Source of the DNA: Spirochaetales bacterium
GTDB taxonomy: Bacteria > Spirochaetota > Spirochaetia > JABEVK01
Assembly (NCBI GenBank): GCA_947478845.1
Contig: CANJXC010000012.1
Span: forward strand, 1 to 64,000
Length of the DNA stretch: 64,000 bases
Direction: 5' to 3'
A program made the translations under genes and the position numbers. The notes under the pieces are model-generated. The model was not told the DNA's origin. It searched no databases and was given only the letters and a program-made list of their open reading frames with translations. This document shows, piece after piece, positions 1 to 64,000 of the stretch; within the stretch, counting starts at the first letter, position 1; every line of letters starts with the position of its first letter.

Positions 1-86
1 GCCACCTCGCTGACAGGCCTCCCTTTCTCAGTGACCTGCTTGATCGCCTCGTCCTTGAACTCGGCCGTGAACTTCGATACGCCCAT
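1..86 (-). CDS. IS3-family transposase OrfA, N-terminal fragment
   Basis: Only the first 28 residues are inside the window. They read MGVSKFTAEFKDEAIKQV and continue into a T-E-K-G-R-P-V-S-E-V segment. This matches the start of IS3 OrfA proteins: a K/R-F-T-x-E-F-K-x-E-A motif leading into the first helix of the HTH_Tnp_1 DNA-binding domain. The start codon is preceded by AAAAGGGGAGCCC, which gives a good ribosome binding site. The rest of OrfA and OrfB would lie to the left. Confidence 0.7.
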   Translation of the reverse strand, partial: MGVSKFTAEFKDEAIKQVTEKGRPVSEV

Positions 87-148
87 GGGCTCCCCTTTTG
101 CCTAGACTTCTGAGTGTATCAGGTGTCTAGGAATTTGGGGGAAGTCCA
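1..148 (-). mobile_element. End of an IS3-family-like insertion sequence (cut by window edge)
   Basis: The left edge holds the 5' end of a transposase orfA reading leftward. The likely outer end is at 148, where the minus strand begins TGGACTTCCCCC, the TG-plus-C-rich form usual for IS3-family terminal repeats. The other end lies outside the window, so neither the inverted repeat pairing nor a target duplication can be checked. The element sits next to other accessory genes (truncated ATPase, Fic). The boundary is an inference. Confidence 0.55.
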
Positions 149-773
149 ATCGACCACCCGTCAGGTATTGGCCGAACCAGTTCCCTTCCCCAGCCAACGC
201 TAAAGTGTCTTCAAACTCGCTGTCGAGTCGCACGCTTTTCCTCCTAACCCCTCACCGCAAGCATAGACCCACAACTAATTACACCACGGAAACCCCAACC
301 CCACAATGACCACAAAGTTGTCACCTGTAGCCCCCTCACCTTCGGGCGATGACATTCCCCTCCAAAATCGCCGTGCGAGAGTTCAGCAGCAACGAGCCCA
401 GTGACACTCCAACCGAAAAGGTTGAGCTAGAGGCGTAGTATCCGGCGGCGCCCGAGAGAATTAAGCCCGTGCCAACGCCAATGCCCAGGCTGACCAAGTA
501 GTCCACAACTCCGGTCTCGGTTCGGATGGTCTGGTCGGGAAAACTTCCCGGCTTGGAGGCACTAAGACCCCCTAACACCAAGTCTGTGGTTCAACCGTGC
601 ACCACCGGTGCAGTGGGTTGCCAATCGAGAGAATTTATCAGGTTTCGCTTCTACAGCTCTCTTCGACAGCCTCCCATCGACAATGACAGCCAGCGGGGGA
701 ACTCGAAGCTGGTGATCAGCGCTAGGCAAGATGGCGTTTGTCATGATAGATGCCATAACAAGAGGCATTCCTC
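149..773. other. Gene-poor, apparently decayed stretch
   Basis: About 625 bases between the IS end and the truncated ATPase contain no convincing intact gene. The only coding-like signal is a short minus-strand fragment at 336-581. Open frames on the opposite strand give low-complexity, arginine- and serine-rich translations typical of antisense reading. No tRNA, direct repeat array or strong hairpin was seen. It looks like accessory DNA being lost. Confidence 0.4.
336..581 (-). CDS. Small hydrophobic protein fragment, unknown
   Basis: The frame gives 81 residues from a TTG (or a later start). The middle is hydrophobic and glycine-rich (VVDYLVSLGIGVGTGLILSGA, about residues 27-47), followed by a second apolar stretch, so it could be a small membrane or outer-envelope protein. 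A stop lies just upstream. An adjacent minus-strand frame (562-768) starts with an apolar segment, so the two could be parts of one frameshifted gene. No family is recognised. It may be a remnant. Confidence 0.3.
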   Translation of the reverse strand: MVLGGLSASKPGSFPDQTIRTETGVVDYLVSLGIGVGTGLILSGAAGYYASSSTFSVGVSLGSLLLNSRTAILEGNVIARR

Positions 774-1430
774 ATGGACGGCTACATCGCCCGCGCCCTC
801 GACCTTGCCACACTCTTGGAGAAGAACACGGTCTTTCTCTTCGGTCCTCGCCAGACCGGAAAGTCCTCCTATGTTCGCCAGCAACTCGGTGAAACCGTCG
901 ACCGAACCTACAACCTTCTCGATCAAGGCCTGCTACGCCGACTGCTCGCGGACCCTACGCTCCTTCGGCAGGAACTTGTGGCGCGAAAGTTCCAGGACCG
1001 TGTCGTGTGCATCGACGAGGTGCAAAAGTGTCCGGCCTTGCTCGACGAAGTGCACCTGCTGATCGAAGAACAGGGTCTGCGTTTTCTTCTAACCGGCTCC
1101 AGCGCACGCAGGCTGCACCAGAAAGGCAGCAACCTGCTCGGTGGCCGCGGTCGTGACCGGGTGATGCGCCCCCTCACGTGGCACGAACTGGGACCAAAGT
1201 TTGACCTGCTGCGCGCCTTCCGAACGGGTCTGATTCCATCACACTATTTGGCCGAAGACCCCGAGGATGCCCTGGACTCCTACGTGGCAGGAGTTCCTTG
1301 GCGAGCTGTGGAACAAGGCCCAGTCTACAGGGCTAACAGACGCCGCTGGTACTCCAGGACCTTTTGGGCAATGAGGCGATGGAAGGGCCCCTTGTCGCCC
1401 TCGAGATTGCAGCGCTCCAACGCGTCGTAG
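774..1430 (+). pseudogene. AAA-family ATPase of the AAA_14/DUF4143 type, truncated
   Basis: The first roughly 170 residues match the ATPase half of this accessory family. There is a Walker A GPRQTGKSS at 24-32, a Walker B VVCIDEVQK at 77-85, and a sensor-like LLTGSS at about 105-110. Full-length relatives are near 380-400 residues and carry a C-terminal DUF4143 domain. Here the similarity stops after about residue 172 (near base 1290) and the frame runs out antisense to the end of the Fic gene, so the C-terminal half is missing. A short AGAGG lies before the ATG. The proteins are often called ATPases of mobile or toxin-like loci, but their function is unclear. A product, if made, should be inactive. 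Confidence 0.65.
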
Positions 1431-2077
1431 TACTCCAACCGTGCAGCAGTTTCGCCCGAGAGGTTGGCGATGGGGTAACCATCCCCCAGCAGACTCAAGT
1501 TCATAGCGAGCCGGGAGGTGCGGCCATTGCCGTCTACAAAAGGATGAATTGTGGCAATTCTCTCGTGCATTTCGGCCGCTCGAACTACCGGGTGGAGCCC
1601 CTTCCCTTCGGCGTTCAACCACAGAAAGAGGTCTTCCATCAACTTGTGCACCAGCCACGGTTGCGGTGGTTCGTGGCGGCTGCCGGAGATGAGGACAGGC
1701 ACACTGCGATAGACACCGGCGTTTTCGCGGTCGTTACCCGACAGGACGAGCGCGTGGATCTGCTTGAGGAGCGACTCGCTGAGCGGCCGCTTCTCGGCCA
1801 CTAGGGAGCGGACGAAGGCAACCGCCTCGAAGTGGTTCTTGGCCTCGAGATGTTCGCGCAGAGATTTCCCGGCAACGGTCAGCCCTTTCTCGATGATCAG
1901 CGAAGTTTCTCGTAAGGTGAGGGTGTTGCCTTCGATGCGGTTGGACTCGTAGGTGTACTCGATGTCAAGGGCCTGGAGGACCTCGCGGGAACCCAGGGGT
2001 CGACGCCTAGAGAGGAGGTCTTGGTTGCGTTCAATCTCGTCGAGCAGTTGTTCGATCAATTGGGTTTGCTCTATCAC
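1325..2077 (-). CDS. Fic-domain protein (predicted AMP transferase), class II-like
   Basis: This 250-residue protein has the complete Fic signature HPFVDGNGRTSR at 178-189, with the catalytic His178 and the phosphate-binding GNGR loop. Near the N terminus SNRIEG (45-50) fits the inhibitory motif (S/T)xxxE(G/N). Glu49 would block ATP gamma-phosphate placement until relieved, which is the class II autoinhibited arrangement. Family members transfer AMP to target hydroxyls, but the target cannot be read from sequence. The GTG start at 2077 has no Shine-Dalgarno site and lies five bases beyond the 3' end of tRNA-Ala. The N terminus may therefore have been reset when this DNA joined the tRNA, or translation may start further in. 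No antitoxin gene is adjacent. Confidence 0.85.
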   Translation of the reverse strand: MIEQTQLIEQLLDEIERNQDLLSRRRPLGSREVLQALDIEYTYESNRIEGNTLTLRETSLIIEKGLTVAGKSLREHLEAKNHFEAVAFVRSLVAEKRPLSESLLKQIHALVLSGNDRENAGVYRSVPVLISGSRHEPPQPWLVHKLMEDLFLWLNAEGKGLHPVVRAAEMHERIATIHPFVDGNGRTSRLAMNLSLLGDGYPIANLSGETAARLEYYDALERCNLEGDKGPFHRLIAQKVLEYQRRLLAL

Positions 2078-2082
2078 ATCTA

Positions 2083-2155
2083 TGGAGAATAGGGGAATCG
2101 AACCCCTGACCTATTGATTGCGAACCAATCGCTCTACCAACTGAGCTAATTCCCC
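2083..2155 (-). tRNA. tRNA-Ala (anticodon CGC)
   Basis: The minus strand folds into a full 73-nt cloverleaf. The acceptor stem is GGGGAAT/ATTCTCC, the D-arm is GCTCAGTTGGTAGAGC, the anticodon loop is TTCGCAA (anticodon CGC, reading GCG), and the T-loop is GTTCGATTC. The third acceptor pair is G-U, the main identity element of alanine tRNAs, and the discriminator base is A. CCA is not encoded. The Fic gene starts immediately downstream on the same strand, which fits use of the tRNA 3' end as an integration site. Confidence 0.93.
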
Positions 2156-2257
2156 GGTAGAAAAGAAATATCCTGAAAGCAGGGTATTTGGCAAGATGGT
2201 TCCGAAACTTCGCGGCGCCGTGGTAAAGTTGGTTTACCCTTGGGAGGACTACCGGCC

Positions 2258-2899
2258 ATGAAACTCAAAGCTCACACCAAACTCTTGATGATAGGCGACT
2301 CGGTGACCGACTGCGAACGCGCGCGCCCAGTAGGAGAAGGCCTGTTTGAGGCTCTCGGCAAGGGCTATGTGAGCCTGGTTGATGCCACCCTTCAGGCCAC
2401 TCACCCCGAGGCCGGAATCCGGGTAGTCAATATGGGCACCTCGGGCAATACGGTGCGCGACCTCAAGGCCCGCTGGCAGGCCGATGTGCTGGACCTCGAG
2501 CCGCAGTGGCTGAGCGTGATGATTGGTATCAACGACGTGTGGCGTCAGTTTGACACCCCTTTCCAAACCGAATGGGCTGTGGGTCTGGCCGAATATCACG
2601 AAACTTTGGAAGCGTTGGTGACGCAGACCAAGCCGAAGCTCGAGGGCCTGGTGCTCATGACGCCCTACTTTATGGAACCCCACATAGCCGACCCGATGCG
2701 CAAGCGCATGGACGAATACGGCCACGTCGTGCGTCAAGTCGCCACAAAACACGGGGCAATCTTCGTAGACACGCAAGCGGCCTTCGACCGCGTCATGGTG
2801 CACTTGCACCCGATGGCCCTGGCGTGGGACCGCATCCACCCAAACCGAATAGGCCACAACCTTCTCGCTAGGGCTTTTTTGGAAGCCATCGAGGCTTAA
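2258..2899 (+). CDS. SGNH/GDSL-family esterase
   Basis: A 213-residue protein with all SGNH blocks: GDSVTD with nucleophile Ser15, NMGTSGNT with the oxyanion Gly, GIND with Asn92, and DRIHP with Asp191 and His194. Proteins of this compact type are cytoplasmic acyl-esterases. In sugar loci they often remove acetyl groups from oligosaccharides. No signal peptide is present. The ATG at 2258 is chosen because GGGAGGA lies ten bases upstream. A longer TTG start at 2240 would bury that site. The gene ends four bases inside the convergent glycosidase gene. Its place beside glycosidases suggests sugar deacetylation, which is an inference. Confidence 0.85.
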   Translation: MKLKAHTKLLMIGDSVTDCERARPVGEGLFEALGKGYVSLVDATLQATHPEAGIRVVNMGTSGNTVRDLKARWQADVLDLEPQWLSVMIGINDVWRQFDTPFQTEWAVGLAEYHETLEALVTQTKPKLEGLVLMTPYFMEPHIADPMRKRMDEYGHVVRQVATKHGAIFVDTQAAFDRVMVHLHPMALAWDRIHPNRIGHNLLARAFLEAIEA

Positions 2900-5109
2900 C
2901 CCAAGCCCACCGGGACCAGAAACTCCTTCTCCTGGGAGGTCAAGCGCTCACCGTTCACCACCCAGGTGCTCCGGGGCTGGCCTTGAAACCACAAGGGCAA
3001 AGTGGAATTACCTTCCACCCGCAGGTGCTGGCTATCGCCTTCTCGGCGATAGCTCAACGTGAGGGTCCCGCCGGGCACCCGCACGTCGCTGAGTTTCGCC
3101 TCCGGCCAGTCGCGGGGCATACTGGGGGCCAGCAGTACCCGATGTTCGTGGAACTGGGGCCGGACTCCAAAAAAGTACTGCACCACGGGCACAAACGCGC
3201 CGTAGGCAGTCCACGCCTGCACGAAACAGCCGTAGTCGGGCGACATTTCCGAAACGCAGCCAGGGGTGGCCATGCCAAAGGTTTGGAACATCCGCTTCAA
3301 GAGCTCCAGCGCGCGGTCGGCGTGCCCATAACGCGCCTGAGCCACGGCCATCACTCCGGTAGAGATGGTCATGGTGGTGTCACGGTAAAGGCCATTGAGG
3401 TACATCCCGTACGGGCCAATAAACCGGTCAGTATGGAGCTTGGCCAGGGCCTGCTCGGCCTTCTCTGGCGGCGCCAAGCCCATTTCCATGGGGGTGTTGA
3501 TCACCCAGTTTTGATTGATCAGCCAGCCCGATTCCTGCTCGCCGAGCAAGGTTTTGCCGGCCAAAAGGGCCTCCATGAGGGACGCTGTATCGGCCTTTAA
3601 CGCGGCCGGAACCCGGCCCAAAATGGCTTCCAAGTTGGCTTTGACCACCGCCACACTGGTAAAGGTGTCGCAGTATAGGCCGGCCTCTGCGTCCCAAAAC
3701 TGGGTGTTGATGGCCTGCTTCAGGGCCTTGCTTTTTTCTTCCCAGGCGAGGGCCAGCGTTTCCTGCCCAAGCACCCGGCAGATTTGGGCAAAGCTGTGGT
3801 AACCGGCGCAAGTGTAAACCGCTGAGTCGATCATTTCAGAGTTGAGGCCGGCGATTTCAATGATGCCGTAGCCGCTGGGAAACAGATCCCCGTCGGTATC
3901 TTGCGCCTCGAGCCACTCTACCGATTTCTGGAGGTAAGGAAAAGCACGCTCGAGAAAGTCGCGGTCTCCGGTCCATTGGTAGTACTCGTAAAGGGTAAAC
4001 AAGAAGTGGCCCGTCTCCTGGGTGTTTCCCGGGTGCGCGCACACTCCGCCGGTGGTGACTTCGTGAACAATGCGGCCGTTGCCGTTGGCCTTGCGGGAAG
4101 AATCAAGAAGCAGCTGCAAGGTGTCGCGGCACAGCTCAAAATCGCCCAGTGCGAGAACTCCCTGCAGCGCGTACGCGTTGTCGCAGCCAAACCACCAGGG
4201 GTACTCAGGAAGGCCTGCGGTGAGTCCGCGGCCATGGGTACCCGAGTCTTGAATCAGCCAGTCGGTGTTGACCTTGATCCAATTGTAAACCTCCACAAAT
4301 GGGGCGTCGGCGAGGGTTAGCAGGCTACGCGACAACAAGGTTTGGTACCTGCGGGCCTTCTCGCCCTGGAAATCGGTGCCTGTAGCCAATCGGCGGTAGT
4401 CTGCTAAACACTCGGAGCGCGAGGTGTACGAACCAGCAATAAAAAAACTCAGTGTTTTCTCTTCGCCTGGCGAAAGCTCAAGATCAAAAACCAGACTAAA
4501 CGCGACCCCGTTGTTGTGGGTATTTTGCGGGCCCTGGCGATCGCCTTGAACCTGCGTTGGCGTTTGACTAGCCCCCACCGCAACGTACCACTCATGATCT
4601 TGATCTTTGCTCAGAAAAACGTCTTCCTCGGGTAACCACGTGCCAGTATCCCGGTTGCCATCCACCAGCCCTATGGTTTCAGAAAACCAAACCGGACGCA
4701 GATCGGTTTGTGCCAGAAACTCAAGCGCAAGGGGACGGCTTTCGGGCCCCGTGTTGGTCAAACGATAGGTAACCACCAAGCCACCTAGGCCTTCGGGCGC
4801 CAACTGATCGCGGGTAATGACTACCGGAGTATGCCCCAGCCCGTTCCCGTACAAGAACCGGTTACCCTCGGGGGTGATTTCAAACCCATCGGCGTGAATC
4901 CAGGTATTCACGTTGGCGGCGGCGCGGTCGTGCAAGCGCAGCCAAAAGCCGTCGAGGAGTTTAATAGGATGGAGCCACACGCCCCCCATTTCCTGCTCTT
5001 CGTGGTGCCCAATGTCGGGAAAAAAACCATCCACACTTCCGATGCACTTGAGCCGCTCGCTAGCGCAGAGCGTTAGCCTGGTCGCGGCTTGGGTTTTCGC
5101 TTTCATCAT
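2896..5109 (-). CDS. Glycogen-debranching-type (alpha/alpha)6-barrel glycosidase
   Basis: A 737-residue cytoplasmic protein without signal peptide. Residues 1-270 form a beta-sandwich-like region. The rest is a helical barrel with PWWFGCDNAYAL, HEVTTGG, N-T-Q-E-T-G-H-F, and a final beta-rich tail. The WFGCD-AYAL and GDRDFL features resemble the C-terminal (amylo-alpha-1,6-glucosidase, GDE_C) domain of glycogen debranching proteins and related six-hairpin glycosidases. The exact substrate is not readable; the neighbours favour a plant or glycan oligosaccharide rather than glycogen. Two ATGs lie at the start and GGAGG is eight bases upstream. It is divergent from the alpha-mannosidase gene, with a shared operator between them. 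Confidence 0.75.
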   Translation of the reverse strand: MMKAKTQAATRLTLCASERLKCIGSVDGFFPDIGHHEEQEMGGVWLHPIKLLDGFWLRLHDRAAANVNTWIHADGFEITPEGNRFLYGNGLGHTPVVITRDQLAPEGLGGLVVTYRLTNTGPESRPLALEFLAQTDLRPVWFSETIGLVDGNRDTGTWLPEEDVFLSKDQDHEWYVAVGASQTPTQVQGDRQGPQNTHNNGVAFSLVFDLELSPGEEKTLSFFIAGSYTSRSECLADYRRLATGTDFQGEKARRYQTLLSRSLLTLADAPFVEVYNWIKVNTDWLIQDSGTHGRGLTAGLPEYPWWFGCDNAYALQGVLALGDFELCRDTLQLLLDSSRKANGNGRIVHEVTTGGVCAHPGNTQETGHFLFTLYEYYQWTGDRDFLERAFPYLQKSVEWLEAQDTDGDLFPSGYGIIEIAGLNSEMIDSAVYTCAGYHSFAQICRVLGQETLALAWEEKSKALKQAINTQFWDAEAGLYCDTFTSVAVVKANLEAILGRVPAALKADTASLMEALLAGKTLLGEQESGWLINQNWVINTPMEMGLAPPEKAEQALAKLHTDRFIGPYGMYLNGLYRDTTMTISTGVMAVAQARYGHADRALELLKRMFQTFGMATPGCVSEMSPDYGCFVQAWTAYGAFVPVVQYFFGVRPQFHEHRVLLAPSMPRDWPEAKLSDVRVPGGTLTLSYRREGDSQHLRVEGNSTLPLWFQGQPRSTWVVNGERLTSQEKEFLVPVGLG

Positions 5110-5144
5110 CGGGAGCCTCCGTTGGGGTGGGTTGAGCAGGTTTC

Positions 5145-5174
5145 TTGACAGAAGAATAGAACCGCCCCTATCAT
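5145..5174 (+). promoter_or_regulatory. Promoter of the alpha-mannosidase-lacI operon
   Basis: TTGACA (5145-5150) and TATCAT (5169-5174) are separated by 18 bases, a near-consensus sigma-70-type promoter. The CAAGCGCTTG operator begins six bases after the -10 box, where it would block initiation. The divergent promoter overlaps on the other strand. Confidence 0.7.
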
Positions 5175-5182
5175 CAATTCAA
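5153..5182 (-). promoter_or_regulatory. Promoter of the debranching-type glycosidase gene
   Basis: On the minus strand TTGAAT (5182-5177) and TATTCT (5158-5153) are 18 bases apart. The -35 box overlaps the left half of the CAAGCGCTTG palindrome, so a bound repressor would cover it. The start codon follows about 43 bases later, behind a GGAGG site. Confidence 0.6.
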
Positions 5183-5189
5183 GCGCTTG
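5180..5189. promoter_or_regulatory. LacI-type operator CAAGCGCTTG
   Basis: A perfect 10-bp palindrome with the central CG and flanking AAG/CTT typical of LacI-family operators. The identical decamer occurs at 14303-14312 before the sugar-binding-protein gene. Here it can control both divergent transcripts: it overlaps the leftward -35 box and the rightward start region. The LacI repressor encoded at 8288-9244 is the obvious candidate regulator. Confidence 0.75.
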
Positions 5190-5205
5190 TATTGGGGAAA
5201 AAAAG

Positions 5206-8200
5206 ATGAACGATTGGGAAATCAAGGGTCGACGACCCATTTATTACCGAAGGGTGAAAAACTTCTGCGAAGTCTTGGGCGCGGACGTGCTCCGCGACCA
5301 AATACCCTTCGAGGCAAAGTGGGCCCTGAGCACCGAAGTTATCCCCCTGAAAGATTCTTTCACCCTGCCCCGCCAACCCATCGCCGAGGGCACCCTTTGG
5401 GGCAAGGCTTGGGACTCAGGCTACTTTCATTTTACCGCAGTGGTTCCCAAGGCCTGGGCAGGAAGGCAGCTAGCGGCCTGGCTCGATTTCGGGGGTGAGG
5501 GGTTGGTGTATTCGGCCCAAGCTCAACCTTTGGCCTCCCTCACCAGCGGCTCGGCGGAAGTGACCAACTACTACAAAGACTTGTACCGCAGCCTTCCGGC
5601 AGCCCGCGGAGGCGAAAGCCTGGAAGTTTGGGTAGAAGCAGCAGCCAACCACCTTTTCGGAATCCGGGAGTCCGATAGACCCGCTAAGAAAACTGACCCC
5701 GCTCGTCACGGCACCTGGGAAGCAAGACTGAACAAGGCTCGCCTGTGCACCTTCGACCAAGAGGTTTGGAGCCTTCGCCACGACTTGATGTTTCTGCTCG
5801 ACCTCTATGATGACCTCGACCACGAATCCGTCAGGGCCGTGCGCCTTCTTACGGCGATGTTCGAAGCCAGTCTTTTCTACAAGGAAGACCCAGCCAACGC
5901 AGCGGCCTGCCGGGCCATCTTGGCCGAACAGTTGCAAAAGCCTGCCTCGGCCTCGTCGCTCTCGACCACGGTGGTGGGCCATGCCCACATCGACACCGCC
6001 TGGCTGTGGCGGCTAAAAGAGACCCGCCGCAAGGTGACCCGCACCTTCGCCGCCCAATTGGATTTGATCGACCGCTACCCGGGCTACATCTTCGGCGCCT
6101 CGGCCGCCGTTCACTACCTGTGGATCAAGCAAGACCATCCGGAAATGTACCAGCGTATTCAAAAAGCGGTAGCGGCCGGGCGCTGGGAGCTTCAAGGCGG
6201 CATGTGGATTGAAACCGACTGCAACCTTGTTTCGGGGGAATCGCTGATCCGGCAGATTCTCCACGGGAAAAACTTCTGGAAAGAGGAGTTTGGCATCGAG
6301 GTGGAAAACTGCTGGATACCCGACGTTTTCGGCTATGCGGCGTCGATGCCGCAGATTCTTAAGAAAACAGGCATCCACACCTTCCTCACCCAGAAAATGT
6401 CGTGGTCGAAGTTCAACGAGTTTCCCCACGACACCTTTGTGTGGCAGGGAATCGATGGCTCAAAGGTGCTCACCCATTTCCCGCCGGAATACACCTACAA
6501 CAGCTTCGCTGACCCGAAAGCTCTGCGGAAAGCCGAAAAAACCTTCCACGAGAAGGCAGACCTCGATGAGTTTATTACGTTGATGGGCATTGGCGATGGC
6601 GGTGGCGGGCCTAAGGAAGAGCACATCGAGAACGTCTTGCGGTCTAAAAACACAGAATCCCTGCCCAAGGCCAACTTTGGCACGGCCGCCAGCCTGTTCC
6701 AGCGCCTCGGTGCCCACACCGCCAGCCTCGAGACCTGGGTGGGCGAGCTGTATTTGGAATACCATCGGGGCACCTACACAACCCAAGCCAAAACCAAGCT
6801 CAACAACCGCAGGCTCGAGTCGGAAATTAGGGCCGTCGAGGCGCTGTTGTCGTGCCTGCCGCTCAACACTTACCCAAGTGGCGAGCTCGACGCCATCGTG
6901 AAAACGCTTCTCCTGCACCAGTTCCACGACATTCTGCCCGGTTCCAGCATCCACGCCGTGTACGAAGATGCCGACAAGGCCTACCAAGAGGCTTTTGCGG
7001 CGCTGGAAGCGGTGAAAGCTGCGGCAGCGGCGCGGCTTACTAAGCCCGAGGCTGCCTCGGTGACGCTTTTCAACTGCCTTTGTGAACCCTTTGTCGGTTT
7101 GCTCGAGCTCCCGGGTCCGACGGGCTGGGTGGATGCAAGTGGCGTCGCTTTGGCGAGTCAGCGCGAGGGTGAGCGCACCCTCAGCCGGGTCACAGTACCC
7201 GCCCTAGGCTTTCTGACCCTGACGCAGGGTAAGACGGCCGCCCAAGGGCAACTGGAGCAGACCACCGATCTGGTTCTGGAAAATGCGCTGGTGAAGTATC
7301 GGTTCGACAAAAACGCCCAGCTCGTGGAAGCCACCGACAAAGTGGCCAAACGCTCCATTTTGAAGCCTGGAAGCCCGGGAAATGTGCTTTCGTACTATGG
7401 CGATCACCCCCACAACTTCGACGCCTGGGATGTGGACTTCTACTACCCCCAGGAAAAACTCGGCGAGGCACGGGGAACCGCTGTGCGCCGCTGGTTAGGA
7501 GGGGCAGTGAGGCAAACCCTCGAGTTCGACCTAGTTGTGGGCAATTCGAGCTTGCGTCAGGTGGTTTCCCTCGAGCCCGACTCCAAGGCTCTCAGGTTTG
7601 AAACCACCGTGGAATGGAACGAGTCGGCTCGCCTGCTTCGGACGGCCTTCCCCCTCGAGTCTTCGGCTACGCAGGCCCTTTGCGACATCCAGTACGGTTT
7701 CATTAGCCGGCCTACCCACGCGAATACAGAATGGGACTTCGCCAAGTTCGAGGTCTGTGCCCACCACTACGTGGATATCAGCGAACCCGACTACGGAGTG
7801 GCGCTCCTCAACGACAGCAAATATGGGCATTCGGTTCGAGACAACGTGCTGGGCCTGAGCCTGTTGCGCTCTCCACTCTACCCCGACCCGGACGCCGATC
7901 TTGGCCACCACGAGTTCACCTACGTGCTGTATCCGCATGAAGGTGATTTGGTTCATTGCGACGTGAGAACCTTAGGCTCCCGTTTGAACCGGCAGCCGCT
8001 GATTTTGCCCGGCGCGAAGGCCCTGCACCAAGGCGCTCCAGTGCATTTGGTGGGCGATGGGGTATCGCTGGAGGTTCTCAAGAAGGCCGAGCGGGAAGAG
8101 GCCTTGATTGTGCGTGTGGTGGAAACCCGTGGCACCCGTGCCCACGCGAAATTGGAGACAACTCTTACCGGTGCGACGCTTGCCGAAACCGACATGATGG

Positions 8201-8301
8201 AGTGGAACGACGAAAAAAGTGTGCCGATGGGAAGCTCTTACGCCTTCAGCCTTTTTCCGTTTGAAATCAAAACCTTCAAGATCAGGCATGTCGGCCCCTA
8301 A
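5206..8301 (+). CDS. GH38 alpha-mannosidase
   Basis: A 1031-residue cytoplasmic enzyme of glycoside hydrolase family 38. The catalytic domain begins near residue 255 with GHAHIDTAWLW (metal ligands including His261 and Asp263). It continues through the nucleophile region MWIETDCN (Asp338 the candidate nucleophile), DVFGYAASMPQ, and LLHQFHDILPGS (571 onward, a further metal-ligand histidine). The first 250 residues and the beta-rich C-terminal half match the bacterial and vacuolar type. It would release alpha-linked mannose from imported oligosaccharides. There is no signal peptide, so substrate must be imported, and the ABC importer at 11197-14279 fits. The lacI gene overlaps its 3' end by 14 bases. 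Confidence 0.93.
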   Translation: MNDWEIKGRRPIYYRRVKNFCEVLGADVLRDQIPFEAKWALSTEVIPLKDSFTLPRQPIAEGTLWGKAWDSGYFHFTAVVPKAWAGRQLAAWLDFGGEGLVYSAQAQPLASLTSGSAEVTNYYKDLYRSLPAARGGESLEVWVEAAANHLFGIRESDRPAKKTDPARHGTWEARLNKARLCTFDQEVWSLRHDLMFLLDLYDDLDHESVRAVRLLTAMFEASLFYKEDPANAAACRAILAEQLQKPASASSLSTTVVGHAHIDTAWLWRLKETRRKVTRTFAAQLDLIDRYPGYIFGASAAVHYLWIKQDHPEMYQRIQKAVAAGRWELQGGMWIETDCNLVSGESLIRQILHGKNFWKEEFGIEVENCWIPDVFGYAASMPQILKKTGIHTFLTQKMSWSKFNEFPHDTFVWQGIDGSKVLTHFPPEYTYNSFADPKALRKAEKTFHEKADLDEFITLMGIGDGGGGPKEEHIENVLRSKNTESLPKANFGTAASLFQRLGAHTASLETWVGELYLEYHRGTYTTQAKTKLNNRRLESEIRAVEALLSCLPLNTYPSGELDAIVKTLLLHQFHDILPGSSIHAVYEDADKAYQEAFAALEAVKAAAAARLTKPEAASVTLFNCLCEPFVGLLELPGPTGWVDASGVALASQREGERTLSRVTVPALGFLTLTQGKTAAQGQLEQTTDLVLENALVKYRFDKNAQLVEATDKVAKRSILKPGSPGNVLSYYGDHPHNFDAWDVDFYYPQEKLGEARGTAVRRWLGGAVRQTLEFDLVVGNSSLRQVVSLEPDSKALRFETTVEWNESARLLRTAFPLESSATQALCDIQYGFISRPTHANTEWDFAKFEVCAHHYVDISEPDYGVALLNDSKYGHSVRDNVLGLSLLRSPLYPDPDADLGHHEFTYVLYPHEGDLVHCDVRTLGSRLNRQPLILPGAKALHQGAPVHLVGDGVSLEVLKKAEREEALIVRVVETRGTRAHAKLETTLTGATLAETDMMEWNDEKSVPMGSSYAFSLFPFEIKTFKIRHVGP

Positions 8302-9244
8302 ACTCTCCGACCTTGCCCGAGTTCTGGGCCTAAACATAGCCACGGTTTCGCGGGCACTCAGGAACGATCCCCGGGTGAAGCTGGGTACCCGCCAGCGGAT
8401 TTTCGAGGAAGCAGAGCGACAAGGTTACAGGCCCAACGTCGCGGCGCGGGCCTTGGCCGAAGGACGCACCCGCACCATTTGGTTTGTGATCCCCGATCTA
8501 GAAATCGCCATTGCCCGCGAGCCGGCTTGGCATGCCAGTGATTTCCTTTTGGCCAAAGGGTACGATTTGCTGTTGGCCCAGCACCACAACGACGAGGCGG
8601 TGCTGGGCCGCATCCTCGAAAGAGCTTCGCGGGGAGGGGCCGACGGTGCCATCCTCCTGCCAGACCCATGGCCCCGAGGATTAACTTCGGTCGATTGGAA
8701 AAGTTTCCGCTTACCGTTTGTTTTCCTCGACCGCCGGCTTGAGGGAGCCCTCGAAGCGCCGGTTGTCACCAGTGACAATGCCGGTATTGCCTACAGCCTC
8801 GTGGTGCGTCTGGTTGTCGGGGTAGAAGGGCCAAGGCCGGATCTGGTGGTCAATGGTTTTAGTCTGCTGCACAAAAACTCCGCCGAGGTGGCCCGGCAAA
8901 GCGGAGTCAGTGCCGCATGCCACGACCTTAAGGTTCGTGAGTTTCGGGGAGAGGGCACCCCTGCCAACTGCAGAAAAGCGCTAGTTCTGGCCTCGTCTGA
9001 GGAGGAGGCTATGGGCATCTTCAGGCGACTTGGCTGGGAGGCACCGGTCGACTTTGGTGTTTTTGACGCTTGGCGTTCGAGCCCCTTGCCGGGCTGCAGG
9101 GTTCTTGTCGCGATTCAGAACTTTGAGGCTATGGCCCGCTCGGCCGTCGATAAACTGCTGGAACAGCTTGGGGGTGCCGACCTGGCAAGGAAAACACCCA
9201 ACGAAGAGCTCATTCCGGTGAGAGAAATCCGGGAGCTCGCGTAA
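8288..9244 (+). CDS. LacI-family transcriptional repressor
   Basis: 318 residues. Residues 1-55 hold the LacI helix-turn-helix and hinge (LSDLARVLGLNIATVSRAL, then YRPN-A-A-RAL). The rest is a periplasmic-binding-protein-like sensor domain, slightly shorter than the usual 330-340. The start chosen is the ATG at 8288, which overlaps the end of the alpha-mannosidase gene. A longer frame starting at 8219 would place unrelated residues before the HTH. Because it is cotranscribed with the mannosidase behind the CAAGCGCTTG operator, it is probably autoregulated and controls the debranching enzyme, mannosidase and transporter units. The inducer is unknown, likely a mannose- or galactose-containing sugar. 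Confidence 0.9.
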   Translation: MSAPKLSDLARVLGLNIATVSRALRNDPRVKLGTRQRIFEEAERQGYRPNVAARALAEGRTRTIWFVIPDLEIAIAREPAWHASDFLLAKGYDLLLAQHHNDEAVLGRILERASRGGADGAILLPDPWPRGLTSVDWKSFRLPFVFLDRRLEGALEAPVVTSDNAGIAYSLVVRLVVGVEGPRPDLVVNGFSLLHKNSAEVARQSGVSAACHDLKVREFRGEGTPANCRKALVLASSEEEAMGIFRRLGWEAPVDFGVFDAWRSSPLPGCRVLVAIQNFEAMARSAVDKLLEQLGGADLARKTPNEELIPVREIRELA

Positions 9245-9253
9245 GTGGCGGGG

Positions 9254-11197
9254 TCATTGGGATCTTACCCGAAAGAAAACGGAGCGATGAACCCCGAGCT
9301 GGGTTTGGTCTAGGCCCTGCGCCATGAGCTCCTTACCCGAAAGCGTCCATTGCCGGGTAACCTCTGTAATACGGCTGACTACGTAATTGCGCCCAGGGTC
9401 AAGGCCCTTAAGCTTCACCTTCGTCCACACCGCCGCATCATCGAGGCGGTAGGCCACCACCAGATGGTCGTCAGGTGAGCGGCTTAGTTGGAAAGCAGGG
9501 CAACGCTCCCCTTCACCGCGACGCTGGGGTTGGGCAGTTAGCCGCCTTACCGAGGCTTCTCTCACAAAGTCCAAAACCTGAGTCCGGAACAACTTGACCG
9601 CTTCGGCCACTAGCTCACGGCGCCGGCTGTCGAACTCCGAAAGCCTCAGAGACACGCCAAAATTGTGGGGCATGGCAGCCCGCAACAGGAAAACAAAGTC
9701 CTCGTCGCTCAATGAAAGGTGGTCGAGGCGGGCGTCGGGGTATCCACCCCTCCACTGCGACCACGACCAGTGCAGAATACTGGCCGGTGGAATCATCCGG
9801 CTGGCGCCCCAAAACACCTGAAGGTGGTGATCGGTATAGTCCGGATCGCTGAGAAACATGCGGTGCACATGTCGTGCTATTCCCAGGTCGAAGCGCAACC
9901 CCCCCGAAGCACAGGACTCGAGAATCACCTCGGGGTGCTGCGCTCTGAACTCATCGAGAACCCGATACAGCCCCTGGTAGTGAGCCAAAAGCCCGTCGGC
10001 CTCGCCATGTTCGTGCTCACTCGAGACGCACCCAAGGTCAGGGTCGATGTTGAAATCCAGTTTCACCCAGCGGGCGCCGGTCTTTTCAACCAACTGATGC
10101 AGGGAGTCTGCCACGAAACGCCGGCCGGCCTCGTTGCCCAAACAAACATAGCCCAAAAAGGTCTCGTCGTCGGGATCAATAGAAACAGTCATGGAACGGT
10201 AGGATGGGTCGGGCCTAAATCCCGGCCGCGCCTTGGCCAGCAGGTGCGGCGAGTTCTTTCTGAGCTGCGACTTCGCTCCTACCGCCTCGGCTTCTATCCA
10301 GATTCCTATTTCGGGCCCGGCGGCACGGACGTCGCGGCCTAATTGCTCGAGTCCTCCCGGGAAGCGCTCGGTGTTGACCTCGCTCCAGTCGCCGCGCTCT
10401 TGCTGCCAGTCGGAGGTTTTGTCCGGGCGGCCAAACCAGCCCGCGTCCACGGTCGCAACTTCCATACCCAAATCAAAGGCCACCGCAGCGTTGTCGCGGA
10501 TCACCTGCTCGCTGACCTCGGCATCCTCGTAAGGCCACCAGTGGTTCCACTCAACCGGATGGGTAGCCGAATACGGGCTCACAGGTATCCAGTTCGTCCT
10601 CACCGCCTCGGTAAGGCAGAAACAGGCCTCTTCCAGGTCGGGGCCCATCGCCACCACAACCGACGGAGCGGTGAGCGAAGCACCGGGTTTAAGCACCGTC
10701 TGGAAGCCCCAAGTCGCTATCCCGGCCGTAAGAACCCGGTCTGCCAGTAAATCCAAGTGCCAGTTCCCACTGTAAGCAACGGTGGCCACCAGCCCCCCGA
10801 GCGGGCTTTCAATTCCGAGCCACGGGCTCATACCGTTGGACGACCTTCCTGAGCGGGATTGCAGCCTTTGGTCGTGGTGGGTCGAACCAAAAATGGGGCT
10901 AAACTCATCCCCCCAGCCCGAACGGTAGGCAGAAGTATGCCATAAGCCTTCGGCTAAGGGCAGCCTCACCGGGTCGAGGCGGGTTGCCACCACCTCCTTG
11001 GCTCCCCGGTTTGTTAGTTCTAACGAAAACTCCCAGCAACCGGGTCCCAGCATCCGGATGCGGTGATGGGCTTCCACTTCGGTGGGTCCCCGGTCAGAAA
11101 CAAGCCGCCCGCCGGACACCTTTTCGTAGCTCCTGCGGTCGATTTCGACAACAAAACCGGGTAGTTGATGCCCCAAGGTGAGATCTTCGAGCTTCAT
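9254..11197 (-). CDS. GH36-type alpha-galactosidase
   Basis: 647 residues with a beta-sandwich N domain, then a TIM barrel. ARWVKLDFN places the nucleophile at Asp381. ESCASGG and RFDLG follow (427-438), and FLSDPDYTD (449-456) holds the acid/base aspartate. VDAGWFG and GIWIEAE are further family blocks. This is the melibiase-like arrangement, so alpha-galactoside hydrolysis is the best call, though related alpha-N-acetylgalactosaminidases exist. No signal peptide. It is the last gene of the binding-protein/permease operon: its ATG shares one base with the preceding stop (TAATG). Cleavage would act on imported galactosides. Confidence 0.85.
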   Translation of the reverse strand: MKLEDLTLGHQLPGFVVEIDRRSYEKVSGGRLVSDRGPTEVEAHHRIRMLGPGCWEFSLELTNRGAKEVVATRLDPVRLPLAEGLWHTSAYRSGWGDEFSPIFGSTHHDQRLQSRSGRSSNGMSPWLGIESPLGGLVATVAYSGNWHLDLLADRVLTAGIATWGFQTVLKPGASLTAPSVVVAMGPDLEEACFCLTEAVRTNWIPVSPYSATHPVEWNHWWPYEDAEVSEQVIRDNAAVAFDLGMEVATVDAGWFGRPDKTSDWQQERGDWSEVNTERFPGGLEQLGRDVRAAGPEIGIWIEAEAVGAKSQLRKNSPHLLAKARPGFRPDPSYRSMTVSIDPDDETFLGYVCLGNEAGRRFVADSLHQLVEKTGARWVKLDFNIDPDLGCVSSEHEHGEADGLLAHYQGLYRVLDEFRAQHPEVILESCASGGLRFDLGIARHVHRMFLSDPDYTDHHLQVFWGASRMIPPASILHWSWSQWRGGYPDARLDHLSLSDEDFVFLLRAAMPHNFGVSLRLSEFDSRRRELVAEAVKLFRTQVLDFVREASVRRLTAQPQRRGEGERCPAFQLSRSPDDHLVVAYRLDDAAVWTKVKLKGLDPGRNYVVSRITEVTRQWTLSGKELMAQGLDQTQLGVHRSVFFRVRSQ

Positions 11198-12066
11198 TAT
11201 TTTTGAGCCCTCAGGTTGCGGGTATTAACCACCCCGCCAACAGCAAGTCCACCCATGATGTACCGTGAGGCGAAGGTAAGAAGCAGAATTGGCACCAACG
11301 CCGTGACTACTAAACCCGAAGACACCAAAGGCTGGTTGGTCAAAAAGCGCCCGCCCATGAGGGCCAGCGTGGGGGTAAGAAGGCGCAATTCCCGGTCGGG
11401 GATTAGCATCAAGCCAAAGAGCAGTTCGTTCCACATGCCCAGGAACTGCAGAACTGCTAGCGCCGCCAGGCTCGAGGTTCCCAAGGGGATGAGGATAGAC
11501 CAGTAGGTTTGAAGGAAGCCGGCGCCGTCTATACGGGCCGCCTCGAGCGTTTCGGTAGGAATATCACGGAAAGCCAGCGAGAGAAAGAAGATGGCAAAGG
11601 GCAATCCCGTGACAACATAAACCACAATCAGCCCGCCATAGTTGCCCACCAGCCCGAGGTTCGAGAGCATCACGTAGGTAGGAATCAACAGTACCTGGCC
11701 GGGAATGAGCATCACCGAGACAAAAATGCTGGTGATGAGTCCCGCGCCCCGCACTTTGTATTTGGCTAACCCGAAGGCCGCGAAAGAGGCCACCGTTAAC
11801 TGCAGAACCAGGCAAACTGCGATAACGACAACGCTGTTGAGAAACGCCTGGGCAATATGATAATCAAAAAGAAGCACCTGGAAATTGTACAGCGTCGGAT
11901 TCATAGGAAGCCGGAAGGCGCTTTCCAGATAGTCTTGGTTGGTTCGCAAAGAGGTCGAGAAGACGAAAAACAATGGAGCCAAGATGGTCAGCGAGAGCAG
12001 AAGCAGGAGCAAGAACACAGGAAGCCGGGCAGAACGGCTGAGGGTCACCTTAGTGGATTCGGCCAT
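11197..12066 (-). CDS. ABC sugar importer, permease subunit (MalG-like)
   Basis: 289 residues with about six membrane helices, beginning with an apolar segment at 16-36. The cytoplasmic EAA loop ETLEAARIDGAGFLQTYW, which docks the ATPase, is clear. This is the second permease of a carbohydrate uptake transporter-1 system. It lies two bases after the first permease gene and has a GGAGGA site upstream. No ATP-binding subunit is encoded in the cluster, so a shared ATPase elsewhere (MsmK/UgpC-like) is expected. Confidence 0.92.
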   Translation of the reverse strand: MAESTKVTLSRSARLPVFLLLLLLSLTILAPLFFVFSTSLRTNQDYLESAFRLPMNPTLYNFQVLLFDYHIAQAFLNSVVVIAVCLVLQLTVASFAAFGLAKYKVRGAGLITSIFVSVMLIPGQVLLIPTYVMLSNLGLVGNYGGLIVVYVVTGLPFAIFFLSLAFRDIPTETLEAARIDGAGFLQTYWSILIPLGTSSLAALAVLQFLGMWNELLFGLMLIPDRELRLLTPTLALMGGRFLTNQPLVSSGLVVTALVPILLLTFASRYIMGGLAVGGVVNTRNLRAQK

Positions 12067-12068
12067 GG

Positions 12069-12953
12069 TCAGTTGTCCTCCGAAACCTTGAAGATCTTCG
12101 ACTGAAGAAGGGTCAGTACCCCAATGATACCGAACATCACCACGGCAAGGGCGGCGCCACCCCCAAGATTGCTGGCGGAAAAGGCCTTCTGATACACCAA
12201 GTAGTCGATGGAAGTGGTTTCAAACCCGGGCCCGCCCGCGGTCATCACAAAAATGAACCCAAACAGTGACGTGAAGGTGTACAAAACGTTGATGATGAAG
12301 ACAAAACCCAAAACCCGCACAATGTTGGGTAAGGTGATGGACCACAACCGCCGCCACCAACCGGCGCCGTCGAGGGCTGCGGCCTCAAACACTTCCGGAG
12401 CGATGGAGTTAAGGGCACTGAGAATCAGCACCGACTGGTAGCCGAAGCCAGACCAAACCAATGCGAAGATGATGATCCAGATCGAGTACGAACTTTCTAC
12501 AAAAAAGCTGATAGGACCGGTGCCCACCAAGCCGAGCAAGGAGTTAACAGGCCCATAATAGGCAAAAAGGGAGCGGAACATGATTCCGATAACGGCGGCG
12601 CTCAGCACGCTAGGAAGAAAAAAGACCACGCGAAAGAAGCGCCAACCTCGGATTTTTTCGAACAGCAGCACCGAGCAGAAAACAGCGAAGAGAACCACCA
12701 GAGGTACACTGACCATGAACTTGAGGGTCACAATCAGCACCTTGTAGAAGGTGGGGTCATGGAACACAGCGAGGTAGTTGTCCAGACCTCGCCAGTCAAA
12801 GTAGACCCCGTTGGATTTCGTGAACGAAATGAACACGGCAAACCCAACGGGATAAACAAAGAAGCCGAGGACCAGAATCAAGGCCGGTAAGACGGCACCA
12901 AACGCGATACGGTTCTCGCGTTGGTGCCACAACGGCAACGGGTTTGGCATCAA
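12069..12953 (-). CDS. ABC sugar importer, permease subunit (MalF-like)
   Basis: 294 residues, six predicted membrane helices. The EAA loop reads EVFEAAALDGAGWWRRLW, as in carbohydrate uptake transporter-1 permeases. The gene starts three bases after the sugar-binding lipoprotein gene and is followed at once by the second permease. The two would form the heterodimeric channel. Substrate is inferred from the neighbouring glycosidases to be an oligosaccharide containing mannose or galactose. Confidence 0.92.
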   Translation of the reverse strand: MMPNPLPLWHQRENRIAFGAVLPALILVLGFFVYPVGFAVFISFTKSNGVYFDWRGLDNYLAVFHDPTFYKVLIVTLKFMVSVPLVVLFAVFCSVLLFEKIRGWRFFRVVFFLPSVLSAAVIGIMFRSLFAYYGPVNSLLGLVGTGPISFFVESSYSIWIIIFALVWSGFGYQSVLILSALNSIAPEVFEAAALDGAGWWRRLWSITLPNIVRVLGFVFIINVLYTFTSLFGFIFVMTAGGPGFETTSIDYLVYQKAFSASNLGGGAALAVVMFGIIGVLTLLQSKIFKVSEDN

Positions 12954-12956
12954 AGG

Positions 12957-14279
12957 CTATTTACGGTTAGCGATCTCAGCCTTGTTGGCGGCTTCGAGCT
13001 GGTCTGCCGCCTCTTGGGGCGTTACTTTGCCCAGGAAAACGGCCGCATTCATTTTGTAGAACAGATCGATCACCGGCTGGGGCATCACGTTATCAAACGG
13101 GTACACCACGGGCTTCATGGCCTTGAGTTGCTCTGCCTGGGTGCGCAGGAAACTGTTGGTTAGCAAGGCAGGGTCTCCCTTGATGTGATTGGACGACTCT
13201 GTTTGGTTCAACGCTACGTACTTGTCCTGAACTTCTGGCCGAGCCAGGTACTTCAAGAACAACAGAGCTTCGTCCTGATGCTTGCTGTAGTTCGTGATCG
13301 AGACGGCCACCTGAGGTCCGCCTGCGACGGCTGTTGGGTTCTTGGCACCGGCTAGCATGGGCAGGAAGAAGGTTGAAACCTTGGTTGGGCCGAACTTGTC
13401 CTGCATATTGCCATTTTCCCAACTTCCCACGATGTAATAAGCGCCTTTTTCTTGCACAAAGCCCGCCGTGGACTCCCCGTTAGTCAAAGTTCCTCCGTCG
13501 GGGTTGGTCAGGCCGCTGGCACCGAAGTCGGCCCAAGCCTTGTACACCTTGACCATGGCTGCGTCGTTAACGGCCGTAGTGCCATTGAACATGTCAGTCG
13601 ATACGGTTTCACCGAGTTCTCCACCGAGAAGTCCACCGACGACCCACGCGCCCACGTAGCCTTCGAGGTCGGCCACAAAAAAGCCGTTTTTGCCTGTCTT
13701 AGCCTTGATGGTTTTGCCGTTAGCCAGCATTTCTTCCCACGTCGTGGGGAACTTATCGGGATCCAACCCGGCGGCCGAAACCATGGCGCGGTTTTCAAAA
13801 ACGGTGAAGTAGAGCCCAGCACCGTAGGGCATGGCCCATAATTTACCATCGGGTTTATAACCTTCCCGCACGGTGTTCCAACCGGTCATGCTTTCAATGG
13901 TTGTGGCGTCGAGCTTGCCATTCAAGTCAACAAAAAAGCTCCCATAAGAAAGCACGCCGCCCCCCGGATACTGCACCCGCAGGTCAGGACCGGTTTTGGC
14001 AATCGAAGCGGCCTGAAACTGGGCATTGTTGGCGGTGATGTCGCCGCCTTGTTGAACCACTTTGACTTCGATGTTGGGATTTTCTTTGGTGAAGTCGGCT
14101 GCGGCCTGATCAAGAAAGGATTTGGCCATGTCGGGTTTACCGTCTTCGAGCGTTTTGCCCAAAAGACCTGTGTCCCAAACGGTGAGGGTTACTTTTCCGC
14201 CTCCAGCAGAACAAGAAGCCAGTGCCAACACCAAAATGGCACTCATTGTAACGACAAACGAACGAACTAAACGATTCAT
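12957..14279 (-). CDS. Sugar ABC transporter substrate-binding lipoprotein
   Basis: 440 residues with a lipoprotein signal peptide: a charged start, an apolar core and the lipobox LALASC, with Cys23 as lipidation site. The mature part is an extracellular solute-binding protein family 1 domain (VTLTVWDTG near the N terminus, tryptophan-rich body). It should capture an oligosaccharide outside the inner membrane and deliver it to the MalF/MalG-like pair downstream. An AGGTGG site precedes the ATG. It is the first gene of a four-gene operon ending with the GH36 enzyme, behind a promoter that contains the shared LacI operator. Confidence 0.92.
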   Translation of the reverse strand: MNRLVRSFVVTMSAILVLALASCSAGGGKVTLTVWDTGLLGKTLEDGKPDMAKSFLDQAAADFTKENPNIEVKVVQQGGDITANNAQFQAASIAKTGPDLRVQYPGGGVLSYGSFFVDLNGKLDATTIESMTGWNTVREGYKPDGKLWAMPYGAGLYFTVFENRAMVSAAGLDPDKFPTTWEEMLANGKTIKAKTGKNGFFVADLEGYVGAWVVGGLLGGELGETVSTDMFNGTTAVNDAAMVKVYKAWADFGASGLTNPDGGTLTNGESTAGFVQEKGAYYIVGSWENGNMQDKFGPTKVSTFFLPMLAGAKNPTAVAGGPQVAVSITNYSKHQDEALLFLKYLARPEVQDKYVALNQTESSNHIKGDPALLTNSFLRTQAEQLKAMKPVVYPFDNVMPQPVIDLFYKMNAAVFLGKVTPQEAADQLEAANKAEIANRK

Positions 14280-14296
14280 AGTTTACCACCTGAGTC

Positions 14297-14326
14297 ATAT
14301 TCCAAGCGCTTGCAATTTTTGTCAAG
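14297..14326 (-). promoter_or_regulatory. Promoter with LacI-type operator before the sugar transporter operon
   Basis: On the minus strand TTGACA (14326-14321) is followed 17-19 bases later by an AT-rich -10 region (GGAATATGA). Between them sits CAAGCGCTTG (14312-14303), the same perfect decamer as at 5180-5189, here flanked by TTG and GAA. An operator between the -35 and -10 boxes would exclude RNA polymerase. This ties the importer and GH36 to the same repressor as the mannosidase. Confidence 0.75.
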
Positions 14327-14346
14327 GAAATCTGAGAGCGAGAGCT

Positions 14347-15084
14347 CTAGCTTTTGTTCATCGACTCAAACACGGCTTCACCTTTCTCGCGAAGACCGGC
14401 GGCTTGGCCCACAGCGATCTCGGGTAGGCCCGCTTCCAAGCCGTGAAACAGTTCCTTGGTGAAGGCCTCGAGCTCCATGCCACCATGGCTCGAATCGGGG
14501 TCGGCGCGAGCCTCTTTCCCCAGTTCGGTATCGACAGCCGGTGGGATGATCTCGATCACCTCGATGCCCTTCGATTTCAAACTGTGACGCATCGACATTG
14601 TGATCGAGTGCAAAAAGGCCTTGGTGGCGCAGTAGACGGTCAGGTGAGCTATGGGAACAAAGGCGAGACCCGAAGTGACGTTGATCACCGTGGCGCCGGC
14701 TTTGTCAGCCAGCATAGGAGTTAACAGATCGGTCAGCTGAAGGGCCGCGACCACATTGGTTTCCAGCTCTTGTCGCACTCTGGTGAAGTCCAGCCCGGAA
14801 CCGACGCCACCGACAAACTGTACCCCGGCATTATTGACCAGAATATTGGCGTTGGGGTGATTGGCGAGTATCCAGCGCACAAAGTCGAGACGGTGACGCT
14901 CGCCCGCCACATCACACATTTTGGTGACAAGACCAGGATGCTTGCGGGCCAATTCGACAAGTCGGTCGGAACGGCGGCCACAGATGATGACTTTGTTGCC
15001 CAGTTCAAGGAATCGAAGTGCCATAGCCAGACCAATGCCCGAAGTGCCTCCGGTAATGACAATGGTGTTTCCGGAAAGTTTCAC
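14347..15084 (-). CDS. Short-chain dehydrogenase/reductase
   Basis: 245 residues, classical SDR fold. The cofactor loop is TGGTSGIG (11-18), the NNAG motif is at 84-87, and the catalytic Ser138, Tyr151 and Lys155 (YCATK) are all present. CGRR after the second beta strand suggests NADP(H). It resembles the DltE-type subgroup of unassigned oxidoreductases, and the substrate is unknown. Translation starts at a GTG with a GAAGG site about ten bases upstream. It follows the sugar operon on the same strand but has its own upstream region, so it may be independent. Confidence 0.85.
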   Translation of the reverse strand: MKLSGNTIVITGGTSGIGLAMALRFLELGNKVIICGRRSDRLVELARKHPGLVTKMCDVAGERHRLDFVRWILANHPNANILVNNAGVQFVGGVGSGLDFTRVRQELETNVVAALQLTDLLTPMLADKAGATVINVTSGLAFVPIAHLTVYCATKAFLHSITMSMRHSLKSKGIEVIEIIPPAVDTELGKEARADPDSSHGGMELEAFTKELFHGLEAGLPEIAVGQAAGLREKGEAVFESMNKS

Positions 15085-15184
15085 CTTGTCACCTTCAAGC
15101 TCACAGTTTTTTTCTCTTCCATCTTTCTATTATCGTCGGGATCTCCCTCGAGTGGCAAGGGAGCGAGCTTGTCCGAAAAACTTA

Positions 15185-15213
15185 TTGAGCGAGTTGCCAA
15201 TCAGGGTTACAAT
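15185..15213 (+). promoter_or_regulatory. Leaderless-type promoter of the HAD nucleotidase-like gene
   Basis: TTGAGC (15185-15190), 17 bases, TACAAT (15208-15213), then six bases (GTTGTC) and the ATG at 15220. Transcription should start at or within a base or two of the ATG. No Shine-Dalgarno sequence is present. Confidence 0.7.
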
Positions 15214-15219
15214 GTTGTC

Positions 15220-15705
15220 ATGAAGACGAGTTACCGCCTGTTCCTGGATTTGGATGGGGTGTTGGCCGATTTTGATACAGGTGTGGTAAGGGCAACAGGG
15301 AAGCTTCCGGCCCAACTGGGCGACCAGGTGATGTGGCCCCTTTTGGCACGCACGCCGGGCTTCTACGACACGCTCCCGTGGACAGTCGATGGTGCCGTGC
15401 TCTGGGAGTTTAGCAAACCTTGGAAGCCAACCATCCTCACCGGCCTTCCGCGGGGGAATTGGGCAGAACGACAAAAACGGTCTTGGTGTGCGCGCGAGCT
15501 TGGCGCAGGGGTCGAAGTGGTCTGTTGCCTGTCGCGCGAAAAAGCTAAGGTGGCTGCCAGTGTGCTCGAAGAAGGTCAGAGGATGGTTCTGGTGGACGAC
15601 CGGCTCAAGCTGAAGGCTCCCTGGGAAGATGCCGGTGGTGAGTTTGTGTTGCATATCAGTGCAGCTTCGAGCATCGAGGCCCTGCGGAACTTGGGTATCA
15701 CGTGA
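15220..15705 (+). CDS. HAD-superfamily 5'(3')-nucleotidase-like protein
   Basis: 161 residues. The first HAD motif DLDGVLADFD is at about 9-18, the second appears as TILTGLP, and the third region is VLVDDR with the acidic pair. The layout and size resemble deoxyribonucleotidases of the NT5C type, but substrate is not certain. The ATG at 15220 is chosen because a promoter -10 box ends six bases upstream. An open frame extends much further upstream but antisense to the SDR gene. The next gene starts at a GTG overlapping this stop (ACGTGA), so the two are translationally coupled. Confidence 0.7.
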   Translation: MKTSYRLFLDLDGVLADFDTGVVRATGKLPAQLGDQVMWPLLARTPGFYDTLPWTVDGAVLWEFSKPWKPTILTGLPRGNWAERQKRSWCARELGAGVEVVCCLSREKAKVAASVLEEGQRMVLVDDRLKLKAPWEDAGGEFVLHISAASSIEALRNLGIT

Positions 15706-16895
15706 GCCTGCCCAACCGCAAAATCCTCGAAAGGCAGTATGAAGCCGACCGGCGCCTCAATGAGCTCATCCTACAGGAACTGGAGCAGCGGTTTCGAGGC
15801 TGGCTCGAGGCGGAAAACCTCCACGCCGGCATCAAAGTGCGGGTGAAAAGTTTTCCGAGTTGGTTCGACAAAGTGCTCAAGAAAATCCGCCACGGAGTGG
15901 ATCCCGAAAGGGTGCAGATCCACGATGTGCTGGGAATCCGGCTGGTATGCCCCTTTTTGGAAGATCTGAAAACGATAGAGGAACTGATTCGGCAAAACTT
16001 TGAGGTGCTGGAGGAAGAAAAGAAGGGCGCTGTGCAGAGCTTCAAAGAGTTTGGCTACAACTCGACCCATTTTTTGGTTTCCCTGCCCGAAGATTTGGTA
16101 GAGCAACTGGCTCTTAGTCCTCCTCTGCCTTGCGAAGTTCAGGTGCGGACGATTTTGCAGGACGCCTGGGCTGAGGTGGAGCATGAATTGATCTACAAAT
16201 CGAAGTTCTTGCCCTTCGACCAGCCACTCAAGCGAAAAATGGCTGCCCTGAATGCCAACCTCACCCTGTCTGACATCATTTTTCAGGAAATCCGCGAGTA
16301 CCAAAGGCAGCTCAACCACGAGCTCGACAAGCGGCGCCATCACTACCTTGCCACCGTCCAAACTCAGCCGGGGCCGTTGCGCGAGCTTGAGAGCGAGGAG
16401 CACCATACTCCCATCGACAACCTCGACCAAGCCCTGCTGGATGCACTGACCGCTCACAATTACAACCAGTACAAAAAAGCCATCAATCTGTATTCCGCCA
16501 TTTTGAAACTAGCCCCGCAACCTTTTGTCCAATCTTTGGTTCTCGTGCACAGGGGCATGGCCTACTTCTCCGAGTCGTTGTACGAAAACGCCCTCGATGA
16601 TTTTGATAGGGCTATTTCCGCCGACCCCCAAAACTCCAAAGCGTTCTTCTACCGTGGCACCGTGAGGCACTCGCTCGAGGAGTTTTCCCTCGCCATCACC
16701 GACTTCAGCCGCAGCTTGGAACTAGTTCCTTATCAACCAGAAACTTTAATGCTACGAGCCGAGAGTTTGGCCCGTTGTGGCCGCCTCGAGGAAGCCGGTT
16801 CCGATTGCGACGCGGTTATCGATCTAGAACCCGACAACGAGGCGGCCCACAAATTGCGGCACCGATTGGTGGTGGAAACAAACTTGGTGCGATGA
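15702..16895 (+). CDS. RelA/SpoT-domain alarmone synthetase fused to TPR repeats
   Basis: 397 residues. Residues 1-230 are a (p)ppGpp synthetase domain with its active-site blocks intact: KSFPSWFDKVLKK (49-61), DVLGIRLVC (75-83), GYNSTHFLV (118-126), EVQVRTILQDAWAEVEHE (145-162). No HD hydrolase domain precedes it. From about 245 to 390 there are four TPR-like helical repeats (for example YENALDDFDRAISADP, FSLAITDFSRSLEL). It is thus a small alarmone synthetase with a protein-binding tail. A bifunctional long Rel is also in the window (57757-59787). The GTG start overlaps the upstream stop. How it is switched on is unknown; the TPRs suggest partner control. Confidence 0.85.
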   Translation: MSLPNRKILERQYEADRRLNELILQELEQRFRGWLEAENLHAGIKVRVKSFPSWFDKVLKKIRHGVDPERVQIHDVLGIRLVCPFLEDLKTIEELIRQNFEVLEEEKKGAVQSFKEFGYNSTHFLVSLPEDLVEQLALSPPLPCEVQVRTILQDAWAEVEHELIYKSKFLPFDQPLKRKMAALNANLTLSDIIFQEIREYQRQLNHELDKRRHHYLATVQTQPGPLRELESEEHHTPIDNLDQALLDALTAHNYNQYKKAINLYSAILKLAPQPFVQSLVLVHRGMAYFSESLYENALDDFDRAISADPQNSKAFFYRGTVRHSLEEFSLAITDFSRSLELVPYQPETLMLRAESLARCGRLEEAGSDCDAVIDLEPDNEAAHKLRHRLVVETNLVR

Positions 16896-16901
16896 TACGA
16901 T
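16873..16901 (+). promoter_or_regulatory. Leaderless-type promoter of the beta-propeller gene
   Basis: TGGAAA (16873-16878), 17 bases, TACGAT (16896-16901), then seven bases to the ATG at 16909. The gene has no Shine-Dalgarno sequence. The -35 box matches consensus at four of six positions, so this example is moderate. It lies at the 3' end of the upstream synthetase gene. Confidence 0.5.
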
Positions 16902-16908
16902 AACGCCC

Positions 16909-18162
16909 ATGAAAGTTGTTGGTTTCCTGCTGGGAATGGTCCTTTCGGCGCTTCTGTCGGCTCAGGTTCCGGTGGCCTTCAAGGTGTTTCCCCGGGACTA
17001 CGAAGTGTTCCTCCAGGGCGAGAGATTACCTTATACCGTTGGGGTTGATGGCAAGCGTACCTACAACTTTCCGGCTGGCAAAATCCGGGTCAACCTTTCT
17101 GCTCCTGAACAGCAACCCTTGAGCCTTCAGCTCGACGTAAAAGTAGGCATGCCCCTCGTCCAAGCCAAACTGGAACCCCGCAGTTCACTGCTGAAGTTGG
17201 TGGGCGAAACCAGCGTGGGTAAGTTGCCGCGGAACCTGGCCTTTTCCCAAGACGGCAAAAAGCTGTTTGTCACTTTGGGCGACAGCCTGATCGAAGTCTA
17301 TGACGTTCCCAGCTTGAAGTTGGCAGGCAAGCTTTTGCCTGGCTCGGGAAGCGGGGCTTTTACCGACGTTCAGGCGCGAACCGACCGCCCGGAGGTGTGG
17401 GCGCTGCAATCCGACGGCAACCTCCAGATCTTCGATGCGAAATCGCTCGTCTGGAAGGAAAATGTGTTGTTGACCGGAGGCGGAAACGCTTTTTTTCTCC
17501 CCCAGGGTTTTGCACGAACGGGCTTCTACAACGCTGATACTGGAGCGGTGGTGTCACTCGATCCGGTGACACGCAAGGTAGTAGGAACCATCAGCCTCGG
17601 CCATACGCCGCGCGGAGTCTGGGGCGACAGCACGAGTTTTTACCTTTCGCTGTTCGATGCAGGAAGCCTCGCGGTGGTGGATTTGTCGACTTGGAAGGTC
17701 CGCGAAACTTGGGGCGCGGGCTCCGCACCGCGAGCCGTGGCTGCCATAGGCGACCGTCTGTTGGTGGGTGACATGAGCGCCGCCCAGTTGCTGGTGTACT
17801 CCCTTTCGGCCAAAAAACAGATCACAAGCCTTCCGGTAGGCTCGAATCCTCACGCAGCAACTGTATCGGCCGATGGAAAGTGGGCCGCCGTTGCCTCTCG
17901 CGGGCGCAACAATTTAAGCGACTACAAGTTAGCGGGGCCCGACTTTGGCCAAGTTGTCTTGTTCAATGCCAAAGGCGAAGTAGCAGCCTCTGTTTGGGGT
18001 CGAAACCAGCCCACGGGCCTGGCCTTCTCACCCGACAGCCAGTACCTCGCGTTTACCGATACTCTGGACAATAACCTCGAACTCTATCGCTTACAGACCG
18101 CTCAGGAACCCACCACGGCAAGCACCCAAAACGCGCTGCCGGCCCGACAGATCGCGCCATAA
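16909..18162 (+). CDS. Secreted YVTN-type beta-propeller protein
   Basis: 417 residues. A signal peptide covers about 1-19 (apolar core, then SAQVPVA). Residues 20-95 are a small beta domain. After that come repeated blades such as PRNLAFSQDGKKLFVTLGD, TPRGVWGDSTSFYLSLFDAG and NPHAATVSADGKWAAVASRG, the YVTN/cytochrome-d1-like propeller pattern. It is likely periplasmic or surface-bound and may act in binding rather than catalysis. Function is not recognisable. Its last 72 bases overlap the end of prmC on the other strand. Confidence 0.75.
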   Translation: MKVVGFLLGMVLSALLSAQVPVAFKVFPRDYEVFLQGERLPYTVGVDGKRTYNFPAGKIRVNLSAPEQQPLSLQLDVKVGMPLVQAKLEPRSSLLKLVGETSVGKLPRNLAFSQDGKKLFVTLGDSLIEVYDVPSLKLAGKLLPGSGSGAFTDVQARTDRPEVWALQSDGNLQIFDAKSLVWKENVLLTGGGNAFFLPQGFARTGFYNADTGAVVSLDPVTRKVVGTISLGHTPRGVWGDSTSFYLSLFDAGSLAVVDLSTWKVRETWGAGSAPRAVAAIGDRLLVGDMSAAQLLVYSLSAKKQITSLPVGSNPHAATVSADGKWAAVASRGRNNLSDYKLAGPDFGQVVLFNAKGEVAASVWGRNQPTGLAFSPDSQYLAFTDTLDNNLELYRLQTAQEPTTASTQNALPARQIAP

Positions 18163-18969
18163 ACGGGTTTCTGAAAAGCCTACTAAACGCGCCAAAGCGC
18201 CTATTTTTTCCATCTGGGCATCAGCGGCTTCCAGAAGCACCCACCCGCCTTCCACCAGAGCTCCGAAACTTTCTTCCAGTAAACGACGCACTAGCTCTAG
18301 GCCATCTTCTCCGCCATCAAGGGCAAGTTCGGGTTCTTGCCAGCCAGAGGCCTTGCGGTGGCGGGTTTCTTCGGTGGTCAGGTAAGGGGGGTTACTCACA
18401 ATCAGGTCGAGCTCGCCGGGCACCTCGGCCAAAAGGTCGGAGTCAACCACTTTAACCTGGAGGCCGGAAGCTAGGCTCACGGTGTTGGCCCTTGCAACCG
18501 CCAAGGCTTCGGGCGAAAGGTCAGTGAGCCAAAGTTCCCAGCTCTGACGCCAGCGGGCCGAGGCAGCCAAAGAAAGGCCCACACAACCGGTTCCGGTGCA
18601 AACGTCGGCCACCCGGAGCTTTTCCTGCGACAAGGGCGAAAGTAGCTCTAGCGCAGCCTCCACCAGGGTTTCGGTATCGGCGCGGGGAACCAGCACTCCA
18701 CGCGCCACCAAGAACTCGATACCCATGAACTCTTGGTGACCAACCAGCCAGGCAACCGGGACTCCGCCAGCCCGCTCGGCCAGCACCCGTGCCCACGTGA
18801 CGGATTCTTGGTCTGGAAAAGGTTCACTGTAACGGCGCAGCAGCCCCGTGAGGTCGGTTTTTAGCACCCAGCACAGCAACACTCGGGCATCGAGTTCAGG
18901 ACTTTCGGTGGCAACTTCCCCCTGACGCAGAGCTTGAGCCCCGGCGGCCCAAGCCTCTCGGATGGTCAT
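18091..18969 (-). CDS. prmC: Release-factor glutamine methyltransferase PrmC (HemK)
   Basis: 292 residues. An N-terminal helical domain recognises release factor (1-80). The class I methyltransferase domain has VADVCTGTGCVGLSLA (SAM binding) and the diagnostic NPPYLT motif. PrmC methylates the glutamine of the GGQ motif of RF1/RF2. The ATG overlaps the stop of prfA (ATGA), giving the usual prfA-prmC operon. The 3' end overlaps the convergent beta-propeller gene by 72 bases, so both C-terminal coding ends are double-coding. Confidence 0.95.
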   Translation of the reverse strand: MTIREAWAAGAQALRQGEVATESPELDARVLLCWVLKTDLTGLLRRYSEPFPDQESVTWARVLAERAGGVPVAWLVGHQEFMGIEFLVARGVLVPRADTETLVEAALELLSPLSQEKLRVADVCTGTGCVGLSLAASARWRQSWELWLTDLSPEALAVARANTVSLASGLQVKVVDSDLLAEVPGELDLIVSNPPYLTTEETRHRKASGWQEPELALDGGEDGLELVRRLLEESFGALVEGGWVLLEAADAQMEKIGALARLVGFSETRLWRDLSGRQRVLGACRGGFLSGL

Positions 18970-20033
18970 GTGGATTCGGCGAGAAGCTGGCTTTGGGCAT
19001 CTATGCGCAGCGCGTCGATGATTTCTTCGAGAGAACCGTCCATCACGCGGTCGAGGTTGTACAGAGTAAGGTTCACGCGGTGTTCGGTGAGCCGGTTCTG
19101 GGGAAAATTGTAGGTTCGAATGCGGTCGGAACGGTCGCCGGACCCCACTTGGTCTTTGCGAAGCGCCGAGAGCACGGCCGCTTTTTTTTGAGTTTCCTGC
19201 TCGAGGATGCGCGAACGAAGCACCTTCATCGCCTTGACCTTGTTTTTCAGCTGCGACTTTTCATCCTGGCAGGTGACCACTGTCCCCGTGGGAAGGTGGG
19301 TGATACGAACAGCGGAGTCGGTGGTATTCACCGACTGTCCGCCGGGCCCGGAAGAACGGAACACGTCAATTTTGAGGTCTTTGTCGTTGAGGATCACGTC
19401 GGTTTCCTCGGCTTCGGGCAGCACCGCAACCGTAGCGGCGGAGGTTTGGATGCGGCCGTTGGCCTCGGTGACCGGAACCCGCTGCACCCGGTGACCACCA
19501 GACTCGTAACGAAGCTGCGAGTACACATCCTTACCGGCGATGCTGAAAATAACTTCCTTGAAGCCCCCTAGATCGCTCTGACTGGCTTCGAGAACCTCAC
19601 ACTTCCAGCGCTTCACCTCGGCGAACCGGGTGTACATGCGGTAAAGGTCGCCGGCAAACAAGGCGGCTTCTTCCCCGCCCGTTCCGGCTCGGATTTCCAT
19701 GATGATATTTTTTGCATCTAACGGATCACGAGGCATCAGGAGGCCCTTGAGACGGCTCTCACTCTCAGATAAGGCTTTCTCGAGGGTCTTCACCTCGTCT
19801 TTGGCCATAGCCTTCATTTCTGCCTCGGCCTCGGCTTCGGCCAGGTCTTGCGCCTCTTGAAGGTCGTGCACCAGTCTCTGGTGGTCGCGCCAGAGCTGAA
19901 CAACCTCCGTCAGTTCGGCAAACTCCTGGCTGAGCTCACGGTATCTTTTCTGGTCGGTGGTGACGCCCGGATCGGACAGGAGTTTTTCAACCTCCTGGTA
20001 GCGGCGTTCGCGGGCTTCGAGCTTGTCGGTCAT
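18966..20033 (-). CDS. prfA: Peptide chain release factor 1
   Basis: 355 residues, the normal RF1 length. The peptidyl-hydrolysis loop SGPGGQSVNTTDSAVR carries GGQ at 231-233. GGHRVQRVPVTE holds the PVT tripeptide (187-189) that recognises UAA/UAG. ATG with GGGAG upstream. A TTCACC-17-TACAAT promoter precedes it (20051-20079). The target glutamine Q233 is methylated by the product of the overlapping prmC gene. Confidence 0.97.
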   Translation of the reverse strand: MTDKLEARERRYQEVEKLLSDPGVTTDQKRYRELSQEFAELTEVVQLWRDHQRLVHDLQEAQDLAEAEAEAEMKAMAKDEVKTLEKALSESESRLKGLLMPRDPLDAKNIIMEIRAGTGGEEAALFAGDLYRMYTRFAEVKRWKCEVLEASQSDLGGFKEVIFSIAGKDVYSQLRYESGGHRVQRVPVTEANGRIQTSAATVAVLPEAEETDVILNDKDLKIDVFRSSGPGGQSVNTTDSAVRITHLPTGTVVTCQDEKSQLKNKVKAMKVLRSRILEQETQKKAAVLSALRKDQVGSGDRSDRIRTYNFPQNRLTEHRVNLTLYNLDRVMDGSLEEIIDALRIDAQSQLLAEST

Positions 20034-20050
20034 GGCGTCTCCCAGACCCT

Positions 20051-20079
20051 ATTGTAGAGGAAACTCGGGTTAGGGTGAA
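20051..20079 (-). promoter_or_regulatory. Promoter of prfA-prmC
   Basis: Minus strand TTCACC (20079-20074), 17-base spacer, TACAAT (20056-20051). A 17-base stretch with GGGAG separates the -10 box from the prfA ATG, so this is a conventional leadered transcript, unlike many promoters nearby. Confidence 0.6.
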
Positions 20080-20131
20080 GATTTGACCCCCCCGTTGCCG
20101 ATGATCATAGCAGTCTACTCCGGGAGTCACC

Positions 20132-21067
20132 ATGCGTCCTTTCCGCGCCGTTCTGTTTGCCTTTGTCATGCTCTGGGTTTCGCCGTTGGTGGCACCCCAA
20201 GCCGCCGATGCCCATGGTCCGCTGCTTGCGGAGGACCCTCCCCGCAAAGGCTTGCCCGCTTGGGTGGAAGACTGGAACCGGCTGTTTCACCCCGCGAGCG
20301 TTCTCGACGGGCAAATGGTGGTGGCCTACTATGGGCAACCTAGCAGCACCAAGATGGGGATTCTCGGTGAACAGAATATCCAGTCTACCAAATTGCAACT
20401 GGATGCCACAGTAAAAACCTGGGAGGCTGTTTCGGCCGGCACCAAGGTGATTTCCGCCTTCCACCTGATCTACGCCACCTGCTATCCCGACGCCAATGTG
20501 GGGGTCCTCACCGACACGACGGTGCTCAAGTACATCGAGTTTGCCGCCAAAAACAACATGCTAGTCATTCTCGACCACCAACTGGGCAAATACAGCGTTG
20601 AGGCGGCCATGAAGTCCATGCTGCGTTGGCTGGCCTACCCCAACGTCCACCTGGCCATTGATCCGGAATGGAAAACGGCCAACCCGGGAGTGGAGTTGGG
20701 GCAGATAAGGGCGCAGGATGTGAACTTGGCCCAGCAACTGATGAACGATTACCTCGAGCAAAACCAACTCCCGGGCAAGCGGATGCTCATCCTTCACCAG
20801 TTTCACGCCAAGATGATCACTAACCGAGACGCGGTGCATGCCGATTACCCGTTGGTCGATTTGGTTCACCATGCCGATGGCTTCGGCCCCCCCCACCTCA
20901 AACTCGACACCTACAAGTTCCTGGCCGGCATGAAAAACCTTCCTGTGAAGGGCTTCAAGCTGTTCCTGAGCAAGCCATGGAAGACCGTGGGCATGGACAT
21001 CCCCCTGCTCACTCCCGCTCAGGTGATGAACCTGACTCCGCGACCAGTCTACATTAGTTATCAGTGA
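20132..21067 (+). CDS. Conserved secreted protein of unknown function (TIM-barrel-like)
   Basis: 311 residues. A signal peptide spans about 1-27 (core VLFAFVMLWVSPLVA, cleavage near ADA-HG). Recognisable blocks are YYGQPSSTKMGILGE, FHLIYAT, VILDHQLGKYS, NVHLAIDPEW, and ILHQFHAKMITNRDAV. I recall secreted actinobacterial proteins with the same ALDPEW and LLHQF...MI-NR signatures, none with a known activity. The regular beta/alpha spacing and carboxylates at strand ends suggest a glycosidase-like barrel, but that is inference. A GGGAG site precedes the ATG. It is followed by the PhoD-like gene on the same strand, about 80 bases on. Confidence 0.65.
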   Translation: MRPFRAVLFAFVMLWVSPLVAPQAADAHGPLLAEDPPRKGLPAWVEDWNRLFHPASVLDGQMVVAYYGQPSSTKMGILGEQNIQSTKLQLDATVKTWEAVSAGTKVISAFHLIYATCYPDANVGVLTDTTVLKYIEFAAKNNMLVILDHQLGKYSVEAAMKSMLRWLAYPNVHLAIDPEWKTANPGVELGQIRAQDVNLAQQLMNDYLEQNQLPGKRMLILHQFHAKMITNRDAVHADYPLVDLVHHADGFGPPHLKLDTYKFLAGMKNLPVKGFKLFLSKPWKTVGMDIPLLTPAQVMNLTPRPVYISYQ

Positions 21068-21146
21068 GAGTTTTTAACTCTGACTTGCCCAAATAGGCCA
21101 AGGACGTCCAGAATACACTCACGGGCCTAGGTCCGCGGGAGGTTCT

Positions 21147-23315
21147 ATGGTCGACGTGGTACGTTGGATATTGGCGGTTGCCGCTCTAGGCTTGGTTTGG
21201 GAAGTGGGCGTGGTTCCCACCATCTTCGCCGGAGTCTGGCTGGTGCTGTGGATCTTGACGCAGTGGGTTCTTCCCGAAGGCCCTCACGCCCGCTTGGCCT
21301 CCCGCCTTGTCCCCTGGTCGCTGGCAACCGGACTTTGGCTTTTTCACGGCTTTGGACTCCTGTTCTTTCTGGTTCTTGCCCTGCAAGAGGCGGCCGACCT
21401 TTGGCTTGCCCACAAAAAGGCCCGCCCCGTAGGCCGGCACTCCCGCGTGGTGGCCGAGATCTTCCGAACCGCCTTGGCCCTTTTTCCTGTGTTGGTCACC
21501 CTCGAGCCCGTTTGGTCTAAGGCCACCACCTACGGCACCGAATACCAGATCCTCCTCGCCGTTTTGGGCTTCGCTTCGGTGGTGGAGGCGCTCTTTCTCG
21601 TGGTCTCTTGGGCAGGTCTGGCCTTCGGCTTGGCTCTAGGCGGGTGGCTGGTGTTTGACCAGTACTTAAATCCTAACCAAACATCTTCTGACCAAGGTTT
21701 TGCAGGAACGGAGGGAGCCGCGGGCACCTCGGTGGACTCTGCCTGGAAAGACGCCAAAATGGAAGGCGGAAGCCTTGTTTTGGGTCCTGTGCTCGGAAAC
21801 CCTGGCCCCGACCACATGGCGGTTTGGGCCCTCGCGTTGCAGGATACCCAAGCTCTGGTCGTGGTGAGGGGCCCGGACGGCAAGGAATTCTCGCGCACCC
21901 CGCTTGCTCTCACCGCAGAGGCGGACGGCACCGGTTCTACCTTGCTGACGGGGCTGACTCCTTCGACTCGCTACAGTTACGATATTGTGGATGCCACTGG
22001 AAAATCTCTGATTGCCCCGGACCTGCTTCCCTGGTGCTCGTTCACCACGTTCCCGGCTGAGGGTGAGGACGCAGCCCTACGCTTCGCCTTTGCCAGTTGC
22101 CACAAGCCGCTTTCGGAAGACCCCAACGACTACTACGGTGGTCAGGTGCTCAACGAGCGTTTTGTGCTTTGGGAAACCCTAGCGCGCCAGAGCCAGAGCG
22201 AGCATCTGGATTTCCTTTTGCAATTGGGCGACCAGCTTTACAACGACAAGCAGTTTTTTGGGGCCCTTCCCACCCCGGAACTTTGGGCAAGCTTGCAAAA
22301 AGATCCGGCAGCCCTGAAGCTGCAGGAAACCAAAACTAGGCAACTCTACCGCGACAACTACGTGCGTTTCTGGAGTCACCCCTCCATGCGCAAGGTGCTG
22401 GCCTCGGTTCCCAGCCTCATGATGTGGGACGACCACGAGACCCGAGACGGCTGGGGTTCGGTGGCCGAAGACCGCACCGACCCGCCGGTGATGTGGGTGG
22501 GCAAGATCGCCGAGCAGGTGAATCGCGAGTTCCAAAGTTTCAGCGCCCCCCGGGTTCAACTGGACGCAGGAAAGGGCCTAGGCTGGTTTGACTTCAAGTT
22601 TGGCAAGACGGCGTTTTTTGTACCCGATCTTCGCGGCCAGCGCAATGTGGCTCTGGCACCCGAGGCCCACCCCATGCTCGGTTCAGCACAAGCTGACGCC
22701 TTGGCCAAATGGTATGCCGGATTAGGCAAGGCTCCCACCGCGTTTTTGGGCCTCGAGTTTCCCATCGGAGACAGCGCCGGCTGGGCCATTGACTGGCTGA
22801 GCCACGATCGCTCGGGCCCCCGCGAGGCAGGCACGGGCGATGACTTCCGCGACAAGCTCAAATGGGCTGGAGCCCGCCCCGAGTTCACCAGCCTTCTTGA
22901 CAAAACCGCGGACTGGGAAAGCTCCACTGGTGGACGAATGTTCGCGCTGGCCGGCGACGTTCACGTGGGTATGCTCAACCGCGTGGTCGGGCCTAACGGT
23001 ATGCGACTGGAGGAGTTTGTTTCCTCGGGCATCAGCAATCAGGATGACACGGCGCAGTTCTCCTATAGCATTTTCTCGCTGTTGGCCGGAAAGACCGGTG
23101 TGGGGCCCTACCTGATTCAGTCGTTGAAAGTGGTACCAGAAATGAACTACGGCGTGGTGGAAGTGGGTACCGCGCCCGCCAACGGACCTGCTCCTGTGAA
23201 GTTCTGGGTGGTCTCCAACAATCCCCAGGCTCCCGATTCCAGCAAGTTTGTGAGGCTCTACGACGACTCTGGTGCGGGAGCTGGCACGGTTTGGAGGACC
23301 TTAGGCACGAAATAG
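21147..23315 (+). CDS. PhoD-like metallophosphatase with an N-terminal multi-helix membrane domain
   Basis: 722 residues. About 1-175 hold roughly five membrane helices. Residues 180-300 are a beta domain of the PhoD N-terminal kind (GPDHMAVWAL, T-G-L-T-P-S-T-R-Y-S-Y). The catalytic domain follows: FASCHKP near 315, LQLGDQLYND near 359-368, MMWDDHETRDGWG at 426-438, and LAGDVHVG near 602-609. These are the metal-ligand positions of alkaline phosphatase D/metallophosphoesterases. The usual PhoD is exported by Tat. Here the enzyme appears anchored by a polytopic domain instead. Substrate is probably a phosphodiester or phospholipid at the membrane surface (inference). GGGAGG precedes the ATG. 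Confidence 0.8.
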   Translation: MVDVVRWILAVAALGLVWEVGVVPTIFAGVWLVLWILTQWVLPEGPHARLASRLVPWSLATGLWLFHGFGLLFFLVLALQEAADLWLAHKKARPVGRHSRVVAEIFRTALALFPVLVTLEPVWSKATTYGTEYQILLAVLGFASVVEALFLVVSWAGLAFGLALGGWLVFDQYLNPNQTSSDQGFAGTEGAAGTSVDSAWKDAKMEGGSLVLGPVLGNPGPDHMAVWALALQDTQALVVVRGPDGKEFSRTPLALTAEADGTGSTLLTGLTPSTRYSYDIVDATGKSLIAPDLLPWCSFTTFPAEGEDAALRFAFASCHKPLSEDPNDYYGGQVLNERFVLWETLARQSQSEHLDFLLQLGDQLYNDKQFFGALPTPELWASLQKDPAALKLQETKTRQLYRDNYVRFWSHPSMRKVLASVPSLMMWDDHETRDGWGSVAEDRTDPPVMWVGKIAEQVNREFQSFSAPRVQLDAGKGLGWFDFKFGKTAFFVPDLRGQRNVALAPEAHPMLGSAQADALAKWYAGLGKAPTAFLGLEFPIGDSAGWAIDWLSHDRSGPREAGTGDDFRDKLKWAGARPEFTSLLDKTADWESSTGGRMFALAGDVHVGMLNRVVGPNGMRLEEFVSSGISNQDDTAQFSYSIFSLLAGKTGVGPYLIQSLKVVPEMNYGVVEVGTAPANGPAPVKFWVVSNNPQAPDSSKFVRLYDDSGAGAGTVWRTLGTK

Positions 23316-23316
23316 T

Positions 23317-23937
23317 CTAGTTCCGGGGCTGTGGTCCGGCTGTCGCAGGTCCTGCTGTGGCGCTTTCCGCCTGCGCCCCGGCAGCCATCTTCAGGAATCC
23401 GAAGATGGTGCCACACACCCCGCCGATGATGTGCGCTAGGTTAGAAATGGCGGGGTTGTTGTTCTGGGCTCCCCGAGTGAGTTCCGCCAAAAGGAACAGA
23501 ACAAAGATCAGAATGAATCCCACCGGAACATCCCCGGGCTTGGTGCGGGCAAAACTCACCAGCATGATCATCATGAACACCAGTGAGGACGCCCCCACGA
23601 GGGGCGGTTGCTTGAGCAAGATGTTGAAAATACCAGTGACGATGGCGGTTGTGAGCAGCATCATCAGGAACGGCTTGGGCGCATATTTTTCTTCCAAGAT
23701 GGGTCCGAGGAGCAACAGGAACAAAAAGTTGTTACTCAGGTGAGTCCAGCTCTCATGGCCAAACACGTAAAGGATAACCGCAAAGTAGTGCGCAGGCGAG
23801 GTTGGATTAAAGTCGGCTCCCGGTGCGCTGAGGTAGGCCCCAACGAACCCCGGGAACACATACTGGTCGAGCAGCATGACGATCACGCAGATGAGCGAGA
23901 AGCTGAAAGTGACCGGGGCGTTGTAGCGTAACTGCAT
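23317..23937 (-). CDS. Rhomboid-family intramembrane protease
   Basis: 206 residues, six membrane helices. GHESWTHLSNNFLFL gives the conserved histidine/asparagine helix. GASSLVF contains the catalytic Ser117. AHIIGGVCG contains the catalytic His169. A fully conserved rhomboid has GxSG; here the residue after serine is Ser, which is tolerated in the family. The ATG at 23937 is chosen over a TTG at 23964 because GGAG lies nine bases upstream. The C terminus is a short hydrophilic alanine-rich tail. It is convergent with the PhoD-like gene, leaving one base between them. Confidence 0.82.
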   Translation of the reverse strand: MQLRYNAPVTFSFSLICVIVMLLDQYVFPGFVGAYLSAPGADFNPTSPAHYFAVILYVFGHESWTHLSNNFLFLLLLGPILEEKYAPKPFLMMLLTTAIVTGIFNILLKQPPLVGASSLVFMMIMLVSFARTKPGDVPVGFILIFVLFLLAELTRGAQNNNPAISNLAHIIGGVCGTIFGFLKMAAGAQAESATAGPATAGPQPRN

Positions 23938-24016
23938 GGCGACTCCGTTTTGATTGTCGGCCAAGCGCAGAAAAGGTTGAGCCCAATGGGCCTTGCCAGG
24001 CTTTGTTGAGCAGGTT

Positions 24017-24769
24017 TTAGGAGGATGTGTGCTGCAGATTGACCCGTTGGGACAAGTAGCGGATCTCGCCTTCCTTCGTCAGAGGAATCAGGACGTCGCG
24101 AAAAACTCCCACAAAAACCTCGGGGTCGACAATGAGGCGCAAGCTGGGGTCGGAAACCGACTGTACCGCCTCCACCTTGGACCGCACCCGGGCCAAAACC
24201 CGGGCCTCTACCTCGCTCCGCGTGATGGCTTCTAGGATTCCCTCTTCATCGTCGGCCTCGACGAGCTTGCGGAACTTGTCTGGGGACTCTTCGAACTTAC
24301 TTTCGCCCACGTACAAAGCACCAAAATGGATACGTCTGGCCAGAGCCTGAAGGCAGATAACATCGTGCTCCACCGAAGAACCCCACTGTCCATCATCGCC
24401 TTCCCTACACAAACGCGGCAACAAGGCGTGATAACCTGCCCGAATCGGTCCGGTCACATTCACGGTTTCTAAGTCTTGGATGGGAAAAGGCCATTCACCT
24501 TGAGGCGGCTTGCGGCGAGGTTGGGGGAGGCCGAGGTAGAAAGGACGTTCTTCAGGAATCAAGTAACGGCCAAACTTTGCGTCAAGCTTTTCCTGATGGT
24601 AGAGGCGCAGTTCAAACAGGCTGCTGGCTTCTTGAGGGACAAAACCGCTGCGGCTCGGCAAATAGGCCCCGCCATTGGCGGCAAATTGGGCCCGGTCGAG
24701 CAACTTGTAAATTAAAGTCTCTTCAAGGCCTGCCAGTCGGGCGGCGATTTCGTCCAATGACAAGTTCAT
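24017..24769 (-). CDS. Chorismate mutase, eukaryote-type AroQ
   Basis: 250 residues, all-helical. The conserved tail blocks RRIHFGALYVGESKF (about 140-155) and EVEARVLARVRSKVEA (about 187-202) match yeast and plant chorismate mutases, as does the N terminus (EETLIYKLLDRAQF, then FELRLYHQEKLDAKFGRY). It converts chorismate to prephenate for Phe/Tyr synthesis. Bacteria usually carry the 90-residue AroQ alone or fused, so the long form is notable. Allosteric control by Tyr/Trp is known for the fungal enzyme but cannot be claimed here. The gene overlaps the upstream phosphatidyltransferase by four bases. Confidence 0.85.
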   Translation of the reverse strand: MNLSLDEIAARLAGLEETLIYKLLDRAQFAANGGAYLPSRSGFVPQEASSLFELRLYHQEKLDAKFGRYLIPEERPFYLGLPQPRRKPPQGEWPFPIQDLETVNVTGPIRAGYHALLPRLCREGDDGQWGSSVEHDVICLQALARRIHFGALYVGESKFEESPDKFRKLVEADDEEGILEAITRSEVEARVLARVRSKVEAVQSVSDPSLRLIVDPEVFVGVFRDVLIPLTKEGEIRYLSQRVNLQHTSS

Positions 24770-25326
24770 GCGGCCCTCCGGTACACTTGAAAATAGTCCC
24801 AGAAGCTAGCGACAGAGGCGGCGGCAGTGACGGCAAGCAGGAGAGGAAGGCCCCAAATGAACACAGGAAGTTCGGCCAGGGTTGGCCAAGTGACCAGCGT
24901 CATTCCTACCAGCGACACCAAGAAGTACAGAACCGCCTTTAGTTTCCCTCCCGCCGATGCGGCTTGCACTATTCCTTTTTGCACAAGCAATAAGCGCAAA
25001 AACGTCATGGTGAGTTCGCGGTACAGAACAACGAGGAAAAACCAGAGGGGAATCAACCCAACCAGCAGAAAGCACGTAAAAAGGGTGAGGCGGCTCAGCA
25101 CGTCAGAAAACGGGTCGAGCAGTTTTCCAAGTTCGCTGGTTTCGCCCCTTTTGCGGGCAACCCACCCGTCGAGCACATCGCTGGCCTCGGAAACAAGAAG
25201 GACCAGCCAAAGTGAACCTAACAGGAACAAAGCCGAGGAAGGAAGCCAAGGAAGCAAGCTGAAAAGGGTAGCAAACAAAGGAGCCAGGGCGATTCGGAAC
25301 AGAGTGATTCGGTTTGCCCAGCCCAT
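24766..25326 (-). CDS. CDP-alcohol phosphatidyltransferase (PgsA-like)
   Basis: 186 residues with about five membrane helices. The family signature DG-x2-AR-x8-G-x3-D-x3-D is present as SDVLDGWVARKRGETSEL continuing into GKLLDPFSD. By size and sequence it is closest to phosphatidylglycerophosphate synthase. It would join CDP-diacylglycerol to glycerol-3-phosphate in the inner membrane. The promoter is of the leaderless type and overlaps that of the divergent paralogue at 25390. The chorismate mutase gene follows with an overlap. Confidence 0.82.
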   Translation of the reverse strand: MGWANRITLFRIALAPLFATLFSLLPWLPSSALFLLGSLWLVLLVSEASDVLDGWVARKRGETSELGKLLDPFSDVLSRLTLFTCFLLVGLIPLWFFLVVLYRELTMTFLRLLLVQKGIVQAASAGGKLKAVLYFLVSLVGMTLVTWPTLAELPVFIWGLPLLLAVTAAASVASFWDYFQVYRRAA

Positions 25327-25332
25327 GAGCGA

Positions 25333-25361
25333 AGACTAATCTCCGTAAAGCCCCTTGTCAA
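25333..25361 (-). promoter_or_regulatory. Leaderless-type promoter of the PgsA-like gene
   Basis: Minus strand TTGACA (25361-25356), 17 bases, TAGTCT (25338-25333), six bases, then the ATG at 25326. The -35 box overlaps the -35 box of the divergent promoter, so the two probably cannot be occupied at once. Confidence 0.75.
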
Positions 25362-25383
25362 CTCGAGCCCGCCCCGGTAAGTT
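25355..25383 (+). promoter_or_regulatory. Leaderless-type promoter of the second phosphatidyltransferase gene
   Basis: TTGTCA (25355-25360), 17 bases, TAAGTT (25378-25383), six bases (GTTGCC), ATG at 25390. Its -35 box shares five bases with the -35 box of the divergent gene on the other strand. Confidence 0.7.
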
Positions 25384-25389
25384 GTTGCC

Positions 25390-26172
25390 ATGGTTTTGAC
25401 ACGGTTCGAGATCCGGTTGCTGGGCGTTGTGGCCCTTTTTGGGCTGCTCCAAGCATTGGTTTTTGGAGCGTTTGTGTACTTTTACCAGCTTCCGCGGGAG
25501 CTGTTTGGAGTGTTTCTTCCGCTCCATGGGGTCTACCACTTAGGAATTTGGCTGGCTCTTTGGGCAATCCGAGGTGACCACAAGGATCTGCTTGGCTTAC
25601 CCTTATCAAAAATTGGAGTTCCTAACCTCGTGACCTTGTCGAGGGTAACCAGTCTGCCTGTCATGAGTGCCCTGTTTCTTCTCGCCCGCGACAAGACCGA
25701 ACTAGCCGTACCGCTGGTGATTTACATAGCCGGCGCATTTCTCACCGATCTGCTCGACGGTTTTCTGGCCCGCACCTATAGCTGGGGGACCTACTTGGGC
25801 AAGATCCTCGACAGTTCCACCGACTACGTGATTTGCTTTGCTCTCGCCGTGCTATTGGGACTCACAGGCGTGCTGCCGTTTTGGCTGTTGGCGACCATTG
25901 TGTTCCGGCTAGGGTTTCAAATCTCGGGCTTGCTTTGGCTCGCCGTTGTCCGCAAAAAGCGGGTCGCCGAGACGACCTTTTGGGGCAAGGCCAGTCTCTT
26001 TGCTCTCATGTTGCTCTTTGGAGTCGAAATTCTGGTGTTTCTCCGCCTTCCTGGGCTGGAACACTCGTTGTTTGTTGTCATTTTTGAATTAGGGGCGGCG
26101 GCCGTGATGGTAGTTTCTACTGTCGACAAACTGCTGTTCTTCCGTCGTCAGGCCCAAATTGGCAGTAGCTGA
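25390..26172 (+). CDS. CDP-alcohol phosphatidyltransferase, second paralogue
   Basis: 260 residues with about seven membrane helices. The signature is TDLLDGFLARTYSWGTYLG continuing into KILDSSTDY, with all four acidic residues. Longer than the PgsA-like protein next door, with two extra N-terminal helices. It could make phosphatidylcholine, phosphatidylserine, an inositol lipid or another polar head group; the alcohol acceptor cannot be read. The leaderless-type promoter fixes the ATG. Confidence 0.78.
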   Translation: MVLTRFEIRLLGVVALFGLLQALVFGAFVYFYQLPRELFGVFLPLHGVYHLGIWLALWAIRGDHKDLLGLPLSKIGVPNLVTLSRVTSLPVMSALFLLARDKTELAVPLVIYIAGAFLTDLLDGFLARTYSWGTYLGKILDSSTDYVICFALAVLLGLTGVLPFWLLATIVFRLGFQISGLLWLAVVRKKRVAETTFWGKASLFALMLLFGVEILVFLRLPGLEHSLFVVIFELGAAAVMVVSTVDKLLFFRRQAQIGSS

Positions 26173-26213
26173 CAAAAACTCTTTGGTTTGGTAGTTTGTT
26201 GGCGGAGACCAAT

Positions 26214-27230
26214 GTGAAATCCGCTTCCAGCATCAAGATAGCTTTTTTTGATACCAAGCCGTATGACAGGGTCAGCTTCGATGCGCAAAACCTTAGTTTT
26301 GGCTTCCAGCTCCATTACTTTCCCAGCCATCTGACAGAAGTTACGGTGCCCTTGTGCAAGGGCTATGACGCTGTTTGCGTCTTTGTGAACGACCAGGTAA
26401 CCGGCCCGGTGATCGAGGCGTTGGTGAAACTCAAAGTTCCCCTGCTGGCGTTACGGAGCGCCGGTTTCAATAATGTCGATTTAAGGGCTGCCAAAGGCAG
26501 ATTGGCCGTAACCCGGGTGCCGAGCTACTCACCTCATGGCGTGGCAGAACATGCCATCGCGATGATGATGACTTTAAACCGAAATACCCACCGCGCCTTT
26601 TACCGCACCCGGGACAGCAACTTCAGCATTAACGGACTGATGGGCTTCGACATGTTCGGCAAGACGGCAGGAATTGTGGGCACGGGACAAATTGGCCGCA
26701 TCGTGTGCGAAATTCTACTGGGCTTTGGCATGAAAGTCCAGGCCCATGATCCGTACCCTTCCGAGGAGTGGGCCCGCGAGAAGGGTGTGGAAATGGTCGA
26801 CTTGGGTACTTTGTACAAAAATGCCGATATCATCAGCTTGCATTGCCCGCTGACCCCGGAAAACATTCACATGATCAACCGAGGCACCATCAAACTGATG
26901 AAAACCGGCGTGATGATCATCAATACCGGGCGTGGCCAGCTCATCCGCACCGAGGACCTTCTAGAAGCCCTTCGCGACGAAAAGGTTGCCAACGCGGGGC
27001 TAGACGTTTACGAAGAGGAAATTGATTACTTCTTCGAGGATTTTTCCAGCTCGGTAGTGAAAGACAATGTGCTCGCCCGCCTGCTTACTTACCCGAATGT
27101 GCTGGTAACCAGCCACCAGGCGTTTTTTACAAAAGAAGCGCTTGCCAACATCGCTACGACGACACTGGAAAACCTGCGATCGTTCTTTCTCGATGGAAAG
27201 TTGGTCAACGAAGTGGCCACCGAAAGCTAG
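26214..27230 (+). CDS. ldhA: D-lactate dehydrogenase (2-hydroxyacid dehydrogenase)
   Basis: 338 residues from the GTG at 26214, which has GGCGGAG seven bases upstream. Earlier TTG codons lack such a site. Domains: a split catalytic domain around an NAD Rossmann fold with GTGQIGRIV. The catalytic residues are Arg in RSAGFNNVD, Glu in AGLDVYEEE, and His in SHQAFFT. The N-terminal F-F-D-T-K-P-Y-D and the final SHQAFFTKEAL are typical of D-lactate dehydrogenases of the LdhA type. It reduces pyruvate to D-lactate with NADH, giving a fermentative outlet even though terminal oxidase genes are also present. Confidence 0.88.
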   Translation: MKSASSIKIAFFDTKPYDRVSFDAQNLSFGFQLHYFPSHLTEVTVPLCKGYDAVCVFVNDQVTGPVIEALVKLKVPLLALRSAGFNNVDLRAAKGRLAVTRVPSYSPHGVAEHAIAMMMTLNRNTHRAFYRTRDSNFSINGLMGFDMFGKTAGIVGTGQIGRIVCEILLGFGMKVQAHDPYPSEEWAREKGVEMVDLGTLYKNADIISLHCPLTPENIHMINRGTIKLMKTGVMIINTGRGQLIRTEDLLEALRDEKVANAGLDVYEEEIDYFFEDFSSSVVKDNVLARLLTYPNVLVTSHQAFFTKEALANIATTTLENLRSFFLDGKLVNEVATES

Positions 27231-27241
27231 TTAATGCCAAT

Positions 27242-27260
27242 TCAGGCTTGACATACCTGA
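27242..27260. promoter_or_regulatory. Inverted repeat over the -35 box before the FTR1 permease gene
   Basis: TCAGG-N9-CCTGA (27242-27246 and 27256-27260) is centred on TTGACA (27248-27253). An AT-rich -10 candidate (TCATAC, 27270-27275) lies 16 bases on. Binding here would block the promoter. An iron-responsive repressor is plausible because the downstream gene is an iron permease, but the repeat matches no Fur or DtxR consensus that I can name. Confidence 0.45.
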
Positions 27261-27309
27261 CTTTTTCTATCATACACTTAGGTGGATAAAGAAGCTCAAG
27301 GAGATTGGT

Positions 27310-28119
27310 ATGGACACAGCTGTGGTTTACTCGGCTTGGGATGTTGGTTTTCTTTTGTTGCGGGAAGGACTTGAAGCGCTTTTGGTCATTGGGGCTCTCG
27401 TAGCCTTCCTGAACAAGGCCGACCAAAAATCTAAGACTCCCTGGGTTTGGGCAGGAGCGGGGGCTGGTTTGACGACGGCCATTGGCATTGCAGCTGCCGT
27501 TTCCGGGGTGGCCGCGGCCCTTTCCACCGAGTTTACCGTCCATGCCGTTGAGGCCATTGCTGGGCTTGTCGCCGTGCTTCTGATGCTTTCTGTGGGAAGT
27601 TGGCTCCATGGGAAGGCGAGAGTTCGCGACTGGAACCAGTTTTTGAAAACGCAGATGGTGAGCATCAACGCCAAAGGCAGTTTGTTCAGCCTCAGCCTTC
27701 TGGCATATCTGGCGGTCCTTCGGGAAGGCGGAGAAACCGTGGTTTTCTTCTGGGGGTTAGCCGCCGGACTTCAGCCGGGGGCATTCTGGATGGGAGTGGC
27801 AGGGGCTCTGTCCCTCCTGGCCATCATCGGCATCGCTCTGATAGGCTTTTCAAAGCGGTTGCCGTTGCAGTGGTTTTTCCCGGTCGCTACTGCTCTGATT
27901 TATTTCTTGGCGGTGAAAATTTTTGGTCAAAGCCTCCACGCTATGCAGGAAACCGGTTGGTTACCCACCACCCAGTGGAGCGGATTTCCTGAGATCAACT
28001 GGATAGGGATGACCAGCACCTTTGAAACTGCCTTGCCACAGTTGTTACTGGCCTTGGCGCTCTTGGTGGCCATTGTGTGGCCGCTGCTGAAGCAAAAGGC
28101 CCAACCCAAAACCGCCTGA
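27310..28119 (+). CDS. FTR1-family iron permease
   Basis: 269 residues with seven predicted membrane helices. Two glutamate motifs characteristic of FTR1/EfeU iron permeases are present: REGLEALLV near residue 18 and REGGETVVF near 138. These carry ferric ion across the membrane after oxidation. No EfeO/EfeB partner or multicopper oxidase is adjacent. Good AAGGAG site eight bases before the ATG. A possible operator repeat covers its promoter. Confidence 0.85.
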   Translation: MDTAVVYSAWDVGFLLLREGLEALLVIGALVAFLNKADQKSKTPWVWAGAGAGLTTAIGIAAAVSGVAAALSTEFTVHAVEAIAGLVAVLLMLSVGSWLHGKARVRDWNQFLKTQMVSINAKGSLFSLSLLAYLAVLREGGETVVFFWGLAAGLQPGAFWMGVAGALSLLAIIGIALIGFSKRLPLQWFFPVATALIYFLAVKIFGQSLHAMQETGWLPTTQWSGFPEINWIGMTSTFETALPQLLLALALLVAIVWPLLKQKAQPKTA

Positions 28120-28136
28120 GGGACTGCCTCTGTGGA

Positions 28137-29219
28137 TCACTCGAGAACGCTAAGAATCATCCCGGCGCCTAGGCACTCGGGGCCGGAATAAAACACGCTG
28201 AATTGGCCGGGAGCGATTCCGCCATCTCCCTTGCCAAGAACGACCCGCAAGCGTGGCTCTGCCACCGTGGGGTCTATCACAGGTTCAACCCGGCAGTCCA
28301 GCAACTCGGGCCCATGGCGAAGCTTGCAGGTCAGTTCCTCGCCGGCCTGGGGTGGCCGGTGAATCCAGGTCAGGTTGCCAACCAAGAAATCAGTGCGGCT
28401 CTGGTCGGCGCGGTATTCCTGATGGCTAACGAGCACTACGTTGGTATCGACGTCTTTGCCCACCACATACCAGGGGCCATTGCCTAGGCCGAGTCCTGAC
28501 CTTTGGCCTATGGTGTGAAACCAGAACCCCCTGTGATCCCCTAGCTTTTTACCACTCTCGCGATCGACAATGGAACCGGGTCTCTGACCGAGGTAGTGCT
28601 GCACGAAATCGTTGTACTTGATCTTGCCGAGGAAGCAGATGCCTTGGCTGTCCTTGCGGTCTTTGTTGGCCAGTTTGTAGCGCTGGGCTAGCGCCCTTAC
28701 GTGGGCCTTCGGGTAGGCGCCGATGGGAAACTCGATGCGGCTCACCTGCTGCTGGCTCAGGTGGCTCAAGAAATAGCTCTGGTCTTTCACCACATCAGGA
28801 GACCGGAACAACTTGGCCACCCCGTCCTCGTGCTTCACCACCCCGTAGTGTCCGCTGGCGACGAGGTCGAACTCTTCACCCACTTTTTCGTAAAAAGCGC
28901 CAAACTTAACCCTCTGGTTGCAGAAGATGTCGGGGCTTGGCGTGTGGCCGGCTTTCAGCTCGGTGAGGGCATACTCGACGACCCTCGCGTAATACTCGGT
29001 CTGGAGGGGAAGGACTTTGAGCTTCACGCCCGCCTGATCGCATACGGCCCTTGCGTAGGCAAGGTCTTCTTCCCAAGGACAATCACCGAGGTGGCTGAGC
29101 TCGTCCTCAAGCCAGATTTTGAGATAAAAGGCAGTCAACTGGTGCCCGCCTCGGTTCTGGAGTTCTCTGAGCGCTACTGAACTGTCGACGCCCCCTGAAA
29201 GGAGCACGGCGGTCTTCAT
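28137..29219 (-). CDS. mnmA: tRNA 2-thiouridine(34) synthase MnmA
   Basis: 360 residues. PP-loop SGGVDSS is at 8-14. The two catalytic cysteines are Cys100 (DIFCNQRVKFG) and Cys195 (SQGICFLG). It adenylates and thiolates U34 of the Lys, Glu and Gln tRNAs. The central domain and C-terminal barrel are complete. No Shine-Dalgarno site; a TATTCT box lies seven bases before the ATG. Confidence 0.95.
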   Translation of the reverse strand: MKTAVLLSGGVDSSVALRELQNRGGHQLTAFYLKIWLEDELSHLGDCPWEEDLAYARAVCDQAGVKLKVLPLQTEYYARVVEYALTELKAGHTPSPDIFCNQRVKFGAFYEKVGEEFDLVASGHYGVVKHEDGVAKLFRSPDVVKDQSYFLSHLSQQQVSRIEFPIGAYPKAHVRALAQRYKLANKDRKDSQGICFLGKIKYNDFVQHYLGQRPGSIVDRESGKKLGDHRGFWFHTIGQRSGLGLGNGPWYVVGKDVDTNVVLVSHQEYRADQSRTDFLVGNLTWIHRPPQAGEELTCKLRHGPELLDCRVEPVIDPTVAEPRLRVVLGKGDGGIAPGQFSVFYSGPECLGAGMILSVLE

Positions 29220-29226
29220 GAGGGGC

Positions 29227-29256
29227 AGAATACCTAAAACTGTGCGGGTTCGGGAA
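29227..29256 (-). promoter_or_regulatory. Leaderless-type promoter of mnmA (weak -35)
   Basis: Minus strand TTCCCG (29256-29251), 18 bases, TATTCT (29232-29227), seven bases to the ATG at 29219. The -10 box is good, the -35 box matches only three positions. Confidence 0.45.
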
Positions 29257-29310
29257 GGTGGGTCGGCGATGGGGCCTGAAGGCCGGAGCTTGGGCCAAAG
29301 CGCCCTCGGG

Positions 29311-29340
29311 TTGGCGTGAGTTCCTTAGAGCTTGTATAAT
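29311..29340 (+). promoter_or_regulatory. Leaderless-type promoter of the mevalonate operon
   Basis: TTGGCG (29311-29316), 18 bases, a perfect TATAAT (29335-29340), six bases (GGTGGG), ATG at 29347. The predicted transcription start coincides with the ATG. The GGTGGG between them is too close to the ATG to act as a Shine-Dalgarno sequence. Confidence 0.8.
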
Positions 29341-29346
29341 GGTGGG

Positions 29347-30627
29347 ATGAATGGCTCCTTCGCCCCCATCGGACTGAACGATCTTTCGGTCTTTGTCCCG
29401 AGAAACAGCTTGAATCTGGAGGTTCTACGGCGCATCCGGGTAGAAGAAGACCCTGGGCTCGAAAAACACCTCCAGCGAGCGCTAGCCACCACAGGTCAAC
29501 GGTCCATGCGCTTTCCTAGCCCTACCGAAGACACGGTTACCCTCGCCGCCGAGGCCCTTAGGCTCCTGCTTGCCCCGCCGAAGGCGCCCCCGCTCACCGG
29601 CCTCAGGTTTCTCACGCTAGGCACCGAAACTTCGGTGGATATGTCCAAGAGTGGCTCGTCTTACGTTTTGGGACTCCTGCAGAAGTCCGGCCACAACCTG
29701 CCCTTTAACCTTTCGAGCTTTCAAGTTCAACACGCCTGCGCTGGGGGCACGCTTGCCCTTCTCACCACTGCCGGCTTCCTTCAGGCAGCGGGGCGCGAGG
29801 ACGACAGTTCCATCGTACTCACTAGCGATATCGCCCGCTACAAGGCCCCTTCCACGGCTGAGGTGACCCAAGGAGCCGGTGCCACCGGTCTCTGGCTTGC
29901 CCGTCACCCTGATCTGCTCGTGCTTGACCTGCCCACGACGGGCTTTGCCAGCCACGATGTTGATGACTTTTTTCGTCCGCTCGGAAGCACCATTGCCAAG
30001 GTGAAAGGGGGCTACTCACTAGCCTGCTACAATGAGGCCCTTTCGGAAGCCTTCGAAGACCACTGCTCCCGGGCAGGGGTCAGGCCCGGGGATGAGCTTG
30101 AGTCTATCGACCTTTTCTGCTTGCACGTCCCGTATGCGCTCATGCCCATTTCGGCCATGGACAAACTTCTGGCCAAGCATCTCGGGCTCGATGCCGCGTC
30201 GTCACGGAGTTTCCTGGAAAACCGTGGATTCTTCAAGGCTCTTGAGGCTACGGCTGAAATCGGAAACCTCTACACAGGAAGTCTTTGGCTCAATTTGGCC
30301 TTCAGTCTGGAGGAACGCCTCCAAACTCTAGGCTCCGCTATGGCAGGCAAGCGGGTCCTGATGGCCAGCTACGGGTCTGGCAACACGATGGCTGTTTTCA
30401 CTGGCACAATCGCCGCTGGGGCACCCGAGGTGATCGGTCGCTGGAATCTGGAGGGCCTGCTGACAGACAAGAACGAACCGCCGTTTCAGGCTTATCAGTA
30501 CTGGCTCGATACCCACCGTACGTTTGAGAATTACCCCGCCATTCTGGAGCGCTTTCCTCCCGAGGTTGGCCGCTTTGCGCTCACCGGATTAAGGGAGGAC
30601 GGTTACCGTGAGTACTCTCTCATCTGA
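29347..30627 (+). CDS. mvaS: Hydroxymethylglutaryl-CoA synthase
   Basis: 426 residues. It condenses acetyl-CoA with acetoacetyl-CoA, the first committed mevalonate step. The catalytic cysteine is Cys131 in QHACAGGT. GTETSVD lies upstream at about 92-98, and the general-base histidine is His260 in FCLHVPY. The ATG at 29347 is used because the promoter TATAAT ends six bases before it. A TTG reading into the frame from 29332 would include the -10 box itself. First gene of a six-gene pathway cluster; the next start lies inside its last 20 bases. Confidence 0.88.
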   Translation: MNGSFAPIGLNDLSVFVPRNSLNLEVLRRIRVEEDPGLEKHLQRALATTGQRSMRFPSPTEDTVTLAAEALRLLLAPPKAPPLTGLRFLTLGTETSVDMSKSGSSYVLGLLQKSGHNLPFNLSSFQVQHACAGGTLALLTTAGFLQAAGREDDSSIVLTSDIARYKAPSTAEVTQGAGATGLWLARHPDLLVLDLPTTGFASHDVDDFFRPLGSTIAKVKGGYSLACYNEALSEAFEDHCSRAGVRPGDELESIDLFCLHVPYALMPISAMDKLLAKHLGLDAASSRSFLENRGFFKALEATAEIGNLYTGSLWLNLAFSLEERLQTLGSAMAGKRVLMASYGSGNTMAVFTGTIAAGAPEVIGRWNLEGLLTDKNEPPFQAYQYWLDTHRTFENYPAILERFPPEVGRFALTGLREDGYREYSLI

Positions 30628-31708
30628 CCCGAGCGCGGGCCTGTCCCAGCGTAAAACCCAGCACATAGAAATCTGTACCCAGCCCGAGTACGACCCTGAG
30701 GGTGGTTCGGCCGGCTGGGAACACCTGCAGTTTAGACACAAAGCCTTGCCGGAACTCAATTGGGACGAAATCGACACCCGTACCGAATTTCTAGGGCGCC
30801 AAGTTCGGTTGCCACTGTTTATCAGCAGCATGACGGGAGGTTCTCAGTCGAGCTATGGCATCAACAAGGATTTAGCCAGAGCTGCTCAGGCGGCAGGAAT
30901 CCCCGTGGGAATGGGTTCCATTCGAATCCTGTTCCGAAAGCCCGAAGCCTTTGCCGATTTTCACCTGCGTCCCCTTGCCCCCGACGTACCCATCTTTGCC
31001 AATTTTGGGGCCCAGCAACTTGTGGAACAGAAGGCCAGCGACAACTTCAAGACCCTTTTCGAGTGGAACCGCAAGCTCGAGGTCGACGGCATCGCGATTC
31101 ACTTGAATCCAGGGCAGGAACTCTATCAGGACGACGGCGACCGTGACTTTCGCGGCCTGCGCCGGGTCGTCTGCGACTTTATCGAACATTCACCTCTGCC
31201 CGTGATCGTGAAAGAGACCGGCTTCGGAATCGCTCCCGAGGAGGTTGATTTCCTGCTTAAAGCGGGTGCTGCCTACGTTGATCTGGCCGGTTCGGGGGGC
31301 ACCAACTGGCTTACAGTGGAATCCTACCGCCTCGATAGTACCGGCTTTGCAAGCGGAGAGCCCTTTCGGGACTGGGGTTGGCCGACGGCAGTGCTGGCGG
31401 CCGCAGTGGGTCACCGCAAAGGCAGGGTGCTCGCTTCGGGAGGACTTCGCAATGGCCTCGACGTGGCCAAGGCTCTGGCGCTGGGCTCCCATGCCGCCGG
31501 TCTGGCCCTACCGTTTGTCCGCGCCGTGAAATCAGCCCCTGAGGGTGGTGGTGCCGAGGCGGTTCTGGCTCTGATCTCTGGCCTTGAGCGTTCGCTAAAA
31601 ACGTCCATGCTGTTGTCGGGAAGCGCCAACCTCAAGCAGTTGCGCCGAGCTAGGTTAAACAAAAGCTTTGAGTTTGAGCACCGGCTGCGGCAATTGCGGG
31701 CGCCCTGA
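30608..31708 (+). CDS. fni: Isopentenyl-diphosphate delta-isomerase, type 2 (FMN)
   Basis: 366 residues, TIM barrel. Features: R-K-T-Q-H-I-E-I near the N terminus, FISSMTGGS, GMGSIR, HLNPGQEL, VKETGFG, and the phosphate-binding VDLAGSGGTNW. It interconverts IPP and DMAPP using FMN and Mg. GTG start with GGGAGG about nine bases upstream; it overlaps mvaS by 20 bases and its stop shares a base with the ATG of the reductase gene (TGATG). Confidence 0.93.
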   Translation: MSTLSSDPSAGLSQRKTQHIEICTQPEYDPEGGSAGWEHLQFRHKALPELNWDEIDTRTEFLGRQVRLPLFISSMTGGSQSSYGINKDLARAAQAAGIPVGMGSIRILFRKPEAFADFHLRPLAPDVPIFANFGAQQLVEQKASDNFKTLFEWNRKLEVDGIAIHLNPGQELYQDDGDRDFRGLRRVVCDFIEHSPLPVIVKETGFGIAPEEVDFLLKAGAAYVDLAGSGGTNWLTVESYRLDSTGFASGEPFRDWGWPTAVLAAAVGHRKGRVLASGGLRNGLDVAKALALGSHAAGLALPFVRAVKSAPEGGGAEAVLALISGLERSLKTSMLLSGSANLKQLRRARLNKSFEFEHRLRQLRAP

Positions 31709-32871
31709 TGGAAACTCCGAGCCCCGCCCTGCGCAAACTTACACTCGCCCAGCGACGCCAATGGCTGACAGACTCTGTCTCCTTCGACGCTCAGGAGGCC
31801 GAGTCTTTTCGGGCCGACACCTGGGGGCACGAGCTGGCAGATTTGCTGGTGGAAAACAGCGTTGGTTGGTTCCGGTTGCCGCTGGGCATCGTGAGCGGGC
31901 TCGTCGTCAACGGTGTTTCCCACGAGGTGCCCCTGGTCACAGAAGAACCTTCCGTAATCGCTGCGGCCAGTTATGCCGCCCGACTTTTGGGAAAGGCAGG
32001 CGGCCTGCAAGCCACGGCGGCACCCCCGGTGATGCGGGCGCAGGTGTTCCTCGAAGGCACTGCCCCCGGGGCGGAAGCCCGCTTGTTGGAACATGGTGCG
32101 TCTCTGGAAGCCAAGGCCAGAGATCTTTTGGGCTCGATGGAACGCCGTGGCGGAGGCCTTCGGGGTTTGAGCGTGAAGCTCCTCCCAGAAGTCGGTTGCC
32201 TAGCCGTCAACATCGATGTCGACGTCAGGGACGCTTTGGGGGCGAACCTTCTGAACAGCCTTGCGGAGTCGCTCACCCCAGCCCTTGAAACAGCTTTTGG
32301 TGGGCACAAGATACTGGCTATTCTCAGCAATGACGCCTCCGAGCGGATAGCCAGCGCGAGGTTTCAAGTGCCCGTGGGAAATCTGGCCAAGCCTGGCTTC
32401 CCAGGTCTCGAAATGGCGCGCCGTCTGGTGCTTGCCGCTGAAATAGCCCAGCACGACCCCCAGCGGGCAGTGACGCACAACAAAGGCATCATGAACGGTA
32501 TCGCCGCGCTTGCCTTGGCCACCGGGAACGACACCAGGGCCTTGGAAGCCAGCGTGCACAGCTGGGCCTCGCACACGGGAACCTACCGTGGGCTTTCCAC
32601 CTACTGCGTCGAAGACGGCCTTTTGAGAGGGACGCTGACGCTGCCACTGGCGCTAGCCACTGTGGGTGGGTCGACTCAGGCCCTTCCCCTCGCAAGGGTC
32701 GCTGTCAAGCTCCTGGAAGTGACCTCCTCCCAAGGCCTGTGTGAAATCGCGGTTGCCTTGGGATTAGCGCAAAACTTCGCCGCCCTGTTCGCCTTAGCCG
32801 GCGAAGGCCTTCAACGGGGTCACATGGCGCTCCATGCCCGGCGGGTTGTTTCCGGCCTCCCGTTGGGCTAG
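31708..32871 (+). CDS. mvaA: HMG-CoA reductase, class II
   Basis: 387 residues, soluble, no membrane anchor. ENSVGWFRLPLG carries the catalytic Glu49, VTEEPSVIAAAS the substrate loop, DALGAN the catalytic Asp175, and THNKGIMNG the catalytic Lys259. The flap histidine lies in the C-terminal H-A-R-R region. This is the class II form found in bacteria that make mevalonate for isoprenoids. The ATG overlaps the preceding stop by one base. A second promoter, for mvaD, lies in its last 26 bases. Confidence 0.93.
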   Translation: METPSPALRKLTLAQRRQWLTDSVSFDAQEAESFRADTWGHELADLLVENSVGWFRLPLGIVSGLVVNGVSHEVPLVTEEPSVIAAASYAARLLGKAGGLQATAAPPVMRAQVFLEGTAPGAEARLLEHGASLEAKARDLLGSMERRGGGLRGLSVKLLPEVGCLAVNIDVDVRDALGANLLNSLAESLTPALETAFGGHKILAILSNDASERIASARFQVPVGNLAKPGFPGLEMARRLVLAAEIAQHDPQRAVTHNKGIMNGIAALALATGNDTRALEASVHSWASHTGTYRGLSTYCVEDGLLRGTLTLPLALATVGGSTQALPLARVAVKLLEVTSSQGLCEIAVALGLAQNFAALFALAGEGLQRGHMALHARRVVSGLPLG

Positions 32872-32874
32872 AAT
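32846..32874 (+). promoter_or_regulatory. Internal leaderless-type promoter before mvaD
   Basis: TTGTTT (32846-32851), 17 bases, TAGAAT (32869-32874), six bases (CGCCCC), ATG at 32881. It overlaps the end of the HMG-CoA reductase gene. No Shine-Dalgarno sequence lies before mvaD, so this start seems to need its own transcript. Confidence 0.7.
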
Positions 32875-32880
32875 CGCCCC

Positions 32881-33843
32881 ATGAGACGCCTAGCCCATGC
32901 CGAAGCTGGTCCCAGCCTCGCCCTCATTAAATATTGGGGTAAGGCCTCGGCCGAGAACAACACACCCGCCACTGGTTCGTTGGCCGTTACCCTTAGCGGA
33001 CTCACCTCGAGCACTCGGGCCAGCTTCGCCGATGCCGACCGAATCACGGTTAACGGCCAAATCCAAAACCTGGAACGTTTTGCTCCTTTTCTTGACAGCC
33101 TTCGCGCGGAACTGGGTTTGGCCGGAGCGAGGTTTGCTGTCGATTCCACAAACAACTTCCCCACAGCCGCCGGGTTGGCGTCTTCCTCCTCGGGGTTCGC
33201 CGCTTTGGCAGGAGCGCTGACTTTGCTCGCCGGCCGAGAACCCGAACCCCGGCTGGTCTCGCGGCTCGCCCGTTTGGGCTCCGGCAGTGCCACCCGACCG
33301 GTTTATGGCGGTTTCACAGTGTTCGAAGCAGGACAAGAGGAAGCGGTGGCCGAGCACGACGAAAACTTCTGGCCCGAGTTCAGGGTGGTCCTTGCCGTTG
33401 TGCGCGAAGGGGCCAAAGCTGTCTCAAGCCGGGTGGGCATGGAGCGCTCCCGGCTGACGAGCCCCTACTACGACCAATGGGTGTCCACCTCTCCGTCGGT
33501 GCTCACCGGCGCCCGAAAGGCGCTCGCCGAACGCGACTGGAATGCCCTAGGTCCGCTTATCCGACAGAGCTATCTGAGGATGTTTTCCACCATGTTCAGT
33601 TCAAATCCCCCCCTGATTTACTGGCAACCTGAGAGCATGGCGCTCATCCAGGCTTTGGAAAGCCTGAGGGCCGAAGGTTATCAGGCCTGGGAGACCATGG
33701 ATGCCGGTCCTCAGGTGAAAGTATTTTGTCCCGCTGATCAGGCCGAAGCCCTGGTGAAGGAGCTCGATCAACGAGTCTCTGGGCTCCGTTTCCTCACGGC
33801 AGCCCCCGGACCTGGCCTGCGAACGTGGTGGGATCAGAATTGA
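32881..33843 (+). CDS. mvaD: Diphosphomevalonate decarboxylase
   Basis: 320 residues, GHMP superfamily. ALIKYWGK (14-21) is diagnostic of this enzyme, AAGLASSSSGFAAL (97-110) is the ATP loop, and GSGSATRPVYGGF carries the Arg of the substrate site (usually SACRS). It converts mevalonate 5-diphosphate to IPP. The start is fixed by the promoter box six bases upstream. Its stop overlaps the next start in a TTGA. Confidence 0.93.
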   Translation: MRRLAHAEAGPSLALIKYWGKASAENNTPATGSLAVTLSGLTSSTRASFADADRITVNGQIQNLERFAPFLDSLRAELGLAGARFAVDSTNNFPTAAGLASSSSGFAALAGALTLLAGREPEPRLVSRLARLGSGSATRPVYGGFTVFEAGQEEAVAEHDENFWPEFRVVLAVVREGAKAVSSRVGMERSRLTSPYYDQWVSTSPSVLTGARKALAERDWNALGPLIRQSYLRMFSTMFSSNPPLIYWQPESMALIQALESLRAEGYQAWETMDAGPQVKVFCPADQAEALVKELDQRVSGLRFLTAAPGPGLRTWWDQN

Positions 33844-34805
33844 GTTTCCGGTTCACGGTTCCCGGAAACCTTCTTTTGGCCGGTGAGTATGCCGTGCTCG
33901 AGGAAGGTGGCCTTGGGTTGGCCCTCGCGGTGGAGCCAAGGCTGGTGGTCACCGTGTATCCTAGTTCAGAATGGGAAATTCTGGGCCGCTGGCCCGGCAC
34001 GCAAGAGCGCTGGAGGCCTGGGGAGAGCGCAACTTTTGCAGGCTCGCTGTTCTTGGCGGCCAACGAACTGCTCACCAGCCGCGGCGACGAGCGCCAAAGG
34101 AAGTTTTCCCGGTCTATTCCCGCGGCCCGGATCGAGCTGGACTCGTCGGCGTTTTTTGATCAGCAGGGGCGCAAACGCGGTTTCGGGTCGTCGGCCGCTG
34201 TGGCTGTGGCCATCACCTGTGCGCTGGCTCAACTACAGGACCGCGACACTGGAAGCACCCATCTGGCGGCCGTTGCCGCCCACCGGCGGGCCCAAGGTGG
34301 GGCAGGTTCTGGTTACGATGTTTCGGCCAGCTTTTTTGGAGGCTTGGGACTTTTTACCGGCGGAGAGTTTCCTGCTTGGCAGGCGTTGAATCCCGAGATC
34401 CTCCCCTACATGGCGAGCTTCGCGGGGCCTCAGTCCGTTAAAACAATCCGCTCCATTGACCTCTACCGCAATTGGCAGACCCTGAAACCAAAGGAAGCGG
34501 GAGAGTTTCTCGAACACTCCAACCAGGCCGTGCAGACGTTGGCGAGATCCGTTGGCTGGAACTCCTTGCGTTCCGCGTGGTCTGACTGCCGCCAGCTAGG
34601 TTGGAACCTAGGAGATGCAGTGGGAAGCCAGGCAAGGGTAAACATCCCCAAGTCTTTTCCGGCGCCAGAAGAGGTCTTCTACAAATCGCTGGGAGCGGGA
34701 AACGAGACCGGTTTGGCTTCTGGTCCCCGTGAGAGTTTCCCCCAACCGCTCCCTGAAGGCCTCGAAGAAATTCAGGTGGCTCGGGAAGGTGTTGAGTGGG
34801 AATAA
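33840..34805 (+). CDS. Phosphomevalonate kinase
   Basis: 321 residues, GHMP kinase. VPGNLLLAGEYAVLEEG at the N terminus is typical of phosphomevalonate kinase, KRGFGSSAAVAVA is the ATP loop, and GSGYDVSASFFGG follows. The start proposed is the TTG at 33840, overlapping the mvaD stop as TTGA, with GGTGGGA seven bases upstream. GTG codons at 33825 and 33828 are alternatives that would add four or five residues. It phosphorylates mevalonate 5-phosphate. Confidence 0.88.
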   Translation: MSFRFTVPGNLLLAGEYAVLEEGGLGLALAVEPRLVVTVYPSSEWEILGRWPGTQERWRPGESATFAGSLFLAANELLTSRGDERQRKFSRSIPAARIELDSSAFFDQQGRKRGFGSSAAVAVAITCALAQLQDRDTGSTHLAAVAAHRRAQGGAGSGYDVSASFFGGLGLFTGGEFPAWQALNPEILPYMASFAGPQSVKTIRSIDLYRNWQTLKPKEAGEFLEHSNQAVQTLARSVGWNSLRSAWSDCRQLGWNLGDAVGSQARVNIPKSFPAPEEVFYKSLGAGNETGLASGPRESFPQPLPEGLEEIQVAREGVEWE

Positions 34806-35707
34806 ACGTCGCGCATGCCAAGCTGCTTCTGTTTGGAGAGCACGCTGCCGTCTACGGAGCTCCGGCTGTGGGCTTGGGCTTGCCGTGGCGGCTTTCCCTC
34901 GAAACCGGGCCCGAGGCAGACGATTGGGTGTTGCCCGGCCTCGGCCCCTACGAACAGCGCTTGCGCGAGTTGCTGGCTCATTTTCAACGGGCTCGTACGG
35001 CGGCCAATTTACCAGCTTTGGCTCCTTGCCAGATCACACTTGCGTCCCAGATGCCGTTGGCCTCCGGATTCGGATCTTCAGGTGCCCTTTGCGCGGCTCT
35101 GGCAAGCCTGTTTTTTCCCGCAGCGACGCTCGCCGAACTCGACCACTTGGCTTGGAAGGCAGAACACTTGTTTCATGGAACCCCCTCAGGCATCGATACC
35201 GTTTTGGCTCTGCGCCCGGGGTGGTGGGCCCTGCTCCCCGGCCGCACGCCACCCGAGGCTTATCCACTGCGTGCTCCCACTCAGGTGCTGGTTACCGGGG
35301 CGGTGACCCGTGAAAGCGATACCAAAGCGCTGGTGGGTGACTTGGCCCGTCGAAGGGCGCAAGGGGAGGCGGCGGTACTCTCGGGCCTGTTTCGTCTTGG
35401 AGAAATTGCCCGCGAGGCTATTGACTCCCTCGAGACTAAAAAAGATGCTCTGCTGCCCGGATTGATGGGCGCCGCACGCGGGGAACTGGTTTCACTAGGG
35501 CTGGAAACGCCACTCCACTCCCGCCTGATCGATACCGCGCTCACCGACACCGGTGCCCTGGCCGGCAAACTTTCAGGAGCCGGAGGCGGCGGGGCTTGGG
35601 TGCTCATGTACCAGGATGAAGCTACCGCCCGGCTTGCGTTGCCCCAACTTACGGCCGCTCTGCCTGCTTCTGCTTGGACGCTGACGCCCCAGATGGTCAC
35701 GACTTGA
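34796..35707 (+). CDS. mvk: Mevalonate kinase
   Basis: 303 residues, GHMP kinase. AHAKLLLFGEHAAVYG (6-21) is the classical mevalonate kinase start, PLASGFGSSGAL the ATP loop, GTPSGIDT carries the catalytic aspartate, and GKLSGAGGGGAW the C-terminal motif. GTG start with GGAAGGT upstream, overlapping the phosphomevalonate kinase gene by ten bases. It is the first kinase of the pathway though encoded last, as in Borrelia. Confidence 0.92.
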   Translation: MGINVAHAKLLLFGEHAAVYGAPAVGLGLPWRLSLETGPEADDWVLPGLGPYEQRLRELLAHFQRARTAANLPALAPCQITLASQMPLASGFGSSGALCAALASLFFPAATLAELDHLAWKAEHLFHGTPSGIDTVLALRPGWWALLPGRTPPEAYPLRAPTQVLVTGAVTRESDTKALVGDLARRRAQGEAAVLSGLFRLGEIAREAIDSLETKKDALLPGLMGAARGELVSLGLETPLHSRLIDTALTDTGALAGKLSGAGGGGAWVLMYQDEATARLALPQLTAALPASAWTLTPQMVTT

Positions 35708-36318
35708 ACGAGATCTGGCTCATCCGGCACGGACAAACCGAATGGAACACCGAAAAACGCTTCCAAGGCAGGCAGGATTCCCCTCTCACCAAGCTGGGCC
35801 AGGACCAGGCTTTAGCTGCGGGCCACTGGCTTGCCAAAACCACTTTCTCTAGTGCTTGGTGTTCGCCCGCAAGCCGTGCCCAAAGCACCGCTTCCCTGGT
35901 TAATTCTTGCCGAAACAGGCCGCTTGAGTTCCGAACATCAGAAGCCCTCGCCGAGATGCACTTCGGAGAGTGGGAAGGTCGAACCCGCCCCGAAATCGAG
36001 GCCCTTTGGGGTGAAACGGCCCGCCACTTCTGGCACGCTCCCAACCTCTGGCAGCCCTTTGGGGGAGAAACCTTCCTCCAAGTACAAAAAAGACTCACAA
36101 GTTTCCTATCCACGTTAGCCCCTGCCACTGATCCGGTCTTAGTGGTCAGCCACGGTATGTCCATTCAACTTCTGCTCCACGCCATACACGAAAAACCCTT
36201 CGCCACACTCCATGAAACCCCCTTTGTGCTGCAAGCAAGTCTCACAAAAATTAGAGTTACTGCGGAATTTGCACCTTCTCGCTGGGAAATTGTCGTTGCC
36301 GGACAAATTCTTTCTTGA
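35704..36318 (+). CDS. Histidine phosphatase (phosphoglycerate-mutase-like)
   Basis: 204 residues. LIRHGQTEWN has the phospho-accepting histidine. SPASRAQSTA, EMHFGEWEG and VSHGMSIQLL supply the remaining catalytic residues. Broad-specificity phosphatases of this family act on many small phosphates, so its substrate is open. It starts at a TTG overlapping the mevalonate kinase stop (TTGA), so it is cotranscribed with the mevalonate genes. A role in clearing phosphorylated intermediates is possible but unproven. Its stop lies inside the -35 box of coxB. Confidence 0.85.
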   Translation: MNEIWLIRHGQTEWNTEKRFQGRQDSPLTKLGQDQALAAGHWLAKTTFSSAWCSPASRAQSTASLVNSCRNRPLEFRTSEALAEMHFGEWEGRTRPEIEALWGETARHFWHAPNLWQPFGGETFLQVQKRLTSFLSTLAPATDPVLVVSHGMSIQLLLHAIHEKPFATLHETPFVLQASLTKIRVTAEFAPSRWEIVVAGQILS

Positions 36319-36343
36319 CAGTCCGGGTCAGTAATTTTATTCT
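36315..36343 (+). promoter_or_regulatory. Promoter of the cytochrome oxidase operon, very short leader
   Basis: TTGACA (36315-36320), 17 bases, TATTCT (36338-36343), then ten bases to the ATG at 36354. The expected transcript leader is only about three to five bases. No Shine-Dalgarno site is seen. The -35 box overlaps the stop of the histidine phosphatase gene. Confidence 0.7.
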
Positions 36344-36353
36344 CCATCTCAAC

Positions 36354-37157
36354 ATGAAACACAAACTGATAAGAGCACTCTTGGCTTTGTTCCTCTTAGC
36401 TGCGGGCTTTCCTGTTTTCGGGAACGGTTTCGTATCTGAGGCCATTACCGACTACGGAGTGAAGATCACAGACCTTTCGTTCGTGATGATGTTCCTCTGT
36501 GTCATCTTCTTCGTGCTTGTGGTGGGAGTCATCGGCTATTGTCTTTGGAAGTTCCGAGCCACGGGACCAGGCCAAGAGGGTGCCAAAATCCACGGCTTTC
36601 CGGCGTTGGAAATCGTTTGGACGGTGGTCCCTGCCCTTATCATGCTTTGGTTGGGAGCAATTAGCAGTGTCCTGGTGATACAGCAGCTCAACCCGCCTGC
36701 GCAGACTTTGCTGATCAAGGTCACCGGTTACCAGTTCGGCTTCAATTTTGAGTATTTTGATTCGAACACGGCCTTCGATACCAACAGCTCCGACATCAAG
36801 GTGGAAAAGAATATCTGCGGAAACCCCGCGGTGTCTGTCAAGATCAAGAGCCTCAACGTCAAAACGACTGATGATTTTACAATTCCCAAGGGCACAGACA
36901 TCCGTTTCCTCACAACCGCAAAAGATGTCATCCACAGCTTCTGGGTTCCTGAGTTTCTTGTGAAGCGCGACATGGTTCCAGGATTGGTCGGCGACTTCTG
37001 GATCAATGCTATCAAGACCGGCGACTTCACTGCCAAGTGCGCTGCCCTTTGCGGCGCCAGCCATGGCGTCATGGTGGCAAAGCTTCACGTAGTGGAAAAA
37101 CAAGACTTTGAGACCTGGCTCGCAGCCCAAGCCGCGGCGTCGCCGCAGGCTAACTAA
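36354..37157 (+). CDS. coxB: Cytochrome c oxidase subunit II (CuA protein)
   Basis: 267 residues. A signal-anchor (1-23) precedes two membrane helices (about 41-63 and 86-110). The cupredoxin domain has all side-chain CuA ligands: His194, Cys229, Cys233, His237, Met240. Two departures are clear. The aromatic electron-entry segment, normally with two Trp, reads GYQFGFNFEY, and the Glu between the two cysteines (usual CxELC) is Ala (CAALC). An extra Cys-containing loop lies at 140-165. There is no fused cytochrome c. ATG chosen from promoter spacing. First gene of coxBAC-sco. Confidence 0.9.
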   Translation: MKHKLIRALLALFLLAAGFPVFGNGFVSEAITDYGVKITDLSFVMMFLCVIFFVLVVGVIGYCLWKFRATGPGQEGAKIHGFPALEIVWTVVPALIMLWLGAISSVLVIQQLNPPAQTLLIKVTGYQFGFNFEYFDSNTAFDTNSSDIKVEKNICGNPAVSVKIKSLNVKTTDDFTIPKGTDIRFLTTAKDVIHSFWVPEFLVKRDMVPGLVGDFWINAIKTGDFTAKCAALCGASHGVMVAKLHVVEKQDFETWLAAQAAASPQAN

Positions 37158-37169
37158 CTGGAGGAACGC

Positions 37170-38825
37170 TTGAGCGAAACTACTGTCGAACATCACGGCC
37201 ATCAAGAACACGGCCATCACGACTACAAACCGCATTGGTCTGACTGGCTGTTTACCACAGACGCCAAGAAAATCGGTTTCATTTACATCATCATGTCGTT
37301 TGTTTATTTCATCGTGGGAGGTGCTCTTGCGGGAATGATCCGCATTGAATTGGCCACTCCCAAGATGGACTTCGTCGACGGAGTTACTTACAACGGCCTT
37401 GTCTCTATGCATGGAACGATTATGATCTTTATGTGGGTCATGCCCTTCGTTGCCGGTATCATCAACTTTGTCATGCCGCTGCAAATTGGAGCGCGTGATA
37501 TGGCCTTTCCGCGGCTCAACGCCATGGGCCTGTGGCTTTTTAACGCCGGTGCCTTGGTGCTTTTGGCAACCTTCCTTTTGGGAATGCCCCAAGCCGGTTG
37601 GACCAGCTATGCCCCCCTTTCCACCCTCGATAAGAAAGAAATCGGCATGGACCTCTGGATCCTCGGAATTCAGCTTTTGGGAGTGTCCTCCATAATGTCG
37701 GGGCTCAATTTCATCGTCACTGTGGTGAAGTTGCGCGCCCCTGGCATGACGTGGTTCCGCATGCCTTTGTTTGTGTGGTCGAGCTTGGTGGTGGGATGGC
37801 TCATGATCCTGGCCATGCCTGCCATCGCCGTGACCTTGCTCGAAGTCTTTCTCGAACGCCACTTCGGTTTTACCTTTTTTGGTCCAGCCCACGGTGGCGA
37901 CCCGATACTCTACCAGCATCTGTTCTGGTTCTTTGGTCACCCCGAAGTGTACATTCTCATCATGCCGGCCTTCGGCATCATCAGTGAAATCATACCAGTT
38001 TTCAGCCGGAAGCCCGTTTTTGGCTACAAGTTGATGGCTTGGTCGATGATCCTCATCGCCTTCCTGAGCTTTCTGCTCTGGGCCCACCATATGTTCAGCT
38101 CAGGCATGGACCCTCGCCTGTCTCTGCCGTTTATGATCCTCACCATGATTATTGGTGTTCCCACTGGTGTGAAGATGTTCAATTGGATGGCCACCATGTG
38201 GCGGGGCAAGTTGTACCTCGATAGCCCGATGATTTTTTCTCTGGGCTTCCTCATCACCTTTGCCGTTGGCGGTTTTGGTGGCATTATTCTCGCCTCAATA
38301 CCCATCGATTTGCACATCACCAACACCTACTTTGTCGTTGGACATATGCATTACGTCCTCTTCGGGGGCTCGGTGATGGCGATTTTTGCGGCCATCTACT
38401 TTTGGTTCCCCAAAATGACCGGGTACAAATTGAACGAAAAACTGGCACTTTGGCACTTTGGATTCACGTTTATCGGCTCCAACTTGACCTTCTTGCCGAT
38501 GCACTGGCTCGGAATGTTGGGAATGCCCCGTCGAGTAGCCGACTACGACCCTCTGTACGCCAACGACAATCTGATGGCCTCGATAGGTGGAGCCATCATG
38601 GGCTTCGGGACCCTCTTCTTGGTGGCCAACTACTTCCTAACCCTTCGGAAGAAGGAGCGCTGTGCCGAGAATCCTTGGAACTCCAAGGGTTTGGAATGGA
38701 CCCATGCCTCTTCTCCCCCTTCTGCCAACAACTTCGATGAGATTCCCATCGTCACGACCGACCCCTATGATTACGGCGTCCTGACACCCCCCAAAGCGGC
38801 CAAGGAGGCCAAGGCCCATGGCTGA
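37170..38825 (+). CDS. coxA: Cytochrome c oxidase subunit I
   Basis: 551 residues, twelve membrane helices. Low-spin haem ligands are His81 and His394 or its neighbour His392. CuB ligands are His257, His306 and His307, with the His-Tyr pair in GHPEVY (His257, Glu259, Tyr261). The D-channel entry Asp110 (RDMAFPRLN) and K-channel Lys335 (PTGVK) are present, so it is an A-type proton-pumping oxidase by sequence. The N terminus is His-rich (HHGHQEHGHH). TTG start with GGAGGA seven bases upstream. Confidence 0.96.
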   Translation: MSETTVEHHGHQEHGHHDYKPHWSDWLFTTDAKKIGFIYIIMSFVYFIVGGALAGMIRIELATPKMDFVDGVTYNGLVSMHGTIMIFMWVMPFVAGIINFVMPLQIGARDMAFPRLNAMGLWLFNAGALVLLATFLLGMPQAGWTSYAPLSTLDKKEIGMDLWILGIQLLGVSSIMSGLNFIVTVVKLRAPGMTWFRMPLFVWSSLVVGWLMILAMPAIAVTLLEVFLERHFGFTFFGPAHGGDPILYQHLFWFFGHPEVYILIMPAFGIISEIIPVFSRKPVFGYKLMAWSMILIAFLSFLLWAHHMFSSGMDPRLSLPFMILTMIIGVPTGVKMFNWMATMWRGKLYLDSPMIFSLGFLITFAVGGFGGIILASIPIDLHITNTYFVVGHMHYVLFGGSVMAIFAAIYFWFPKMTGYKLNEKLALWHFGFTFIGSNLTFLPMHWLGMLGMPRRVADYDPLYANDNLMASIGGAIMGFGTLFLVANYFLTLRKKERCAENPWNSKGLEWTHASSPPSANNFDEIPIVTTDPYDYGVLTPPKAAKEAKAHG

Positions 38826-39657
38826 CTCCAATTCTCACAACAGTTCGGTAACTCCCTACACCCATCTTGGGCACACTAACCCTTGGCCTTTTACCGCCTC
38901 GGTGGGACTCATGGTGGCCGTTTTCGGCTTACTTTTGGTTGCCTTAAAGAGTCCTGTTGGATGGATGCTGACCATCATTGGTGCCGGGGTGTTCCTCATC
39001 GCGGTCTTTTCTTGGGTGACCATGCTGGTTAGGGAAGATATCGGGGAGGCAACAGGACTGACAAACCCCGAGTTCCCATCCATTGGCCGATGGATGGTGG
39101 GATTTCTGATCCTATCGGAGACCTTTCTCTTCGGCGCCTTATTTGCCACCTACTTTTACCTGCGAAATCACGATCAGGTGTATACCGGCAGTCTGCTGCA
39201 TTTTTATAATCTTGAGGGCAAAGTTTTTGAGATTTGGGGCCTTTTCCCCATCCTGAACACCATTTTTCTGGTGTCCAGCTCCGTAACGGTGCATTTTGCT
39301 GAAGAGGCTCTGCGCCACGGTAAGGAAAAACTCTTTCAGATCCTTCTAGCCATCACCGTGGTCCTCGGAGTGTTGTTTGTAGGCGGGCAGGTGTACGAGT
39401 ATTACAACTTTGCGGTGAACGAGCACTTCACACCGCAAGTGAGCACCTTTGCAGGTACGTTTTACACCCTGACCACCCTTCACGGTTCCCACGTGCTCGC
39501 CGGCGTCATCGTGCTGACAAGCCTTCTGGTGGGCTCCTTTTACAAGAGTTTGTCTCCAAAGCGACACATTGCCCTCTCGGTTGCCTCCATTTACTGGCAC
39601 TTTGTCGACGTGATTTGGATCTTGCTGGTGGCCATCATCTACTTGCGCTACATCTAG
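38818..39657 (+). CDS. coxC: Cytochrome c oxidase subunit III
   Basis: 279 residues, seven membrane helices. ETFLFGALFATYF, the central long helices, TLHGSHVLAG and the final WHFVDVIWILLVAIIYL are family signatures. It stabilises subunit I and its proton uptake. The ATG lies inside the end of coxA (eight-base overlap). No subunit IV gene follows; the sco gene comes next. Confidence 0.94.
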   Translation: MADSNSHNSSVTPYTHLGHTNPWPFTASVGLMVAVFGLLLVALKSPVGWMLTIIGAGVFLIAVFSWVTMLVREDIGEATGLTNPEFPSIGRWMVGFLILSETFLFGALFATYFYLRNHDQVYTGSLLHFYNLEGKVFEIWGLFPILNTIFLVSSSVTVHFAEEALRHGKEKLFQILLAITVVLGVLFVGGQVYEYYNFAVNEHFTPQVSTFAGTFYTLTTLHGSHVLAGVIVLTSLLVGSFYKSLSPKRHIALSVASIYWHFVDVIWILLVAIIYLRYI

Positions 39658-39667
39658 GATAGTTTCT

Positions 39668-40465
39668 ATGAAGATCCCGAAGGCGTCCACCATTTCCGTG
39701 CTGGTTCTCGTAGGTACCGTTCTCGCCGCGCTGCTGTATTTGCTTGGATCTTTGGCGGTGTCGGCCTCTTCCGGTGGAAAGGCCGCGGTCAGCGCGGCCG
39801 CAGCAGCAGCTAAGCAGGGGCCCGCCTCGGTGTACGACAAACCCCTGCCCATCGATGACTTCACCCTCACTGACCAGAGGGGAGAGAAGTTTCAGTTTTC
39901 TTCTACAAAAGGAAAGCTGGTTTTGATGTCGTTTTTGTTCACCCATTGTGGCGACGTCTGCCCCTTCAGCGCGATCAAGATGAAGCGGGCCCTGGATCAA
40001 ATGGGGGTAGACGCGAAAGACGTCGTCTTGGTGGCGATTGACACCGATCCAGAGCGAGATTCCACCGAAGTGATGGCCGCTTACAGCAGAGATCTGGGTC
40101 TTTACGACAGTTGGCATTTTGTGTCGGGTGATTTGAAGCAGATGACGAAGGTCTACAAAAACTTGGGCATTACGGTGATTAAAACTGACGAAGAAGAAAT
40201 TATGGAAACTTCCAAGAATGCTCAGGAACTGGGAATCACGCTCCCCCAAAAAGATCAAAAGGATAGTCCTTTATTTGGTCTTACGGACGAGCAAGTACTC
40301 TCCGGCGGTGAGGTTGCGAAGAAGTTCTCCGGAGGCTACCAGATAGCTCACTCCGCTCCCTTCTGGATCATCGATCGCAAGGGAAACCTGCGTGTCAGCT
40401 TGGACGTCAGCGCCACTCCGGCGCAGATTGTGGAGAATCTGAAGAGCTATCTCACGACTGATTAA
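39668..40465 (+). CDS. SCO1/SenC copper chaperone
   Basis: 265 residues. One N-terminal membrane helix (about 10-35), then a thioredoxin fold. The copper site is CGDVCP with CxxxC plus the distal histidine in HSAPFWIID. It delivers copper to the CuA site of subunit II. An extra segment of about 35 residues between the third strand and the histidine is longer than in typical SCO1. A TAGGAT box lies seven bases before the ATG, but no -35 box supports it, so it is probably read through from coxC. Confidence 0.9.
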   Translation: MKIPKASTISVLVLVGTVLAALLYLLGSLAVSASSGGKAAVSAAAAAAKQGPASVYDKPLPIDDFTLTDQRGEKFQFSSTKGKLVLMSFLFTHCGDVCPFSAIKMKRALDQMGVDAKDVVLVAIDTDPERDSTEVMAAYSRDLGLYDSWHFVSGDLKQMTKVYKNLGITVIKTDEEEIMETSKNAQELGITLPQKDQKDSPLFGLTDEQVLSGGEVAKKFSGGYQIAHSAPFWIIDRKGNLRVSLDVSATPAQIVENLKSYLTTD

Positions 40466-40518
40466 GAGCTTACTGGTCGTTTATCAACCAGCTGCCGTCT
40501 CAACCCATCAGAGCCCAT

Positions 40519-41565
40519 CTAGGCTTTTCCTTCCTTGCGGTTGGCCAGAATACTGGCGCCGACGCTCAGCACTATAAATACCAAGCCTACCATACCCGCA
40601 ACCACCTCATGAACTTTGATTTCGAGAGCGCCGAGGAACATGATTAACGAAAGCGCACCGATGGCCCAAAATGCGCCGTGTTCCATGTAGCGAAAGGCTC
40701 CTAGGGTCTTGTCTTCAACCAGTTTTATCGTCATCGAGCGCACAAAGAACGCTCCGATTCCGAGGCCCAGGGCAATAATGAAGATGTTGTTGGTGATGGC
40801 AAAAGCCCCGATGACACCGTCGAAGCTGAAACTTGCATCTTGTACCTCGAGGTACAAAAACGATCCAAGCCCCGCTCCCGCGGAAACGGCGGTTCCAGAA
40901 CTTTCGTTCCCCTGCATGAGAGCACCAAGACCAGAGACAAGGAGATAAAGGATAACCCCCATCAACGCTGCGACAAGAAACTCCACATGGTGGAGAGGGG
41001 GCATGGCCTGGAAAAACACGTAGGTAATGAGCAGAGTTATGGCTACAGGCACCGAAGGAATGCGACCCAATCTGCTCATCAACCTTTCGAGGCCCGGAAG
41101 CCAGTGAAGGTCTTTTTTGTCGTCAAAAAAGAACGTGGTAAAGACCATCCAGAGAAACGCGCCACCGAATCCGGCAATCAACACATGTTGCTCAATCAGG
41201 ATGTTCTGGAACTCCTGGGGATTCTCCCAGGTCATGGAAAGCACGTCTGGGAAAGGCTTTGCACTAACCAGCCAAACGATCAGCAACGGAAACAGAATGC
41301 GCATCCCGAAGACCGAGATCAGCATACCAATGTAAAGGTAGATTTTTCGCCAGAAAGGCGCCATCGTCACCAGAATCCGTGCGTTCACCACGGCGTTGTC
41401 AAAACTTAAGGAAGTTTCCAAGATGCCAAGCATCAAGGCGGTAAACAGAAATGCAAAGCCCTGTGACCAGGAACCAGAGCTTTGGAAACCCATCGAGAAG
41501 GCGGTAGAAAGAGCCAGTATGGTGAACACCGAAAAACCTGTGAAGTGTTTGAAGTAGGATTTCAT
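40519..41565 (-). CDS. DUF475 / TerC-superfamily integral membrane protein
   Basis: 348 residues with about nine membrane helices. ETSLSFDNAVVNA near residue 50 and DASFSFDGVIGAFAIT near 243 are the paired acidic signatures of the DUF475/TerC group. The family is linked to metal or tellurite handling, but no firm activity is known. It is divergent from the lactonase gene, with a leaderless-type promoter. Confidence 0.82.
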   Translation of the reverse strand: MKSYFKHFTGFSVFTILALSTAFSMGFQSSGSWSQGFAFLFTALMLGILETSLSFDNAVVNARILVTMAPFWRKIYLYIGMLISVFGMRILFPLLIVWLVSAKPFPDVLSMTWENPQEFQNILIEQHVLIAGFGGAFLWMVFTTFFFDDKKDLHWLPGLERLMSRLGRIPSVPVAITLLITYVFFQAMPPLHHVEFLVAALMGVILYLLVSGLGALMQGNESSGTAVSAGAGLGSFLYLEVQDASFSFDGVIGAFAITNNIFIIALGLGIGAFFVRSMTIKLVEDKTLGAFRYMEHGAFWAIGALSLIMFLGALEIKVHEVVAGMVGLVFIVLSVGASILANRKEGKA

Positions 41566-41572
41566 GGTCTCG

Positions 41573-41601
41573 ATGTTAAAGCATGCAATAGAGGTTGTCT
41601 A
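41573..41601 (-). promoter_or_regulatory. Leaderless-type promoter of the DUF475 gene
   Basis: Minus strand TAGACA (41601-41596), 17 bases, TAACAT (41578-41573), seven bases to the ATG at 41565. Confidence 0.65.
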
Positions 41602-41604
41602 GCC

Positions 41605-41634
41605 TAGACTTTTTTTACCGAGCCGCCGTATCCT
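41605..41634 (+). promoter_or_regulatory. Leaderless-type promoter of the lactonase gene
   Basis: TAGACT (41605-41610), 18 bases, TATCCT (41629-41634), six bases (CGGGCG), ATG at 41641. It lies back to back with the DUF475 promoter. Confidence 0.6.
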
Positions 41635-41640
41635 CGGGCG

Positions 41641-42645
41641 ATGAAAGACTCACTTTTGGCCACCGGCTACGCGCCAAAAGACGCCCCTGGATCCTTCGAC
41701 CTCCCGGAGCCGTCTTGGCTACTAGTGACACCAATGGGTCATGTTATTGTGCTCGCAGAGATGAAGGAGGGGCTGTGGGGTGCGTACCGAGCCGTCAGTG
41801 GCCAGTGGACGCGCGTGGCCATGGGACAAACTGGCGGCTCCCTCCCCTGCCATGCGGTTCTCTTCGGCGATTTCCTTCTCGTGGCGCATTATGGCGACGG
41901 TAGCGTGACGGCTCTTCGATTGGAAGATGACGGGCTGCCAGGGAAGGCGGTCACCGCAATTGCCCCCTCCCCTGGGGCTCACGCTCACGGCTTGGTACCA
42001 TTGGATTCGGCGCACCTGCTCCTGATCGATTTAGGTCGAGAGGTTTTAGAGCTCTACCAGAGCAACTCTCCATCTGAGGTTTCTTTGGAGCTCAAGGCTA
42101 CTTTAAGTTTAGCTTCCTTTTCGGGGGAGGGCGAAACGCGTGCCATAGGGCCACGTCACCTTGCGGTTCATCCGAAGCTCCCCTTGGCCTATGTGGTCAC
42201 TGAGTACAGTAACGAACTATTGGTGGTGGAAATGGGCCTCTCACCGCCACGCCTCAAGGAGAAGTTTCGGGTGTCGCTCCTTCCTGCTTTTTGGGCAGAG
42301 CCCTCTTTCGCCGGGACCGTGAAGGTATCACCGGACGGGAACTTTCTCATGGCCACCAATCGAGGTCACGACTCGGTGGTGAGCTTCACCCTAGAAGAAG
42401 GCGCACCGACTCTTCCTGTGTGGACTTCCAGCGGTGGAAAGTGGCCGAGAGACGCTGCGCTGTCGGGAAGCGGCGATAGCCTCGCCGTGGCGAATCAGAA
42501 GTCGGACAAGGTAACGGTGTTTGGCCGAGACCCCAAGACCGGCATTCTGACACCGCGGGCCGACTACCGGGTTGCGGGCGCCTCGTGCGTTGTGTTTGGG
42601 AGCGACGGGGCACCGACACTGGATTCTTTTGACAATACCCTGTAG
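41641..42645 (+). CDS. Lactonase-type seven-bladed propeller (6-phosphogluconolactonase-like)
   Basis: 334 residues, no signal peptide. HAVLFGDFLLVAHYGDGSV, AHAHGLVPLD, RHLAVHPKLPLAYVVTEYSNEL and VKVSPDGNFLMATNRGHDSV match the YbhE/lactonase propeller family, including the conserved histidine and arginine of the funnel. A role as 6-phosphogluconolactonase is possible but the family also acts on other lactones. Start fixed by a -10 box six bases upstream. Confidence 0.8.
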   Translation: MKDSLLATGYAPKDAPGSFDLPEPSWLLVTPMGHVIVLAEMKEGLWGAYRAVSGQWTRVAMGQTGGSLPCHAVLFGDFLLVAHYGDGSVTALRLEDDGLPGKAVTAIAPSPGAHAHGLVPLDSAHLLLIDLGREVLELYQSNSPSEVSLELKATLSLASFSGEGETRAIGPRHLAVHPKLPLAYVVTEYSNELLVVEMGLSPPRLKEKFRVSLLPAFWAEPSFAGTVKVSPDGNFLMATNRGHDSVVSFTLEEGAPTLPVWTSSGGKWPRDAALSGSGDSLAVANQKSDKVTVFGRDPKTGILTPRADYRVAGASCVVFGSDGAPTLDSFDNTL

Positions 42646-42647
42646 TG

Positions 42648-42657
42648 TAAGCGCTTA
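42648..42657. promoter_or_regulatory. Palindrome TAAGCGCTTA, possible LacI-type operator
   Basis: A perfect decamer that shares the eight central bases AAGCGCTT with the two sugar-locus operators. A TTGACA lies upstream at 42629-42634, but no clear -10 box is placed correctly. It precedes a small basic protein gene with no link to sugars. It could bind another LacI-family regulator or be chance. Confidence 0.3.
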
Positions 42658-42678
42658 TTCTGCCCCAAGCGAGGACTC

Positions 42679-42885
42679 GTGAAACCCAATTATTCAGGCA
42701 ACAAACGACGGCGGGAACTGGACGCCAAGAAAAAGAAAGAAGAGAAAGCCCAACGAAAAAAAGAGCGCAAAGAGCTGGAAGCTCTCTACCCGGACGGAAT
42801 TCCTGCCCACCTGCTCGGTGAAGAGCATGCCGACGATGAAGATGAAGCTGGGGAAGCTAAAGAACCGACGCCAGCGGCGCCTTGA
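42679..42885 (+). CDS. Small charged protein, conserved type, unknown function
   Basis: 68 residues from a GTG with GAGG upstream. The first half is extremely basic (MKPNYSGNKRRRELDAKKKK, then more Lys/Arg/Glu). The middle is ALYPDGIPAHLLG, and the tail is acidic (DDEDEAGEAKE). Proteins beginning MKPNY and rich in K/R/E are familiar from several deltaproteobacterial and spirochaetal genomes, always uncharacterised. It could bind nucleic acid or ribosomes (inference). Its last 29 bases overlap the convergent flavoprotein gene. Confidence 0.65.
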   Translation: MKPNYSGNKRRRELDAKKKKEEKAQRKKERKELEALYPDGIPAHLLGEEHADDEDEAGEAKEPTPAAP

Positions 42886-44347
42886 CGCCGTTCTCGATCA
42901 CGTAACACTGCAGCAGGTCGCCAAGAAACTCGCGCTTGTAGATGGAAGTGCCTAGAAGCATCCTTAGCGCTTCCTGAATCCCTTCAATGATGGAAGGATG
43001 GGGGTGAATCATATTCGCCAAGTCGCGGATTCCCTGCTGGGTGTGCACAAGGTACGCGACCCCTTCTATGCAGCTGGACGCATGGGCACCAATAGCCCGC
43101 ATGCCCAAAATGCGCATGGCATGATCGTTGGTCACGATAATCTTGAAAAAACCATTGGTTTTGTTCATGGCTATGGCTCTGGAGAGCAATGAATAATCAA
43201 GCTTGACAACCTTGACGGGTAAACCTCGTCTTGCGGCTTCCTGCTCGTTGATGCCTACCGCCGCCACTTCAGGGTCAAGGAACATGATGGTGCTGATGTT
43301 TTCGTAGCTCATCCTTCGGCTGGGCTCGCCAAACATGCGCTCCACCGCGTGACGGGCTTCACTTTCTCCTACGTTGACCAAGGAAATCTCTGTGGCGATG
43401 TCTCCGGCGGCAAAAATGTTGGGGACGTTGGTTTGAGTGTCATCTCGCCAGATTCCGCCCCGTTCTGTGAGCCGTATTCCCGCGGCCGCAAGCCCCAGAT
43501 TCTCATGGTTGGGAACCCTTCCGACAGACACCAAGGCCTGTCCCACCCGGTTGACCTCACGACGTCCGTCCTTGTATTCCAGCTCGTATTCCACTTCGTC
43601 GCTCACGATGTCCATGCGCACCAGTGAGGCCCCACGGTGCACGTGGCAACCGTTCTTTTCCAAGCTCTCGGCCACGATGGAAGCCACGTCTTCATCCTCA
43701 AAGGGAAGGATGCGGTCGGCCTTGTCGATCAGGAAAACCTTGGAATTGCCGAAGTTGCTGAAAATCGTGGCAAACTCGCACCCGATGACCCCGGCACCGA
43801 GAACCACCAAGGATTTCTGGAAATCCCTCATGTTACGGATTCCGTCGCTGGTGAGTATAATCTTTTCGTCGATGGGGATGTTGGGCAGGTAGCGGGGCCG
43901 GCTCCCCGTGGCCAGGAGAATGGAGTCGGCCGTGTAAGTAACCGTTGCCGGGTCGCCTTGGCTGCGGGTGACAACCACCGTGTTGCGGTCCTGAAGTTCG
44001 CCCCTCCCACGCTCGAGTTGAAACTGGCCAGTCCCCGATTCCTCAAGAAGCATGCGGATGTGCGAGTTGATGATGTTGCGCCTAGCCCTCACGGCTTCCC
44101 GCACTTCCTTATCCGAGTCTTCAAACTTCAATTGGAAGCCGGGCACCAGCTCACGAATCTGCTTGACCTTCTTGGAGTACTCCCACAGCGTCTTCGAGGT
44201 CATCACCCCGTTGAAAACCTCGGTACCCCCAAGAGCTGTTTTCTCCACAAGGAGTACCCTTTTGCCGAAGTCGAGGGCTCTCATGGCACCGGCAAACCCC
44301 GTAGGTCCCCCGCCGAGGATGATGAGGTCAAAGTGATCGATGGGCAT
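42857..44347 (-). CDS. FAD/NAD(P) oxidoreductase of the lipoamide dehydrogenase/SthA fold, without redox cysteines
   Basis: 496 residues. FAD site LIILGGGPTGFAGA, NAD(P) site VVLGAGVIGCEFA, second FAD block NIFAAGDIA, dimerisation domain at the C terminus with IHPHPSIIEG in place of HxxHPTxxE. The active-site segment that should read GGTCLNxGCIPSK reads GGTEVFNGVMTSK, so both disulfide cysteines are gone. A soluble transhydrogenase-like role or an electron transfer without disulfide is likely. Start: ATG at 44347, since TTGAAA-17-TATTGT ends six bases before it. A TTG at 44398 overlapping the polB stop is the alternative. Confidence 0.82.
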   Translation of the reverse strand: MPIDHFDLIILGGGPTGFAGAMRALDFGKRVLLVEKTALGGTEVFNGVMTSKTLWEYSKKVKQIRELVPGFQLKFEDSDKEVREAVRARRNIINSHIRMLLEESGTGQFQLERGRGELQDRNTVVVTRSQGDPATVTYTADSILLATGSRPRYLPNIPIDEKIILTSDGIRNMRDFQKSLVVLGAGVIGCEFATIFSNFGNSKVFLIDKADRILPFEDEDVASIVAESLEKNGCHVHRGASLVRMDIVSDEVEYELEYKDGRREVNRVGQALVSVGRVPNHENLGLAAAGIRLTERGGIWRDDTQTNVPNIFAAGDIATEISLVNVGESEARHAVERMFGEPSRRMSYENISTIMFLDPEVAAVGINEQEAARRGLPVKVVKLDYSLLSRAIAMNKTNGFFKIIVTNDHAMRILGMRAIGAHASSCIEGVAYLVHTQQGIRDLANMIHPHPSIIEGIQEALRMLLGTSIYKREFLGDLLQCYVIENGVKAPLASVL

Positions 44348-44353
44348 CCTTCG

Positions 44354-44382
44354 ACAATACGGTGGGACGGCCTTCTTTTCAA
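44354..44382 (-). promoter_or_regulatory. Leaderless-type promoter of the flavoprotein gene
   Basis: Minus strand TTGAAA (44382-44377), 17 bases, TATTGT (44359-44354), six bases (CGAAGG), ATG at 44347. It lies just downstream of the polB stop, and decides the start of the flavoprotein. Confidence 0.7.
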
Positions 44383-44394
44383 TCCCTTTTTTGT

Positions 44395-46668
44395 TCAACT
44401 GAGGGTCTCATCCCACTCCAGTTCGAGCTGCTTTCCCCAGGGTGGACCCACGTCAAGACCTGCTGCCTCCAGTAGGGAATCCCAGAGGGGACGCAGCTGA
44501 TGTTCCCGATAGTGATCGTAGTCGGGTGGTTCTCCGGGCAAAGCGACCGGCCGAGGCCCTTGGCTGGTCATCCAGTACTCAACGCTCCCTCTTTGGTTGG
44601 TCCAGCCCAACAGGCGCGCAGCTCGGACTTGGGGCGATGCCTTATCGTGGTAGTCTTGGGCTGGTCTGCGTAAAATCTTGCGGTAGATGAGTTCGGCGTC
44701 CAGTTCTCCTTGCCGCAACCGATCGAGCAGGTTGTTTTTCCAGGCGCTCACTTCGGAAGCAGAAACGGCGCGAAACAACAAGTCCAACAGCTCGGTTTGA
44801 AACCGCCTTGCCAGGGGGGTCCAATCGCTGCGCACGGCTTCCATACCCTTCACTTCAATTTCGGGGGTGCCTGAAGGTTGTTCAACCCAGCCAGCATATC
44901 CTTTGGCGCGACCCCGCACTTCCTCACCGGGTAAATGCCGCATTGGGGGAATCAAAAAGCGCGAGTACACCTTGTCGCATCGTAAGGTCAGGTAAGATTC
45001 CACCCTCCATGCATCACCGACAATCTTGCCAAGCTCATGAGTAAGCTCCTTGGCTAGGGCGATGGGGTCGCGCCGGGTGTGCACAAATACCGAGTCAGTG
45101 TCGCCGTAGAGAACTGGCATATCTCGGGCCTCGAACCAGTCTCGGGTGAACTCAAGGCAACGGCGGCCGAAACCGGTGATCGCCCCTGCCAGCTCGGTTT
45201 TCCCATACCGGCAGCCAGCAGACCCCAATACGCCATAGAATGAGTTCATCAGAATCTTGTAAACGTAACTGGCGGTTTGGTCTCCTGCGGCTTCGGCCGC
45301 TTGACGGGAGGCGAAATACCGGGTTATCAGGGCCGGCAATATTCCAGGTTGCCGAGAAAATCGAGCCCCGTTGGGGGCCACCAGCGCGTCTTCACCGGGG
45401 CGTTCGCATCCGAGAGGGTCGATGCCGAAGGTTCGAATGATCGAGGGGTAGAGACTTCGAAAATCGAACACCACGACATCGCTGAACAACCCCACTTTTG
45501 CATCCAGCACCATGCCGCCCGCCGCGCCAGACACCTCGCGCCCCGCCGGCGGAGGTGGAAGAATGCCCCTCGAAGCCAGCTCGAGGGCATAGATGCGCTC
45601 AAAAACCGGGATGCTGGTCCACGCCAAGTCGAGAGGAACTCCGGTCAGGGCGGCGCGACGCACGGTCAGTTCCGCCAAGCCGGTCTTTTCAAGGATTTGT
45701 AGGACCAACCGGGCGTCCTCCAAGCAGTAATCGCAAAAGGCTATGGGCTCGGCGATAAACATCCGGTCGAGTTCGTTCAGTTTGGCTTCCCCTTTGAGTT
45801 CTAGGGTCTTGGTACGTCCGAGCACATGAGTGGCAACTGTACCGAGAGTCTGATCCTCAAAGCGCGTGCCAGAGCCCCTGGCAACCCTCATTGCATCAAC
45901 CACCTGACGACCCGGAACAGTCACGACCGTTCGGCCGCCAGCCTTCCTGCGAACACGCACAACTTCTTCGGTGCGCCCCCAGTCAAACGCAACTTTGTTT
46001 TGTTCATAACGGCCGGCCAGGTGGGCCAGGTCAAAGTCCGTGACGTTCCAACCGGTAATGACGTCGGGGTTGAACTTTCTCACCAGCGCATTGGCAGAAA
46101 ACAAGAGATCGGCCTCGGAAGCAAAATCGGGGAGAAACAGAACCTCGGACAAAGAACCTTGAGCCAGGGCGAGCGCGCGGACCGTACCGTCCCGCGAGGT
46201 TTCAATATCGAGGGAGGCCCACAACAAGGCGATAGGTGTATCGGACGGCCTCAGGGTTGGATTTCGATAGACAACGTCCACTCGGCGGCCGGATACCGGG
46301 GTTCCCTCGATCAACACTCCACCGGTGATGCCCCAGTGGAGAAGGGCGTCCTCGGCAGCCCGGGGGACTTCACCGAGATGCCAAAATCCCGCGGGCTCCA
46401 ATAGGGAACGGGCGAGCTCCCAGGAGCGGGCCGGCACCGACAATTCCACCCGGGGCTCACCCCCGAACGCCTCAACGGCTCTGGCCGACAAAGGCACCCG
46501 GGCCTTTTGAAGAAGGCACATCGCCTGGGTCCCTTGGTCGGCTTTCACGACCCAACCGGAGGTCAGGCCTGGGGAGACCAAGCCGAAACTGCGTCCATCA
46601 GCCAGGCGCCCGCAGGCACGAAGCTCTCCCCGCGAGGCCCACCAATGGACCAGAAACCCCTCTGCCAC
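44395..46668 (-). CDS. polB: Family B DNA polymerase (Pol II-like) with 3'-5' exonuclease
   Basis: 757 residues. Exonuclease: SLDIETS (Asp154, Glu156), TGWNVTDFD, YCLEDARLV. Polymerase: motif A DFRSLYPSII, motif B KILMNSFYGVLG, motif C YGDTDSVFV. All catalytic carboxylates are present, so both activities should work. The closest known type is E. coli Pol II, used for lesion bypass and repair. No intein. GTG start one base after the stop of the amino-acid binding lipoprotein gene, so it is cotranscribed with it. No LexA-like box was recognised. Confidence 0.93.
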   Translation of the reverse strand: MAEGFLVHWWASRGELRACGRLADGRSFGLVSPGLTSGWVVKADQGTQAMCLLQKARVPLSARAVEAFGGEPRVELSVPARSWELARSLLEPAGFWHLGEVPRAAEDALLHWGITGGVLIEGTPVSGRRVDVVYRNPTLRPSDTPIALLWASLDIETSRDGTVRALALAQGSLSEVLFLPDFASEADLLFSANALVRKFNPDVITGWNVTDFDLAHLAGRYEQNKVAFDWGRTEEVVRVRRKAGGRTVVTVPGRQVVDAMRVARGSGTRFEDQTLGTVATHVLGRTKTLELKGEAKLNELDRMFIAEPIAFCDYCLEDARLVLQILEKTGLAELTVRRAALTGVPLDLAWTSIPVFERIYALELASRGILPPPPAGREVSGAAGGMVLDAKVGLFSDVVVFDFRSLYPSIIRTFGIDPLGCERPGEDALVAPNGARFSRQPGILPALITRYFASRQAAEAAGDQTASYVYKILMNSFYGVLGSAGCRYGKTELAGAITGFGRRCLEFTRDWFEARDMPVLYGDTDSVFVHTRRDPIALAKELTHELGKIVGDAWRVESYLTLRCDKVYSRFLIPPMRHLPGEEVRGRAKGYAGWVEQPSGTPEIEVKGMEAVRSDWTPLARRFQTELLDLLFRAVSASEVSAWKNNLLDRLRQGELDAELIYRKILRRPAQDYHDKASPQVRAARLLGWTNQRGSVEYWMTSQGPRPVALPGEPPDYDHYREHQLRPLWDSLLEAAGLDVGPPWGKQLELEWDETLS

Positions 46669-46669
46669 G

Positions 46670-47500
46670 CTACTTGGAAGTATTGTAGTAGTCGAAGAAC
46701 CAGGTCTTTCCCAAAGCTGTGAGAGTGCCGTCGTCCTTCATAGCCTTGAGAGCGGCATTGAAAGGTGCCACTAGATCGCTCTTGGGGGTGAAGATAAACC
46801 CGAAGTCCTCGGAACCCAAGGGCCCGCCGATAAGCTTGAGTTTTCCAGAGTTGGCACCAATGTAGCCCGCCGAACTGGCCTTATCCAAAAGCACCATGTC
46901 GACATCGCCGGAGATCAGCGCTTGCACCGAGGCCCCAAAGGTCTCAAACAATTTGACGCGGGGATTTTTCTCGTTACCGTCGAGCACGTTGTTGACTGCA
47001 ACGTAGAAGTTGGTGGTGCCGGCTTGGGCGCCAATGAGCAACTTTTTGTCGGCACCAAAGGTCTTCTCGTCGGTGAACCGGCCCTCATCGGCACGCACCA
47101 ACATGAACTGCTCGCTCGTCAGATAGGAGTCGCTGAAGTCAACTTCCTTCCTGCGCTCATCGTTAATCGTGATGCCGTCCATACCCACGTCGAACTGTCC
47201 GGCTCGCACCGACTGAATCATGGTGTCCCAACTGCTTACAGACCATTGAACCTTGGCATTCAGCCTCTTGGCAATTTCATTGACGGCATCGTATTCCCAA
47301 CCCACGGCCTTGCCAGTCTTGGGGTCTACAAAGTTGAGCGGGGTATAGGCGTTCTCGGTGACGGCTTTGATGACGCGACCTGCGAGATCGGGCAGGCCTG
47401 CCGCGGCTTTGCCGGCATCGGTCGCTGTTGCCGCCGGTTTAGCGCAGGAGGTCAGCGCCAAGGCAAAAACAGCAAGAACCACGGGTAGAAGCTTTTTCAT
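46670..47500 (-). CDS. Amino-acid-type ABC substrate-binding lipoprotein (family 3)
   Basis: 276 residues. Lipoprotein signal with lipobox LALTSC, Cys19. The body is a family 3 solute-binding domain: NFVDPKTGKAVGWEYDAVNEIAK, DVGMDGITINDERR, DFSDSYLTSEQ. It would bind a polar amino acid or similar. No permease or ATPase gene is beside it. AAGGAG site before the ATG. Confidence 0.88.
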   Translation of the reverse strand: MKKLLPVVLAVFALALTSCAKPAATATDAGKAAAGLPDLAGRVIKAVTENAYTPLNFVDPKTGKAVGWEYDAVNEIAKRLNAKVQWSVSSWDTMIQSVRAGQFDVGMDGITINDERRKEVDFSDSYLTSEQFMLVRADEGRFTDEKTFGADKKLLIGAQAGTTNFYVAVNNVLDGNEKNPRVKLFETFGASVQALISGDVDMVLLDKASSAGYIGANSGKLKLIGGPLGSEDFGFIFTPKSDLVAPFNAALKAMKDDGTLTALGKTWFFDYYNTSK

Positions 47501-47559
47501 AACGACTCCTTTATTTTTTTCACCTTAGCGGGAGCGGGAAGAAATTTCCACCCCTCGAC

Positions 47560-47588
47560 TTGACAAAGTGCTCAGGCACCCTTTATTG
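47560..47588 (+). promoter_or_regulatory. Promoter of metY
   Basis: TTGACA (47560-47565), 17 bases, TTATTG (47583-47588). A leader of roughly 45 bases with an AGGAGA site follows. I see no SAM riboswitch fold in the short leader. Confidence 0.5.
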
Positions 47589-47639
47589 TTGACTTACTCT
47601 ACCGGATTGGTTGGAGCATTTGAACCTAGGAGAAACCTC

Positions 47640-48929
47640 ATGGCAACGAAACCAGCCTTCGACACAGCTTCGATTCACGCCGGACAAGTCCCTGATCCCA
47701 AGGAACTCAGTCGCGGAGTCGCTATTCATCGCACCACGAGCTATGTGTTCAAGAACACAGAACATGCAGCCAACCTTTTCGGGCTCAAGGAGTTCGGGAA
47801 CATCTACACCCGTCTGGGAAATCCCACCACAGCCATCCTCGAAGAGCGCATTACAGCCCTTGAAGGTGGAGCTGCCTCGGTGGCTGTGGCCTCGGGTACC
47901 AGCGCCATCTTCTACACCGTCATCACCATTGCCAAGCAAGGCGACCACATCGTGAGCGCCAGCAATTTGTATGGTGGCACCTACACGCAGTTTGATGCCA
48001 TTCTGCCAGACTTCGGCATCACCACGACTTTTGTCGACGTCACCAAGCCTCAAGAGTTCGAGAAGGCTATCAAACCCAACACCAAGCTACTTTACCTAGA
48101 AACCATGGGCAATCCGGCTCTCGATGTGCCTGATTTTGAAGCGATCAGCAAGATTGCAAAGAAGCACAAGCTGCCTTTGGTGGTCGACGCCACGTTCACC
48201 ACCCCCGCCCTGCTCAAAACTATCGACCATGGCGCCAACATTGTCATCAATTCGCTCACCAAGTGGATTGGCGGCCACGGCACCGCCATTGGTGGCATTG
48301 TCACCGATGCAGGAAACTTCGACTGGTCCGACCCCAAGTTTGAGCACTTTACCAAGCCTGACAAAAACTACCATGGCCTACGTTGGGCCCTCGACTTGCA
48401 CGACAGCCTCAAGCCCATCGCCTTTGCCCTGCGCTTTCGCACCGTGCCGCTTCGCAACCTTGGCGCGAGCCTGAGTCCCGACTCTTCTTGGATCTTTCTC
48501 CAGGGACTGGAGACACTGAGCCTGCGCATGGCTAAACACGTCGAGAACACCCGGAAAGTGGCCGAATGGCTTGCCAAGCACAAGAAGGTCTCTTGGGTGC
48601 GCTACCCAGGGCTCAAGAGCGACCCCACCTATTCGGTGGCCAACAAGTACCTGAAGAAGGGCTTTGGCGGCGTAGTCGTCTTTGGTGTGAAGTCGGGCCG
48701 AGAAGGTGGCTCCAAGTTTATCGATAACCTGAAGCTTTTTAGCCACCTAGCCAACGTGGGAGACGCCAAGAGCCTTGCTCTCCATCCGGCAAGCACCAGC
48801 CACAGCCAACTCAGTGAGGCCCAACAGAAAGCGGGCGGATTGTCTCCCGAACTGGTGCGCCTGAGCATCGGGCTCGAAGACATTGACGACCTTCTGGCCG
48901 ACCTCGAACAGGCTCTGTCTCTCACCTAA
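47640..48929 (+). CDS. metY: O-acetylhomoserine sulfhydrylase, PLP enzyme
   Basis: 429 residues, Cys/Met metabolism PLP family. The PLP lysine is Lys208 in INSLTKWIGGHG. YTRLGNPTTAILEERI, ASGTSAIFYT and LHPASTSHSQL are family signatures. It makes homocysteine from O-acetylhomoserine and sulfide, and related enzymes also make cysteine from O-acetylserine. ATG chosen with AGGAGA eight bases upstream; an upstream frame extension from 47568 is not needed. A strong terminator follows. Confidence 0.92.
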   Translation: MATKPAFDTASIHAGQVPDPKELSRGVAIHRTTSYVFKNTEHAANLFGLKEFGNIYTRLGNPTTAILEERITALEGGAASVAVASGTSAIFYTVITIAKQGDHIVSASNLYGGTYTQFDAILPDFGITTTFVDVTKPQEFEKAIKPNTKLLYLETMGNPALDVPDFEAISKIAKKHKLPLVVDATFTTPALLKTIDHGANIVINSLTKWIGGHGTAIGGIVTDAGNFDWSDPKFEHFTKPDKNYHGLRWALDLHDSLKPIAFALRFRTVPLRNLGASLSPDSSWIFLQGLETLSLRMAKHVENTRKVAEWLAKHKKVSWVRYPGLKSDPTYSVANKYLKKGFGGVVVFGVKSGREGGSKFIDNLKLFSHLANVGDAKSLALHPASTSHSQLSEAQQKAGGLSPELVRLSIGLEDIDDLLADLEQALSLT

Positions 48930-48933
48930 AAAG

Positions 48934-48974
48934 GAGCCAAACGGTGAGGCGGCCCTTACCGTTTGGCTCTTTTT
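48934..48974 (+). terminator. Rho-independent terminator after metY
   Basis: A perfect 12-bp stem, GAGCCAAACGGT (48934-48945) with ACCGTTTGGCTC (48958-48969), a 12-base loop and five T. It is the cleanest terminator in the window and isolates metY from the GGDEF gene. Confidence 0.93.
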
Positions 48975-48998
48975 CAAGCTAGCCCTTTGGAATATACT
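48971..48998 (+). promoter_or_regulatory. Leaderless-type promoter of the GGDEF response regulator gene
   Basis: TTTTCA (48971-48976), 16 bases, TATACT (48993-48998), seven bases, ATG at 49006. The -10 box is strong; the -35 box lies in the T-tract of the metY terminator and is weak. Confidence 0.5.
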
Positions 48999-49005
48999 GG
49001 GCTGT

Positions 49006-50022
49006 ATGGACACCGAACAACCTAAGCTCTCGGTCTTGGCTGTAGACGACGAGCCCATGAATCTGAAGTTGCTCGATGTCTTGTTGAAGCCTTTGGAGCT
49101 CAATATTGAGTTTGCGGAGGATGGAACGAAGGGTTTGGAGCTGCTGGAAAAAAACCAGTACGACCTGCTTCTTTTCGACATCATGATGCCAGGCATTGAC
49201 GGGCTGGAGCTTTGCAAGTTAGCCCGGCTGAATCCACAACACAAAGATGTTCCGGTCCTGATTCTGACCGCTTTTGGTGCAAAGGAGAGCCTTCTCAAGG
49301 CTTTTGAGGCCGGTGCCGTAGACTACATCACCAAGCCTTTTTACGGGCCTGAGCTCGTCTTCCGAATCAAGGCCCAGCTGAAGTTGCGTCAATTACAGCG
49401 TAGCATGGAAACCTTTACCAACGAGCTTAACCTGCAAGTTCTTAAGGCCATGAAAACCGAACGGGAGCTACTGCAGAGCCAGCAGGCGCTCTCGGAAGCC
49501 AATAAGACCCTGGTAGACTGGGCCCACAAGGATGCGCTCACGGGGCTGTGGAACCGGCGAAAAGCCTGGGACCTCATGGAATATGAGGCCGAACGGTCGA
49601 ACCGTCAAAAACGCAGCATCGGTATTGCGGTCATGGACCTCGACAAGTTCAAGAACGTGAACGATACACTCGGTCATGAAGTGGGCGATGCCGTGCTCAA
49701 AGAAGCGGCAGCGATTCTCTCGGAAAACCTCCGCAAAGGCGACATTCTCGCCCGTTGGGGCGGTGAAGAGTTCTTGCTGGTTTTTCCTGAAACCGACCTC
49801 GAAGGCTCCTTTCAGGCAGCCAACAAGATGCGTTTGGCTCTCCAAGAGGCGCGGTGGGAACTCCCGGGACTTGAGGGGATGACGGTCTCGATAGGGGTGA
49901 CGGTAAAGCAACCCGGTGAAACCTGGACGGAAGCTTTCAAACAGGCCGATGATGCGCTTTACCGCGCCAAGGAAAACGGTCGCAACCGAGTCGAAGTGCC
50001 TCTCAAGGGTATACCATCCTGA
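49006..50022 (+). CDS. Response regulator with GGDEF diguanylate cyclase output
   Basis: 338 residues. The receiver domain (8-125) has the acidic pair at 14-15, phospho-acceptor Asp58 (LLFDIMMPG), Thr88 and Lys110. A helical linker (125-172) connects to GGDEF (173-335). The active loop GGEEF is at 252-256, and an inhibitory I-site RKGD (243-246) sits exactly five residues before it. It should make c-di-GMP on phosphorylation, with product inhibition. This resembles the PleD/Rrp1 class. No histidine kinase gene is adjacent. The ATG is fixed by the -10 box; the longer upstream frame would read through the terminator. Confidence 0.93.
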   Translation: MDTEQPKLSVLAVDDEPMNLKLLDVLLKPLELNIEFAEDGTKGLELLEKNQYDLLLFDIMMPGIDGLELCKLARLNPQHKDVPVLILTAFGAKESLLKAFEAGAVDYITKPFYGPELVFRIKAQLKLRQLQRSMETFTNELNLQVLKAMKTERELLQSQQALSEANKTLVDWAHKDALTGLWNRRKAWDLMEYEAERSNRQKRSIGIAVMDLDKFKNVNDTLGHEVGDAVLKEAAAILSENLRKGDILARWGGEEFLLVFPETDLEGSFQAANKMRLALQEARWELPGLEGMTVSIGVTVKQPGETWTEAFKQADDALYRAKENGRNRVEVPLKGIPS

Positions 50023-50057
50023 GCAAGCCCCTCCTCCTTGAGTCACCTACCGGGACC

Positions 50058-51734
50058 GTGACCCTGACTGAAACCGAGGGCCATTGGATCGTTAAGGCAG
50101 ATCATTTCGAAGCCGCGCTTTGGGCACAAGGATGGGTTCACGCTCGCACCCGGGCAGACGAGGCACTCTTTGCCCGGGCATTGTTCCGCAGCGTGCTGTC
50201 GCAGAGCCATAAACCGGGTATGGCCCATAGTGAAATCGATGCTTTTATACGATCTTGGGGCTTCGACGAAAACCTCCGGCAGGAACGCACAGCGCTGTCC
50301 CCCGAACATATGGGCCAACTGCTCTCGTATGCCCGCGGTTTTGAAGAACAGCGTCAATCTCAGCGGTTGTGGCCTTGGCAGCGACACGAATACCCGGCTA
50401 CCCCGTGGCAACCGGAGGACAGCCTGCTCTTGTCGCGAACTTTCGGTTTCATGAGTTGGTGGGAGACCCGTGGAGAGCTAACTTGGTTTCTCTTAGAACT
50501 GATTCAGAAAGGAGTCGATTGGGCTCGCCTCTGCGACCTGATACCCGACCTTGGTGATGAGCCAGACCGTCGCCTATGGGATTCCCTTCAACGTCCGGCA
50601 CCCTTGAGCCCTGAGGCTACCTCCCTGCTCGGAAAACTGAGACGATGGAGAACAGGGGTCAGAGTCAACGGAAGTTCCTGGGGCGTCAGCATGGTCACCG
50701 ATGTCACCGAGCCTGGCCTGCCGTTTCTGGAAATGCGTTTTGACCTTCCCGAAGCAACGATCCGAGGCTTAAGCCTACCTGGCCTACCCGGTCTGCTTAC
50801 CGGTCGCAGTCGCCATCTGACGTGGAACTTTTCGCCCTCCTGGGGTGACATCGTAGACTTCCGGCTCCTGAGGGAAGGCGGGATGTCGATGAAATGGGCT
50901 GGGCAGCACAAAACTGGAACCCTAGCCTGCTTTCTTCGAGCCCTGAGCAGTACTTCGGTGAGCCAGCTTCGGCGTGCCACCGAGAACCAGGGTTCCGCGG
51001 CCCTCACTCTCATGGCTCGCGACGAGAAGGGTCATTCTCAAGTCTGGGAGCTCGGGTCCCGCTGGAAGCGGGTTCACCCCCGTGATGCTTGGCTCCCCTC
51101 GGTGGCCAGTGCCTTAGTGGGCGCTTCGGGGTCGATGCCACCGCATCCGGTGCAACTCTGGCTAGACCAGCAACAGGAGCTTCCCCTGCGTTCTAAGAAG
51201 GTTTCGGCGGCCTCACTTCTGACCGCAGAGGTGTCCTTACAGGCCACAACGCTTCTTTCTCAGCTCCGTTTCTTGCTTCCAGAGACCGAACAGGGCAACA
51301 GCTTGCGCCGATGGGCGGGACAACCCTCGCAGGGGCCGGAATCACAATTGTTTCAACGGGTCTGTACGGCGGTCTTGCGTGCGTTTTGGAACACTTCGGG
51401 TGTTATTCCCGATCTGTCGTCGCCACCACTTCACTTCCTCGCCCCGGCTATCGACCGCTTATTGGGTTCCGCTCACTCGGCCTGGCTCCCCTCTTCCATC
51501 AAGAACCAGGTGCTTCGCCAAGCCGTACATGCTGAACTGGCTCAGGGTACCCAAGTCGCCGAGCTCACTTCGGAGCGTCTTTTTTCTCCGCGGTTTCTCT
51601 ACTGGGAAACGTTGGCGGGCCACAGCCGGGTCTTTGCCGCGGTGGTCATCGTGACCGCCGAAGCCGAGTCCGACACGCTCTCAGTTTTTCTGACCGACGA
51701 CGAGAACGAGCCTCCGGTATTTCACGAACTTTAA
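50058..51734 (+). CDS. Penicillin-acylase-like (S45) N-terminal nucleophile hydrolase, apparently cytoplasmic
   Basis: 558 residues. The beginning (VKADHFEAALWAQGWVHARTRADEALFARAL) follows the alpha-chain start of penicillin acylases (AqGyvhAqDR). NGSSWGVS (204-211) fits the autocleavage site, with Ser206 as new N-terminal nucleophile. GLSLPGLPGLLTGRSRHLTWNFS (about 235-258) fits the beta-chain oxyanion region. No signal peptide is present, whereas classical members are exported. The protein is shorter and diverged, so activity and substrate (amides or acylated homoserine lactones in relatives) are uncertain. GTG start lies 36 bases after the GGDEF gene. Confidence 0.7.
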   Translation: MTLTETEGHWIVKADHFEAALWAQGWVHARTRADEALFARALFRSVLSQSHKPGMAHSEIDAFIRSWGFDENLRQERTALSPEHMGQLLSYARGFEEQRQSQRLWPWQRHEYPATPWQPEDSLLLSRTFGFMSWWETRGELTWFLLELIQKGVDWARLCDLIPDLGDEPDRRLWDSLQRPAPLSPEATSLLGKLRRWRTGVRVNGSSWGVSMVTDVTEPGLPFLEMRFDLPEATIRGLSLPGLPGLLTGRSRHLTWNFSPSWGDIVDFRLLREGGMSMKWAGQHKTGTLACFLRALSSTSVSQLRRATENQGSAALTLMARDEKGHSQVWELGSRWKRVHPRDAWLPSVASALVGASGSMPPHPVQLWLDQQQELPLRSKKVSAASLLTAEVSLQATTLLSQLRFLLPETEQGNSLRRWAGQPSQGPESQLFQRVCTAVLRAFWNTSGVIPDLSSPPLHFLAPAIDRLLGSAHSAWLPSSIKNQVLRQAVHAELAQGTQVAELTSERLFSPRFLYWETLAGHSRVFAAVVIVTAEAESDTLSVFLTDDENEPPVFHEL

Positions 51735-51736
51735 TC

Positions 51737-52867
51737 CTAAGACTCGAACTGGTAGTATTTCACTGGTAGAGAGCCGTTGACGAGTTCCCTCACCACGTAG
51801 GGCTTGCGGTCGATATGCGACGGGAAATCGTCCAGTGAAGTCAGCACGCCAAGCTTCCAACCCGCAAAATGGGTGGCAAAGTGGCGCATCTGCCGAGACA
51901 GGTTTTCTGCATGAGTCCGGGTTTCTAGGCGTTCACCGTAAGGCGGATTGGTGATGAGGAACCCTCGCTCGCCGAGCTCGAGATCTCTGATGGTTTCTGC
52001 ACGGGCCTCTTCCATAGACAGGTGTTCGAGCTGGATTTTGTCTTCATGGCCCAGCAACCTTAGATTGGAGCGGGCCGCCTCGAGCACCCTGCCGTCTTTG
52101 TCGCTCCCACAGATGCGAATCCGGTGGGTGAAGTCCATCCGTCCGCGAGCTTGGTCTCTCAGGATCTTCCAAGCGAGAGCCTGATGCGGCACCAAGTGTT
52201 CAAAACTGAAGTCTCGGTTGAGTCCCGGAGGGATATCGAAGGCAAATTGCAGGGCTTCAGCTAGAATTGTTGCCGAACCGCAAAGGGGATCGTAAAGCGG
52301 GTATTTGCGCCTCCAACCGGAAAACAACAACAGCGCCGCTGCCAGGTTCTCCTTCAGGGGTGCTTCTCCTGTCTGTTTTCGGTAGCCGCGATTATGAAGG
52401 GCCGGTCCGGTGGTATCAATGGTGGCCAGGGCACGGTCGTTCTCCAGATACACCCTCAGGCCTGTCTTCGGCCCGGTCTGTGGGAGCGTTCTTAGCCCCC
52501 AGTGTTCCCCTAAATGCTGAAAAACGGCCTTTTGAACCATGGCTTGCACCGTGGGCACCGAGCTCAGTTTTGACTTGAAGATTTTCACTTTTTCAACCAC
52601 GATGGTGGTGTGGGGAGAAAGCCAGTCCTCCCATGGGAGTGCTGTGAGCCCATCAAAAAGCTCGTCAAAGGTCGCGGCAGGAAATCGCCCCATTTCCACC
52701 AGCACACGCTCGGCGGTGCGCAAGTTCAAGTTTGCCCGGTACACGTCCTCCCAGACCCCCTCGAAAAACACCTTGCCAGCGGCACTTTCTGATTTTAGGC
52801 CCAAGCCCTTGAGTTCGTCTTTCAGGAGTTTTTCAAGACCGAACGGGCATAGAGCAATCAAGCGCAT
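51737..52867 (-). CDS. THUMP-domain rRNA guanine-N2 methyltransferase (RlmL/YpsC type)
   Basis: 376 residues. The N terminus is a ferredoxin-like plus THUMP RNA-binding region (1-165). The methyltransferase half has LYDPLCGSATI (SAM site) and TNPPYGERL (catalytic NPPY). This matches the single-domain relative of E. coli RlmL that modifies a 23S rRNA guanosine; the exact site is not deducible. A TAGCCT box lies six bases before the ATG. Confidence 0.87.
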   Translation of the reverse strand: MRLIALCPFGLEKLLKDELKGLGLKSESAAGKVFFEGVWEDVYRANLNLRTAERVLVEMGRFPAATFDELFDGLTALPWEDWLSPHTTIVVEKVKIFKSKLSSVPTVQAMVQKAVFQHLGEHWGLRTLPQTGPKTGLRVYLENDRALATIDTTGPALHNRGYRKQTGEAPLKENLAAALLLFSGWRRKYPLYDPLCGSATILAEALQFAFDIPPGLNRDFSFEHLVPHQALAWKILRDQARGRMDFTHRIRICGSDKDGRVLEAARSNLRLLGHEDKIQLEHLSMEEARAETIRDLELGERGFLITNPPYGERLETRTHAENLSRQMRHFATHFAGWKLGVLTSLDDFPSHIDRKPYVVRELVNGSLPVKYYQFES

Positions 52868-52873
52868 GGCCGC

Positions 52874-52903
52874 AGGCTAGCATGGAGAGCTACCCCTCGT
52901 CCA
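52874..52903 (-). promoter_or_regulatory. Possible leaderless-type promoter of the THUMP methyltransferase gene
   Basis: Minus strand TGGACG (52903-52898), 18 bases, TAGCCT (52879-52874), six bases to the ATG at 52867. It lies within the start of the divergent gene, since only 14 bases separate the two start codons. Confidence 0.45.
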
Positions 52904-53724
52904 TGAATCGGAGGCCCCGGGTTTTTTCGGTTCTCGATGGCCAGTTCTGGGCCGACCCTTGGATTTCCAGTCATGTATTGTATGCCCACCTCGACAGCCG
53001 TTCTGACGACGCTAGTCGACCCCTGCCAACCATCGAGGCCGAGGTCGCCTTTGCCTGCTCGCAATTTCGGGCGCCCGGAAAAGTTCTCGACCTTGGGTGC
53101 GGCCCAGGTCTGCACGGGCGTTTATTTTCGCAGCGCGGGTGGCAGGTTACAGGCCTCGATGTGTCACCAGCATCGATCGAATACGCGCGCTCCGAATCCC
53201 TTGACGCAGGCCTTAACGCAGCGTACTTCTGCGGCGATTTTCTTTCTTGGCCCTTCCCAAGGCAGCAGGACTTGATTTTGCTCGCTTACGGCACCCTGGG
53301 AACCCTTTCGCCCCGTCAGGCTCGCCGCTTGCTCGATCGCTGCCGCAGAAGTCTCCGTCCGGGCGGGCTCCTAATGTTTGATCTTTTCCGTAAACCTTGG
53401 TGGGACCGGCAACAGGCTTCCCTACCATCAAAAGACTGGGACCGAGTACCCGGCGAGGGTTTTTGGGCGCAGGGAGAGCACCTTGTCTTGACTCGTGCGT
53501 ATGCGTATCCTCTGATGAGGACCTTCGGGCGCATTTACACCGTGGTGGAACCGAACCGGGTCCGTCAGTTCCCGTTCTGGTATCGCTGGTACGATCCGGC
53601 GCATGCTAGGGCTGAGCTTTTGCAAGATTGGCACTTGGAATGGTTAGGAAGCCTGCGTGGTACCCCGCTCAGGTCGGATTCAACATGGTGTGCCGCCCTA
53701 GCCCGGCGGCCATCGTCGCCGTGA
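52882..53724 (+). CDS. Class I SAM-dependent methyltransferase
   Basis: 280 residues. VLDLGCGPGLHGRLF (SAM motif I), VTGLDVSPASIEYA (motif II), LILLAYGTLGTL and PGGLLMFDLF follow in order. It is a methyltransferase_25/11-type small-molecule or unknown-substrate enzyme. Two starts are possible: ATG 52882, and ATG 52903, which removes seven residues and leaves a weak TACCCC box six bases upstream. It is divergent from the THUMP methyltransferase with almost no intergenic space. Confidence 0.8.
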   Translation: MESYPSSMNRRPRVFSVLDGQFWADPWISSHVLYAHLDSRSDDASRPLPTIEAEVAFACSQFRAPGKVLDLGCGPGLHGRLFSQRGWQVTGLDVSPASIEYARSESLDAGLNAAYFCGDFLSWPFPRQQDLILLAYGTLGTLSPRQARRLLDRCRRSLRPGGLLMFDLFRKPWWDRQQASLPSKDWDRVPGEGFWAQGEHLVLTRAYAYPLMRTFGRIYTVVEPNRVRQFPFWYRWYDPAHARAELLQDWHLEWLGSLRGTPLRSDSTWCAALARRPSSP

Positions 53725-53742
53725 GGCGGCAGGAGACAATTC

Positions 53743-54894
53743 TTGGCCCTAGAAAGTCTGTTCGAGATCATTCGTTTTCCCGTTTTTCTCGAAGCCCTCG
53801 TCGAGAATCAGGACTATAGAAAGATCCTTCACCGGCCCTTAGAACTCATCGTTGAAGCCGAGAAAGGCCCCCTGCAGGTCAAGGACTGGATACAGTTCTG
53901 GGAAAATCCGCGAGGCCACGAGGGTCCGTCCCTTTCGGCCCATTCCTGGCGCAAGCTGTCGCAGTTTGGCACCGATGAGGCGCAGGTAGTGTTGCGGTGG
54001 CTGCTCGACAGGCTCGTGCGCGAGTATGGTCCCGGCCAGAAGAAGCGTGGCCTCAAGGCAGCCCTCGACCTGCTGTCCATTGTTCTCCATGAGCTCGCCC
54101 GGGAGACTCCCGCGGAAATTTTCAACAGTCTTCTGGAGCAGTACCTCCCGTTGGCGCAGGAGCCCCTTGTGGCCTGCGACCTGTACCAGTGGCTGTTTAG
54201 CGCAGGTTTTGACCCCGACAACCCCAGCCTTGATTCCTACCTCTTGGCGGTGCAGGGTTTGGCCAAGGCCACTGCGGCCGGCGATAGCGAACGGATCGGA
54301 TGGAACGCCTATAATCTAGTAACTTACCACTCGTTCTTCGACGCTGAGGAAGCTCACCGTGTTTTGGAGAAATACCTAGAACATTTTCAAGATGACCGTT
54401 TTCACGATGCTTTGGGCAACATCGCCCTCAAGTACCTCGACGACAATAAGGTGGAAATTGGAAGAGCCTACCTGGAAAGCGTTTGGTTCTATACTTTGCG
54501 CCTTTCGACGCAAGAGGAGCTGTCGGGCCTTCGCAGCATCGGCTTCAACCTTGTCTATGATGCCCTGAACCTTTCGTGGGAACATTACGAGGCACGGGCC
54601 TTTTCGCGGGCTATCGGGGTGTTGAATCCGCTGACGGCGCTCTTGGTCCGTGAACGCCAGGGCTTTCTCGAAGCAGCGAAGGAACTCGGTAGCAAACCGG
54701 TCGATTGGGCCTATCAGTACTACGTGCACTTGGCTGAGTGCTACCTCTGGCTGTACGCGTGTTACGACGAATTGGGCGAAGATGAGCGAGCCCAAGACCT
54801 CCTTGGAGAGTTTCAGAGGCTGAAACTTAGTTGTCCTTTCGACCTCGAAAGCATAGCCAAAGAGTTCTTTCAGGAAAGGGAGAACTCAGACTAG
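53743..54894 (+). CDS. Hypothetical alpha-helical protein
   Basis: 383 residues from a TTG with AGGAGA seven bases upstream. The protein is cytoplasmic, acidic and almost entirely helical, rich in Leu, Glu, Tyr and Trp. The spacing of aromatic and small residues in the second half (for example YHSFFDAEEAHRVLEKYLEHF) hints at degenerate TPR-like repeats. No family is recognised. It follows the SAM methyltransferase with 18 bases between and meets the 602-residue unknown gene tail to tail with a four-base overlap. Confidence 0.7.
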   Translation: MALESLFEIIRFPVFLEALVENQDYRKILHRPLELIVEAEKGPLQVKDWIQFWENPRGHEGPSLSAHSWRKLSQFGTDEAQVVLRWLLDRLVREYGPGQKKRGLKAALDLLSIVLHELARETPAEIFNSLLEQYLPLAQEPLVACDLYQWLFSAGFDPDNPSLDSYLLAVQGLAKATAAGDSERIGWNAYNLVTYHSFFDAEEAHRVLEKYLEHFQDDRFHDALGNIALKYLDDNKVEIGRAYLESVWFYTLRLSTQEELSGLRSIGFNLVYDALNLSWEHYEARAFSRAIGVLNPLTALLVRERQGFLEAAKELGSKPVDWAYQYYVHLAECYLWLYACYDELGEDERAQDLLGEFQRLKLSCPFDLESIAKEFFQERENSD

Positions 54895-56699
54895 TCCTTC
54901 TTCACGGTGTCCTTAAAGGAGGACCAAGCAGTTTCCCGTTCTTTTTCATTGTATTGCTTTACGGGAGCTGGTTTTACGGGAGAAGTTTCCTTCGGCTTCG
55001 ACGGGGAGGGCGCCGACTGTTTGCGTTCCCGCCACTCTTGGCGGCGCTTCTTTTTTTCTTCGGGGCTGAGGTTCTCTATGGGTAACTCGTCTTTGGCTCC
55101 GGCAACCGATAGGCGTGACCGCTTCTCGGCAGCCAACTCCTGCTTGCGCTCCTTGGGAAGGGCCAAGGCACGAAACTCTTCAGCTTGAATGCGGTAACGC
55201 CCCGTTAAGCGGCGCCAGAACTGCGAAAACACCGAAAGCCTGCGAAACGCCTCCTCGTACAGGGTTTGTACGTCCAGACCGTACATTTCCTGGTACCGCC
55301 TTAACGTCATCACCCCGGGTCTGAAGAAGCGGATCATCAGGTCGCGCATATCGTCCACCGAAGCCAAGCCCAAATTGGTACGACCATGGTGGATAAGCGC
55401 CTCGGCCAGCAATTTGTGCTTGGAAAGCAGTTCATGGACCACTGCGTCGTTCTTTTCGGTCCACTCCCTCAAGGCCTGATCCATGTTCTCCGGATTGAGA
55501 AACGCCAGTTCCTGAGAATTGTTGGGCTGACGCATACGTCGGCCCATGCGGATCAAGAACTCCTGGTTTGCCAGGGTCTGGAGGCTATCAAAGCGGGAAA
55601 GGAAATGCTTGTAGAGGTTGTTTCGGTGGACAACACCGCTCCCTAGCACCACCAAGGGCGCGAGGGACGACTTCTGGCCGGCCTGAGTGAACTGCGTCAT
55701 GAACTGTTCACGAAAGTCTTCAAACTCCTGCCCGTATTTGTCTTTGAAAAGCAACGTCAGATGACTTTCCAAAGCTACCGAAGGCAAGAGGATTTCTTTT
55801 TCGTGAAGCACCAATTGCTCGATTTCCCGCATATCCGTTTCGCGCTCTTGGGCCTGCTCTTTGACTTTTTTCTGCTCTTCGAGTTGGTTGGTAAGGTAGG
55901 TGAAAAACAATTCTGCCGCTTGGAAGAACGAGAGGTCGAGGTGAAGCCTACGGTCGGCGAGCAAATCGTCTCGGTGCAGCAAGAGGGTCTCGGCAAGGCC
56001 GCGCCAAAAGCCGGAATCCTTGTCGTCGAGACGTTTGGTGACATCGTTGAGGCCCAAGTTGAGGAGTCGGGAGGCGGCAGCAGTGACTTCCGGATTCTTC
56101 AGAAGGTACCTGAGCTTCGATGAGGCGAAGGTGAGGAGAACGGACAGCGTCTGGCTCGTGGCCATCACGGTCTCCGCCTGAAGGGTCAACATCAGGAGTT
56201 TCTCGGTTTTGGCCAAGGCCTCGATGGGAGTTTTGGCCACACTGGCCATTTCGAGGACTTCGATCAGCTTTGGTGGCAAAACGACATCGCGCGACTTGAG
56301 GAGGTTTAACGTCAGGAAGGGATTGCGGGGGTTGTCGCATGCCCTCTGAATGAGGTCCTGCAAGAAGTGGAACCAATAGCGGTCGGATCCTTCATCGCAA
56401 AGTACGATCCCTTTCGGCAGGCGTTCCCCTTTCTCGTTCTTTCGAAAGATAAAATGGGCCATTCGCGCCGTTTTGAGACGGTTGACCAGGCTCTCCACTT
56501 CTTGTTCCACGTGGTCGAACTGCGCACGGCGTCCAACGACAAACTGGTCAAAGTCTACTTCTGGGCGCCAGGAATTGCACAACTGGTGGAACAACTCCCG
56601 CTGAACAGAGGAGGTAACTCCATATTGGGAAAGGAACTCTTCCCGCTGCTTTTGGTCGAAGCGCACATAGGCCGGAGGATTAGTTGGTTCTTCTGCCAT
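54891..56699 (-). CDS. Hypothetical large helical cytoplasmic protein
   Basis: 602 residues, no signal peptide or membrane helix. Residues 1-470 are predicted helical. A coiled-coil-like charged stretch lies near 280-305 (EEQKKVKEQAQERETDMREI). The last 110 residues are basic and low in complexity (EEKKKRRQEWRERKQ, then PSPSKPKETSPVKPAPVK). No motif that I recognise. Codon use looks like the neighbours, so it is not obviously foreign. The ATG is fixed by TATAGT six bases upstream. It may be specific to spirochaetes (inference). Confidence 0.75.
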   Translation of the reverse strand: MAEEPTNPPAYVRFDQKQREEFLSQYGVTSSVQRELFHQLCNSWRPEVDFDQFVVGRRAQFDHVEQEVESLVNRLKTARMAHFIFRKNEKGERLPKGIVLCDEGSDRYWFHFLQDLIQRACDNPRNPFLTLNLLKSRDVVLPPKLIEVLEMASVAKTPIEALAKTEKLLMLTLQAETVMATSQTLSVLLTFASSKLRYLLKNPEVTAAASRLLNLGLNDVTKRLDDKDSGFWRGLAETLLLHRDDLLADRRLHLDLSFFQAAELFFTYLTNQLEEQKKVKEQAQERETDMREIEQLVLHEKEILLPSVALESHLTLLFKDKYGQEFEDFREQFMTQFTQAGQKSSLAPLVVLGSGVVHRNNLYKHFLSRFDSLQTLANQEFLIRMGRRMRQPNNSQELAFLNPENMDQALREWTEKNDAVVHELLSKHKLLAEALIHHGRTNLGLASVDDMRDLMIRFFRPGVMTLRRYQEMYGLDVQTLYEEAFRRLSVFSQFWRRLTGRYRIQAEEFRALALPKERKQELAAEKRSRLSVAGAKDELPIENLSPEEKKKRRQEWRERKQSAPSPSKPKETSPVKPAPVKQYNEKERETAWSSFKDTVKKD

Positions 56700-56705
56700 G
56701 TGGTA

Positions 56706-56733
56706 ACTATACCATAATCGCTTGAATAAGGAA
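56706..56733 (-). promoter_or_regulatory. Leaderless-type promoter of the 602-residue protein gene
   Basis: Minus strand TTCCTT (56733-56728), 16 bases, TATAGT (56711-56706), six bases, ATG at 56699. The -10 box is strong, the -35 box weak. Confidence 0.5.
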
Positions 56734-56751
56734 GTGCCACCGGCCTATACT
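56722..56751 (+). promoter_or_regulatory. Promoter of the pentapeptide gene, very short leader
   Basis: TTGAAT (56722-56727), 18 bases, TATACT (56746-56751), ten bases to the ATG at 56762. The leader would be about three bases. It overlaps the divergent promoter. Confidence 0.6.
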
Positions 56752-56761
56752 CATCAGCACG

Positions 56762-57277
56762 ATGGCAGATCTCGAGGAAGACTTTTCCGGTAATGACAAG
56801 CACTATAAGGTGCTTCGTAAGGCCTTGAAAGACAAAAATATGGCCCTTTGGAACGAGTTTGCGACCTCTGCGGGCCCCTACTTCCGGGCCGACCTGCGCG
56901 GTATGAACCTCAGCGGCCAAGACCTGACCGGAGCCCAATTGCGAGGGGCAAGGCTTGAAAAGACAAACTTCGACCGAGCCAACCTGTCGGCTGCCGACCT
57001 GACCGACGCCTCGCTGACGGGGGCCTCCCTGCGTGATGCAATCCTCGAAGGCACCCGACTTAAGGTAGAGACCCGCGTGAAAGTACGGCGCACGGTAGCC
57101 ATCGACCCGACCCAACTCGACCCCGAGGCCCGCCGCCACCGCAAACTCGAGCAGCAGAGGACACAGGCTGTAGCGTTTCTGGAAGAATCCAAGAAGAAAG
57201 AGCTAGCCTTGGCCGCTCAAAAAGCACGGGTGAAGGCCAAGAACAACCCCTCACCCTTCACCAACACGAGCCGCTGA
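56762..57277 (+). CDS. Pentapeptide-repeat protein
   Basis: 171 residues. From about 40 to 102 the A(D/N)LxX pattern repeats: FRADLRGMNLSGQDLTGAQL, then RGARLEKTNFDRANLSAADL and TDASLTGASLRDAI. It forms a right-handed quadrilateral beta-helix of about three turns. The C-terminal part is charged and helical (residues 120-171). Family members bind proteins, some mimic DNA, but this one is short and its role is not known. Confidence 0.88.
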   Translation: MADLEEDFSGNDKHYKVLRKALKDKNMALWNEFATSAGPYFRADLRGMNLSGQDLTGAQLRGARLEKTNFDRANLSAADLTDASLTGASLRDAILEGTRLKVETRVKVRRTVAIDPTQLDPEARRHRKLEQQRTQAVAFLEESKKKELALAAQKARVKAKNNPSPFTNTSR

Positions 57278-57280
57278 TTC

Positions 57281-57745
57281 CTAGCCTAGTCCTGGCCAAC
57301 CGAGTTGGCGCAGAGCTTCGTAGGTAACAACCGCAACGGCATTGCTGAGATTAAGCGAGCGCGTTCCGGGCCGCATCGGCAGACGGATCAAGGCGTCGGG
57401 TCGTGCTTCGAGAAGCGACCTAGGGAGTCCAGAGGTTTCTTTGCCGAACACCAACCAGTCGTCTAGGCGGAACTCGACTTGATTGGGGGCGCGGAGACCC
57501 TTGGTGGAACTCAACCATAACTTTTGTTGCCCGTGCAGGGTAAGGAACGCCTCCAGGCTGTCGTGGTAGACAATCGTGACATCCTTCCAATAGTCCAGTC
57601 CTGCGCGTTTGAGGTGCCTGTCGGTAACGGTGAAGCCCAGAGGATGCACCAAGTGGAGGACGCTTCCTGTCGCGGCGCAGGTACGGGCAATGTTGCCGGT
57701 GTTCTGAGGAATCTCGGGCTCAACGAGAACGATGTTCAATGGCAT
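57281..57745 (-). CDS. trmL: tRNA (cytidine/uridine-34 2'-O)-methyltransferase
   Basis: 154 residues, SPOUT fold alone. IVLVEPEIPQNTGNIARTC (motif 1), FGKETSGLP (motif 2) and MRPGTRSLNLSNAVAVVTYE (motif 3) form the trefoil knot SAM site. Length and motifs match TrmL (YibK), which methylates the wobble ribose of leucine tRNAs. It follows rel by 11 bases on the same strand. Confidence 0.94.
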   Translation of the reverse strand: MPLNIVLVEPEIPQNTGNIARTCAATGSVLHLVHPLGFTVTDRHLKRAGLDYWKDVTIVYHDSLEAFLTLHGQQKLWLSSTKGLRAPNQVEFRLDDWLVFGKETSGLPRSLLEARPDALIRLPMRPGTRSLNLSNAVAVVTYEALRQLGWPGLG

Positions 57746-57756
57746 CTTGTCGTCTG

Positions 57757-59787
57757 TCAGTCTATCTTCTGGATTAGATTGATGCTGGGAACGGCCCTGA
57801 GGGCCTTAAGTATCTTCTGAACGTCTTCTTTGTGCTCCAGTTCCATGGTGAAGGCTCCGATGAGGTGGCCTTGGTGGTCGTCCTCGAGTTTGCCCTCGAT
57901 GAGATGACCCTTGTATTTGCGCACGGCGCTCTCAATTTCGCTGAACAGGTCGGAACCGCGCTTGGCGACAAGGCGAAAGCGGCGGGTTACGAACGGACTT
58001 ACCGTTTCCCACTCAACTTCAATCTGCCTGTCATCGATGCCGGGAATGTGTTTGACATTGGGGCAATCATCGCGGTGAATCGTGATTCCACGGCCCCGGC
58101 TGACGAAACCCACGATGGGGTCCCCGGTGACGGGGTTGCAACACTGGGCAAACCGGATGAGCACGTTGCGCTGGTCGTCGATACGCACCCCCACCTTAGA
58201 GGGGTCGAGAATGCGTTGAGTAGGCAATGGTGGGTCTTCGGGACGGACTATTGAAGGCCCTGGCACCGAGGTACTGTGCGGGGTGGCCTCCTGCCTCGAA
58301 GTCTTAGCAACGATGTTTTTATCGATGACCAGACTGTCGTCGTTGTGGGCAAGCCAGTGGCGGATCTTGGCACGGGCACTTTTTGTAGCTACGCTACGCA
58401 ACCAGTTCACGTGGGGATGAGCTTGCGGGTGAGTGATGATTTCGATGACTTGGGTGTTCCCCAGGGGTTGGCCTAGGGCGATGATGGAACCGTCCGCTTT
58501 GGCAGCCATGGTTTTGTTGCCCACCTCGGTGTGAATGGCAAAGGCAAAGTCGAGCGCGGTGGCACCTGCTGGAAGTTCTACAACCTTTCCCTTGGGCGTA
58601 AAGACGTAGATGGCATCCTTGAGGAGCTCGCCTTTGATCTCGTTGAGAAACTCTTCGCCTCCTGATCCTGCGTCCTGCCAAAGTTGGAGCTTGTTCAGGA
58701 TCGTAAAGTCCGTATGGCTCACTTTGGCAGAAGTTTTGTAGAGCCAATGGGCGGCAATGCCAAACTCCGCGGTCTGGTGCATATCGAACGAGCGAATCTG
58801 GATTTCGGTGCGGCGACCGCTCTCGCCGATAACGGTCGTGTGCAAGCTCTGGTAGCCGTTGTCTTTGGGCATGGCAATATAATCTTTAAACCGGCCCTCT
58901 ATCGGCTTCCAAAGCTTATGGACGACACCCAAGAGGGTGTAGCACTCGGTTGCGGTAGAGCAGTAAATGCGCAAACCAAGCATGTCGAATACCTCGTCGA
59001 GGTCACGACCGGTTTTCCACTTGGTGTAGATCGAATAAAAGTGTTTCGCCCGGGCGTCAATCGTGACGGCGATACCCTCCTCACGGGAGGCCGCGAGAAG
59101 GCTTTCCCGCACGTTTTCCAGGTAGGCTTCGCGCTCGCCACGCTTGGAGTCGACCCAGTCTTTAATCTGGTAGTAGGCACCTTTGTCGAGGTTCTTGAGG
59201 GCGAGGTCCTCGAGATGGTTTTTGAGGTTGCTGATTCCCAGCCTTCCGGCCAGCGGCGCGTAGATGTCCAGACATTCGTTAGCGATGCGGCGAACCTTAT
59301 CTTCGGGGAGGTGCTGAAGGGTGGTCATATTGTGCACCTTATCGGCCAGCTTGATCATAATGACCCGCAAGTCCTTGATCATGGCAAAGAACATCTTGCG
59401 GATCGTTTCGGCTTCCTGCACGCTCTTGGTCTTGGCATGCAGGATATGGATTTTGGTGACACCATCGACAAGGCTGAGCACCTCGGCGCCAAAAGCAGTT
59501 TCCACTTCCGTGGGTGTGGCCACCGTGTCTTCGAGAACGTCGTGCAAAAGACCGGCAATCACAGTGGCACAGTCCATTTTCAGCTCGGAAAGGATGGCCG
59601 CCACTTGCACCGGGTGAATGATGTAAGGCTCGCCCGAGGCACGTTTCTGGTCTCGGTGAAGGTCTTCCGCCCAAGCCACTGCCCGGGCTACAGCATCTTT
59701 TTCCGCCGAAGAAAAATGCGAAATCCGTTGAGTAAACTCGATCTTGAGAGCCTCAAGATTGGACTGCTGTAAGAGCAAACCCGTCAT
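57757..59787 (-). CDS. Bifunctional (p)ppGpp synthetase/hydrolase (Rel)
   Basis: 676 residues from ATG 59787. HD hydrolase: HPVQVAAIL, LLHDVLEDT, KLADKVHNM, all metal and base residues present. Synthetase: RAKHFYSIYTKWK, MLGLRIYC, DNGYQSLHTTV, EIQIRSFDMHQTAEFGIAAHW. Then TGS (YVFTPKGKVVELPAGATALDFAF), helical and zinc-finger regions (CCNPVTGDPI, DDCPN) and a final ACT. So both activities are predicted, under ribosome control. The GTG at 59829 would add 14 residues but contains the promoter, so the ATG is preferred. Confidence 0.93.
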   Translation of the reverse strand: MTGLLLQQSNLEALKIEFTQRISHFSSAEKDAVARAVAWAEDLHRDQKRASGEPYIIHPVQVAAILSELKMDCATVIAGLLHDVLEDTVATPTEVETAFGAEVLSLVDGVTKIHILHAKTKSVQEAETIRKMFFAMIKDLRVIMIKLADKVHNMTTLQHLPEDKVRRIANECLDIYAPLAGRLGISNLKNHLEDLALKNLDKGAYYQIKDWVDSKRGEREAYLENVRESLLAASREEGIAVTIDARAKHFYSIYTKWKTGRDLDEVFDMLGLRIYCSTATECYTLLGVVHKLWKPIEGRFKDYIAMPKDNGYQSLHTTVIGESGRRTEIQIRSFDMHQTAEFGIAAHWLYKTSAKVSHTDFTILNKLQLWQDAGSGGEEFLNEIKGELLKDAIYVFTPKGKVVELPAGATALDFAFAIHTEVGNKTMAAKADGSIIALGQPLGNTQVIEIITHPQAHPHVNWLRSVATKSARAKIRHWLAHNDDSLVIDKNIVAKTSRQEATPHSTSVPGPSIVRPEDPPLPTQRILDPSKVGVRIDDQRNVLIRFAQCCNPVTGDPIVGFVSRGRGITIHRDDCPNVKHIPGIDDRQIEVEWETVSPFVTRRFRLVAKRGSDLFSEIESAVRKYKGHLIEGKLEDDHQGHLIGAFTMELEHKEDVQKILKALRAVPSINLIQKID

Positions 59788-59793
59788 ATTCAA

Positions 59794-59822
59794 GGAATAC
59801 GCTTTTCCCGGACCGCTTGCAA
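59794..59822 (-). promoter_or_regulatory. Leaderless-type promoter of rel
   Basis: Minus strand TTGCAA (59822-59817), 17 bases, TATTCC (59799-59794), six bases (TTGAAT), ATG at 59787. No Shine-Dalgarno sequence is present. Confidence 0.65.
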
Positions 59823-59880
59823 GGGGCACCGGCGACCACCACAGCCGCGATACAGTTGGCTTAACTGACAGTCTTCTTGA

Positions 59881-60582
59881 TTAGCTGGTCGCCGATACAG
59901 GCTTTCTCGTTTCAACGGTTGGGCTTTCATGGGGACGCGGGCCTTTTATGACGCAGGAAACTCCGGTGGAAGGGTGCGGAAACTCCATCGATACGCACCA
60001 CAACTGCAGGCCCAAAGGACCCGGCGCACGCCAGTGGGGGATCAGCCAGTTGTTGAGGCTGGTATCTCCCCAAACCGTATCGCCAAGAATCGGGTGCCTA
60101 AGGTCCTCCAGATGCTGTCGAATCTGGTGGCGGCGGCCCGTCACCGGCCTCGCTTCCACCAAACTGTACCTGAAGGTTTCAAACCCCCGGCGCGCCCATG
60201 GTTTTTCGTACTGTGCGAGGACACGAAAATGCGTTTCGGCTTCAAGCCACCGCTTCACCTTACGGTCGGGCTGAACCGGCGTGGTCGCTACTACATCCTG
60301 ACACCAACCCCGCACCAGAGCCTGGTAAACTTTCTCTACCCGATGTTCTTGAAAGGCTTTTCCCAAGGATGAGGCCGCCTCATGGTCGAGGGCAAATAAT
60401 AGGACTCCTGAAGTAGGACGGTCCAACCTGTGAACAGGAAACAGCTTCAATCCGGTCTGACTTGCGAGCAACTCCACGACGGCAGGCTCGTCAGGTGAAA
60501 ACTCACTGCGGTGGACATGCAGACCCGCTGGCTTGTTCACCGCCAACAGCCTGTCGTCCCGGTAAAGGACTTCGAAGGTCAA
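59881..60582 (-). CDS. truC: tRNA pseudouridine synthase, RluA family (TruC-like)
   Basis: 233 residues. LLAVNKPAGLHVHRSE and HRLDRPTSGVLLF (catalytic Asp in HRLD) are typical; the HRS after the PAG motif is characteristic of TruC, which modifies U65 of tRNA. RPVTGRRHQIRQHL and HPILGDTVWGD complete the family. Starts at a TTG overlapping the preceding stop (TTGA). Longer in-frame starts upstream lie inside the previous gene. Confidence 0.85.
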   Translation of the reverse strand: MTFEVLYRDDRLLAVNKPAGLHVHRSEFSPDEPAVVELLASQTGLKLFPVHRLDRPTSGVLLFALDHEAASSLGKAFQEHRVEKVYQALVRGWCQDVVATTPVQPDRKVKRWLEAETHFRVLAQYEKPWARRGFETFRYSLVEARPVTGRRHQIRQHLEDLRHPILGDTVWGDTSLNNWLIPHWRAPGPLGLQLWCVSMEFPHPSTGVSCVIKGPRPHESPTVETRKPVSATS

Positions 60583-60968
60583 TATCGCTTCTTTTCGACG
60601 AGGATGGTCATCAGTTGATTCAAAAGTCGAAGATCCATCGTATCCGCATTGGCGTTGATGCCCTCGCGCACGAGCTCCCACTCCTGTTCGCTAAACTCGA
60701 CCTCGTTGGTGGCGAGCTGCCCGTTCATGAAGTCGATCATCGCCAGTGGACCTTCTGCCAACTGGTAGATCGTGCGGGTCGCCGGGTCAGAGTCCAAGAA
60801 CTTCTCCCAGTAAAAATTAAAAATATCGTGCTTCAGGTTTTCGGGGAGCTCGGTGAGGAAGGTGAACATCACATCGCGGATGTCGCCGGCAACTTCCTCA
60901 TCGGGACGACCCTGCTTACGCCTTATCGCTTCTTTGGCTCTTTTGTAGTATGCGTCAGAACCCGTCAT
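60579..60968 (-). CDS. Hypothetical small helical protein
   Basis: 129 residues from ATG 60968, with AGAGGG six bases upstream. An earlier in-frame ATG is 30 bases upstream without a site. The protein is helical and acidic: DAYYKRAKEAIRRKQGRPDE, FLTELPENLKHDIFNFYWEKF, FSEQEWELVREGINANAD. No family recognised. It is translationally coupled to truC by a TTGA overlap. Confidence 0.65.
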   Translation of the reverse strand: MTGSDAYYKRAKEAIRRKQGRPDEEVAGDIRDVMFTFLTELPENLKHDIFNFYWEKFLDSDPATRTIYQLAEGPLAMIDFMNGQLATNEVEFSEQEWELVREGINANADTMDLRLLNQLMTILVEKKRY

Positions 60969-61024
60969 GATTGCCCTCTGGGCTGGCATCCTACACAAAA
61001 GCCGTCGATGTTTCCAGAACTCAC

Positions 61025-62245
61025 TCAGTTTTCGAGAATGGTGATTTCTACCCGGCGGTTCTTTTGTTTATGGGCCTCGGTATCGTTGGGGGCTACCGGG
61101 TGTTCGGCACCCCAGCCCCGGTAAACCAATTTTTCTGAGGTCCTCACGCCTTGGCGTACCAATTGGTTACCAACCGCAGCGGCCCGGTCCCGGGAAAGCT
61201 TCTGACGTTGCTCGGCTGTTCCCGCCAAAGCCGTATGCCCCTCCACCAAAATATCGCGGTCGGAGTACTTTTTGAGGATCTGCCCGATGAGCCGGATTTT
61301 TTCCTGCTCGCTGGGAAGCAAAACGGCCGAATCGGCAGGGAACAGAATGTTGTCGAGATTGATCACGACGCCTTTTTCAGCTTGTGTCACCTGCACATCG
61401 GGCATTCCGCTGTCGGCCAGGGCCTTTTTCACTTCGGCGGCCATTTGGGGTTTGTTCATCGATAAGGCCTCGGTCATCTGCGAGGCCCCGTCGCCGCCAA
61501 ACTCATACACATCCTGGTTGTTCATGGTAAGGACCAGAGTGTATTCCTCCTCGTAGCCCTCCTCCTCTCCCTTTTCCTTGTTGAAAAAGTGCTTCTGGTG
61601 CGAGTAACCGCTGAGCACTACCGGCCAAGCACCTTTGGTCGACGAGGTAAAGCCTGTATTGGCATAGATGTTGTAGTCGGAACTAATCACCTCCAGTGTG
61701 CGCCCATTTTTTAGTTGGGGGCCAAGGTCGGTGTAGCGCACATCGATGGGAATGTGCAGCAACTTGTCGACACCGAAATCTTCGCGCAGATCGTGAACTT
61801 CCTCACCCTTGGCAGTCCAGGTATCACCCGGTTTTATCGCATGGTCGGGAAAGGTAGGGACATGGCGCACCACCGGCATCACGTCGTCTGTTGGCACCGT
61901 GTAGCGCCCTAAGCGGTCTACTGAATAGGCTGTGTCGAACTCTTGGCTAATCGCCTTTGCCCCTTGGCGCCGGTCACTGTCGCTCAGGAAGACAATGTGG
62001 CCTTTGAGCAGGCCTTTCCCGGTCGCATCGACCGCGGTGACGCTATAACTTACCTTGTAGGTCTGAAGGGTAGTCTGAACCAGCCGGCCGTTGATGTACG
62101 CTTTCTGGACTCCGGTGCCGTAGTAGCGGAACTGGTCTCCAGAGGTCCACTGAAACGCCAGAGGAATTGAAACTCCTTGCGCCGGTAACATCTTTGGCAA
62201 AAGCAGGAGCCCCAGCAGGGCCACTATGGAAATGGCTTTCGACAT
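61025..62245 (-). CDS. OmpA-family peptidoglycan-associated envelope protein
   Basis: 406 residues. Signal peptide at 1-22 (cleavage near PAQG). Residues 25-290 are a beta-rich domain unlike an eight-stranded OmpA barrel. The C-terminal OmpA domain (about 300-404) has ILVEGHTALAGTAEQRQKLS, RDRAAAVGNQLV and the R-R-V-E-I-T end. It would bind peptidoglycan in the periplasm of a diderm cell. GGAGGA precedes the ATG. Confidence 0.85.
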   Translation of the reverse strand: MSKAISIVALLGLLLLPKMLPAQGVSIPLAFQWTSGDQFRYYGTGVQKAYINGRLVQTTLQTYKVSYSVTAVDATGKGLLKGHIVFLSDSDRRQGAKAISQEFDTAYSVDRLGRYTVPTDDVMPVVRHVPTFPDHAIKPGDTWTAKGEEVHDLREDFGVDKLLHIPIDVRYTDLGPQLKNGRTLEVISSDYNIYANTGFTSSTKGAWPVVLSGYSHQKHFFNKEKGEEEGYEEEYTLVLTMNNQDVYEFGGDGASQMTEALSMNKPQMAAEVKKALADSGMPDVQVTQAEKGVVINLDNILFPADSAVLLPSEQEKIRLIGQILKKYSDRDILVEGHTALAGTAEQRQKLSRDRAAAVGNQLVRQGVRTSEKLVYRGWGAEHPVAPNDTEAHKQKNRRVEITILEN

Positions 62246-62306
62246 GTTGGTCTTCCTCCTAGACTCCCCAGCTTCGCTATACCTTTCGGTCCCCGACGAC
62301 CATTTC

Positions 62307-62336
62307 TTGACAAAGCGGAAAACCGGCTGATATCCT
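62307..62336 (+). promoter_or_regulatory. Promoter of the DbpA-type RNA-binding protein gene
   Basis: TTGACA (62307-62312), 18 bases, TATCCT (62331-62336). A leader of about 16 bases with GGAG precedes the TTG start at 62359. Confidence 0.65.
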
Positions 62337-62358
62337 TAGATTTTGGAGAGCAACCCCC

Positions 62359-62874
62359 TTGAGTTCCCAAACGCCCAAAGGAATCGACCTTTCGACCCTT
62401 AAACCCTTGGTCGACGAGCTTCAGCGCCGACTCAGGGAAGACGAAAATCTTGACGAACTGGCCTCTTGGCAGAAGGTTTTCCGCAAAACGGTTCCACTGT
62501 TTTCCCGTAGCATGGTGGCAGGCTACCTTCTCCGGGAGTGGGCGGGAAAGGCCACCGTGCGACGTAAAATGAATACCACTACGGTCTTCGTGAGTGTCGG
62601 CAAGAACCGCCGAGTTTTTCCCCGCGATCTGGTGGCCTTATTGGTCACTGCTGGCGGTGTACCAAAGCTCGATATCGGGGACATCAAGATCCTCGACAAC
62701 TATTCGTTTGTCGAGGTCGAAGAAAACTCAGCCGCTGATTTGATCAGCCGACTCGAGGGAACTGCCTTCCGGGGCCGACGCCTGACGGTTAACTTTGCCA
62801 AAAAACGCGGCTCTGGAGAGCCCGACTTTAAAGAATCGTCAAGCGAAGCAGGGTCACCAGAAGAAAAACGTTGA
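62359..62874 (+). CDS. Orphan DbpA-type RNA-binding domain protein
   Basis: 171 residues from a TTG with GGAG upstream. Residues 1-70 are helical. Residues 75-150 form the RRM-like domain that ends DbpA/CsdA-type DEAD helicases: VFVSVGKNRRVFPRDLVALL, then VPKLDIGDIKILDNYSFVEV and FRGRRLTVNFAKK. No helicase core is attached. The tail is acidic. It may act with a separate helicase or on its own in ribosome assembly (inference). The last 47 bases overlap the convergent membrane protein gene. Confidence 0.8.
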   Translation: MSSQTPKGIDLSTLKPLVDELQRRLREDENLDELASWQKVFRKTVPLFSRSMVAGYLLREWAGKATVRRKMNTTTVFVSVGKNRRVFPRDLVALLVTAGGVPKLDIGDIKILDNYSFVEVEENSAADLISRLEGTAFRGRRLTVNFAKKRGSGEPDFKESSSEAGSPEEKR

Positions 62875-63757
62875 GGCCTGCCCCCGCAGCCAAAACGGCA
62901 TGGGCCAAGATCTCCAACCTGCGGGCATGCAGGCCGCAGCTGAGGGCCTTCTCGGGAGCATCACCGCGAAACCTCAGCACGTCACGGGTAGCCCTGAGAG
63001 TTCTGCTTTCTGCCCATAGCTTCGAAAACCAGTAGAACAGGAAAATTCCGGGGGGGAGAAAAAAGGTGCTAGGAAGCAGGGCCAAGGCGAGGGCCGAAAG
63101 GCCAAGGGCACGGGACCCCGGAAACCGCAGTTCCCAGTAGGCCACTAAAAGGAGCGTCCCGAAACCCACCAGCAGAGAAATCGGTGTAACTGGATTCCAG
63201 TGTTCGATCACCTGCCGTGAATCACGCAGGGTCCGTTCCAGAACGGTGGTCTCATCGCCGTGGAAGGCAAGGACCAGCAGAGGTTTCCCCGGTTTGGATT
63301 CAAACAGGGGGATAGGCGAACTCGTGCTTAAGTAGCCCCAGATGAGAAAACGGGTACCTTCAGGAAGGACCCCCAAGTTGGTCCAGTTGACTTTGCGGGG
63401 CGGTTCTTGTGGCGACCCGCCCTCGTCGGGATGTTCCAGAAAGTACACTTCCACACCCCGGATCCTGACCTGCACGCTGACCTGCTCGTTTCCTATCCAG
63501 AGTGTGTCGCGACCTTCAAAAGCTTCAAGGGAGCCGATAAGCCGAAAGGGTCCCGAGTCGTTGCGGTACTCCTGAAGAGCCCGGAAAGTGACCACAGGTG
63601 AGGCCGCCGCCGCCGTGAGCCATCGGCGAAGGCCGCGCCAGCCGCCACGAACCACAAAGGCACCCGCCATAGGGAATGCCACGTAAAACAGCAAGGCAAG
63701 GAGAACTGGTGCCCAAAGAACCACGGCTTCAGGCTTTGACGTTGAGGACGAGGCCAC
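62828..63757 (-). CDS. Hypothetical membrane protein
   Basis: 309 residues from a GTG at 63757 that lies inside the upstream gene. One helix is at 12-36, a beta-rich soluble domain (55-180) follows, then helices at about 195-215, 220-250 and 285-305. Topology resembles GIDE/DUF3137-like E3-type bacterial proteins in outline, but no catalytic motif is seen and I do not assign it. It overlaps both neighbours. Confidence 0.65.
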   Translation of the reverse strand: MASSSTSKPEAVVLWAPVLLALLFYVAFPMAGAFVVRGGWRGLRRWLTAAAASPVVTFRALQEYRNDSGPFRLIGSLEAFEGRDTLWIGNEQVSVQVRIRGVEVYFLEHPDEGGSPQEPPRKVNWTNLGVLPEGTRFLIWGYLSTSSPIPLFESKPGKPLLVLAFHGDETTVLERTLRDSRQVIEHWNPVTPISLLVGFGTLLLVAYWELRFPGSRALGLSALALALLPSTFFLPPGIFLFYWFSKLWAESRTLRATRDVLRFRGDAPEKALSCGLHARRLEILAHAVLAAGAGLNVFLLVTLLRLTIL

Positions 63758-64000
63758 TCATGTGGCCCCAACTCTTGTAGGGCTGAGAGTCGGACTGCAT
63801 CTGAAACGCCTGCTGGGAAAGCTTTTGGATGGTTTCTTCGGGGCGGGAAAGGTCCATCTCCTCTTTCTTGAGGGGGGCAGTGCCACGCTGACGGTGCGAA
63901 TTGATTTGTGAAAGGAGGCTGTCAATAATCTGTATGCGGTCGAGGCTCAGGCCGCCGTCGACAGAGGGAACGCCCTGAACAAATTGGAACTGGGCAAACA
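63729..64000 (-). CDS. C-terminal part of an unrecognised protein (cut by window edge)
   Basis: An open minus-strand frame enters from the right edge and runs 90 codons to a TGA at 63729. It reads FAQFQFVQGVPSVDGG, LSLDRIQIIDSLLSQIN, then DLSRPEETIQKLSQQAFQMQ, PYKSWGHMSG and ends LVLNVKA. Its composition looks protein-coding, and the GTG of the next gene overlaps it by 29 bases, as in an operon. No family is recognised from this fragment. Confidence 0.55.
   Translation of the reverse strand, partial: FAQFQFVQGVPSVDGGLSLDRIQIIDSLLSQINSHRQRGTAPLKKEEMDLSRPEETIQKLSQQAFQMQSDSQPYKSWGHMSGLVLNVKA

What the first reader, a model, noticed from the sequence alone, without database searches (positions are those of the whole stretch)
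36354..37157. Cytochrome oxidase subunit II with altered electron entry and metal-bridge positions
All CuA side-chain ligands are present. The aromatic segment that carries the tryptophan receiving electrons from cytochrome c reads GYQFGFNFEY, with Phe at both usual Trp positions. The Glu of CxELC, whose backbone binds copper and whose side chain binds Mg/Mn between CuA and the active site, is Ala. A Cys-containing insertion follows the aromatic patch. The electron donor may differ from a standard cytochrome c; none is encoded in the window.
Basis: partly seen in the sequence, partly recalled or inferred. Interest (0 to 1): 0.65.

Follow-up and report, generated by a model that had tools for sequence, protein, structure and literature searches.

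The report
CuA oxidase without its usual donor
A spirochaete has a complete oxygen-reducing copper-haem enzyme that has lost the usual electron-entry tryptophans and a bridging metal site, in a genome where searches found none of the standard proteins that normally feed such an enzyme, so it probably receives its electrons from an unusual partner.

Summary
ORF 36354-37157 is a genuine CuA-bearing CoxII (TIGR02866, above cut-off) in a cox2-cox1-cox3-SCO operon, reading GYQFGFNFEY and CAALCGASHGVM. Phe at the first Trp position is ordinary (half of relatives, including Thermus caa3), but among 113 aligned CuA-complete sequences only this protein, a 46% identical orthologue from an acid-mine spirochaete, and one divergent CuA domain lack Trp throughout the patch. 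The Glu-to-Ala change is matched in CoxI (bovine His368/Asp369 are Thr/Asn here, Thr/Glu in the orthologue): the whole Mg/Mn site is missing. The "insertion" has a length common elsewhere; its Cys is conserved in the orthologue. The 99.75%-complete genome has no detectable class I cytochrome c, cytochrome bc, NrfD-type complex III or type 1 cupredoxin. It does have two cytochrome-c synthases, one hexahaem/monohaem locus, and a DUF2231-DOMON protein beside haem O synthase. Quinol-site residues are absent from CoxI. A paper on the orthologue's MAG independently reports the oxidase without other oxidative-phosphorylation genes. Best reading: a functional CuA oxidase with a remodelled entry face and a non-standard donor, whose identity is inferred, not shown.

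The parts
36354..37157 (+). coxB/coxII: subunit II, 267 aa, signal region, two TM helices, CuA cupredoxin domain, no fused haem c
   Evidence: AF2 model pLDDT 89, best PDB match P. denitrificans CcO subunit II Z 19
36726..36755 (+). aromatic patch GYQFGFNFEY (residues 125-134); Phe128, Gly129, Phe130 at bovine Trp104, Tyr105, Trp106
36813..36830 (+). ICGNPA (residues 154-159) in the loop after the patch; Cys155 conserved in the orthologue
36933..36935 (+). His194, CuA ligand (bovine His161)
37038..37073 (+). CAALCGASHGVM (residues 229-240): CuA ligands C229, C233, H237, M240; Ala231 at the Mg-site Glu position (bovine Glu198)
37170..38825 (+). coxA/coxI: A-type subunit I; catalytic and proton-path motifs GHPEVY, AHHMF, FGYK, VGHMHYV, NFVMPLQIGARD, GMPRR present
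38319..38324 (+). CoxI Thr384-Asn385 at bovine His368-Asp369: the other two Mg/Mn ligand positions, also lost
38818..39657 (+). coxC/coxIII
   Evidence: PF00510
39668..40465 (+). SCO1/SenC copper chaperone, likely CuA assembly factor
   Evidence: PF02630

Best explanation
This is subunit II of a working A-type haem-copper oxidase that keeps CuA but has lost the Trp/Tyr/Trp docking patch and the whole Mg/Mn site. The usual chain (quinol, bc1 or alternative complex III, small cytochrome c, Trp/Tyr patch, CuA) appears not to exist in this organism. Most likely a membrane-bound or multihaem carrier docks on the remodelled face, where Phe128/Phe130 and the ICGNPA loop sit, and reduces CuA directly; electrons then pass to haem a and the haem a3-CuB site as in other A-type enzymes. 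The candidates found are the hexahaem/monohaem c-type locus with its own Ccs synthase (C3:50.4-55.6 kb) and a DUF2231-DOMON b-type protein beside ctaB (C2:290.2-291.2 kb). Shown: sequence features, operon, conservation in an orthologue, Mg-site loss in both subunits, absence of detectable standard donors. Inferred: activity, docking, donor identity.
For: CuA ligands and catalytic motifs of CoxI are intact, so this is not a decayed gene. The features recur in the orthologue L009/G005 at 46% identity, with AYQFGFDFSYY, ICGNPA and CAVLC. Loss of the subunit II Glu goes with loss of the CoxI Asp (5 of 7 against 3 of 68; Fisher p 6e-5; not corrected for phylogeny, two of the 5 share one quinol-oxidase CoxI, two of the 3 are gaps). 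No PF00034, PF13442, PF00033, PF13631 or PF03916 in G000, each ringing in control genomes. CXXCH codes in the genome are near background (170 against 157 for the reversed pattern); of about 105 read in context, 7 are credible haem c sites, all in the C3 locus. DUF2231-DOMON beside CtaB. PMC8357290 reports that MAG 31, the source of L009, has a caa3-type oxidase but no other oxidative-phosphorylation genes.
Against: Two Ccs cytochrome-c synthases exist, and about 65 CXXCH sites were not read, so an ordinary but divergent cytochrome c could be missed. No gene links any candidate donor to the cox operon; the DOMON gene is tied to it only through ctaB, and in MAG 31 ctaB has no DOMON neighbour. 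The DUF2231-DOMON and C3-locus proteins could serve iron, nitrite or other reactions. No biochemical data.
Confidence: 0.55

Rival explanations
1. An ordinary cytochrome c oxidase whose cytochrome c and quinol:cytochrome c reductase were missed (divergent, or in the unread part of the genome); the Phe substitutions are neutral drift.
For: Each substitution occurs singly in other lineages; two Ccs synthases imply c-type cytochromes are made; Thermus caa3 has Phe at the first Trp.
Against: Five family searches negative in a 99.75%-complete genome while controls ring; CXXCH count near background; whole-patch Trp loss plus whole Mg-site loss conserved across two genera.
Confidence: 0.27
2. A quinol oxidase that has kept a vestigial or relay CuA and takes electrons directly from quinol.
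For: No bc1 or class I cytochrome c found; quinol-dependent NarGHI present; the congener G001 uses a cyo-type quinol oxidase and carries a CuA-less CoxII paralogue beside cyoAB.
Against: CoxI has V, L, T, G where the bo3 quinol site has R71, D75, H98, Q101, whereas the congener's CyoB has R, D, H, Q. Both subunits score far below quinol-oxidase model cut-offs. CuA ligands are all conserved, also in the orthologue.
Confidence: 0.08
3. A decaying or recently acquired, non-functional oxidase.
For: Patchy presence: among family members searched only G000 and G005 have this CoxII; the cox operon has lower GC (52% against 57%).
Against: All CuA ligands and CoxI catalytic motifs intact, full operon with SCO, conserved orthologue on a long shared stem; CtaB retained.
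Confidence: 0.05

Closest known systems
Thermus caa3 cytochrome c oxidase subunit II (PDB 2yev)
   Same: Top phmmer hit in PDB; GYQF start of the patch, KDVIHSFWVP, CxxLCGASH CuA site
   Different: Thermus has Trp-Trp after the Phe, Glu in CAELC, a short loop and a C-terminal fused haem c; the window protein has Gly-Phe, Ala, a 38-residue loop and no haem c
Paracoccus/Rhodobacter/bovine aa3 cytochrome c oxidase subunit II
   Same: Best fold match (Z about 18-19), a long loop after the patch, full CuA ligand set
   Different: These have QWYW and a Glu-bearing CxExC with a Mg/Mn site; here QFGF, CAALC, and Thr-Asn in CoxI
Orthologue in Spirochaetales MAG 31 (L009, JABEVL010000288.1)
   Same: QFGF patch, ICGNPA loop, CAVLC, CoxI Thr-Glu, cox2-cox1 order
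   Different: 46% identical; the MAG is only about 78% complete; ctaB lies near the cox genes there
CYBDOM proteins (cytochrome b561 + DOMON, e.g. plant HYP1, PMC10784544)
   Same: The candidate donor DUF2231-DOMON also joins a membrane domain to a DOMON domain with candidate Met/His haem b ligands
   Different: DUF2231 is not shown to be cytochrome b561-like or to bind haem; no evidence it reduces CuA

Membership tests
A-type CuA cytochrome c oxidase, subunit II (CoxB) | COX2 and COX2_TM domains, CoxB equivalog above cut-off | tested here: met
   PF00116 61.1 bits, PF02790 40.9, TIGR02866 175.2 over 147.7
A-type CuA cytochrome c oxidase, subunit II (CoxB) | CuA side-chain ligands H, C, C, H, M | tested here: met
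   H194, C229, C233, H237, M240 aligned with 112 other rows
A-type CuA cytochrome c oxidase, subunit II (CoxB) | Partner CoxI with A-type catalytic motifs in the operon | tested here: met
   TIGR02891 680.2 over 670.75; GHPEVY, AHHMF, FGYK and other motifs
A-type CuA cytochrome c oxidase, subunit II (CoxB) | Mg/Mn site: subunit II Glu, subunit I His and Asp (typical, not strictly defining) | tested here: not met
   Ala231 in CoxII, Thr384-Asn385 in CoxI; also missing in one Solirubrobacterales oxidase, L033
A-type CuA cytochrome c oxidase, subunit II (CoxB) | Trp in the aromatic patch (typical, not strictly defining) | tested here: not met
   FGF; 110 of 113 CuA-complete rows have at least one Trp
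A-type CuA cytochrome c oxidase, subunit II (CoxB) | Oxidises a cytochrome c | not testable with these tools
   No class I cytochrome c detected in the genome, but other c-type proteins exist
caa3 oxidase (fused haem c) | C-terminal CXXCH domain on subunit II | tested here: not met
   No CXXCH in the 267 aa; most spirochaete-phylum relatives read have it
bo3/aa3-600 quinol oxidase | Loss of CuA ligands in subunit II | tested here: not met
   All CuA ligands present
bo3/aa3-600 quinol oxidase | QH-site residues R71, D75, H98, Q101 (E. coli CyoB numbering, from memory) in subunit I | tested here: not met
   V, L, T, G in the window CoxI; R, D, H, Q in G001 CyoB

The most novel reading that the evidence does not exclude
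A CuA oxidase that has uncoupled from cytochrome c altogether and is reduced by a b-type DOMON membrane cytochrome (or a multihaem carrier) in a respiratory chain with no complex III, and that pumps protons without the Mg/Mn site.
Probability: 0.2. Interest if true: 0.8.

Novelty: new variant of a known kind. Interest (0 to 1): 0.52.

Why it matters
It is a natural enzyme missing two features often treated as central to cytochrome oxidase: the aromatic electron-entry patch and the Mg/Mn-centred region proposed to take part in proton movement near haem a3. If active, it would test how much either matters without mutagenesis. If its donor is a b-type or multihaem protein, it would be a respiratory chain joining a CuA oxidase to the cell without cytochrome bc or a small cytochrome c, in a spirochaete order better known for anaerobes (own knowledge).

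Tried and rejected
Trp displaced by the insertion: rejected, the patch aligns without gaps and the loop begins after it. Quinol oxidase: rejected on CuA ligands and QH residues. Cupredoxin donor: the one weak PF13473 hit (C11:79 kb) lacks a His/Cys/His/Met type 1 set and sits with a copper ATPase, so it looks like copper handling. Alternative complex III: no NrfD. A cluster of five CXXCH codes at C5:103.8-106.7 kb proved not to be a cytochrome. DOMON homologue on plasmids: none; in other fetched loci: none. Homologues of the monohaem membrane protein among solved structures: none convincing. The G001 CuA-less CoxII joins another long branch in the tree, so its exact kinship is unsure.

Full report
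What is there. The ORF at 36354-37157 encodes 267 aa. It matches COX2, COX2_TM and the CoxB equivalog above cut-off, is the only PF00116 protein found in the genome, and its AlphaFold2 model (pLDDT 89) matches Paracoccus cytochrome c oxidase subunit II with Z about 19. It opens a tight operon: cox2, cox1 (37170), cox3 (38818), SCO (39668).

The electron-entry patch. The patch reads GYQFGFNFEY. In 89 aligned CoxII the first position is F in 44, W in 29 and Y in 15, so that change alone is ordinary; Thermus caa3 has it. Phe at the second position is rarer, and the other proteins with it keep Trp at the first. Of 113 rows with full CuA ligands, three have no Trp in the patch: the window protein, its orthologue L009, and L007, a divergent CuA domain. 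The literature is divided on the role of Trp104: the W121Q mutant of Paracoccus suggested it is the entry, but the bovine complex structure favours Tyr105 to Met207 (PMC5286356). Neither Trp104 nor Tyr105 is present here.

The metal bridge. Ala231 replaces the Glu whose side chain binds Mg and whose carbonyl binds CuA (role: PMC10194837). The change is not isolated. CoxI has Thr384-Asn385 at bovine His368-Asp369; the orthologue has Thr-Glu. Across paired loci, loss of the subunit II Glu goes with loss of the subunit I Asp (5 of 7 against 3 of 68, Fisher p 6e-5). That test ignores phylogeny; two of the five rows share one quinol-oxidase CoxI, and two of the three are alignment gaps. A Solirubrobacterales oxidase (L033) shows the same double loss, so the trait is rare rather than unique. 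That His368 and Asp369 complete the Mg site is from general knowledge of the bovine enzyme.

The loop. The 38-residue loop after the patch is matched in length by 16 of the 113 rows (32-42 residues), and the Rhodobacter enzyme also has a long loop there. Its ICGNPA motif, with the only Cys of the periplasmic domain besides the CuA pair, is kept in the orthologue.

Kin. Window and L009 form a two-member clade on a long stem (support 99). L009 and G005 carry the identical CoxII ORF and appear to be the same MAG. In a sample of 393 genomes of the phylum, 53 had a match; none of the best-scoring loci that were read has QFGF, but weaker matches were not read. The congener G001 has a cyoAB quinol oxidase with a CuA-less CoxII paralogue in front of it (GYQFGWRFDYF, LSDGLCGASLGLM).

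The donor. G000 is 99.75% complete in 22 contigs. PF00034, PF13442, PF00033, PF13631 and PF03916 found nothing in it, each while ringing in control genomes. The CXXCH code occurs 170 times against 157 for the reversed pattern. About 105 of these were read in context; the only credible haem c sites are seven at C3:50.4-53.7 kb, a hexahaem protein and a monohaem membrane protein next to a ResB/CcsB synthase. A second synthase lies at C3:194.6-196.8 kb. So c-type cytochromes are made, but the usual ones are not seen. The genome also has NarKGHJI (NarK and NarJ by reading), hence presumably a quinol pool; CtaB; and directly after CtaB a DUF2231-DOMON fusion with candidate Met and His haem ligands. 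A DOMON domain joined to a membrane cytochrome b561 forms a trans-membrane electron conduit in plants (PMC10784544). The cupredoxin-like hit is not a convincing type 1 carrier. Independently, the paper describing MAG 31, from acid mine drainage, reports a caa3-type oxidase with no other oxidative-phosphorylation genes (PMC8357290); its caa3 label does not fit the sequence, as no haem c is fused.

Not a quinol oxidase. CoxI has V, L, T, G at the bo3 quinol-site positions, while the congener's CyoB has R, D, H, Q; these positions were taken from memory of the E. coli enzyme.

Mechanism. Most likely a membrane-bound or multihaem carrier reduces CuA at a remodelled face, and the rest works as in A-type oxidases. 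The identity of the carrier is a lead only. The main gaps are the unread CXXCH sites and the lack of any genetic link between a carrier and the oxidase.

Noticed in passing
L100:5294-6025 (G001, same genus): A CuA-less CoxII paralogue (GYQFGWRFDYF, lost Cys and His ligands) lies directly upstream of cyoA-cyoB, as if an extra subunit or relic beside a quinol oxidase.
   Followed up: partly
L006:1471-2178 (G018, same class): Another CoxII-like protein with a degenerate CuA site (VLSAVDCGMGRHAM) although the DVIHSFWV strand is kept.
   Followed up: no
window 29332-36318: A mevalonate-pathway gene run (named by reading: HMG-CoA synthase, type 2 IDI, HMG-CoA reductase, decarboxylase and kinases) and a phosphoglycerate-mutase-like gene lie on the same strand directly upstream of cox2.
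   Followed up: no
L139:7239-8177 (G000:C2:290238-291176): DUF2231 membrane domain fused to a DOMON domain, right after haem O synthase; no homologue in the plasmid collection.
   Followed up: partly
L033:1442-2491 and 5671-7023: A Solirubrobacterales genome with two CoxII lacking the CxELC Glu (CALLC, CAVLC); one partner CoxI also lacks the Mg-site Asp (Gly).
   Followed up: no
L094:12619-13748 (G000:C3:52618-53747): A lipoprotein-like gene and a monohaem membrane protein with no Pfam, NCBIfam or convincing PDB match, beside a hexahaem cytochrome and Ccs genes.
   Followed up: partly
L099:3727-5250 (G005): The orthologue-bearing MAG has a cytochrome b-like protein (PF13631) of 507 aa that was not found in G000.
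   Followed up: no
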